From Candidatus Methanoperedens sp. (lineage in GTDB: Archaea > Halobacteriota > Methanosarcinia > Methanosarcinales > Methanoperedenaceae), in contig JAQUNZ010000022.1 of assembly GCA_028717345.1 (NCBI GenBank), forward strand, positions 1-34,845: a stretch of 34,845 bases of DNA. Direction: 5' to 3'. The position numbers were made by a program, and so were the translations under genes. Below the pieces are notes generated by a model. The model worked only from the letters and a program-made list of their open reading frames with translations, was not told the DNA's origin and did no database searches. Of this stretch, positions 1 through 34,845 are shown piece after piece (position 1 is the stretch's first letter; every line of letters begins with the position of its first letter).

Positions 1-391
1 TTTTTACTACTGGCTTCTCTTCTGCCTTCTCTGGTATTGTTATCTTGGGCTCAGGAGGAACTGCGAACTCTACTTTCGTTTTCTCTTCTGCCTTCTCTGG
101 TATTGTTATCTCAGGCTCAAGTGGAACTGCGAACTCTATTTTCGTCTCTGGTACTGTTATCTTGGGCTCAGGAGGAACTGCGAACTCTACTTTCGTTTTC
201 TTTTCTTCCTTCTCTGGTATTGTTATCTTAGGCTCAGGAGTAACTACGAACTCTACTTTTCTTATCTCTTCTTTCGTCTCTGGTATTGTTATCTCAGGCT
301 CAAGTGGAACTGCGAACTCTACTTTCGTTTTCTTTTCTTCCTTCTCTGGTACTGTTATCTTGGGCTCAGGAGGAATTGCGGACTCTTCTTT
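1..391 (-). repeat. Tandem 66-bp coding repeats (six units in window)
   Basis: Six in-frame units of about 66 bp, one shortened to about 51 bp, encode the motif EFAVPxEPxITxPE. Neighbouring units differ by few bases, so the array probably changes copy number by slippage or recombination. It continues past the left edge. Confidence 0.85.
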
Positions 392-844
392 CGTTTTCTC
401 TTCTTGTTTTACAGGCTGTGGTATTTCTGGACTGTCAACCTTGGACAAATCAAATTCTTCCAGCAATTCATCTTCAAGTTCATCAGTTCCAAGAATCCCG
501 GCATCATTAGCCACTGCGCCCAATGAAAGTGCATCGGGGGCTTGCATTGAATTACTTCCCATCTCCACAGGAATGGATTTCGGAGTTGTTGCCGTTGTTA
601 AAAAATTCTTATTTAGATCGAATCTTTCTGGATTAAACTCTTCTGGCTTGATATTAGCAATCCCAGTAAGATCGGTTTCATTTTCTTTTTTCGGGTAAGC
701 ATCCGGTTCAAATTCTTTTTCATGTTTCACAATTGATTTTCTAAGCTTGACCAGTAAGAAAATAGCAAGGATGATTAAAACGATATTTGCAATTATAAGC
801 AGATTATTTGTGGATGTTATATCCAAATTTTCTATTAAATTCAT
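1..844 (-). CDS. Membrane-anchored Pro/Glu/Lys tandem-repeat protein (3' end beyond window)
   Basis: Open on the minus strand from an ATG at 844 to the left edge with no stop, so the C-terminus is missing. The protein starts with about 14 polar residues and one hydrophobic helix (about residues 15-33, LLIIANIVLIILAIFLLV), followed by basic residues, then an acidic linker of about 110 residues. From about position 390 down to 1 there are six copies of a roughly 22-residue unit of the form KVEFAVPPEPKITIPEKEEK; one copy is shortened to about 17. The strictly alternating Glu/Lys and the EPKITIPE core suggest an extended, charged stalk. The gene is divergent from proA. A TATA-like ttatatat lies near 883-890 with GGAG in the short leader. 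I recognise no family. The plus-strand frame of 217 codons here is the mirror of these repeats. Confidence 0.72.
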   Translation of the reverse strand, partial: MNLIENLDITSTNNLLIIANIVLIILAIFLLVKLRKSIVKHEKEFEPDAYPKKENETDLTGIANIKPEEFNPERFDLNKNFLTTATTPKSIPVEMGSNSMQAPDALSLGAVANDAGILGTDELEDELLEEFDLSKVDSPEIPQPVKQEEKTKEESAIPPEPKITVPEKEEKKTKVEFAVPLEPEITIPETKEEIRKVEFVVTPEPKITIPEKEEKKTKVEFAVPPEPKITVPETKIEFAVPLEPEITIPEKAEEKTKVEFAVPPEPKITIPEKAEEKPVVK

Positions 845-1000
845 ATCAATACCTATAAATTCTCCAGATTAATGATATATAATTATAATGATTAGTATGA
901 TACTTAATGTTTTTGATTGTCGCAAAAAACATATATTTAATAAGTAAAATGATGTAAAAGAAACCCCAACATAATTATAATAAATCATCGTTTGTTTAAT

Positions 1001-2368
1001 ATGAACTCCAATTTCCTCAACAGGGTAAAATTCGCAAAATCCGCCTCTATTCCCATAGCAAGTGTGCCGGGAGAACTGAAGAACAGAGCCCTTTCATCAA
1101 TGGCGCAGGCTTTAGACTCAAACAGGGAAAAAGTCATCATCGCCAACAAAAAAGATATTTTAGCAGCCGAAAAGCTCGTCGATGCAGGAAAACTCTCAAA
1201 ATCGCTTCTCAAGAGGCTGAAAATTGATGATATTAAAATAGATGAAATGATAGCAGGCATAAAAGATGTAATAAAATTTGAAGACCCGGTAGGAAAAACA
1301 CTTTCTGCGCTTGAACTGGATAAGGGTCTTGAACTGTATCAGGTAAGCTGCCCTATTGGCGTTATAGGTGTCATATTCGAATCCCGTCCTGATGTCGTAC
1401 CCCAGATAATGGCACTTTGCTTAAAGAGCGGAAATGCCACCATATTCAAAGGCGGCAGCGAAGCTGCTCACTCCAACAGGGCTATCTTTGACGTTCTTGT
1501 CAATGCTATCGAGAGTACAGTTGATATGCCGCGCGGCGCTTTTGCACTGATGGAGACCAGGGAAGAGGTTATGGAGATGCTAAAACTCGATGAGTATATA
1601 AACCTCATAATTCCCAGGGGGTCAAATGAGTTCGTAAAATATATCCAGGACAATACCAGAATCCCTGTCCTTGGTCACTCTGCAGGCGTCTGCCATGTTT
1701 ATGTGGACTCTTTTGCAGACCTGGAAAAAGCCCTTGATATTTGCTACGATGCAAAGGTACAGTATCCTGCCGTGTGTAATGCTATGGAAACCCTGCTCGT
1801 GCATAGGGATATCGCGGGAAAGTTCCTGCCTGAGATGGGAAAGAGGTACGATTTAGCAGGAGTTGAAATGAGATGCGACGACCCAACGTTTCATCTTTTG
1901 AAAGGCAAAGGATTCCTTAAAGCCATACTTCATGCCACGGAAGATGACTGGAACACAGAATATAACGACCTTATCTTATCCATAAAGATAGTGGACTCGC
2001 TGGATGAGGCTATCGAACATATTAACAAATACGGCTCGCATCATACAGATGCCATAGTGACAGAGGATAAAACGAGCGCCTCAAAATTTACAAGCCTTGT
2101 GGACTCTTCAAGCGTGATGTGGAATGCTTCGACAAGGTTTGCAGACGGATTCCGTTACGGGAAAGGCGCAGAGGTAGGCATCAGCACAAACAAGATACAC
2201 GCCAGAGGTCCGGTCGGGATGGAGGGGCTTTTGATATATAAATACGTGCTCATCGGAAATGGGAATAAAGTGGCTGACTATGTGGGAAAGAGTGCAAAGA
2301 AATACTCTCATAAAAAGTTGGATATAAGCTTTGCAGATAAAATGGATGGCTCAAATGAACGCCTTTGA
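1001..2368 (+). CDS. proA: Glutamate-5-semialdehyde dehydrogenase (gamma-glutamyl phosphate reductase)
   Basis: Reduces gamma-glutamyl phosphate to glutamate-5-semialdehyde with NADPH, the second step of proline synthesis, in the cytoplasm. The product of about 455 residues is full length for ProA. Visible ProA signatures are the CPIGVIGVIFESRPDV stretch (about 117-132), the FKGGSEAAHSN loop (about 149-159) and the catalytic cysteine in YPAVCNAMETLL (about Cys259). An in-frame TTG at 992 would add three residues, but the ATG at 1001 fits the family. No Shine-Dalgarno precedes it, and AT-rich TATA-like stretches at 929-943 and 970-982 would allow a very short leader or none. The gene overlaps proB by about 14 bp, so the two are translationally coupled. 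proC is not in the window. Confidence 0.96.
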   Translation: MNSNFLNRVKFAKSASIPIASVPGELKNRALSSMAQALDSNREKVIIANKKDILAAEKLVDAGKLSKSLLKRLKIDDIKIDEMIAGIKDVIKFEDPVGKTLSALELDKGLELYQVSCPIGVIGVIFESRPDVVPQIMALCLKSGNATIFKGGSEAAHSNRAIFDVLVNAIESTVDMPRGAFALMETREEVMEMLKLDEYINLIIPRGSNEFVKYIQDNTRIPVLGHSAGVCHVYVDSFADLEKALDICYDAKVQYPAVCNAMETLLVHRDIAGKFLPEMGKRYDLAGVEMRCDDPTFHLLKGKGFLKAILHATEDDWNTEYNDLILSIKIVDSLDEAIEHINKYGSHHTDAIVTEDKTSASKFTSLVDSSSVMWNASTRFADGFRYGKGAEVGISTNKIHARGPVGMEGLLIYKYVLIGNGNKVADYVGKSAKKYSHKKLDISFADKMDGSNERL

Positions 2369-3485
2369 TAGAAAAGAACTTTTCAGGGACATTAAGACCA
2401 TTGTAGTGAAGATCGGGACTTCATCCCTCACATGTGAAGATGGAAGCTTTAACAGGCGGCTAACTGAAGATACTGCGCGCCAGGTTGCAGAACTCAGGAA
2501 GCTTGGGAAAACTGCAATCATTGTAAGTTCAGGAGCTATCGGAATTGGCGTTGAAGAGCTGAAAATGCCCTCGCGTCCACGGGAAATACCGCTTCGCCAG
2601 GCTGCGGCTGCTGTAGGACAGAATATATTGATGCAGGAATGGATGGCAGCGTTTGGAAAATACGACATCAAGGTAGCGCAGATACTGCTTACCTATGAAG
2701 CCTTCTCCAGCAGGATGACGTATTTAAATCTGCGAAACAGCATCTCTGCGCTCATGGAGGCTGGCGTGGTTCCCATAATCAATGAGAACGACCCGATATG
2801 CGTACATGAGATAGAGGCGACCTTCGGGGATAACGACAAACTTTCAGCAATGGTGGCAAGCAAAGTCGAGGCTGAACTCCTGATTCTTTTATCAGACATC
2901 GATGGGCTGTTCAACAAGAACCCAAAGAAAAATGAGGATGCCCGGCTTATCAGCACGATAGAAAAGATCACGCCTGAGATAGAGAGCTACGGAGGAAGCC
3001 CCACGAGCATGAAAGGAGTGGGCGGGATGAGGACAAAGATAGAGGCTGCAAAGATAACGTCCATAGCAGGATGCCACATGGTGATAGCCAACAGCACGGT
3101 TGAGGATGTGATCATTAATATCATAAATGGCGATAACATAGGGACGCTGTTCCCTGCACAGAACGGAAAGTTCAGGAACAGGACGCGCTGGATAATCCTG
3201 TCAAAAACCTCTGGAAAGATAATCGTTGATAAAGGTGCAGAAAAGGCTGTTAAGAAAGGCATGGGGCTTTTGCCTTCAGGGATACTTGAGGTATCGGGGC
3301 TGTTCGACAGGGGGGATATCGTGGATATCGAAAGCGATGGAAATGTATTTTCAAAAGGCATCACGGATTATTCATCTTCAGAACTGGATATGATAAAAGG
3401 GAAGCATTCTGATATGATCGAAAAGATCCTCGGATACAAGAATTATGACGAAGTTGTAAGGAAGACGAATATCGGACTGCTGTAG
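2355..3485 (+). CDS. proB: Glutamate 5-kinase with C-terminal PUA domain
   Basis: Phosphorylates L-glutamate to gamma-glutamyl phosphate, the first and usually feedback-controlled step of proline synthesis. The N-terminal amino-acid kinase domain shows VVKIGTSSLT, the IVSSGAIGIG loop, INENDPI and the FGDNDKLSAMVA active-site stretch. GGMRTKIEAAKI follows, then a PUA-like C-terminal domain (about the last 95 residues). About 377 residues matches bacterial ProB with PUA. The ATG at 2355 is chosen because GGATGG lies 5 bp upstream; an ATG at 2346 is also in frame. The start lies inside the end of proA, giving an operon in the order proA-proB, the reverse of the common bacterial order. Confidence 0.95.
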   Translation: MNAFDRKELFRDIKTIVVKIGTSSLTCEDGSFNRRLTEDTARQVAELRKLGKTAIIVSSGAIGIGVEELKMPSRPREIPLRQAAAAVGQNILMQEWMAAFGKYDIKVAQILLTYEAFSSRMTYLNLRNSISALMEAGVVPIINENDPICVHEIEATFGDNDKLSAMVASKVEAELLILLSDIDGLFNKNPKKNEDARLISTIEKITPEIESYGGSPTSMKGVGGMRTKIEAAKITSIAGCHMVIANSTVEDVIINIINGDNIGTLFPAQNGKFRNRTRWIILSKTSGKIIVDKGAEKAVKKGMGLLPSGILEVSGLFDRGDIVDIESDGNVFSKGITDYSSSELDMIKGKHSDMIEKILGYKNYDEVVRKTNIGLL

Positions 3486-3501
3486 CCGGACACAATCAGT
3501 T

Positions 3502-3975
3502 ATGCTTGAATCATTTGAAGGGATTCTGTTAAACTACGGTTATGCGGGTCTTTTCATTGCGAGTTTTTTAGCCTCAACCATACTTCCTTTCGGGAGCGAA
3601 GGCATTGTAGTTCTTCTTGTCTCACAGGGATTTAATGCCATGGCTGTGGTAATGGTCGCCTCAATAGGAAATTTTTTTGGCGCCTGTACCAGTTATTATT
3701 TAGGTTCCATGGGGCGGGGATATATGGAAAAATATCTCAGGATCGAACAGAGCGAACTTGATAAGGCTGAAAAATACTTCTCAAAATACGGCTCTTATGT
3801 GCTGTTGTTCACCTGGGTTCCGCTGATCGGCGACGCTATCACGGTCACAGGCGGGCTTCTGAAGCTTGAGTTCACGAAGTTTGCTATACTGGTATTTGTC
3901 GGGAAGTTTTTGCGGTATCTTGCTGTTGCGTATCTTGCGGGGGTTATTTTATTAATTTCTTTTTTAATAATATAA
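3502..3975 (+). CDS. Small VTT/DedA-family (YqaA-like) membrane protein
   Basis: A 157-residue integral membrane protein of the SNARE-associated/VTT family. The family-type features are LNYGYAGLFIASFLASTILPFGSE near the N-terminus, a re-entrant-loop-like stretch with GNFFGACTSYYLG, a polar loop (YMEKYLRIEQSELDKAEKYFSKYG), then FTWVPLIGDAITVTGGLLK and a C-terminal helix. Family members are linked to lipid scrambling or transport, but the substrate here is not known. It starts 16 bp after the proB stop and probably shares its transcript, although a role in proline metabolism is not implied. There is no strong Shine-Dalgarno sequence before the ATG. Confidence 0.85.
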   Translation: MLESFEGILLNYGYAGLFIASFLASTILPFGSEGIVVLLVSQGFNAMAVVMVASIGNFFGACTSYYLGSMGRGYMEKYLRIEQSELDKAEKYFSKYGSYVLLFTWVPLIGDAITVTGGLLKLEFTKFAILVFVGKFLRYLAVAYLAGVILLISFLII

Positions 3976-4101
3976 TTGACATATATTCAATTATTTTTTG
4001 TGTTCCCAATTCAATTCCATGATCCCGGCAGTACATAAAATATACATAAAAGTTAGTTGTATTAGCACAAAAATAATAATTTACTAATCCAGGAGAATCA
4101 C

Positions 4102-5247
4102 ATGAACCTTGAAAACACACTTCTTATGATCCCAGGCCCTGTGCCGGTAGCACCCAGAATACTTCGTGCAATGTCAAAACCTATAATCGGGCACAGAAGC
4201 AAGGATTTTGGGAGCATGTACAGCGAATGCAGGACAATTTTGCAGGAGCTTTTTGCCACAAAAAATGATATGTACATAATAACCGGCTCTGGAAGCTGTG
4301 CCATGGAAGCTGCTGTATGTAATGTCATAGGTAAGAATGACACGCTTGTCACTATCGAGAACGGGAAGTTCGGTGAAAGGTTCAGGGAAATTGGAGAACG
4401 CTACGGAAAGGTCAGGGCGGTCAAATTCGACTGGACAAAGGGTGAGTCAATTGAGCTTGATAAGGTTGAGAGCGCGCTTTCTGAAGGCGCAAAAGCAGTG
4501 ACCCTTGTGCATAACGATACATCCGTGGGGATCAAGAACCCTGCAAAAGAGGTAGGAGAGCTTGCTAAAAAATACGGCGCCCTTTTTATCATGGATGGCG
4601 TGACAACTATTGGAGGAGATGACGTCCAGGTGGATAAATGGGGGGTTGACCTGGCTGTTGTCGGTTCGCAGAAGTGCATTGGCGCTCCCCCGGGATTATC
4701 AGCGATAAGTGTGAGCAAGAAAGCCTGGGATGCGCTTGTCGAGAAACCTCCATATTATATGGACATTAAGGCGTACAGGAAATCAGCGAATAAAGAGAGC
4801 CCTGAGACACCCTATACTCCGGCTGTACCACTTTTCTTCGCGCTTCATGAAGCTTTAAAGATAGTGAAAGAAGAAGGTCTTGAAACACGCATCAAGCGGC
4901 ATATAAAGTTCGCAGAAGCATTACGTGCAGCAGCGGATGCAATGAATGTCGAGATGTTCCCCAGGTTGAACCAGCACAGCAGATATTCAAACACTGTCAC
5001 AGCTATGAAGATGCCCACTGGAATAGATGATAAGAAGTTAAGGGGCGGGATAAAAGAACTGGGGGTCCAGGTATCAGGCGGTCAGGGACCTCTTGAAGGG
5101 AAGATATTCAGGATAGGAAGCATGGGCAACATAAGTAAGCTTGACATATTAAGCACCATCCAGATAGTGGAAATCGTACTCCACAAGAATGGCGTAGTCA
5201 AGAAAATGGGACCTGGCGTTGAAGCAGCAAGCAATGTTTTAAATTAA
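4102..5247 (+). CDS. Class V PLP aminotransferase (alanine-glyoxylate / serine-pyruvate type)
   Basis: A PLP-dependent aminotransferase of 381 residues, the usual length for the alanine-glyoxylate/serine-glyoxylate subfamily. Visible are the N-terminal MIPGPVPVAPRIL signature, the TGSGSCAMEAA cofactor loop (about 61-71), the FIMDGVTTIGG stretch with the PLP-ring aspartate (about Asp165) and GSQKCIGAPPG with the Schiff-base lysine at about 191. A clear CAGGAG precedes the ATG by about 7 bp, and a TATA-like aaaatatacataaa lies at about 4036-4050, so it probably has its own promoter. Substrate choice (serine, alanine or aspartate as amino donor; pyruvate or glyoxylate as acceptor) cannot be read from the sequence. 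Confidence 0.9.
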   Translation: MNLENTLLMIPGPVPVAPRILRAMSKPIIGHRSKDFGSMYSECRTILQELFATKNDMYIITGSGSCAMEAAVCNVIGKNDTLVTIENGKFGERFREIGERYGKVRAVKFDWTKGESIELDKVESALSEGAKAVTLVHNDTSVGIKNPAKEVGELAKKYGALFIMDGVTTIGGDDVQVDKWGVDLAVVGSQKCIGAPPGLSAISVSKKAWDALVEKPPYYMDIKAYRKSANKESPETPYTPAVPLFFALHEALKIVKEEGLETRIKRHIKFAEALRAAADAMNVEMFPRLNQHSRYSNTVTAMKMPTGIDDKKLRGGIKELGVQVSGGQGPLEGKIFRIGSMGNISKLDILSTIQIVEIVLHKNGVVKKMGPGVEAASNVLN

Positions 5248-5258
5248 AATAAAAAAAA

Positions 5259-5795
5259 TCAGAATCCCATTTCCACATTTTTTAGATCTGTTCTTTTTTT
5301 CTCAAGGAACTTATACACCGGACCGTGAGTGGAACCTTTTAAGAGCATATCTATACCTGCACGTGCTACTGCATTTTGTTCTGGATACCCGATTATCGAA
5401 ATTGTTTTACCATAAACTGATATACGTACATTTGTAAGTTCTTCAAAAACCTCGCGCGTCTTTCCTGCCCTGCCGATAATTCGACCTTTTAACCGCTCCA
5501 TATCCTTTTCTGTCCTTGCAATGTTTGAAAGGTCGATGGTTTCGAACATAAGATTATCATCGTCAAATAGCTTCGTGGCTTTCTCCGGGCTGAAACCCCT
5601 GGCTATTGCATGGACTACTTCCCTTGCCCGCATTCCCTTGAGGGGGTCTTTTGCATCCATTATCTCGACAGTCCCGCTGCTGCTTTCGATATTTATAGAA
5701 GTGGTTGATTTTTCTTCAATAAGCTCTTTTATACTGCCTTTTGGACCTACTAAAACAGCAACCCTGTCGAGAGGGATCTTAATATGTTCATTCAT
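5259..5795 (-). CDS. KH-domain RNA-binding protein (archaeal Dim2/Pno1-like)
   Basis: A 178-residue protein with two KH-type segments. The first has the GxxG loop GPKG at about 17-20, the second has GRIIGRAGKTR at about 104-114. This is the archaeal counterpart of eukaryotic Pno1/Dim2, which binds the 3' end of pre-16S/18S rRNA during small-subunit maturation. It overlaps the upstream rio1 gene by 4 bp (ATGA-type junction) and follows aIF1A-rio1, an arrangement seen widely in archaea. That supports a joint role in 30S maturation and translation start. It is convergent with the aminotransferase gene, separated by only 11 AT-rich bases. Confidence 0.92.
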   Translation of the reverse strand: MNEHIKIPLDRVAVLVGPKGSIKELIEEKSTTSINIESSSGTVEIMDAKDPLKGMRAREVVHAIARGFSPEKATKLFDDDNLMFETIDLSNIARTEKDMERLKGRIIGRAGKTREVFEELTNVRISVYGKTISIIGYPEQNAVARAGIDMLLKGSTHGPVYKFLEKKRTDLKNVEMGF

Positions 5796-6577
5796 TTTTC
5801 TACCTCCTTGATCATTGACATCATTTTCTCTTCGTTTACCTGTACATTCAATTTCTTAAAAAACCGGGCTATATTATCAACATCTCGTCTTAAGAATGTT
5901 TCTGCATTAATATGGTCGGTTGTCACAGATTGCCCCATATCTATTATCACCGGGGACATAGTATCTATGTCAACCAGGATATTATATTCTGAAAGGTCTG
6001 CATGGATAAGTTTTGCATCGCGATACAGAAGGGTCATGTATTCAACTATCTTATTAAAAAAAAGCGGTGCTTCTTCCTGCTTTATTTTTGCTTCCTTTAA
6101 TTGCGGCATGGGGACGCCGTCTTTCCCTATAAATTCCATTAACAGAATATTCCTTCTTGTGATATATGGTTCAGGCACTCTCACGCCTGCATCTTTTGCT
6201 CGTTGCAAATTCTTGAATTCTTTTTTTGCCCATGCAAGTATGATATCATTTTTTGCCTGTTTGATGCCTACAAACCTAGGGTCCCCTATAATATAGTCTT
6301 TCATTGCATGGAAATTTGCAGTGGACATCATGTATATCTTGACCGCTACCTCTCCTTTTTCTTTCGAGATCGCATGGAAGATATTTGCCTCTTTTCCAGT
6401 ACTTACGGATCCCCCCATAGCATCTATAAACCCTTTGCGTGCAAGCTCATATAGAGCTTTCAGCGTGGCTGTATCAAATACGTCAGAAAATACTTCTTTC
6501 CGGCTGGAATCTTTGATACGCATCCGGAATTCGTCGATAATCTCGTCCATTCTATGGAGCTTTTTGTCACTGACCAT
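5792..6577 (-). CDS. rio1: RIO1-type atypical serine kinase
   Basis: Atypical protein kinase/ATPase acting in late small-subunit ribosome maturation. The 261-residue protein has the RIO nucleotide loop GGSVSTGKEANIF (about 55-67), the conserved lysine in VAVKIY (about Lys80), the catalytic loop LIHADLSEYNIL (about 190-201, Asp194) and the metal-binding IIDMGQSV (about Asp213). Length and motifs fit Rio1 rather than Rio2, as the N-terminal winged helix of Rio2 is absent. It lies 9 bp after aIF1A and overlaps the KH gene by 4 bp, so the three genes form one operon. Confidence 0.94.
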   Translation of the reverse strand: MVSDKKLHRMDEIIDEFRMRIKDSSRKEVFSDVFDTATLKALYELARKGFIDAMGGSVSTGKEANIFHAISKEKGEVAVKIYMMSTANFHAMKDYIIGDPRFVGIKQAKNDIILAWAKKEFKNLQRAKDAGVRVPEPYITRRNILLMEFIGKDGVPMPQLKEAKIKQEEAPLFFNKIVEYMTLLYRDAKLIHADLSEYNILVDIDTMSPVIIDMGQSVTTDHINAETFLRRDVDNIARFFKKLNVQVNEEKMMSMIKEVEK

Positions 6578-6586
6578 ACCCTTGTT

Positions 6587-6910
6587 CTAACTTTTTAAAA
6601 ATCCTTTGCGCTGCAGCCAGTTAACCTGCGGTCCGCTGTATTTCCAGACGATATCAGCCTTTTCGTTCTGGAAAGACCATGGTACCACAATAACAATATC
6701 CCCTTCCATCATCCAGATACGCTTTTTTATCTTTCCTGGAATACGAGCAAGCCTCACAACCCCGTCCATACACCTGACCCTTATTTTGTTCGCTCCAAGC
6801 AGGGATTCAACAGTAGCAAGCACTTCATTGGCGCTTTTCTGGGGTATCCTGACCCTTGTGAATTCCTCAGGTCCTGGACTGGTTTTCTGTTGCTGTTTCA
6901 GTATAAACAC
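6587..6910 (-). CDS. eif1A: Translation initiation factor aIF1A
   Basis: A 107-residue archaeal IF1-family factor that helps recruit initiator tRNA and position the small subunit at the start codon. The S1/OB-fold core is clear: [42 protein letters not shown] and [10 protein letters not shown], followed by a C-terminal [17 protein letters not shown] tail. The start is taken as GTG at 6910; the nearest upstream ATG is out of frame and stops at once. A GAG lies directly before the GTG and no spaced Shine-Dalgarno is visible, so the start is less certain than the identity. It is first in the aIF1A-rio1-KH operon. A TATA-like acatatag lies near 6940-6947. Confidence 0.94.
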
Positions 6911-7122
6911 CTCATGTATAATATCCTTATTGTTTCCACTATATGTAAAGGTTACTGAGTTTAATGATCCTCAAAAAGAAAGATTAACGACCTGGCAAGG
7001 AAGTATTTGCATGGAAGTTGAGGCGGGCATTATAGTTAACAGCAGGAAAAAAATCTATGCAATTCATAAAAGTTATAATGCCCTTTTTGATCAAAATGTT
7101 TTTTGTGATCTTTTAATCCTCC
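6911..7122. other. Intergenic region between aIF1A promoter and surface-protein block
   Basis: Contains the leader and promoter of the aIF1A operon (minus strand) on its left side. The right side holds the region after the stop of the surface protein gene. No convincing gene or RNA is visible. A weak bulged hairpin sits near 7086-7110. Confidence 0.5.
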
Positions 7123-7839
7123 TTATATTTTACCTGTTCTTTTCAGCACAACAATTATTATTGCTCCAATTACCACGACAACAAACATTCCCAGAATTGA
7201 AGAGAATTCGAATGGAGGAGAAACTGCCTTGGTTGTTGTTCCATCTGTGACAGTTGTATCTTTGGCTTCTGGTGCTCCAGGAGCATTGGTTAATCCTTCG
7301 CCCTGCTTAGGAGTTGGGATTGGAGTTTTTTTATCGGATGTAGTTCCCAATCCTCCAGTGCTTGTTCCAGATGTGCCGGAGCTTGCATCAGATGTGCGAC
7401 CGTTGCCCCCAGTTCCAGTGCCACCATTTCCAGTTGGTGTCGATGTGGGGGTTGCAGTTCCAGTTGACGACGGAGCGTTAAGATTTACCACGGAAGTATT
7501 ACCAGCATCATTTGAATTATATGTGAATGCAGGTGATGGGGTTGCTTTAATGCCATTTACATAAAAGTCAACAGCTCCATTCGAACTTGCAGATACTGGA
7601 AGCCTGCCATTAGCGGTATCGCCATAACTTCCAGCAGTTAGAACGCTTGTGGCTCCAGCCGCGTTTCCTCCCACTTTTGCAGTTATAGTTGTGCCTGCTG
7701 GCGCAGGACTGCCATCAATATTGACAGTACCTTTCAAGATTACCGGTAAATTCGGTGGGTCTTGGGCGCTGACAATTCCAGCGGACAAAACGATCAAAGT
7801 ACAGATAAGTATTATATTAAATATTCTTTTATTTGACAA
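7123..7839 (-). CDS. Exported surface protein with Ig-like domain, Ser/Thr/Gly linker and C-terminal membrane anchor
   Basis: A 238-residue secreted protein. It has a signal peptide (about 1-26, ending near VSAQ) and a small beta-rich domain (about 30-120). That domain has the GTVNIDGSPAPAGTTITAKVGG and VDFYVNGIKA features of carboxypeptidase-regulatory or Ig-like folds. A low-complexity Ser/Thr/Gly/Pro linker (about 122-205) follows, then a C-terminal hydrophobic helix (about 212-232) with a basic tail, KRTGKI. The linker is a likely glycosylation region that lifts the domain off the membrane. The start is TTG at 7839, supported by AGGTGA six bases upstream. It lies downstream of the cohesin gene on the same strand, separated by a strong hairpin. 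It carries no cohesin or dockerin itself. No functional family recognised. Confidence 0.8.
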   Translation of the reverse strand: MSNKRIFNIILICTLIVLSAGIVSAQDPPNLPVILKGTVNIDGSPAPAGTTITAKVGGNAAGATSVLTAGSYGDTANGRLPVSASSNGAVDFYVNGIKATPSPAFTYNSNDAGNTSVVNLNAPSSTGTATPTSTPTGNGGTGTGGNGRTSDASSGTSGTSTGGLGTTSDKKTPIPTPKQGEGLTNAPGAPEAKDTTVTDGTTTKAVSPPFEFSSILGMFVVVVIGAIIIVVLKRTGKI

Positions 7840-7870
7840 ATTGTATCACCTTTTTGATAAAATAAAAATT

Positions 7871-7900
7871 AGGAATAAACATTATTTTATGTTTATTCCT
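7871..7900 (-). terminator. 12-bp perfect hairpin between surface-protein genes
   Basis: AGGAATAAACAT (7871-7882) and its exact complement (7889-7900) flank a six-base loop. Read on the minus strand it lies after the cohesin gene stop and is followed by an AATTTTTATTTTA tract. That fits a terminator or attenuator which lowers expression of the third gene, or a mRNA-stabilising hairpin. Confidence 0.55.
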
Positions 7901-7928
7901 GTTTTATATTATATATTTTTCACCTCTC

Positions 7929-9440
7929 CTACGGACTATATGCTGGCAAGGATGTATCTTGAGTTGCCCATACCCAGTAGCTTACTTTGGGCTGCATAGT
8001 GAAATTCACAGTTGATACATGTGTTGCACTATCTGGACCGCTCCACCCATTGACGCCTATTTTATCGTAGCTCTGTGTTGAAACATCGAAGTTCCAGATG
8101 CTGTAATAGCTCAGATCAATTGCTCCAAGCATTGTTTCAGCATTATTTGGATCAGTGCCAGAGGTTCCGATAAGGTTCCATCCTTTCTTCACATCGATGG
8201 ATGGAGGTACTGATGGTTGTCCGCTCTTGCGTACAAGATTGGTTATGTCCTGCGATGTATTCATGTGTATCAGGTAACCCTTCAGTGGTTCGAAATTCGT
8301 CACTCCACCAACATAGACCTTATTAACCGGGTCAAAGCCGAAAAGCCCATCATACTGAATTCCTTTCGTTACGTTGGCCACGGTTGAGTTTTCCAGCTGG
8401 TAGGGTACCGAAATGAACTTCCACGATATTGTTCTGCTCGGTTGTGGGGGCGGTAGCGTTGTTCCTGTTTCAACGATCACCTGTCCATCATCCATTATCA
8501 CTCCAGGTATTGTGTCTGCAGAAGCGTTTGTAAGCTTCGCCATGGTCAGATCTAAATTCGATGTTCCATTTGGAGCGTTGCTCTTTACCTTGAAGGTTAG
8601 AGTTGCAAAGGTTCCATTTGCTGTTTTAGCTGAATCAGTACCAGCAATAGTATATCCAAGCTCCAATATACCATTGGTGTTGTCAATAGTATTATTGAAC
8701 AGTATCGGACTGCTTCCCAGGAAGGTTCCTGGAACAGCGCTGTTAAGATTGACAACTGATTTATCAAAGTTCAGTTTTATCTGGACTCCCATGACAGCTT
8801 GACCTGCAGGATAGACTACAACATTTACGCTGAAAGTATCGGTACGGTTGACAGTCTTCGATGATGGTTCAATCCGAACTGTGGAAGAAGTGATTCCACC
8901 TCCGCCGTCACCATTGCTCGGAGCAGACAAAACTGTAACTGTTCCGTCGTTTATTGTAACTCCAGCTATTGGGTCTGCAGAAGCGTCTGTAAGCTTCGCC
9001 ATGGTCAGATCTAAATTCGAGGTTCCATTTGGAGCGTCGCTCCTTACCGTGAAGGTAAGAGTTGCAAAGGTTCCCTTTACTGATTTGGCAGAATCACCAC
9101 CTGCTATATTATATGCAAGTTCCAATTTACCATTGGTGTTGTCAATAGTATTATTGAACAGTATCGGACTGTTTCCCAGGAAGGTTCCTGGAACAGCGCT
9201 GTTAAGATTGACAACTGATTTATCAAAGTTCAGTTTTATCTGGACTCCCATGACAGCTTGACCTGCAGGGTCAACTACAACATTTACGCTGAAAGTATCG
9301 GTACGGTTGACACTTTTTGATGACGGTTCGATGCTTACTGATGCTGCCTGGACAACTCCTATACTGATTGTGGTGAGTACACAAAATATTAAAAAAGGAA
9401 TGGTGAGGTTTCCCACCATCCTTGAGATTTTGGTTTTCAT
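7929..9440 (-). CDS. Secreted protein with two tandem cohesin domains
   Basis: A 503-residue exported protein. A signal peptide (about 1-33, ending VVQAA) is followed by two cohesin-type domains at about 34-171 and 187-324. Each opens with V-IEPSSK-VNRTDTFSVNVVV and contains the characteristic GVQIKLNFDKSVVNL strand pair, GTFATLTFxV and a closing D-G-V-V strand. The two are roughly 85 percent identical. A Pro-rich linker leads to a C-terminal domain (about 337-503) rich in Trp and Gly (WKFISVPYQL, KGWNLIGTSG, YWVWA). This resembles repeat modules of other archaeal surface proteins. No membrane anchor is visible. Cohesins bind dockerins, and the gene immediately upstream on the same strand, 30 bp away, encodes a dockerin, so the pair probably dock. 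GAGGTATC precedes the ATG by about 6 bp. Confidence 0.87.
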   Translation of the reverse strand: MKTKISRMVGNLTIPFLIFCVLTTISIGVVQAASVSIEPSSKSVNRTDTFSVNVVVDPAGQAVMGVQIKLNFDKSVVNLNSAVPGTFLGNSPILFNNTIDNTNGKLELAYNIAGGDSAKSVKGTFATLTFTVRSDAPNGTSNLDLTMAKLTDASADPIAGVTINDGTVTVLSAPSNGDGGGGITSSTVRIEPSSKTVNRTDTFSVNVVVYPAGQAVMGVQIKLNFDKSVVNLNSAVPGTFLGSSPILFNNTIDNTNGILELGYTIAGTDSAKTANGTFATLTFKVKSNAPNGTSNLDLTMAKLTNASADTIPGVIMDDGQVIVETGTTLPPPQPSRTISWKFISVPYQLENSTVANVTKGIQYDGLFGFDPVNKVYVGGVTNFEPLKGYLIHMNTSQDITNLVRKSGQPSVPPSIDVKKGWNLIGTSGTDPNNAETMLGAIDLSYYSIWNFDVSTQSYDKIGVNGWSGPDSATHVSTVNFTMQPKVSYWVWATQDTSLPAYSP

Positions 9441-9470
9441 TGTTGATACCTCATTTGATTTTGTGTTGTC

Positions 9471-12400
9471 TTATGTACAAACCTTGCCCCAGTTAAGGAT
9501 CAATTTTGATGCATCCCCGATGTCCACAATACCATCACTATTGAGATCTGCGGCACTGTCGCTAGTTCCCCATTTGAGGATCAATTTTGATGCATCCCCG
9601 ATGTCCACAGTACCATCACCATTGAGATCCACAGTCTTTCCATTCGGAAGTGTGCATGTCCCTGGTTGTGGCCCTGGTCCTGAGGGATCTGATACATTCC
9701 TCTGATTGTAGATCTCCTTGAGCTGTCCCTGGAACCTTGGCTCTTTAGCTTCCAGTCCATAGGTTATAACCAATGGTCTTGCTGGAATCTTTTCGCCTAT
9801 CTTGTCCTGCATACTGGCAGGCTTCGCCTGCGCAGTCAGTACATCCACAATGATTTCATGTGGCATGTTGAAAGGCGGCAATTCCGGCAATACCTCTCCA
9901 GTGTTCCAGACTTTGAGATGCTTGCCGTAGAGCTTGATATCGTCTTTGGGCAGCTTCTGCCTGATCACTATGTACTTGAACTGTTCTACTCCGCTGACAA
10001 CTCTGGTCTTTATTGCGACTACGTTATAGAATACTTCGTCCACGATGAAAGCCTTCTGGTTCCATCTGGCATTATCTCCTATATTAGCGAGGGTCTGACC
10101 GAACATCCTTCCTACCTCGACCACTGCTTCCTTGGTGCCAGTATCCACAGCGATCAGTTTGATATAGAAAGGTCCGCTATTATCAGCCATTCCTCTCTTG
10201 TATTTCGCAACCTGTCCGACGTTCAATACCTGGTCGTTGGCGCAGTTCTGTGAACCTCCGCCTTCATTGTCACAGACGTTGTAAACGATGCTTGCCGGAT
10301 TCGTGTAAACTGTGCTAAGTTTCACTTTGTTATCAAAGAACTGTAACTCGTCATTGGCTGCAAGTCTCTTGTTGTCAAGTACGAGTACGATGCTTTCATC
10401 ACCGCTCACATCTTTACCATCTGTGTCCATTGATGACAGTTTTCCGTCGTTGTCTATGTCCATGCCAAGGGTCTTTTCGCTTTCCACTCTTACCGCATCT
10501 TTTACACTCTTATTTGCGGCATCAAAGCTGTTGATTCCACGGTATGGATTATTTGCCTGGTGTGCCATCGGTATCAGGATATGACTGCCGCTCTTCACCA
10601 TTATGGGCATCCTGATATCGTTCAGTGTCATGTAGGCAAATTCCTGCTCGATCGCAGGGGCATATGTATCTCCAATGCTCGGGTCATTATTCTGCTCCCT
10701 GATCCTGTGTCCTATTGCCAGATGGTCATGGATGGCCTTTTCGTCATCAAGCGGAAGTGTTGTGACATATGCGCAGGTCGTTTGGGTATCTAATGGTTTG
10801 CATGCTTCGATAACAACATCCCAGCGTCCATTGGCTTGCGTCAGGTAATCGTCTTTAAACCATGCTTTCTCATACCACATTCGCTTAAAGGTCTTTTCCT
10901 GCGGTCTCTGGACTGTGTTGCCATTTGCCGGGTCAAGGAATATCAATTCCTGCCAGCCCTGGTTATGGTCCATTATAGCCGGGTTGAATGTGACAAAGTC
11001 CTTCCTCGGCGACTGCCTGGACTGCGGATAGAATGGTGCTTCCGGATCTGTGTACGGTGCTTGTTCCGGTTTCTTTTGTGTCACCGGATCTATCGCAGCC
11101 AGATCGCCAGCCCCTTCATCAAAGTAGCCATACAGTCTCAATTTTCCATCATTGATGTACAATCCAGTTCCAATTGATGCATCATGCCAGAATTTCAGGC
11201 GGTCTCCATGATTGACGACCGGCTTCTCAGTTGCGTTTCCATCCCAGATGTGAGTCGCTGCTTCAGGTGCCCGGAATCCGGTTGTTACCAGATATTTCTG
11301 GCCCAATGGCAGCACGAACTCTGTGTACTGGAAAGGCATTGTATTGAACCATTCTACCACCCAGGCTTCCTTATTTGGTGTCTGGTTGTAGATCTCCTTG
11401 AGTTCGCCAACGAATCTCTTTTCTTTGGCTTCTCTTACATACCTGATTTCCAGTGGTGGTACTTCAACTTTATTTCCGATCTTTGCCTTGTCCTGCGTCT
11501 CTAATACATCCACAATGATCTCGTGTGGCATATTGAAAGGCGGCAATTCCGGCAATACCTCTCCAGCCTTCCAGACCTTGAGATGCTTGCCGTAGAGCTT
11601 GATATCGTCTTTGGGCAGCTTCTGCCTGATCACTACATACTTGAACTGTTCTACCCCGTTGACAACTCTTGTCTTTAATGCGACCACGTTATAGAAGACT
11701 TCGTCCACAATGAAACCCTTCTGGTTCCATCTGGCGTTTTCCCCTATATTCGCGAGGGTCTGACCGAACATCCTTCCTACCTCAATTACTGCTTCCTTGG
11801 TGGTTGTGTCCACGGCGATCAGTTTGATATAGAAAGGTCCTCTGTTATCAATCATTCCTCTCTGGTACTTCGCGACCTGTCCGACGTTCAATACCTGGAC
11901 ATTGGCGCAGTTCTGTGAGCCACCGCCTTCATTGTCACAGACATTGTATTCGATGCTCGCTGGATTCGTTAATACTGTGTTAAGTTTCACTTTGTTATCA
12001 AAGAATTGTAACGTGTCATTGGCTGCAAGTCTCTTGTTGTCAAGTACGAGTACGATGCTTTCATCACCGCTCACATCTTTTCCATCTGTGTCCATTGATG
12101 ACAGTTTTCCATCGTTGTCTATGTCCATGCCAAGGGTCTTTTCACTTTCTACCCGTACCGCATCTTTAACATTCTTATTTGCGGCATCAAAACTGTTAAT
12201 TCCCCTGTATGGATTATTTACCTGGTGTGCCATTGGTATCAGGATATGGCTGCCATTCTTTACCATTATAGGCATCCTGACATCGTTCAGTGTCATGTAG
12301 GCAAATTCCTGCTCGATCGCCGGCGCATATGTATCACCGAGGTTCGGGTCATTGTTCTGCTCCCTGATCCTGTTGCCAGCCATTAACTGATCATTGATGG

Positions 12401-13607
12401 CATTTTCATCATCAAGCGGAATCGTCGTGACATACTGGCAAGTCTTGGCAGGATCTAATGGTTTGCATGCTTCGATAACAACGTCCCAGCGTCCATTGGC
12501 TTTTACCTGGTAATCATCTTTGAACCATGCTTTCTCATACCACATTCTCTTGAAGGTCTTTTCCTGCGGTCTCTGGATATTGTTGCCAAAATTCGGACTT
12601 GAAATATTCGGATCAAGGAATATCAATTCCTGCCAGCCCTGGTTATGATCCATTATAGCCGGGTTGAATGTGACAAAGTCCTTCCTCGGCGACTGTCTGG
12701 ACTGCGGATAGAATGGTGATACGGGATCTGTGTATGGCGCTTGTTCCGGCTTCTTTTGTGTTACCGGATCAATAGCAGTAAGGTTTCCAGGCCCTTTGTC
12801 GAAATAGCCGTAAAGTTTCAATGTTGTTTGAGATGGAATTTGAACAGCAGATTCAGTGTTCATATCTCTAATGCCATTTACATACAGGTCGTCGATTATG
12901 GTTGAATTATGCCAGAATTTCAGGCGGTCTCCTTTGTTGACCCCTATTGGAGTGGATAGACCATCCCAGATAAGTGTCTTCGCTTCAGGTGCATAGAATC
13001 CGCTTGTTACAAGATAATTCTGGTCTCTTGGCAAATTGAACTGTGTGTACTGCCACGGCATTGTGTTGAACCATTCCACGTTCCAGAATTCATCACCTGG
13101 AGGTGTTTTTTGTGGAATGAACCGCAATTCAAATGTTGTGTCTGCTTCAATAGAGATCTCATTACCGGTTACATCCTGTGCCATCAGATTCAGAGTATAT
13201 CTTGTACCATTAGGATCGGTTGGGGTTCCTGCAAATGTAACCCTGATCGCATTAGCTATTGTTTGCGGATCTGAAGATACAGATATCGGACTCTTCAGGA
13301 TAGTTAATTGGATTTTATCTTTATTGCAATTTGTATTGTATGGTACCGGATTACCATTCCAGCATTCAAAATATGATTGAGCACCATGACCATCCACACC
13401 TATTATGAACTGGTGAGGCAATGCAGGCGGAATTATTATGCCGCTTATCTCTATTCCCAATTCCACAGGTACGGAAGGATTCAAAATGGTAGGATTACCT
13501 CCTTTAATATTGATATTTGCCGGACTTGCCGTTGCTATTCCTGATAGCAATATCATTACTAATAAAACTACAGTAATATCTGCTATCACAAACCTTTTCT
13601 TTTTCAT
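9471..13607 (-). CDS. Giant exported S-layer-like protein, two near-identical halves plus C-terminal dockerin
   Basis: A 1378-residue exported protein. The ATG at 13607 is preceded by GGGAGGT and opens MKKKRF plus a hydrophobic signal segment ending near ATASP; a longer reading frame exists but lacks support. After an N-terminal beta-rich region (about 25-160) come two homologous halves of about 560 residues. Each begins with VEWFNTMPxQYT and ends with ELKEIYNQ. Each half contains a Ca-binding-like stretch (GMDIDNDGKLSSMDTDGKDV) and the QLPKDDIKLYGKHLKVW-type segment near its end. The last 55 residues are a type I-like dockerin: two DLNxDGxVDIGDASKLILxWG motifs, each with the Asp/Asn calcium loop. 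There is no C-terminal anchor. It is first of three surface genes and has a leader of over 130 nt. I infer a structural surface-layer component; the family of the large repeat is not certain. Confidence 0.85.
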   Translation of the reverse strand: MKKKRFVIADITVVLLVMILLSGIATASPANINIKGGNPTILNPSVPVELGIEISGIIIPPALPHQFIIGVDGHGAQSYFECWNGNPVPYNTNCNKDKIQLTILKSPISVSSDPQTIANAIRVTFAGTPTDPNGTRYTLNLMAQDVTGNEISIEADTTFELRFIPQKTPPGDEFWNVEWFNTMPWQYTQFNLPRDQNYLVTSGFYAPEAKTLIWDGLSTPIGVNKGDRLKFWHNSTIIDDLYVNGIRDMNTESAVQIPSQTTLKLYGYFDKGPGNLTAIDPVTQKKPEQAPYTDPVSPFYPQSRQSPRKDFVTFNPAIMDHNQGWQELIFLDPNISSPNFGNNIQRPQEKTFKRMWYEKAWFKDDYQVKANGRWDVVIEACKPLDPAKTCQYVTTIPLDDENAINDQLMAGNRIREQNNDPNLGDTYAPAIEQEFAYMTLNDVRMPIMVKNGSHILIPMAHQVNNPYRGINSFDAANKNVKDAVRVESEKTLGMDIDNDGKLSSMDTDGKDVSGDESIVLVLDNKRLAANDTLQFFDNKVKLNTVLTNPASIEYNVCDNEGGGSQNCANVQVLNVGQVAKYQRGMIDNRGPFYIKLIAVDTTTKEAVIEVGRMFGQTLANIGENARWNQKGFIVDEVFYNVVALKTRVVNGVEQFKYVVIRQKLPKDDIKLYGKHLKVWKAGEVLPELPPFNMPHEIIVDVLETQDKAKIGNKVEVPPLEIRYVREAKEKRFVGELKEIYNQTPNKEAWVVEWFNTMPFQYTEFVLPLGQKYLVTTGFRAPEAATHIWDGNATEKPVVNHGDRLKFWHDASIGTGLYINDGKLRLYGYFDEGAGDLAAIDPVTQKKPEQAPYTDPEAPFYPQSRQSPRKDFVTFNPAIMDHNQGWQELIFLDPANGNTVQRPQEKTFKRMWYEKAWFKDDYLTQANGRWDVVIEACKPLDTQTTCAYVTTLPLDDEKAIHDHLAIGHRIREQNNDPSIGDTYAPAIEQEFAYMTLNDIRMPIMVKSGSHILIPMAHQANNPYRGINSFDAANKSVKDAVRVESEKTLGMDIDNDGKLSSMDTDGKDVSGDESIVLVLDNKRLAANDELQFFDNKVKLSTVYTNPASIVYNVCDNEGGGSQNCANDQVLNVGQVAKYKRGMADNSGPFYIKLIAVDTGTKEAVVEVGRMFGQTLANIGDNARWNQKAFIVDEVFYNVVAIKTRVVSGVEQFKYIVIRQKLPKDDIKLYGKHLKVWNTGEVLPELPPFNMPHEIIVDVLTAQAKPASMQDKIGEKIPARPLVITYGLEAKEPRFQGQLKEIYNQRNVSDPSGPGPQPGTCTLPNGKTVDLNGDGTVDIGDASKLILKWGTSDSAADLNSDGIVDIGDASKLILNWGKVCT
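9483..9630 (-). repeat. Duplicated dockerin calcium-loop motif
   Basis: Two nearly identical segments of about 55 bp (around 9490-9546 and 9570-9626) each encode DLNxDGxVDIGDASKLIL followed by a Trp-Gly pair. This is the usual two-helix duplicated architecture of a dockerin. The symmetric IGDASK residues of both copies could give two cohesin-binding orientations. Confidence 0.85.
9704..13092 (-). repeat. Two intragenic direct repeats of about 1.7 kb
   Basis: The segment of about 13092-11385 is repeated at about 11373-9704 in the same frame. Long blocks are almost unchanged at DNA level, for example around 10330-10480 against 11990-12140. Differences cluster near the start of each half, where the first copy has an extra stretch containing YVNGIRDMNTESAVQIPS. 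Confidence 0.9.
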
Positions 13608-13997
13608 TTCATACCTCCCATATTTTATTTCTATTTCAGACGAAAAACTGTTAAAGCGCAATGGTATTTGCGATAGGATCACAAAACCAAACTCCACCTC
13701 GCTTCATACCACGATTCCCGTCTGTTGTTTCTAACTAATAACCGCTCCACATTTTGAACGATGTTAGTTACCAATATTTATTACTGAAAAACTATATGTA
13801 GGAATAAGTAGCCACATCATATGACCAAAACAAATGCTGCGAGCATGTGTTTCAAACACATTGCAGGAGTCATTTTTCCGAATTTCAGAAAACCTATTCT
13901 ATTCCATCCACAGGTAAAAAGCATATGTCAGAAGCATATAACGCCCATACATGGTAGATTATATAGACATAATAAGTAACAGTATAACAGGTGAGAC
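13608..13997. promoter_or_regulatory. Divergent control region, S-layer/dockerin gene and winged-helix gene
   Basis: About 390 bp without a gene I can support. On the minus strand a TATA-like catatag near 13790-13797 would give a 5' leader of over 130 nt before the S-layer/dockerin start. That leader holds an inverted repeat, TAACTAA (13732-13738) and TTAGTTA (13764-13770). Right of it lies the palindrome at 13845-13861. On the plus strand a TATA-like gattatatag lies near 13956-13965 ahead of the gene at 13998, which has AGGTGA 5-6 bp before its ATG. Confidence 0.5.
13845..13861. promoter_or_regulatory. 17-bp palindrome, candidate operator (copy 1)
   Basis: ATGTGTTTCAAACACAT reads as two perfect 7-base arms (ATGTGTT / AACACAT) around TCA. 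The same arms recur at 14547-14563 upstream of the paralogous gene pair. It lies between divergent transcription units, as expected for a dimeric winged-helix regulator site. Confidence 0.5.
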
Positions 13998-14198
13998 ATG
14001 GACTTTATTGACAGGATACTTAAGCATCTCATGGATTCAAAATGGCATAGCATTGAAGAAATAGAAAAGGATATTTCTGAACAACCTTGGCACAAAATCC
14101 ATCATACTCTTCACTTCCTAAATGAACTGGAATTTGTAAATATTCAAAACAACAGGATTATACTAACATCTAAAGGATTCAAATTAATGGAACTTTAA
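13998..14198 (+). CDS. Small winged-helix protein, copy A
   Basis: A 66-residue protein of minimal winged-helix appearance. It has a helix (MDFIDRILKHLMDSKWHSIEE), a second and third helix ending in HKIHHTLHFLNELEFV, and a beta-wing with NRIILTSKGFKLMEL at the end. It is paralogous to the protein at 14649-14849, sharing DSKWH-IEE, the I-K/L-T-KG and the LEL ending. AGGTGA lies just before the ATG. Its stop codon overlaps the stop of the convergent gene 14195-14476. Probably a DNA-binding regulator, but no target is known. Confidence 0.7.
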   Translation: MDFIDRILKHLMDSKWHSIEEIEKDISEQPWHKIHHTLHFLNELEFVNIQNNRIILTSKGFKLMEL

Positions 14199-14476
14199 GT
14201 CTGATCAAGAACATCTTCGACATCCTTCAATTTATTCAATAATTCCGATCCCCTGTTTGTGAGCTCAAAGCATTCTTCATCGTTGCACAAAAATCCATCG
14301 TTTAAAAGATATTCAAAATAGCGGTTAAACGTTCTCCAGTCAAGGTAAGCTTTTTGCATCAAACGTGTCTTTTTCACTTTCCTGTCTTCTTGTATTGCTA
14401 TGAGTATATCCCTTATTATTTCCCACCTTCCCCTTCCTTTCTTTAAAGGAATTGAAGAGCCTGTGTTCTTGTCCAT
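14195..14476 (-). CDS. Winged-helix regulator of archaeal ArnR1/Sso10a-like type, copy A
   Basis: A protein of about 93 residues with RGRWEIIRDILIAIQED, KTRLMQKAYLDWRTFNRYFEYLLNDGFL and a wing ending ELTNRGSELLNKL. The order (RWEIIRDIL, K-KTR-M-KA-L, YLxxLxxxGL, LTxxG) is that of small archaeal winged helices with a C-terminal helix that can dimerise as a coiled coil. The ATG at 14476 is preferred; a TTG at 14491 would add five residues. TTTTATAG on the minus strand near 14520-14527 could be its TATA box, allowing a short or absent leader. Its paralogue is at 14846-15109. It is convergent with, and overlaps by 4 bp, the gene at 13998. Confidence 0.75.
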   Translation of the reverse strand: MDKNTGSSIPLKKGRGRWEIIRDILIAIQEDRKVKKTRLMQKAYLDWRTFNRYFEYLLNDGFLCNDEECFELTNRGSELLNKLKDVEDVLDQT

Positions 14477-14546
14477 AAATGTAAATATCAACTTTTGTGA
14501 TAATTGTTTTGTTACTATCCTATAAAAGAAGTAAAGGAGTCAGCCC

Positions 14547-14563
14547 ATGTGTTCGAAACACAT
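14547..14563. promoter_or_regulatory. 17-bp palindrome, candidate operator (copy 2)
   Basis: ATGTGTTCGAAACACAT carries the same 7-base arms as the site at 13845-13861 with centre CGA instead of TCA. It lies in the divergent gap between the minus-strand gene starting at 14476 and the plus-strand gene at 14649. That is about 20-40 bp upstream of TATA-like sequences on both sides. Confidence 0.5.
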
Positions 14564-14648
14564 GTCATTAACAGTCAACATTTATATGGTAACCACACAT
14601 TTTAAATACAAAACAGACTATAATCTGAATGGGTATACTAAAGGCAAT

Positions 14649-14849
14649 ATGAAAGAAATTGACAGGGTCATGGAGCAGATCAAGGATTCAAAATGGCATG
14701 GGATCGAAGAGATGAAACAGAATAACATATCAGAAAAAAACTTAACAAAAAGAATAAATTTTCTTGCAGAGCAGGGATTGATTATTATCAAGAATGAAAA
14801 AATCAAGATAACCCAAAAAGGACTCATGTTTCTGGAACTTCCTGTTTAA
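14649..14849 (+). CDS. Small winged-helix protein, copy B
   Basis: A 66-residue paralogue of the protein at 13998-14198. It has MKEIDRVMEQIKDSKWHGIEE, then KNLTKRINFLAEQGLI and a wing KIKITQKGLMFLELPV. The frame is open back to 14547, but that longer start would run through the palindrome and the promoter. The ATG at 14649 aligns with copy A. A TATA-like attttaaatac lies near 14599-14609. Its end overlaps the convergent copy B regulator by 4 bp, exactly as in copy A. Likely DNA binding; role unknown. Confidence 0.7.
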   Translation: MKEIDRVMEQIKDSKWHGIEEMKQNNISEKNLTKRINFLAEQGLIIIKNEKIKITQKGLMFLELPV

Positions 14850-15109
14850 GCGATCACGTCTTCAAGTTCCTTTAATTTCTTAATAAAAGAGTTACCCTTG
14901 TCTGTGATTCGATAGTATTCTTCATCGCTTCCATTGGGTTTGTATTTTGTTATTAATCCTTCATCATTCAGATAATCAAAATATCTGTTAAAAGTTCTCC
15001 AATCAAGGTAAGCCTTTTGAAGTATGCGTGTTTTTTTTACTTTATTATCGCCCATAGTAGCTTTAAGTATATCCCTTATTATTTCCCACCTATTCCTCTC
15101 CTGTTTCAT
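14846..15109 (-). CDS. Winged-helix regulator of archaeal ArnR1/Sso10a-like type, copy B
   Basis: An 87-residue paralogue of 14195-14476, sharing RWEIIRDIL, the VKKTR-LQKAYLDWRTFNRYF block nearly unchanged and a YRITDKGNSFIKKLKELEDV wing and helix. AGGAGTGTT precedes the ATG, so the start is well supported. A TATA-like tatatac on the minus strand lies near 15160-15168, and a degenerate version of the palindromes above overlaps it (15166-15182). Convergent with copy B of the small winged-helix gene, sharing 4 bp. Confidence 0.77.
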   Translation of the reverse strand: MKQERNRWEIIRDILKATMGDNKVKKTRILQKAYLDWRTFNRYFDYLNDEGLITKYKPNGSDEEYYRITDKGNSFIKKLKELEDVIA

Positions 15110-15224
15110 AACACTCCTTTATGAAATATCCACACTTACAAACATTCATTTTTTTTAAAGTATATATTTGTTTCGAAATGTAATGATTGTTTAGAGTACC
15201 GTGTTTTGTTTTTAAGATCATTGG

Positions 15225-15425
15225 TTATTTTTTCCACATACAATTATATCCGCTTAATTCCGCAAGCAGATAATAAATTGCCACGATGATGCCAAGAAAT
15301 CCAAGTATCCACTCAGAATACTTAATCAATAATGAAGGTTCTCTTTATAATTCGGTGAAAAAATCCTGAACCACATCATAATGATAATGAGTAACTATAT
15401 ATATTAAAAACGCTAAAACATTCAT
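15225..15425 (-). pseudogene. Decayed third copy of the two-helix membrane protein
   Basis: Read on the minus strand from ATG 15425, the frame gives MNVLAFLIYIVTHYHYDVVQ, then an in-frame TAA at 15345-15347. It continues as REPSLLIKYSEWILGFLGII and a short tail to a stop at 15225-15227. The second part aligns with GEPVSFIKYPEWILGIIGIF of the intact copies at 15427-15900 and 15975-16202. The first part fits their first helix loosely. The single stop in an otherwise matching frame indicates a decayed or truncated paralogue, inverted relative to the others. Confidence 0.55.
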
Positions 15426-15426
15426 T

Positions 15427-15900
15427 GTGTCGCAACACAAAGGCAGGAACGAAGGAACAAACTCGGGAAAAGTAATCAGGGATATCGAATCTATTATCAT
15501 AATATCACCGAATGCACATGTATCAAAGTCTGTTCCAGCCTGGATAACTCCTGCTATCACTGGTATTTATGTCGATAATCCTTCAGTAAATTCCACACAC
15601 CTGTCAATGGGTGTGAGTTTCAGTAATTACTTGCCTGAGATCGGCGCGAACAGAATGATCAAATCTGATAAAGTCTTAACAATATTCCCACTGCTTCGAA
15701 TACTTGGTCTTATGGCTGTATTGAGTTATATGATCGTTATTCTTCTTACCTGGATATATGCGAATCATCAGGGATACGTGTATTTTTCTGCAGGTGAACC
15801 GATATCGTTTATAAAATATCCGGAATGGGTGCTGGGATTCCTGGGGATTTTTGCCACAGCCAGCGTACTTCGAAAGGAACTTGACAACTTGATTTGCTAA
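15427..15900 (+). CDS. Two-helix membrane protein with unexplained N-terminal extension
   Basis: The C-terminal 70 residues (from about KVLTIFPLLRILG) hold two hydrophobic helices around YANHQGYVYFSAGEPISFIKYPEW and are clearly paralogous to 15975-16202. The frame is open for 157 codons from a GTG at 15427. A TATA-like actatatatatt near 15394-15404 is placed for a leaderless GTG start. The extra roughly 80 residues (SIIIISPNAHVSKSVPAWIT and following) look protein-like but match nothing I recognise. The alternative is an ATG at 15655, giving an 81-residue protein like its paralogue. The boundary with the next gene is about 75 bp. Function unknown. Confidence 0.5.
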   Translation: MSQHKGRNEGTNSGKVIRDIESIIIISPNAHVSKSVPAWITPAITGIYVDNPSVNSTHLSMGVSFSNYLPEIGANRMIKSDKVLTIFPLLRILGLMAVLSYMIVILLTWIYANHQGYVYFSAGEPISFIKYPEWVLGFLGIFATASVLRKELDNLIC

Positions 15901-15974
15901 CTTTCGTAGCAACGAGCAATATCCTGTTGTGTAGCCAATGTTCGCTTGAAGATATAATTCTTCAGGTGAATAAT

Positions 15975-16202
15975 ATGACTGAAATGTTCCGGCTCCTTAA
16001 AATCCTTGGGCTGATCTCTGTATTAAGTTATATGATCGTAATTTTATTTACCTGGATGTATGCAAATCATCAGGGATATGTGTATTTTTATGCAGGAGAA
16101 CCTGTTTCGTTCATAAAATATCCGGAATGGATCCTAGGGATCATCGGGATATTTGCCATAGCCAGCGATTTGCGAAATGAAATGAACGCTAAATTGGGAT
16201 GA
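15975..16202 (+). CDS. Two-helix membrane protein, short paralogue
   Basis: A 75-residue protein with helix 1 (about LLKILGLISVLSYMIVILFTW), an exterior-type loop with YANHQGYVYFYAGEPVSF, then IKYPEWILGIIGIFAIASDL as helix 2 and a short charged tail. The ATG at 15975 is chosen because AGGTGA lies 5 bp upstream; the frame extends back to 15894 without support. Near duplicate of the C-terminal part of the preceding gene. No family recognised. It lies just before the cfb genes, but nothing ties it to cofactor synthesis. Confidence 0.7.
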   Translation: MTEMFRLLKILGLISVLSYMIVILFTWMYANHQGYVYFYAGEPVSFIKYPEWILGIIGIFAIASDLRNEMNAKLG

Positions 16203-16278
16203 AGATCAGTTATAATAGTGCGAAAGTCTTATCATAATAAGTGCATATAGGCTAAATCCGCTAACCCGGTGAAAAAAG

Positions 16279-17397
16279 ATGCCTGTCAAACAAAAAGAAC
16301 CACTTATTATGCACCCGCGTCCCAGTTCGATTGTGGCTGCGCTATACACCCTTAGAGACCTTGATACCGATGTCGTGATACTTCACGGTCCACCGGGCTG
16401 CAGTTTCAAACACGCGCGGCTTCTTGAAGAGGACGGGATGAGAGTCGTCACTACATCTCTTGATGAATCTGGCTTTGTATTCGGGGGGCACGATGCGCTT
16501 GTAGAGGTGCTCGAGAAAGTGATCAAACGGTTTAACCCTAAACGGATAGGCATCGTTGGAACCTGTGCTTCCATGATAATCGGGGAGGAACTTCATGAGG
16601 CTGTTATGGATGTACAGCCAGATGTTCCTGTTATCGAAGTAGAGGTACATGCAGGTTACAGGGACAACACCAAAGGAGTAATCATCGCCCTTGAATCAGC
16701 GCTTGCATCAGGCATAATCAGCGAAACTGAGTTCGAGAGGCAGAAATCTCTTCTTAAGGAAGCCACGATGGTCGAAAAGCGCCACGGAGCCGCAAGCAAG
16801 GAGTATCTCGAACCAAGCAGAGGGGATTTGAAATATAAGGTGGCAGAAAGGCTTATTGAATTAATAAAGAATGGTAAAAAGGGTATTAACATCCTCAACG
16901 CCAAGAAAGAAACAGCTTTTATGTTCGCAGATATAAACCTTGCAGTAGCGCAGGTGGCGGAAAAAATGGGCAAAAGCTCCAATATCATTAATATGGCGAA
17001 CCTTGATGAGAAACTGGGGCTTCCCAAGAACAGGAGGAACGCCCGCGAGGTCAAAGACGATCTTGAGAAGGCAGGGATGAGAATACATCATGTCATCGGA
17101 GGACTGGATGAGTATCCCATTGCCGGGATTACTGCCAGCCAGATAATCGGCGAAAAATATACAGATTTCGATTTTGCAGTAATTACAGGCGTGCCTCATG
17201 CGCTTCCTATGGACAATTTAAAGGATATGGAATTATTCTCTATTACCAATGGTCCTCGCCAGGTAGTGCCCTTAAAAGAGATGGGGCATAAGCATGTCGT
17301 GGTCGAGATAGACCTGCATCCCAAGACGCTTGGAGTGAATCACATCGTAGAGTCGGAGTTTGGCGCGACTCTGAGGGAGCTTGCAAAAGATGCCTAA
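16279..17397 (+). CDS. cfbD: Ni-sirohydrochlorin a,c-diamide reductive cyclase, NifD-like subunit
   Basis: The nitrogenase-like catalytic component of coenzyme F430 synthesis. With CfbC it carries out the ATP-driven six-electron reduction and ring closure of Ni-sirohydrochlorin a,c-diamide to seco-F430. The 372-residue protein is short for a NifD relative, as CfbD is. It shows [14 protein letters not shown] (Cys41) and [14 protein letters not shown] (Cys96), candidate ligands for the intersubunit Fe-S cluster, plus [17 protein letters not shown] at the end. GGTGA precedes the ATG by about 5 bp. It overlaps cfbC by 8 bp. Its presence implies methyl-coenzyme M reductase elsewhere in the genome. 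Confidence 0.93.
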
Positions 17398-18181
17398 GCA
17401 GATAGCGATCTATGGAAAAGGCGGTATCGGGAAATCAAGCACAGCCTCCAACGTAGCGGCAGCATGCGCCGACGAGGGTTACCGTGTCACGATAATAGGA
17501 TGCGACCCAAAGAGCGACTCATCCATAACGCTTCTTCGTGGCAGGCGCATCCCTACTATTATGGACCTGATGCGGGAGGGTGAGGACATAAAGGAAGAAG
17601 ATATCGTTTTTTCCGGGTACAAAGGGGTAAAATGCGTGGAGATCGGGGGTCCTGAACCCGGAATCGGCTGCGCAGGCAGAGGGATAATAGTTGCTATCGG
17701 GCTCCTCAGGAAAATTTCAACAGCAATAGAGGATACAGACCTTGTTATTTATGATGTTCCCGGTGATATCGTATGCGGCGGGTTCGTTGCTCCGGTCAAG
17801 AAAGGACTGGTGAACGAGGCGTACGTGCTCACATCGGGTGAGTACATGCCGCTTTATGCAGCCAACAACATTTGCAAAGGGCTTTCCCGGCTTGAGATGA
17901 CGCTCAACGGGGTTATCTGCAACTCGCGGGGCGCGCCCAATGAAGAAAAGATAGTGAGCGAATTCGCAAAAGAGATAGGGAGCCAGTTGCTTGCCTTTAT
18001 TCCAAAAGATGTTCTTGTCCAGACATGCGAAAGGGATGGATTTTCAGTTATTGAAAAGGCGCCGGATTCAGCCATTGCCGGGGTTTACAGGAAACTTGCG
18101 AAAGCGATAATGGCTGAAAAGAGTGCTAAGATTGCTGTGCCACTTTCTGATGCACGGCTTAGAGAACTGACCAGGATTTAA
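17390..18181 (+). CDS. cfbC: Ni-sirohydrochlorin a,c-diamide reductive cyclase, NifH-like subunit
   Basis: The Fe-protein partner of CfbD, delivering electrons with ATP hydrolysis. The 263-residue protein has the deviant Walker [10 protein letters not shown] (about 9-17), GCDPKSDS, the first cluster cysteine in GIGCAGRG (about Cys94) and the second in [11 protein letters not shown] (about Cys129), all NifH features; these bind the homodimer's [4Fe-4S] cluster. The ATG at 17390 is preferred over a TTG at 17381; GAGGGAG lies about 10 bp upstream. It overlaps cfbD by 8 bp. Its stop codon lies inside the left 13-bp repeat that starts the defence cassette. Confidence 0.94.
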
Positions 18182-18190
18182 CCGCAGATG
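18178..18190 (+). repeat. Left 13-bp inverted repeat bracketing the defence cassette
   Basis: TTAACCGCAGATG includes the cfbC stop (18179-18181) and the ATG of the next gene. Its exact reverse complement lies at 22129-22141, after mcrB. The match extends outward imperfectly: gattta precedes it here and taaatc follows the right copy after four extra bases. Confidence 0.65.
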
Positions 18191-18490
18191 GAGTTTATTG
18201 ATATGTTCAGTAGGAGGATTAAGCTCACCGAAGAACGTTGGAATCATATCGCAAAGACGCACCCAGAGCTAAGAGATATGTTAGATGATTTAAAAGGTGC
18301 CCTGGAAGATCCCGAATTAATCAAAAGAAGCACCTATAGCGAGAATGTGGTGTTGTTTTATAGGTATTATGCGCATATATACGAAGGAAAGCATATGTGT
18401 GTTGTAGTCAGTATTGATGATGAATCGATAGTTACAGCGTATATAACCGATAGAATAAAAAAAGGCGAGGTTGTATGGAAAAAAAATTGA
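18188..18490 (+). CDS. Small BECR-like RNase toxin candidate
   Basis: A 100-residue protein opening MEFIDMFSRRIKLTEERWNH. The motifs ERWNHIAKTHPEL, LIKRSTYSENVVLFYRYY, MCVVVSID and VTAYITDRIKKGEVVW are those of small proteins of the PBECR/barnase-EndoU-like group that often sit next to DUF2283 genes. The conserved His in HIAKTHPEL, the Tyr/Arg pair and the TAYITDRIKKG strand are candidate active-site elements. Toxin function is inferred from fold type and partner, not shown. The ATG at 18188 lies in the 13-bp repeat; an ATG at 18203 with GGAG upstream is an alternative. It overlaps the next gene by 16 bp. Confidence 0.7.
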   Translation: MEFIDMFSRRIKLTEERWNHIAKTHPELRDMLDDLKGALEDPELIKRSTYSENVVLFYRYYAHIYEGKHMCVVVSIDDESIVTAYITDRIKKGEVVWKKN

Positions 18491-18726
18491 AATTTTTCTT
18501 CGATAAAAAAGGAGATGTCCTCGATATCGCAATCGGTAAGCCCAAAGAAGCGATTTCCAGAGAGATAGGCAATGATGTTATTATTAGAATTGATCAAAAG
18601 ACAAAAGAGATAGTGGGCTTCACTATTTTAAATTTTGAGAAACGATTTGAACACAAAGCAAGGTCGGAAACGCTTCCGATAACGGCTACTTTTTGCCAGA
18701 CCGAAGAGTTGGAGGCAGAAGGATAA
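18475..18726 (+). CDS. DUF2283-family protein, candidate antitoxin
   Basis: An 83-residue protein with the DUF2283 pattern: KLKFFFDKKGDVLDIAIGKP, EAISREIGNDVIIRID and EIVGFTILNFEKRF, followed by a polar tail. Members are small beta-rich proteins commonly encoded next to putative toxins, which suggests an antitoxin role here. GAGGT lies close before the ATG, inside the end of the upstream gene, so the pair is translationally coupled. Followed after 29 bp by mcrC, with a self-complementary TTAATTTAAATTAA at 18740-18753 in between. Confidence 0.75.
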   Translation: MEKKLKFFFDKKGDVLDIAIGKPKEAISREIGNDVIIRIDQKTKEIVGFTILNFEKRFEHKARSETLPITATFCQTEELEAEG

Positions 18727-18755
18727 AGGTAAAATAGCCTTAATTTAAATTAAAG

Positions 18756-20075
18756 ATGCCAAGAACAATAACTCTTTTTGAACACCAAAAATGCAGCTAT
18801 AAGTATTTAATGGAGAGATACGGATTTCAAAAAGAGCATCGGTCAATTTTGAAAAAGCTTTATGGGGATAAAAAAATATTCTATTTCTTAGATGATGCTT
18901 TTGTGGCCACCGAACAGGTAGGCATAGTCCGCGCTGGAGATTTTTCAATCGAAATTCTTCCCAAGATTGATATGACCGGCAAAGCAGATGCCATAGATGC
19001 AGAATCCGTGAATTCAGCGCGAACAAACCTTCTTGTCCTGCTCAGATATGCGTTTGATTTAAAAGCATACGAAAATGAAATCGCAGCAATGCATAAAAAG
19101 CCTGCTGATTGGTTTGAAATCCTGACTTTTTTGTATGCAAAAAACCTGCAAGAAGCGTTAAAGCGTGGAATTTTTCGAAATTACATAACTTATGAGGAAA
19201 ATTTAGGCGTTCTTAAAGGAAAATGGCTGATCTCACAACATCTCAAAATTAATCGTTTTCAAAAACATCGGTTTTATGTTCAATATGATGAATTCAGCCC
19301 GGATAATCTTTTGAATCAAGTTTTGAAGCATGCGGCAATCCAGATGAGATGCCGGTCAATGTATGCCAGCAACCGCCAGCAATTAGCCATGCTTTCTGAC
19401 TGGATGGATGAAGTTATCCTTCCTTCTGCCCTGAATAATGCTGTTTTAGAGCAGATAATCTTTACAAGGTTGAACGAAAGATTCCGTCCTCTTTTCAATC
19501 TAGCAAAGCTTTTTCTGGAACATCAAGCCACTGAGACCAAAGTGGGAGCTACCAGTGCCTTTGCCTATACTTTTGACATGAATAAATTGTTTGAGAAATT
19601 TATTGCGAGGTTCATTCAAGAACATAGAGGGAGAATATTGGGAGGAACTGGATATGAGCATTGTGCAATACTGGAACAAGCAATTGGGGATCGAAGATGG
19701 ATTGCAAAGGATGCAAATAAAAAGAATATCTTTCAAATGAAACCTGACATCATATTTAAAGATGGCCAGAATGGAAATGTGTCTCTAGTTATCGATACTA
19801 AATATAAAATTCTAGACGGTGAAGATAGAAAAATGGGCATTTCACAAGAAGATATGTATCAGGCAGCAGTCTATGCTCAGGTTTACCACTGCCGGAGAGT
19901 TGTTTTGATATATCCACAAGTGGATAATATTGCGCCAATACAAAAGAACTTTAAATTGAATGGATTAGACGCCAGTGTTGAGGTAAGAACAGTGAATTTA
20001 AGTATAGACTTGCCTAAAGAAGTATTTAAAATCATAAATGAGTTAAATAAGATCGTTGCTGGAAAAAATACGTAA
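18756..20075 (+). CDS. mcrC: McrC-type nuclease subunit of a McrBC modification-dependent restriction system
   Basis: The 439-residue protein has an N-terminal McrC domain (VGIVRAGDFSIEILPKID, LLVLLRYAFDLK) and a C-terminal PD-(D/E)xK nuclease. The nuclease core is MKPDIIF (about Asp331) and VIDTKYK (about Asp347 and Lys349), with the helix QEDMYQAAVYAQVY after it. McrC joins the McrB GTPase ring and cuts DNA carrying modified cytosine or other modified bases. It lies before mcrB, the reverse of the usual mcrB-mcrC order. No Shine-Dalgarno is obvious at the ATG; an AT palindrome just upstream may be part of a promoter. Codon use and base composition are AT-richer than in the flanking cfb genes, consistent with transfer. 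Confidence 0.9.
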   Translation: MPRTITLFEHQKCSYKYLMERYGFQKEHRSILKKLYGDKKIFYFLDDAFVATEQVGIVRAGDFSIEILPKIDMTGKADAIDAESVNSARTNLLVLLRYAFDLKAYENEIAAMHKKPADWFEILTFLYAKNLQEALKRGIFRNYITYEENLGVLKGKWLISQHLKINRFQKHRFYVQYDEFSPDNLLNQVLKHAAIQMRCRSMYASNRQQLAMLSDWMDEVILPSALNNAVLEQIIFTRLNERFRPLFNLAKLFLEHQATETKVGATSAFAYTFDMNKLFEKFIARFIQEHRGRILGGTGYEHCAILEQAIGDRRWIAKDANKKNIFQMKPDIIFKDGQNGNVSLVIDTKYKILDGEDRKMGISQEDMYQAAVYAQVYHCRRVVLIYPQVDNIAPIQKNFKLNGLDASVEVRTVNLSIDLPKEVFKIINELNKIVAGKNT

Positions 20076-20127
20076 CAATTAATGAAGGAATAATAAAATT
20101 GAAGCCAAATAAAAAGGAAGTTAAGAA

Positions 20128-22107
20128 ATGACTGGGGGAAATGCTGGAATAAGATATTGGAAGATTTCACCTGGAAAAGGAGCAGAGAATTGGGAAGTAT
20201 GTAGAGATAATAATATTATATCAATCGGGTGGAATGAAACAGAAGATTGGAGAAAAACCAAATTTGGTGATTTGACAACAAATACCGATAATGAAAAAAT
20301 AAAAATGGTTTTAAAGAACTATTATCCGAAATTTAATTCTATGGAAATAGGACAATCGTCAGCTATTATCAGGCTATTTTTAGAAATAAAACCTGGAGAT
20401 AAGGTCGTTGTTTATGATAAAAATTACCATATAAACGCTATGTGTAAAGTTATTGGTGAATATGAGTTTGAAGAAGATTATGATTATCCACATACTAAAA
20501 AAGTTGAGTGGATAAAAATTTTTAGTCCCCCTTTTGATATTAGACCGATTAAACTTGATACAAAAATGGGGGTTCCTAAAACGGTTATTAAAATGACAGA
20601 AAGAGATTGGAATGCCATCTATAACTATGCTATTAGGAACGGTGAAACTGAAGAAAAGGAAAAAAAGGAAGAAGAGGTAGATATGGATAATCCACATGAA
20701 AATCTAAACGTAATTCTCTACGGTCCACCCGGAACAGGTAAAACTTATGAAACCCCAAACAAAGCCCTTGAAATTATCCATAAAGATAATAATTATTGCT
20801 CCGGTAAAGAAAGGCGAGAACTTGTGCAGGAATTTAATAAACTTCTTGAAAAAAAACAAATCAAGTTTATAACTTTTCATCAGTCTTATTCATATGAGGA
20901 TTTTATTGAAGGTATTAGGCCAGAAAGTAAACCTAACGGTTCAATTGAATATCCTGTTAAAGATGGTCTTTTTAAGCAAATGTGTTTTGAGGCAGCTTAT
21001 GAATTAATCAAGGATCAAATCGAAAACAAAGACATATCCTTTGAATTAGCATTTAAACAATTTACTGACAAATTTAATGATCAAAAGCTTAATGATCAAA
21101 AGTTTTTATTAAAAACAAAGAACGATAAACCAGTTGAAATAATTTCAATTGAAGACAATGTTCGAATTAAAATTGAAAACGGTAATGAATATCCCGTATC
21201 TATTGCTCCACTTAGAGAAGTTTTCCAAAAATGGGATCAAATAGAAAAAGTCGATGACGTTTGGGAAAAATTAAAAGTCGGAGGTGGTGTTGAAAGTTAT
21301 GTATATGCGATAGTTGCTTATCTTAAAGATTTGAGCAGCAAGATACAAAATAATAATGACTCAGATATAGGATATGAAGCTAAAAAAGCGCATGTTTTGG
21401 GCAAATTATCTTTAGATAATTTTAGAACAAAATCTGGGGAGCCGCATGTTCTTATTATAGACGAAATCAATCGTGGAAATATCTCTAAAATATTTGGCGA
21501 ACTTATCACGCTGGTAGAAGACGACAAAAGACTGGGGGCTGAGAATGAGCTTACTGCAACGCTTCCTTACTCTAAAGAAAGATTTGGTGTTCCTTCTAAT
21601 CTTTACATTATCGGTACAATGAACACAGCAGATCGTTCCATTGCCCTATTGGATATTGCTTTGCGCCGCAGGTTCACCTTCGAAGAAATGATGCCTAAAC
21701 CTGAGCTACTCGATGGAATCTCAATCAATGGGATTAATTTAGCAGAATTACTTGAAAATCTCAATAATCGAATAACAGCACTGATAGATCGAGATCACCA
21801 AATTGGACACAGTTACTTTTTGAACCTTAAAGGACTGGAACCTGAAGATGCAAAAAACAATTTAGTTTCAATATGGTACAAGAAAATTATACCGCTTCTA
21901 CAGGAATATTTCTATAATGATTGGGAGCGTCTATCTTTAGTTTTGAATGAAGGATTCATTTTGAAGGAAGATAATCCATTTCAGGGAGATTACTCATGCA
22001 GCTATGTTTATAGAATCAAACCATACGACCAAGAGGAATTCAAACATAATTTAGAATCCATTATGTCAGAGGCACAAAATGACAATGATGAAAAATCAAT
22101 GGAATAA
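20128..22107 (+). CDS. mcrB: McrB-type AAA+ GTPase with N-terminal EVE/PUA-like modified-base reader
   Basis: A 659-residue motor and recognition subunit. The N-terminal part (about 8-165) has YWKISPGKGAENWEVCRDNN, IISIGWNE, LEIKPGDKVVVYDKNY and WNAIYNYA, which resembles EVE/PUA-like domains reported on other McrB homologues to read modified bases. A charged linker (about 172-186) leads to the AAA+ domain. This has Walker A GPPGTGKT (199-206), Walker B VLIIDEINRG (441-450), the McrB signature GTMNTADRSI (496-505) and an arginine-rich ALRRRFTF. GGAAG precedes the ATG by about 8 bp. It lies 52 bp after mcrC. The modified base that is recognised cannot be deduced. AT-rich like mcrC. Confidence 0.9.
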   Translation: MTGGNAGIRYWKISPGKGAENWEVCRDNNIISIGWNETEDWRKTKFGDLTTNTDNEKIKMVLKNYYPKFNSMEIGQSSAIIRLFLEIKPGDKVVVYDKNYHINAMCKVIGEYEFEEDYDYPHTKKVEWIKIFSPPFDIRPIKLDTKMGVPKTVIKMTERDWNAIYNYAIRNGETEEKEKKEEEVDMDNPHENLNVILYGPPGTGKTYETPNKALEIIHKDNNYCSGKERRELVQEFNKLLEKKQIKFITFHQSYSYEDFIEGIRPESKPNGSIEYPVKDGLFKQMCFEAAYELIKDQIENKDISFELAFKQFTDKFNDQKLNDQKFLLKTKNDKPVEIISIEDNVRIKIENGNEYPVSIAPLREVFQKWDQIEKVDDVWEKLKVGGGVESYVYAIVAYLKDLSSKIQNNNDSDIGYEAKKAHVLGKLSLDNFRTKSGEPHVLIIDEINRGNISKIFGELITLVEDDKRLGAENELTATLPYSKERFGVPSNLYIIGTMNTADRSIALLDIALRRRFTFEEMMPKPELLDGISINGINLAELLENLNNRITALIDRDHQIGHSYFLNLKGLEPEDAKNNLVSIWYKKIIPLLQEYFYNDWERLSLVLNEGFILKEDNPFQGDYSCSYVYRIKPYDQEEFKHNLESIMSEAQNDNDEKSME

Positions 22108-22128
22108 ACCACACAACAAATCTGCGTT

Positions 22129-22141
22129 CATCTGCGGTTAA
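22129..22141 (-). repeat. Right 13-bp inverted repeat bracketing the defence cassette
   Basis: CATCTGCGGTTAA is the exact reverse complement of 18178-18190. It sits inside a longer tctgcgttcatctgcggtta run (22121-22140) that looks like a dispersed intergenic repeat unit (TCTGCG twice). Confidence 0.65.
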
Positions 22142-22186
22142 TTAAATCTAATGAAATTTTTGGAAACTAATAAAAAATCATAAAAT

Positions 22187-23614
22187 ATGACAGAAAAACT
22201 AGACATCCCCCGCATCCTTATAGCAGGCGACCGCTCCTCAGCGGGAAAGACCACCATTTCTATCGGTATAATGTCTGTACTGCGCGACAAGGGGTATAAA
22301 GTGCAGCCATTCAAGGTCGGGCTTGACTTTATCGATCCGAGCTACCACACAGAAGTAACTGGCAGGTACTCGCGCAATCTTGACGGATATCTGATGTCGG
22401 AGCAGGCTGTCAGTGAAGTTTATTCACATGCTATTGAGGGAGCAGATATCTCAATTATTGAAGGTGTTCGCGGACTTTATGAGGGGCTTTCTGCCACAAG
22501 CGATGTCGGTAGCACGGCGCAGATAGCAAAATTGCTGGACTGCCCTGTTATCCTTGTCATCAATGCAAGGAGCATCACGCGAAGCACGGCTGCGCTTGTT
22601 TCGGGTTATAAATCATTTGACCCTGAAGTTAATATCGTTGGAGTGATACTGAATAACATCGGCAGCAGCAGGCATGCTGATAAAGCAAGGGAAGCCATTG
22701 AGACTTATACTGGCACTCCCGTTATCGGCGAGATACCGCGCAACGACTCCATGAAGATCTCAATGAGGCATCTTGGTCTTATCCCTGCTCTTGAAGGGAG
22801 GCGAAGGCTTGCTGGTTTTGATGATAATCTCGTAAAGATAAAGGACATAATCAGGGAAGGTATCGATATCGACAGGCTGGTAACACTCGCCCGCACGGCA
22901 AAGCCGCTGAAGGCGCCTCAGGAAAATATCTTCAAACCTGCATTTGCTGGGAATAATGTCAGAATTGGCGTGGCGCTTGATGAAGCCTTCAATTTCTACT
23001 ACCGCGACAATCTTGATCTGCTTGAACTTGCAGGCGCAGAGCTTGTTTATTTCAGTCCTGTCAACGACAGCGCTCTCCCTCAGGTCGATGGTCTGTATAT
23101 TGGCGGCGGCTACCCTGAATTATTCGCTCGGGAGCTTGAGAATAATGAGAATATGAGGGAGTCTGTTCGCCAGGCTTCATCAGAAGGATTACCCATATAT
23201 GCGGAATGCGGCGGGCTCATGTATCTTACTCAGGAGATAAAGACAGATGTTTCAGGGACTGGTAAACATACCATGGCAGAGATGGAAGGTGGGACATTTC
23301 GCATGGCAGGCGCATTACCGGGAAGGACGCTGATGGGTCATAAGCGAGTGGTTAGCTATAATGTCGGAAATTTTGTGATCGACAATATCATCGGGAAAGC
23401 AGGGGCTTCATTCATCGGGCATGAATTCCACCATTCAGAGATAGTGGATATCCCCGAAAATACTGCATTTGCAATAAGGCTTGACAGGGGAACAGGCATC
23501 AGGGGCGAGCTTGATGGTATTCTGGTTGAGAATACAATGGCAGCCTATGCTCATCTGCATGCTGCATCTTATACAGAGTTTGCCAGGTCGTTCGTTGGGT
23601 TCTGCAGAAAGTGA
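22187..23614 (+). CDS. cfbB: Ni-sirohydrochlorin a,c-diamide synthase
   Basis: A 475-residue CbiA/CobB-type amidotransferase that uses ATP and glutamine to amidate the a and c side chains of Ni-sirohydrochlorin, the step before CfbCD. The N-terminal ATPase domain has GDRSSAGKTT (14-23), KVGLDFIDPSYH and GVRGLYEG (93-100). The C-terminal class I glutaminase domain has IGGGYPELFA, the nucleophile in IYAECGGLMYL (about Cys341) and a GHEFHHSE motif. I call CfbB rather than the cobalamin enzyme CbiA because cfbC and cfbD are nearby. No Shine-Dalgarno precedes the ATG; the AT-rich stretch 22138-22180 may carry a separate promoter after the cassette. Confidence 0.88.
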   Translation: MTEKLDIPRILIAGDRSSAGKTTISIGIMSVLRDKGYKVQPFKVGLDFIDPSYHTEVTGRYSRNLDGYLMSEQAVSEVYSHAIEGADISIIEGVRGLYEGLSATSDVGSTAQIAKLLDCPVILVINARSITRSTAALVSGYKSFDPEVNIVGVILNNIGSSRHADKAREAIETYTGTPVIGEIPRNDSMKISMRHLGLIPALEGRRRLAGFDDNLVKIKDIIREGIDIDRLVTLARTAKPLKAPQENIFKPAFAGNNVRIGVALDEAFNFYYRDNLDLLELAGAELVYFSPVNDSALPQVDGLYIGGGYPELFARELENNENMRESVRQASSEGLPIYAECGGLMYLTQEIKTDVSGTGKHTMAEMEGGTFRMAGALPGRTLMGHKRVVSYNVGNFVIDNIIGKAGASFIGHEFHHSEIVDIPENTAFAIRLDRGTGIRGELDGILVENTMAAYAHLHAASYTEFARSFVGFCRK

Positions 23615-23682
23615 ATCCCTGCGGATTTTTAAATTAAACAGATAGATAAATTTATATAAATTACCATGGTTATTATGATGTA

Positions 23683-23706
23683 AGTTCAAAAATACTTGCT
23701 TGAACT
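23683..23706. promoter_or_regulatory. Inverted repeat downstream of TATA box of the formate dehydrogenase operon
   Basis: AGTTCAA (23683-23689) and TTGAACT (23700-23706) form a perfect 7-base inverted repeat with a 10-base gap. A TATA-like tttatataaa lies at 23651-23660, so the repeat starts roughly where transcription should begin. This is a typical position for an archaeal repressor site. The operon start codon is at 23760 after an AAGGAG. Confidence 0.45.
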
Positions 23707-23759
23707 CAAAAACGGGGAAAAACGGGTTGATTGTATATGGGTTTTGAAGGAGCAAATAT

Positions 23760-26492
23760 ATGAATAATGTGATAAATGGAATAAAGACGACACGGCGCAG
23801 TTTTATGAAAGGCGCTGTAACTCTTGGCGCTGCTGCGACACTGGGTGGATATGCTGGTCTTACGAAATACTCTCCTGTGAATCTTTTCGAGACCGCACTC
23901 GCGGCACCTGCTGGTGAAGAAAAGCTTGTGAAAACCATCTGTCCCCACTGCTCTGTGGGATGCGGGACACTTGGCAAGGTCGTAGATGGCGTGTTCGTCG
24001 GTCAGGAAGCATGGACTGACAATCCGCTCAATCTTGGCGGTATGTGCTGCAAGGGAGCAACTATCAAGGATATAGTTGTTTCTGAAAGGCGTCTCAAGTA
24101 TCCAATGGAAAAGAGCGGGGGCGCATGGAAACGAATCACCTGGGATGAGGCGATAACCAGTATCACGAACAAGATGAACGAGATAAGGGAAAAATATGGT
24201 CCAGACTCAGTAATGTTCCTTGGCTCGGCAAAGACCTCGTTGCATGAGGTATATCTCCAGCGCAAATTCGCAGCGTTCTGGGGTACAAATAACGTGGACC
24301 ACCAGGCAAGGATATGCCATTCAACAACCGTAGCAGGACTGCTGAATACCTGGGGGCATGGGGCGCAGACAGATAATTACAACGACCTGCGCCATTCAAA
24401 ATGCCTCTTCTTCATAGGCTCAAATGCAGCCGAGGCCCATCCTGTTGCGATGCAGCATGCATTGATCGCAAAGGAGAGGGGTGCAAAGATCGTTGTGGCA
24501 GACCCCAGATTCACAAGAACGGCTTCAAAGGCTGACCTGTACATCAGGTTCCGCCCTGGCACTGATATCCCGTTCATCCTTTCAATATGCAACGTGATAG
24601 TCAATAACAAGTGGCACGATAAGGCGTTCATCGAAGCGAGGACGCACGGGTTCGATGAATTCTGGGAGGTGTGTAAGGACTATACTCCTGAAATGGCAGA
24701 GGACATCACATGGGTTCCAGCCGATAAGGTCAGGGAGTTAGCACGTATCTTCAAAGATAACGGTCCGATGGCTATACTCTGGTCGATGGGTGGAACGCAG
24801 CACTCGATAGGGAGCCAGAACATCAGGAGCTATGCCATACTACAACTGCTGCTCGGTTATATAGGCAAATCAGGTGGGGGCTGCGCTGCACTGAGAGGTC
24901 ACGACAATGTGCAGGGAAGCACTGACATGGGATGCCTGGCACACTACCTGCCCGGGTATCTTGGTGTGAACTCAGAGCCTGCATGGAAGATGTGGTGTAA
25001 TGTCTGGGGGATACCGTATGACGACATGATAAAGCGATTCGCAAGCAAAGACCTCATGCTCAGGAACGGAATGACGGATTCACGCTGGTACGAAGGTGCT
25101 ATAAGAGATGACATCAACCAGCCAAACCGCCTCAAGATGGTGATAGTATTTGGACACAGCCTGAACTCCATCACTGAGATGAAGAAGCAAAAGAAAGGTC
25201 TGGAAGAAGTTGAGATGATAGTGAACATAGACCCAAGAGCTACGATGGCATCCTCACTTCCAGAGCGCAAGGATGGAATAATAATCCTGCCTGCTGCGAC
25301 TGTGTTCGAAAAGGAAGGGATGGTAGTAACAAGCGGCAGGTCAGCTCAGTGGAGGTATAAGGTCATAGATCCGCTCTTTGAGAGCAAGACCGACCTTGAT
25401 ATCATGAAGCTAATGGCTGATAAACTGGGTTTCGGGCAGTACTTCACATACGGCAACGTGGATGATATATACACCAGAGAGATATGCAGGGGTGTGCGTA
25501 GTATTGGTATGATGGGAAGGACGCCTGAGAGAATAAGAAAGCACATGGATAATAGCGGGACATTTGACCCGGAGACACTGATGGCAAGGGGAGGACCATG
25601 CGACGGTGAATACTACGGGCTTCCATGGCCATGCTGGGATGAAAAGCATCCGGGCACGCCTATTCTCTGGGACGACAGCAAACCCGTCAGCAAAGGCGGG
25701 CATGATTTCCGCGCCCTGTGGGGCGATAAAGTACCTGATAACAAGTACAAAAAGCATGTAGGTGAGAGCCTGTTGAAGGCGGATGGCGGCAAAAAGATGT
25801 ACTCAAATGCCGCTGGCGTGGGATATGCACTTGATCTTTCCGGTGAAGCAGTTCAATTAGCCCTGGCTGCAGGAGACCCTCCAACTGGCAGGGGCAGGGC
25901 GAGGTTCTGGACATGGGATCTAACCGACCCTGTGCCAAAACACAGGGAACCGATAGAAAGTCCCAGACCTGATCTGATAGCAAAATATCCAACATACGAA
26001 GACAAGGACAAAACATTCTACCGCGTGCCATGCGAGTTCAAGACAGCGCAGAAGCCAGAACTTGTCCAGACGTATCCCATTATCCTCACCACAGGCAGAC
26101 AGGTGGAGCACAATGGCGGTGGCGCCCAGACTAGGGGAAGCAAGATACTTGTGGAGATACAGCCTGAGATGTATGTTGAAATAAATCCCTCGCTTGCTGG
26201 CAACATCGGAGTGAAAGAAGGCGATATGGTGTGGGTTGAATCGAACCAGGGCAAAGTAAAGGTAAAGGCAAAAATAACCGAACGCGTTAATGAAAAAACG
26301 GTGTTCATGCCATATCACTGGGCCGGAGTATTCGAAGGTGAAAGCTATGAGAACAGGTATCCTGAAGGGACTGCTGAATATGCGCTTGGCGATTCAGCCA
26401 ATATTGTTACTTCACCGGGATACGACGAGATCACTGCAATGCAGGAGACAAAAGTCGGGCTTTGCAAAGTGTATAAGGCACAGGGAGGTTAA
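23760..26492 (+). CDS. fdhA: Tat-exported formate dehydrogenase, molybdopterin catalytic subunit (Cys form)
   Basis: A 910-residue bis-MGD molybdenum/tungsten enzyme that interconverts formate and CO2. A Tat signal (TTRRSFMKGA, Arg12-Arg13, then a hydrophobic stretch) places it outside the membrane. CPHCSVGC (Cys61, 64, 68) with a later cysteine at GGMCCKG (about 96-97) bind the [4Fe-4S] cluster. The metal ligand lies in NVDHQARICHSTTVAGLL at Cys186, encoded by TGC (24315-24317); the same site is selenocysteine in E. coli FdnG. The following SNAAEAHPVAMQHAL and the C-terminal LTTGRQVEHNGGGAQTRGS are FDH-like. AAGGAG precedes the ATG. First of a nine-gene operon with Fe-S subunit, cytochrome b, chaperone and TatA genes. 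Other DMSO-reductase-family activities are possible but less likely. Confidence 0.9.
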   Translation: MNNVINGIKTTRRSFMKGAVTLGAAATLGGYAGLTKYSPVNLFETALAAPAGEEKLVKTICPHCSVGCGTLGKVVDGVFVGQEAWTDNPLNLGGMCCKGATIKDIVVSERRLKYPMEKSGGAWKRITWDEAITSITNKMNEIREKYGPDSVMFLGSAKTSLHEVYLQRKFAAFWGTNNVDHQARICHSTTVAGLLNTWGHGAQTDNYNDLRHSKCLFFIGSNAAEAHPVAMQHALIAKERGAKIVVADPRFTRTASKADLYIRFRPGTDIPFILSICNVIVNNKWHDKAFIEARTHGFDEFWEVCKDYTPEMAEDITWVPADKVRELARIFKDNGPMAILWSMGGTQHSIGSQNIRSYAILQLLLGYIGKSGGGCAALRGHDNVQGSTDMGCLAHYLPGYLGVNSEPAWKMWCNVWGIPYDDMIKRFASKDLMLRNGMTDSRWYEGAIRDDINQPNRLKMVIVFGHSLNSITEMKKQKKGLEEVEMIVNIDPRATMASSLPERKDGIIILPAATVFEKEGMVVTSGRSAQWRYKVIDPLFESKTDLDIMKLMADKLGFGQYFTYGNVDDIYTREICRGVRSIGMMGRTPERIRKHMDNSGTFDPETLMARGGPCDGEYYGLPWPCWDEKHPGTPILWDDSKPVSKGGHDFRALWGDKVPDNKYKKHVGESLLKADGGKKMYSNAAGVGYALDLSGEAVQLALAAGDPPTGRGRARFWTWDLTDPVPKHREPIESPRPDLIAKYPTYEDKDKTFYRVPCEFKTAQKPELVQTYPIILTTGRQVEHNGGGAQTRGSKILVEIQPEMYVEINPSLAGNIGVKEGDMVWVESNQGKVKVKAKITERVNEKTVFMPYHWAGVFEGESYENRYPEGTAEYALGDSANIVTSPGYDEITAMQETKVGLCKVYKAQGG

Positions 26493-26495
26493 AAC

Positions 26496-27044
26496 ATGCC
26501 AATAAATAAATTTTTACTCGACACATCGAGATGCATAAGATGCACGGGCTGCGAAGCGACATGCAAGCAGTTCAACGAGGTGCCAAAAGGCATACGGAGA
26601 CTGCGGGTCGTGACCATTAATGAAGGCGTGCCGGGCGAGACAAACGTCCCGATGCCGTGCATGCACTGCACAAAACCCCCGTGTCTTCCAGCCTGCCCTG
26701 TTGCAGCGATATACAAGAGAGACGACGGTGTGGTGCTTGTTAACAAGGACAAGTGCATTGGCTGCGGTTACTGCCTGTATGCCTGTCCGTTCGGAGCGCC
26801 CCAGTTCCCTGATACGGGGCTGTTCGGCTCAAAAGGCAAGATGGATAAATGCACTTTCTGCGTCGAACCTTTCAACCAGAAAGATGAGAACGGGCAGTTG
26901 ATACAGCGTGAGGCAAAACCCAGGTGCGCTGCATTCTGCGGAACAAAAGGACTGCTTGCAGGAGACATTGCTGTGATAACGGAAGAATATAAGAAGAGAA
27001 TTGCTGGAAAGCTGCCAACTGGCGCGGTTCCTGATGTTGCTTAG
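26496..27044 (+). CDS. fdhB: Four-cluster Fe-S electron-transfer subunit of formate dehydrogenase
   Basis: A 182-residue ferredoxin-like subunit carrying electrons between FdhA and cytochrome b. Four cysteine groups are visible: CIRCTGCEATC (Cys13, 16, 19, 23), CMHCTKPPCLPAC (55, 58, 63, 67), CIGCGYCLYAC (87, 90, 93, 97) and Cys119, Cys122, Cys144, Cys148. Together they give four [4Fe-4S] clusters in the FdnH/PsrB arrangement. Unlike E. coli FdnH it has no C-terminal membrane helix and no export signal of its own, so it is presumably exported with FdhA. It begins 4 bp after the fdhA stop, with GGAGG upstream. Confidence 0.9.
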   Translation: MPINKFLLDTSRCIRCTGCEATCKQFNEVPKGIRRLRVVTINEGVPGETNVPMPCMHCTKPPCLPACPVAAIYKRDDGVVLVNKDKCIGCGYCLYACPFGAPQFPDTGLFGSKGKMDKCTFCVEPFNQKDENGQLIQREAKPRCAAFCGTKGLLAGDIAVITEEYKKRIAGKLPTGAVPDVA

Positions 27045-27052
27045 GAAGGATC

Positions 27053-27373
27053 ATGATACAGAAGAATGAACAGAATGTGATAAAAGCAGCCGTGGGGATT
27101 ACAGCGCTCATACTGCTAGCTCTTCCTGTGATCCTCCTCACGATGCGACCTGCCGGGGTAAGCAGAATTCCAGTACAAGACATATATTCGCAGGGTATCG
27201 CCCTGAACGTCTATGTAAATTACATCCTGACAATAGTGATCGTGCTTGCGATACTCTTCATTGCTGGATTGTCCACATTCGGGCTGTACCACGAAGCCAC
27301 AAGAGAACAGCTTGGAAAAAGACTCCTTATAATCAGACCGATTGAGCATATCATAAAGAAAACGGAGAAATAG
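27053..27373 (+). CDS. Small two-helix membrane protein of the formate dehydrogenase operon
   Basis: A 106-residue protein with two predicted helices. One runs about 11-29 (AAVGITALILLALPVILLT), the other about 57-77 (NYILTIVIVLAILFIAGLST). Between them lies a stretch of about 25 residues with RPAGVSRIPVQDIYSQG. The tail is basic (EQLGKRLLIIRPIEHIIKKTEK). It starts 9 bp after fdhB with GGAAGG before the ATG, and ends 2 bp before the cytochrome b start, so it is tightly coupled to both. It may be an accessory or anchor subunit of the enzyme; no family recognised. Confidence 0.8.
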   Translation: MIQKNEQNVIKAAVGITALILLALPVILLTMRPAGVSRIPVQDIYSQGIALNVYVNYILTIVIVLAILFIAGLSTFGLYHEATREQLGKRLLIIRPIEHIIKKTEK

Positions 27374-27375
27374 AC

Positions 27376-28059
27376 ATGGCAGAAATAAGACGTTTCAGTA
27401 AAAGCCAGATTGCTATCCATGTACTTGGTGCATTCAGTATTCTTGTCCTTTACATAACCGGGCTTCCAATCACATTCCCTGACCAGATCGGATGGATACC
27501 GGCTCTGCTTGGAGGATATTCCATAACAATGCTGATCCACAGGATAGCTGCAGTGGGTTTTATTGTGGCTGGTGTTTATCTGGTAGTTTATCATGGATTA
27601 TATGATATCTTTGTAGGCAGATCCTATTTTACCGATGTCTGGATAAAGATAAAAGACATCAAGGATGCAATCAATGATGCAAAACATATACTCAGGTTAT
27701 CTGTGGATAAACCTCCCAGATATGGAAAATACAGCTGGATAGCAAAAGCTGAGTTCTGGAGCTTTTTCTCAGAAGCTGCCATATTCCTTGTGACCGGGAG
27801 CATATTATGGTTCTCATGGCAGTCCATGGCATTCATGCCACCCCAGTACCTGCTCACGGCGCGATACATACATGCCGGATTTGCAGTTGTGAGCGTATGC
27901 GGCATAGCATTCCATTCTTACATGGTGCATTTTAATCCTGAGAATTTCCGCATAGACAGGTGCATATTTACAGGTTCAATGCCTGAAGAAGAAGTCAAAG
28001 AAAAATATCCCCGGTGGTATGAAGAATTACAGAGAGGCGATAATAGTGGTGCAGAATAA
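27376..28059 (+). CDS. fdhC: Formate dehydrogenase cytochrome b subunit (gamma-type)
   Basis: A 227-residue integral membrane cytochrome b of the FdnI/cytochrome b556 family, passing electrons from the Fe-S subunit to a membrane quinone or other carrier. Four hydrophobic segments are visible. Candidate haem histidines lie in QIAIHVLGAFSIL (helix 1), LIHRIAAVGF and VVYHGLYDIF (helix 2), and YIHAGFAVVSVCGIAFHSYMVHF (helix 4). The C-terminal FRIDRCIFTGSMPEEEVKEKYPRWYEEL is the soluble tail typical of FDH gamma subunits. The ATG lies 2 bp after the previous gene. The next gene overlaps its end by 14 bp when its GTG start is used. Confidence 0.88.
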   Translation: MAEIRRFSKSQIAIHVLGAFSILVLYITGLPITFPDQIGWIPALLGGYSITMLIHRIAAVGFIVAGVYLVVYHGLYDIFVGRSYFTDVWIKIKDIKDAINDAKHILRLSVDKPPRYGKYSWIAKAEFWSFFSEAAIFLVTGSILWFSWQSMAFMPPQYLLTARYIHAGFAVVSVCGIAFHSYMVHFNPENFRIDRCIFTGSMPEEEVKEKYPRWYEELQRGDNSGAE

Positions 28060-28252
28060 AATAAGGTATAGTGGCGCTGTTGTAGTGGCAATAATTTACC
28101 TGAGCTTCATAGCTGCTGTATTGAAGATTGCGAATCCCGTGGTTCAGGTATTCGTTACCATCGGCATCAACATAGCACTGCTCTTTGTCATAGTAAATAT
28201 TGGAGCATTGCTTTACGGTATAATCACCCGCGATCGGCGGCAAGCTGATTGA
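28046..28252 (+). CDS. Second small two-helix membrane protein of the formate dehydrogenase operon
   Basis: About 68 residues with two helices, VVVAIIYLSFIAAVLKIA and VFVTIGINIALLFVIVNIGA, and a short polar end (GIITRDRRQAD). GTG at 28046 is chosen because GAGAGG lies 8 bp upstream. An ATG at 28019 is in frame but would sit deeper inside the cytochrome b gene without a ribosome site. It is not obviously homologous to the other small protein at 27053. Position in the operon argues for a membrane accessory role; no family recognised. Confidence 0.75.
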   Translation: MVQNKIRYSGAVVVAIIYLSFIAAVLKIANPVVQVFVTIGINIALLFVIVNIGALLYGIITRDRRQAD

Positions 28253-28275
28253 AATAAAAAAGGTGGGAGTAGATC

Positions 28276-29472
28276 ATGAAGAGAAAAACAGATTCAGGAC
28301 ATGATGCACCTGCAATAGCAGACCTGAAAGGATGCGCTTCTGGAAAAAGCGGCTTTACGGGATGCACACTCTGCGAGAGCGCATGCAGGCATGGCGCTAT
28401 AACACGAAGCGGGGATAACATCATATTTGATGAGATATCATGCACAGGATGCGGCGCCTGCGCTTCTGCCTGTCCGCTGTCGCTTTTCAGGATGGAAGAG
28501 GATATTTACTCTAAGATGGATTCTCTTCTTGGGACTTTGAATCCTTTACCAGAAAAAACAGCGTATAAGATACTCATGTTCATATGCGAGCACAACAGAC
28601 ATCTGTTTGATACCAAAACATCAAAGAAGATAAAATATCAGGCAGTGTTTCCCCTGTTTGTCCCCGACCTTGCAGGAATCTCAGAAACGCATATTCTCAG
28701 GGCTTTTGATCTGGGGGCAGACGGGGTGATAATATCTGGATGCAATGAATGCACTGGCAAATTCAGCAAAGTGACTTCTGGACTTGCCGGGCAAATACTC
28801 AGTGAATTCAACCCTGGAGATCGCATAAGCATAATAAAAAATAACAAAAACGCAAAAAGTTTAATTAGTTCAATTGAATCTTTCAGTGAACATATCACTC
28901 CCAGCCCGCTTCGAAAGTTTCAACCTGTGGAATTAAAAAATACATCAAACCGCCAGAAACTGATCAAACTCATGTCCTCTATTGCTGCAAAGACAGGAAT
29001 CATTCCCCACACCGTTATTGAGAATGCTCTCCTTCCTTTTGCTGACATAACAATAAGTTCATCATGTACCGTGTGCGGCGCCTGCACATCAATGTGCACC
29101 GCTGGCGCACTTTTAAGGGATGAAGGAAGCATAACATTCAGATATGGGAACTGCATAGCCTGCGGGCTTTGTGAAAAGGCATGTCCTGAGAAAGCGCTGA
29201 CTATGCGGCGGGTGCTTGGCATGGAAAAACTGATCGATGAAGCATCATCAACGATTTATAGTTCAGAGGTTCAGGTGTGCGCTTCATGCAGGAAGCCATA
29301 CATGACAAGGGCTGCTTTTGAGAGGATATCATGTTCATTCATAGAGAACGTGAGGAATGACATAGGACCGAAAGAACAGATAGAGCTAATAAGAAATCAA
29401 ACAGAATTACTTACGTACTGCGAAATTTGCAGACCTGCACGGGCGATCATGAGAATGGAGGTATTATCTTGA
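28276..29472 (+). CDS. Multi-cluster Fe-S protein with MvhD-like central domain
   Basis: A 398-residue cytoplasmic-looking protein. The N-terminal ferredoxin part has Cys20, 30, 33, 37 and CTGCGACASAC (Cys56, 59, 62, 66). A central domain (about 95-170) reads FICEHNRHLF, VPDLAGISETHILRAFDLGA, GVIISGCNEC. This resembles the MvhD/HdrA-linked [2Fe-2S] domain but has fewer cysteines. A second ferredoxin part has CTVCGACTSMC and CIACGLCEKAC. Near the end CASCRKPY and CEICRPAR form a Zn- or rubredoxin-like four-Cys set. It has no export signal, so it sits inside the cell while FdhA is outside. It could help with cofactor or Fe-S handling, or carry electrons. GGTGGGAG precedes the ATG. Confidence 0.8.
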   Translation: MKRKTDSGHDAPAIADLKGCASGKSGFTGCTLCESACRHGAITRSGDNIIFDEISCTGCGACASACPLSLFRMEEDIYSKMDSLLGTLNPLPEKTAYKILMFICEHNRHLFDTKTSKKIKYQAVFPLFVPDLAGISETHILRAFDLGADGVIISGCNECTGKFSKVTSGLAGQILSEFNPGDRISIIKNNKNAKSLISSIESFSEHITPSPLRKFQPVELKNTSNRQKLIKLMSSIAAKTGIIPHTVIENALLPFADITISSSCTVCGACTSMCTAGALLRDEGSITFRYGNCIACGLCEKACPEKALTMRRVLGMEKLIDEASSTIYSSEVQVCASCRKPYMTRAAFERISCSFIENVRNDIGPKEQIELIRNQTELLTYCEICRPARAIMRMEVLS

Positions 29473-30101
29473 ATAATAAGATTTTCATGGCGAGAGCGAA
29501 CTTTTACGCATTCCTTTCAAGGATGTTCGTAGAGGAGCCGCCATTTGAACTTGCAAAGGATATTGCTGATGGAAAACTCATTTTTCCGAAGACATCATCG
29601 TTAAATAAGGATATTGCCGAAGGACTTTCGTTATTTGCCGGATATGCACAATCAAATACGAACGGATCAGATATTCATGAAAAGATGTGCAGGGAATACA
29701 CCCGCTTATTTATTGGCCCTGTTCCTGCAATGTTCCCTTACGAATCAAGATACCTGGACGGTTCTATAATGGGAAGGTCCCTGATAAAGCTCAAAGAAAA
29801 TTACAGGAAAGCAGGATTAAAGATATCGCAGGAATATCACGAACCAGAAGATCATATTGCTGTGGAACTTGGATTCATGGGGCATCTTTGCATGCAAAAG
29901 TCAGATGGATCACTAATGATGCAGAAAGAATTCCTGAATGATCATCTCCTGAAATGGGCTCCTGTTTTCTGTGATGAATTATTTGAAAAAAGCGGTAATG
30001 AAATATACAGGGGCATAGGAAAAATAACAAAGGGATTCCTTGCTTCAGAAAAAGATGTCTTAAATGAAAAAGAGATGAATGAAAATCATTTCCATAAATG
30101 A
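29469..30101 (+). CDS. torD: TorD/DmsD-family maturation chaperone
   Basis: A cytoplasmic chaperone of about 210 residues that binds the Tat signal of the molybdoenzyme and holds it until the cofactor is in place. Family features are ANFYAFLSRMF near the start, REYTRLFIGPVPAMFPYESRYLDG in the middle and the EYHEPEDHIAVELGFMGHLC motif. TTG at 29469 is chosen: GGAGG lies 7 bp upstream and it overlaps the previous stop as TTGA. An ATG at 29487 is the fallback. An in-frame upstream ATG at 29427 would overlap the previous gene by 46 bp. The natural client is FdhA in the same operon. Confidence 0.88.
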   Translation: MNNKIFMARANFYAFLSRMFVEEPPFELAKDIADGKLIFPKTSSLNKDIAEGLSLFAGYAQSNTNGSDIHEKMCREYTRLFIGPVPAMFPYESRYLDGSIMGRSLIKLKENYRKAGLKISQEYHEPEDHIAVELGFMGHLCMQKSDGSLMMQKEFLNDHLLKWAPVFCDELFEKSGNEIYRGIGKITKGFLASEKDVLNEKEMNENHFHK

Positions 30102-30144
30102 ATGAAGGCAAAGGTTATATAATACAAAACCAAAGTGATAATTG

Positions 30145-30453
30145 ATGATAGGAACTCAAGAACTGATATTGATCTTGATTGTCGTGTTATTCATATTCGG
30201 CCCTTCAAAACTCCCTGAACTGGCGCACTCCCTGGGTAAAGCAGCAGGGGAATTCAAGAGAGCGCAGGTGGAAACTGAACTTGATATAAAAAGATTTAAT
30301 AAGCCGCCGGATGATAAAGATATAAAGATACATAATCTGGCAATCGAAATGGGTATAGACATCAAAGATAAAACTTCAGAACAGCTTGTTGAGGAAATAC
30401 GTTTTAAGATCAGGTCGAAGGAGAAATTAGATATGAAAACAGCAGGTGTATAA
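30145..30453 (+). CDS. tatA: TatA-family translocase subunit, copy 1
   Basis: About 103 residues. One membrane helix (ELILILIVVLFIFGPSKLPE), then the TatA hinge and amphipathic helix (LAHSLGKAAGEFKRAQ), followed by a charged region. A C-terminal segment reads IHNLAIEMGIDIKDKTSEQLVEEI. The FGPSKLPEL motif is the canonical TatA FGxxKLPxL signature. The ATG at 30145 is used; a TTG directly before it is unlikely. Forms the protein-conducting oligomer of the Tat pathway. Placed 43 bp after torD, it probably serves export of FdhA. TatC is not in the window. Confidence 0.9.
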   Translation: MIGTQELILILIVVLFIFGPSKLPELAHSLGKAAGEFKRAQVETELDIKRFNKPPDDKDIKIHNLAIEMGIDIKDKTSEQLVEEIRFKIRSKEKLDMKTAGV

Positions 30454-30454
30454 T

Positions 30455-30763
30455 ATGGCTTTTGGACCGATGGAAATAGCGCTGGTAGTTGTGGTGATAA
30501 TTATATTATTTGGCGCGGCAAAGATACCGGAACTTGCCCGTTCGCTTGGTAAAGCCACAGGCGAGTTCAAGAAAGGACAAAAGGAGGTAGAGCGGGAACT
30601 GGCAGATGTTGAAAAAACAGTTAAGGAAGCTCCTTCTGAAAACAGAACATCAAAGATAAAACAGATGGCGCAAGACCTTGGAATTTCAACCGGGGGCAAA
30701 ACAGACGAACAATTACTTGAAGAAATACAGAAAAAGATGCCCAAAGTAAAATCAGAAACTTAA
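30455..30763 (+). CDS. tatA: TatA-family translocase subunit, copy 2
   Basis: About 102 residues, paralogous to the gene before it. It has a membrane helix (PMEIALVVVVIIILFGAAKI), the hinge PELARSLGKATGEFKKGQ, a long charged helix (EVERELADVEKTVKEA) and a C-terminal segment IKQMAQDLGISTGGKTDEQL that matches the tail of copy 1. The ATG at 30455 follows AGGTG by 7 bp and starts 1 bp after the previous stop; a GTG at 30446 is less likely. One copy might act like TatB, but both read as TatA by sequence. Confidence 0.9.
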   Translation: MAFGPMEIALVVVVIIILFGAAKIPELARSLGKATGEFKKGQKEVERELADVEKTVKEAPSENRTSKIKQMAQDLGISTGGKTDEQLLEEIQKKMPKVKSET

Positions 30764-30775
30764 TCGAAGAAAAAC

Positions 30776-30799
30776 AGAGAAAACAGCTTTATTTTCTCT
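30776..30799 (+). terminator. AT-rich hairpin after the formate dehydrogenase operon
   Basis: AGAGAAAA (30776-30783) and TTTTCTCT (30792-30799) form a perfect 8-base stem followed by a T-rich run. It lies just after the second tatA stop and overlaps the end of the convergent DUF1699 gene. The stem is weak, so termination may rely mainly on the T-rich tract. Confidence 0.35.
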
Positions 30800-31199
30800 T
30801 TACTTTCTCTTTTATAAGGAACTTAAGCAAATCCTTGCTCAGCCTTGTCTCTCTTCCAAGCCTGTCAAGCACAGCCTGTTCAGATGAGCCGCCTGCCTTG
30901 AGTTCCTGCATCCTTTCAAAAACTTCAGGTTTTATCTCCGAGTATTCGTTTATGTCTTTCCTGTGTCCCCAGACATCGCCTTCCAGCAGCGAAATATCCT
31001 GCATTTCCAGAAACATTCTCGTGGAGTTGGATATCGTTTTTATATAGGAACTTGGAATATGTATCGCTTTTACGTTGGGGCATGCCTGAACCAGCGAAAA
31101 AATATCCTTGTTGGACGGTCTGAATGCAAGATGGATTATTTTTTCACCCGGTCCGAGCGAATTGATCTCTTCTTTTGAGCTTACTACCCTGATTCTCAT
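30789..31199 (-). CDS. DUF1699-family archaeal protein
   Basis: A 136-residue protein beginning MRIRVVSSKEEINSLGPGEK. The stretches IIHLAFRPSNKDIFSLVQAC, IHIPSSYIKTISNSTRMFLEMQ and GDVWGHRKDINEYSEI are characteristic of DUF1699, an archaeal family of unknown function. The C-terminal half is helical and basic. The ATG at 31199 has a strong GGAGGT 8 bp upstream; a longer frame to 31244 lacks support. It lies 81 bp downstream of larB on the same strand but may have its own promoter. It converges on the tatA genes. Confidence 0.82.
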   Translation of the reverse strand: MRIRVVSSKEEINSLGPGEKIIHLAFRPSNKDIFSLVQACPNVKAIHIPSSYIKTISNSTRMFLEMQDISLLEGDVWGHRKDINEYSEIKPEVFERMQELKAGGSSEQAVLDRLGRETRLSKDLLKFLIKEKVKRK

Positions 31200-31280
31200 A
31201 TTATATACCTCCTGTTGCCTGAAAATCTTATACAATCTAACCATATAAATAATTTTCTAAAAGGATATTTAGACTGAATG

Positions 31281-32069
31281 TTATATTATACTAAGGTTTT
31301 CATTTCTATTCCTTGCAGCAAGGTTTGCTATCCTGGCAGCAAAGGCTCCTGCAACAAAACCTGCATCGATGTTGACCACAGCAAGCACTGAACAGGACTG
31401 GAGCATGGAGAGGAGCGCAGCCTCACCCCTTCCACCTGCACCGTAACCAGTAGAAACCGGTACACCGATAACAGGTACATCCATCAGCCCTGCCACGATC
31501 GCAGGGAGCGTTCCCTCGCGTCCGGCAACTACAACGACTGCATCCACACCATCGGAAGCAAGCTTACCAAGTTCAGGGAACAACCTGTGAATGCCTGCAA
31601 CTCCAACGTCATATATGGTAGTAACCTTGCATCCCATCTCACAGGCTATTTCTTTTGCCTCTTCTGCAACAGGAATATCAGCAGTCCCGGCAGAGATAAC
31701 TCCCACCCTGCCACCTGTCTTTCCGGCTGGTGTACCTATTACAGCAACCCTGGCTCTTTCTGACCATCTGATGTCCTTATCCATTTCAGCTGCAAGAGAG
31801 CACAAAGCCCTGTAATTTTCCTCACTTGCACGAGTTATAATGGCTCTTCCTTCGTTTTTTATTTGTATCCTTGCAATAGAAACGACATCATCACAGGTCT
31901 TGCAGTCAGCTATAATTGCTTCAGGGATGCCGGTGCGCTTTTTCCTGTGGACATCCACCCTGGCAATGCCTGATAATTGCTCATAACCTGATACCTTAAG
32001 CTGCTTCTCGGCTTCTCTGAAACTTATCTCGTTATTTTTAAATTTTTTCAGGATATCAGATAGATCCAT
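31281..32069 (-). CDS. larB: LarB-type pyridinium-3,5-biscarboxylic acid mononucleotide synthase (PurE-like)
   Basis: A 262-residue protein with an N-terminal helical part (ILKKFKNNEISFREAEKQLK) and VHRKKRTGIPEAIIADCKT, typical of LarB. A C-terminal AIR-carboxylase-like domain follows (GRVGVISAGTADIPVAEEA, YDVGVAGIHRLF, VVAGREGTLPAIVAGL, VPVSTGYG, NIDAGFVAGAFAARI). LarB carboxylates and hydrolyses nicotinic acid adenine dinucleotide in the first step of the nickel-pincer nucleotide cofactor. LarC and LarE are not in the window, so whether the full pathway exists here is open. True PurE is shorter and lacks the N-terminal half. Confidence 0.88.
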   Translation of the reverse strand: MDLSDILKKFKNNEISFREAEKQLKVSGYEQLSGIARVDVHRKKRTGIPEAIIADCKTCDDVVSIARIQIKNEGRAIITRASEENYRALCSLAAEMDKDIRWSERARVAVIGTPAGKTGGRVGVISAGTADIPVAEEAKEIACEMGCKVTTIYDVGVAGIHRLFPELGKLASDGVDAVVVVAGREGTLPAIVAGLMDVPVIGVPVSTGYGAGGRGEAALLSMLQSCSVLAVVNIDAGFVAGAFAARIANLAARNRNENLSII

Positions 32070-32112
32070 ACCCTAACATAAGCATGCATGTAGATTATTC
32101 TTATGCATTACT

Positions 32113-32158
32113 GAAAAAAGAAAAAAAAATGGCCTGGCAGTACCCTCGTTGCCAGACC
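32113..32158 (-). terminator. Hairpin plus T-tract terminator of the ftsZ operon
   Basis: On the minus strand GGTCTGGCA (32158-32150) pairs with TGCCAGGCC (32139-32131), nine pairs with one G-T. A run of about nine T and further T-rich sequence (32129-32113) follows. It directly follows the small ORF after ftsZ and faces larB, which runs the same way, so it separates the two units. Confidence 0.75.
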
Positions 32159-32290
32159 TTAAAATTTTACGAACTTTAGTTCTTTGTCCTCAAAGTTGCA
32201 GGATATCCCATACTCGCACGCACGCGATTCTTCCCATGTCTTATTTATGATGCGCGTGACGCAATCGATCTGGGAGTGTTTGCACTTCAT
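32159..32290 (-). CDS. Possible 43-residue Cys-containing protein after ftsZ
   Basis: An ATG at 32290, five bases after the ftsZ stop (32296-32298), opens 43 codons ending at TAA 32159-32161. The protein starts MKCKHSQIDCVTRIINKTWE and has four cysteines (Cys3, 10, 25, 31) plus a histidine at 5, so it could bind a metal. There is no strong Shine-Dalgarno, but the closeness to ftsZ allows coupled translation, and the terminator hairpin starts right at its stop. These facts favour a real gene; no homologue is recognised. Confidence 0.5.
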   Translation of the reverse strand: MKCKHSQIDCVTRIINKTWEESRACEYGISCNFEDKELKFVKF

Positions 32291-32295
32291 ATATT

Positions 32296-33441
32296 TCACA
32301 CTATCTGGTCTATTATAGTTCCATTTAGTCCCTTGACCATTGGGATCCTTGCTTTCAAACCCGATGCTTTAGAACTTGCTGCTGAAGGTGTTTTCTCACT
32401 GCCTGGACCCATTATCTGGGCTGACTTGATACCTGTCATTATAGCCATGCAGCGCACTTTACCCTCGTAATCCTTCCTTACTCTTGCTCCCCATATTACA
32501 TTTGCATGGGAGTCAAGCTCATAAGTTAATGAAGATGCTATTGCCTCTGCTTCGTGAAGAGACATATCAGGTCCGCCTGTGATGTGGAGCAGGCATCCCG
32601 TCGCGCCATTTGTGTCCACATCGAGAAGCGGATGGTTCAAAGCGGCTCTGACAACCTCTTTTGCCTTATCCTGTCCCTTTGCTTCACCGACAAGCATTAC
32701 AGCCAGTCCTCCGCCCTTCATTATTGCCCTGACATCTGCATAGTCAAGGTTGATGAGTGAGGGCTGTGTGATCGTCTCAGAGATTCCTTTTACGGTCTCT
32801 GATATTAACTGGTCCATAACTGAAAATGCCTGGTCGATCGGGAGATTAGGCACATAGTCAAGCAATCTGTTGTTGTCAAGTACTATTACAGTATCGGCGC
32901 AGTTGCGCAGGTCGTCAAGACCCTCTTCTGCTTTTACCATTCTTGCGCGCTCTACCCTGAACGGGCTCGTTACCATACCGATAACTATTGCGCCCTGGTC
33001 CTTGGCTATCTGAGCCACTACCGGAGCCACGCCTGTCCCTGTTCCTCCACCCATGCCGGCTGTAACAAATACGAGGTTCGCGTTCTTTAAAACCTCTTCC
33101 AGTGTGCCCCTGGCAAGTTCTGCGGCTCTCCTTCCTATTTCCGGGAAACCGCCTGCTCCGAGACCTCTTGTAATGGACTTTCCAACAAGTATCTTCTTAT
33201 CAGCCTGAATGATATCAAGATGGATCTTATCTGTGTTTATTGCGATCGTTTCCGCACCGGCTACTCCTATATTGTAGAGACGGTTCACGGTGTTATTTCC
33301 ACCGCCGCCGCATCCGACCACGACGATCTTTGGCGTCCCGAAATCTTCCATGTCTTCTGCTCCGCATGTTGTTGATTTTTTCAACAACTGCTCTTTTTCT
33401 GCCATTTTTAATGCATCTTGTACAAATGATTCCATGTTCAT
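32296..33441 (-). CDS. ftsZ: Cell-division GTPase FtsZ
   Basis: A tubulin-like GTPase of 381 residues that polymerises at the division site. An N-terminal extension of about 37 residues precedes the core. Motifs are [15 protein letters not shown] (about 41-55), the tubulin signature [12 protein letters not shown] (about 129-140), the [18 protein letters not shown]7-loop region and a C-terminal peptide [11 protein letters not shown] suited to binding partner proteins. It starts 16 bp after a ribbon-helix-helix gene, an order also known for the CdrS-ftsZ2 locus of haloarchaea, which implies joint control of division. Whether it is the FtsZ1 or FtsZ2 type is not certain. Confidence 0.95.
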
Positions 33442-33457
33442 CCCCTCTATTGGTGTA

Positions 33458-33691
33458 TTATTGCTCTTCTTCTTTCATTCGCAGGAAACTATCAGCATGT
33501 TTTGCCTGTTCCTGCACTTTTCCTAATAATTCCATCCTGCCTGCCAGTTTAACGCTTCTCTGATCGATCAAATCTCTAATAGCCGTCCTGATTGCTTCAC
33601 TTGCGGACGGAAATTCACCGTATTCCACTAACATGTCGATCATTTTTAATTGCTGTTCCGGGAGCCTGAGTGTTACTCTTTGCATTTGCAT
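33458..33691 (-). CDS. Ribbon-helix-helix regulator upstream of ftsZ (CdrS-like)
   Basis: A 77-residue protein. [20 protein letters not shown] gives the N-terminal beta strand and first helix, and [20 protein letters not shown] the second helix, the standard ribbon-helix-helix layout. A helical tail with [20 protein letters not shown] follows. The ATG at 33691 is preceded by GGGAG 8 bp upstream and begins exactly at the beta strand; the frame runs open to 33787 through the promoter but without support. Being co-transcribed with ftsZ, it probably controls cell-division genes, as CdrS does in haloarchaea, and perhaps itself through the palindrome at 33764-33776. Confidence 0.85.
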
Positions 33692-33699
33692 TTTGATAT

Positions 33700-33712
33700 C
33701 TCCCAAAGGGAG
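33700..33712 (-). promoter_or_regulatory. Hairpin covering the Shine-Dalgarno of the ribbon-helix-helix gene
   Basis: CTCCC-TTT-GGGAG on the minus strand is a perfect 5-base inverted repeat whose right arm is the GGGAG ribosome site. With only a three-base loop it could hide the site and lower or regulate translation. Confidence 0.4.
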
Positions 33713-33732
33713 GAGGCTAAATGGCATACAAC

Positions 33733-33800
33733 TGTACGCCTTTCGTGCGCCAATTGTACGCCAAGTGTCTGACACTAAGTCTGGCATTAAACTATATAAA
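33733..33800 (-). promoter_or_regulatory. Promoter and candidate operator of the rhh-ftsZ operon
   Basis: On the minus strand a TTTATATA box (33800-33793) is followed about 20-30 bp later by the perfect inverted repeat AGTGTC-T-GACACT (33764-33776), over the expected start of transcription. Downstream come three short direct repeats, GGCGTACA (33762-33755), GGCGCACG (33751-33744) and GGCGTACA (33740-33733), spaced 11 bp apart, about one helical turn. Confidence 0.55.
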
Positions 33801-33920
33801 TCTATCGTTAGAATAAATATATTTAGTTTTTATATTAATCAATACCGGTTTTTCAATAATTTTGGAGAAACCGACAAAACTTTAAGCATTGTTGAAGTGT
33901 AGAGGCTTGAAAGTGATATA

Positions 33921-34845
33921 ATGCAGATACTACTTATTCATTCAGATTACATAGAATACGAAACTAAGAAAAGTACGCCGGTAGCTGAAAAAATAGAAGA
34001 CAGCCTCAAAAAGGGACGTATGGACGAGGCTCTGACAGTTTTCATTGCTGTGGAGAAAAGCGATGAGGATAGTATCGAATATGCAATAAAGCAGACCGCT
34101 GAAGAGATCAAAAAAGTAACAGATCAGGTAAAAACGAACAGGGTCATGCTCTATCCATATGCGCATCTGAGTTCAAGCCTGGCGTCCCCGAAAGCAGCGG
34201 TCGATGCACTGAAAAACCTCGAAGAACGACTTAAAGAAGCCTCTTTCGAGGTAAAACGAGCCCCATTTGGCTGGTACAAGTCATTTACTATAAAATGCAA
34301 GGGGCATCCTCTTTCAGAGCTTTCAAGGTCTATCAGGCAGGGGGAGCAAAAATGTGTGACCGTTGTCAGGGAGAAAGAGGAAGTGGTATCAGAAGCTCTG
34401 AAATCAGAAGCTAAAGCCACTTCGTACTGGCACATACTCACACCTGACGGGCAGCTGCTGAAACCCGAAGATTTTGATTTTACAGGACATGACAACCTGA
34501 ATAAATTCGTTAACTACGAGATACATAAGAGCAGGGCTGTTGATAAGATACCGCCGCATGTGGAACTCATGAGGCGGCTTGAGCTTGCTGATTATGAGCC
34601 CGGCTCAGACTCCGGGAATATGCGCTTCTACCCGAAAGGAAGGCTTGTGAAGAGCCTGCTTGAGAACTATGTTCTTGAAGAGGCTGCGAAAAAAGGTGCC
34701 ATGGAAGTAGAAACTCCAATAATGTACGACATGAACCATCCCACGCTCAAGAAATATCTTGACCGTTTCCCTGCGCGGCAGTACTCCATAGAGGCTGACA
34801 AGAAGATGCTTTTCCTGCGTTTTGCGGCATGCTTCGGGCAGTTCC
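33921..34845 (+). CDS. thrS: Threonyl-tRNA synthetase, archaeal type (3' end beyond window)
   Basis: The first 308 codons of thrS; the frame is open to the right edge. The protein begins [14 protein letters not shown], the archaeal ThrRS N-terminal editing domain. This is related to D-aminoacyl-tRNA deacylases and removes serine wrongly attached to tRNA-Thr. [21 protein letters not shown] and [23 protein letters not shown] follow. The class II catalytic core begins at about 200, with [37 protein letters not shown] (motif 1 region) and [27 protein letters not shown] precedes the ATG by about 5 bp. Divergent from the rhh-ftsZ operon. Confidence 0.95.

Follow-up and report, generated by a model that had tools for sequence, protein, structure and literature searches.

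Three adjacent genes in the window, a stretch of 34,845 nucleotides from Candidatus Methanoperedens sp., most likely constitute a surface-assembly cassette joined by dockerin-cohesin binding, a reading to which we give a probability of about three in four. The first gene encodes a large repeat protein (SL) that ends in a dockerin, the second a protein with two cohesins and the third (ORF3) a small protein with a membrane helix (Table 1). Judging from their sequences and by analogy with known pairs, the dockerin protein and the cohesin protein are probably a real cognate joint in surface assembly. An earlier note on this DNA had proposed a snap-together pair that builds the cell surface rather than degrades plant fibre, and this proposal is supported by the single dockerin of the genome, the 83% identity of the two cohesins, the conserved adjacency of the genes, the co-variation of the modules and the existence of a fused form elsewhere. 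The source genome is a 2.54-Mb MAG, 96% complete, which belongs to the genus of Ca. Methanoperedens BLZ2.

Table 1. Features of the three-gene locus (positions are those of the window; residues are those of the respective protein).
Feature	Coordinates	Strand	Description
SL protein (dockerin-bearing)	9471..13607	minus	1378 aa, exported; signal peptide, N-terminal region, two ~550-aa repeats, dockerin
Repeat R1	11382..13091	minus	Residues 173-742; 459/549 identical to R2
Repeat R2	9702..11369	minus	Residues 747-1302; AlphaFold2 model pLDDT 69.6, pTM 0.76
Dockerin	9474..9659	minus	Residues 1317-1378; two EF-hand-like motifs at 9567-9629 and 9486-9548; Cys near each module end
Cohesin protein	7929..9440	minus	503 aa, exported; signal peptide, cohesin 1, cohesin 2, GWNLI-type tail domain
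Cohesin 1	8931..9344	minus	Type-I cohesin fold; AlphaFold2 pLDDT about 97
Cohesin 2	8472..8882	minus	112/134 residues identical to cohesin 1 (83%)
Tail domain	7938..8432	minus	Two GWN(L/F)I half-repeats; conserved; fused to SL protein where dockerin absent
ORF3	7123..7839	minus	238 aa; signal peptide, ~100-aa conserved domain, Ser/Thr/Gly-rich stalk, C-terminal transmembrane helix (residues 214-232)

Both genes of the pair are on the same strand, with 30 bp between the dockerin gene's stop codon and the start of the cohesin gene. The probable start of the SL protein is the ATG at 13607, which has GGAGGT immediately 5' of it; the GTG at 13697, the longer start offered by the ORF tool, is less likely than this. 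The earlier note, which had placed the pair at 7929-13607 and described an exported protein of 1378 residues with a two-motif dockerin at its end, is correct in these coordinates. It is also correct in that neither protein of the pair has a membrane anchor, N-terminal signal peptides being the sole membrane segments predicted in them. We considered readthrough across the in-frame 30-bp gap and rejected it, since the stop and 10 further codons precede an ordinary signal peptide that has a start of its own; moreover most relatives have a gap that does not preserve the frame. The membrane-anchored member of the cassette is probably ORF3. It has a clear C-terminal transmembrane helix, with a match to PFE-CTERM that stays below the cut-off (E 0.097), and its homologue in GoM-Arc1 GB37 passes PF18204 (PGF-CTERM, 29.2 bits).

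The two motifs of the dockerin are identical at 18 of 21 positions, and all four aspartates of the calcium loops are invariant across 19 related dockerins. Its score against PF00404 exceeded the Pfam cut-off of 22.9 bits both for the isolated module (26.7 bits) and in the genome scan (24.4 bits), and fell under it (18.9 bits) when the module was scored within the full 1378-aa protein. The two tandem cohesins announced for the neighbouring gene are well established: the score against PF00963 is 110.5 bits for the two copies (cut-off 24.1), and Foldseek comparison of the predicted structure found solved type-I cohesins with a TM score of 0.82 (Foldseek, probability 1.00) and the archaeal cohesin of A. 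fulgidus (2xdh) with one of 0.78. Sequence searches of the PDB added nothing beyond the domain names. For docking, AlphaFold2 was given the in-frame polypeptide across the gene boundary, with the TAA stop read as a residue. In this single chain of dockerin, linker and cohesin 1 both domains were well folded and the pTM was 0.61, about the level of two independent domains, so that the run does not confirm docking.

Exactly one dockerin was found in the genome with the Pfam profile, and again one with a profile built from the 19 related dockerins. In this 96%-complete MAG these two profiles exclude a set of many unlinked dockerins that would match the twin cohesins better. Three cohesins were counted, namely the two of the 503-aa protein and one encoded on another contig (C11), whose protein combines a PGF-pre-PGF domain with a transmembrane helix at the C-terminus. 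The sole dockerin gene of the genome is directly upstream of its sole two-cohesin gene, an arrangement which, together with its recurrence in 18 genomes, disfavours chance adjacency. With the clostridial cellulosome the locus shares the module families, a type-I-like cohesin fold and an internally symmetric dockerin; it differs from it in the low number of modules and in that the domain search found neither a glycoside hydrolase nor a carbohydrate-binding module in the dockerin protein or the cohesin protein. A role in a cellulosome or in the breakdown of plant fibre was rejected on these grounds.

Scanning 84,980 species genomes with the repeat family gave 28 loci, to which regions from relatives were added. 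A repeat protein with a dockerin occurs in 18 genomes, and in all 18 the next gene downstream on the same strand is a cohesin gene, with one to three cohesins and a gap to the dockerin gene of -23 to 115 bp. A homologue of ORF3 follows the cohesin gene in each of the 14 loci with enough sequence. Hosts of the cassette include METP1, LFW-24, BLZ2, GB37, several Methanolobus species with M. vulcani and M. profundi among them, an ANME-2 MAG and others. The Methanolobus loci have an extra single-cohesin gene upstream, the copy of which in M. vulcani B1d has a terminal membrane helix. A few loci were found in MAGs under bacterial or other labels (CSSED10-310, Thermoplasmata AUK221); these labels may reflect transfer or misbinning.

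Comparison of the window with METP1 revealed that identity drops from about 80% to about 30% at the point where the repeat stops, the big repeat being 79% identical, the dockerin 26% and the cohesins 36%. Dockerin and cohesins vary jointly, against a conserved background in the two proteins that carry them. Among the Methanoperedens loci the SL repeats of the window, LFW-24 and METP1 cluster together (74-83%) with BLZ2 at 51-57%, and the tail domains of the window, LFW-24 and BLZ2 do so (76-83%) with METP1 at 52-58%. Dockerins and cohesins alike separate the window and LFW-24 from METP1 and BLZ2, with 74-81% identity within the two types and 24-36% across them. The repeat, the dockerin with its cohesins, and the tail thus have separate histories among these loci. 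An assembly artefact as the origin of the swapped modules of METP1 is unlikely, as BLZ2 independently has the same dockerin and cohesin type, there on a contig of 97 kb; the cohesin gene of METP1 does, however, run to a contig edge. Over 16 loci the distances of dockerins and cohesins correlate with r=0.90; given the distances of the SL repeats and the tails the correlation is 0.77, a value reached in none of 5000 permutations. The modules adjoin on either side of the gene boundary and are contiguous in the DNA, so that a single recombination tract could yield this co-variation without selection for matching. Joint exchange, even by a single tract, implies that the dockerin and the cohesins travel as a matched set, and an exchange of lock and key in one event appears to have taken place within Methanoperedens.

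The tail domain has no Pfam name; its sole match (Ntox22, E 0.0066) was below the cut-off and was disregarded. In five loci (Methanoxibalbensis L077 and Methanophagales L081, L084, L085 and L087), two of them ANME-1-type, the SL protein has no dockerin and its own C-terminus is a tail domain. The SL-fused tail and the tail of the cohesin protein were matched by hhalign with 99.0% probability (E 3.7e-18), compared with 0.2% in a control with the ORF3 domain. The gene after the joined form in L081 and L085, and the second gene along in L077, codes for a protein with a C-terminal PGF-type anchor. From this fusion it follows that the dockerin-cohesin joint links parts which elsewhere form one chain. 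The tail domain is widespread (52 of 100 relatives) and not unique to the dockerin-cohesin pair, which weakens the argument from fusion and does not remove it.

The earlier note had called the large protein S-layer-like, and this description was not supported. None of 15 aligned members of the ~550-aa repeat has a Pfam family; hhalign gave a probability of 0.1% against the genome's own PF07752 domains; and the AlphaFold2 model of R2, which is usable and all-beta, has no fold match in the PDB. Homology to S-layer proteins (PF07752/DUF1608) was rejected for these reasons, the search for PF07752 having its positive control in S-layer proteins on other contigs of the same genome. It could still be argued that the large protein forms a true S-layer lattice, cross-linked by the twin cohesins, for it is exported, big and tandemly repeated, and the repeat family also occurs in four genomes with the joined form, ANME-1-type ones included, in which a PF07752 protein was not found (these assemblies are possibly incomplete). 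We consider this unlikely: apart from the dissimilarity of the repeat to PF07752 and to known folds, PF07752 S-layer proteins of their own are present both in the window genome and in each of the 13 relatives tested. The repeat family was found in 14 of 100 related genomes and in only 4 of the 31 Methanoperedens genomes searched, its own included, and cannot therefore be the general S-layer of the genus.

That no obvious catalytic domain is present is correct for the proteins of the window and does not extend to one relative, whose dockerin and cohesin partners carry redox domains. In METP1 the SL protein has a cytochrome-c domain (Pfam Cytochrome_CBB3) directly before the dockerin, the cohesin protein has a CxxCH motif and a cupredoxin domain, and a second gene combines cupredoxin, a GSDH/PQQ-type dehydrogenase, CHRD, a cohesin and a tail. 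In LFW-24 the SL protein likewise carries a cytochrome-c domain, as does a further dockerin protein that is not linked to the locus and whose dockerin is 84% identical to that of the window. These sequences suggest that the joint can serve as a mount for electron-transfer domains. They would also fit a joint whose main use is to display redox or other functional domains, in extracellular electron transfer, with the repeat protein as one cargo among others; we regard this as doubtful, because the redox domains, like any heme motif, are absent from the window, BLZ2, GB37 and Methanolobus loci, the predicted heme motif of the METP1 SL protein (CASASCH) is unusual, and heme and copper loading are predictions. 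It is also conceivable that the usual partner of the dockerin is a different cohesin, for instance the anchored one on contig C11, and that the twin cohesins serve other dockerins or are vestigial. The architecture of the C11 protein and the similar single-cohesin gene upstream in the Methanolobus loci speak for such an arrangement, but the MAG offers no second dockerin for the twin cohesins, and both the co-variation and the conserved adjacency favour the neighbouring gene, which makes it quite improbable.

We propose that the surface-assembly cassette works as follows. All three proteins are exported, and the C-terminal dockerin of the SL protein would bind a cohesin of the neighbouring protein in a calcium-dependent manner. 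The twin cohesins could hold two SL copies (or, in relatives, another dockerin protein) and would join the bound SL proteins to the tail domain. ORF3 would probably tie the assembly to the cell through its membrane helix, so that the whole would sit in or on the cell envelope. The modules being adjacent, one recombination event could exchange lock and key together.

The dockerin-cohesin pair of A. fulgidus was reportedly treated by Bayer in 1999 and by Voronov-Goldman in 2011. Its adjacent genes AF2375, with a C-terminal dockerin, and AF2376, with an N-terminal cohesin, encode proteins for which strong and specific binding was reported (PMC9705933); the pair was used in that study and in a further one (PMC6394049). 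Dockerin and cohesin neighbours are thus already known in archaea, and the cassette of the window is a variation on that theme. Common to both are adjacent archaeal genes, a C-terminal dockerin followed by an N-terminal cohesin, and the lack of a cellulosome. In contrast, the dockerin of the window is placed on a large repeat protein, its partner has two cohesins and a tail domain, and the set includes a third, anchored gene and is conserved over several families with exchange of the cassette. The genome scan with the repeat family gave no locus from A. fulgidus.

Proteins with S-layer domains and dockerins have been described for most ANME-2c genomes (Chadwick et al. 2022, PMC9012536), and few dockerin and cohesin domains were counted in ANME-2d (Timmers et al. 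2017, PMC5244752). As far as the available parts of these two papers go, the proteins are likewise extracellular and from ANME archaea; the S-layer dockerin proteins use PF07752 domains, whereas the cassette of the window has none, and neither the cassette nor evidence for pairing, the joined form or the redox versions is described there. A literature search, mostly of open-access papers, found no description of this three-gene cassette.

On a wider scale we would tentatively suggest that the Methanosarcinales possess a modular, non-covalent surface assembly built on an undescribed repeat family. The joint would replace a polypeptide bond that is intact in ANME-1-type genomes, lock and key would have been swapped together between lineages, cytochrome, cupredoxin and PQQ-dehydrogenase domains would be mounted on the joint in some Methanoperedens, and the repeat family could account for the missing surface-layer protein of those ANME-1-type genomes that lack PF07752. 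This extended picture is possible, and we hold it with far less confidence than the cassette itself.

To our knowledge, the role of archaeal dockerins and cohesins outside cellulosomes has been unsettled ever since their detection in A. fulgidus in 1999. The locus provides a concrete and conserved case, with a predicted partner and with the joined form elsewhere as a matched control. The window/LFW-24 and METP1/BLZ2 types amount to natural swaps of specificity, which can be tested with small purified domains. Moreover, the presence of the cassette in cultured Methanolobus species, which are methanogens, opens the question to study beyond the uncultured methane oxidisers. Should redox domains indeed be displayed at the surface by the versions of METP1 and LFW-24, the joint would be a candidate mount for electron-transfer parts on archaeal cells.

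In the window, the dockerin gene ends in the same reading frame in which the cohesin gene begins, with 10 codons between stop and start; nothing suggests that this shared frame is significant. Genes for two paralogous Sso10a-family DNA-binding proteins lie on the cassette strand, immediately upstream of the three cassette genes, and the restriction genes McrC and McrB are found flanked by F430-cofactor genes.

The Methanoperedens relative METP1 encodes a 1368-aa multidomain protein whose tail is the same domain as the C-terminal tail of the cassette cohesin protein. It terminates at a contig edge which is common to its own contig (C51) and the METP1 cassette contig. In the relative LFW-24 the dockerin of the repeat protein is reduced to a single motif, and an unlinked protein (L047) retains the two-motif dockerin. 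A second cohesin/dockerin gene pair was identified in BLZ2 (L091, contig C59) and LFW-24 (L092, contig C123), in which the gene for a 628-aa cohesin-cohesin-dockerin protein, possibly capable of chaining, overlaps a single-cohesin gene. An Anaerolineae MAG combines repeat, dockerin and cohesin in a single 2042-aa chain.

Coordinates of the features discussed
Feature	Location	Remarks
Dockerin/cohesin gene boundary	window 9441-9470	
Sso10a-family paralogues	window 14195-14491 and 14846-15109	cassette strand
CfbD/CfbC	window 16279-18181	F430-cofactor genes, one side of McrC/McrB
McrC and McrB	window 18756-22107	
CfbB	window 22187-23614	F430-cofactor gene, other side of McrC/McrB
METP1 1368-aa protein	L089:1-4104	cupredoxin, GSDH/PQQ-type dehydrogenase, CHRD, SdrD_B, cohesin, tail
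LFW-24 repeat protein (single-motif dockerin)	L048:13000-13743	
Anaerolineae protein	L067:1848-7976	

Members of the repeat family are also present in ANME-1-type and related MAGs (Methanoxibalbensis L077; Methanophagales L085, L081 and L087). A search of these same MAGs for a PF07752 S-layer protein found none. The repeat-family protein is a candidate surface-layer protein for these groups.
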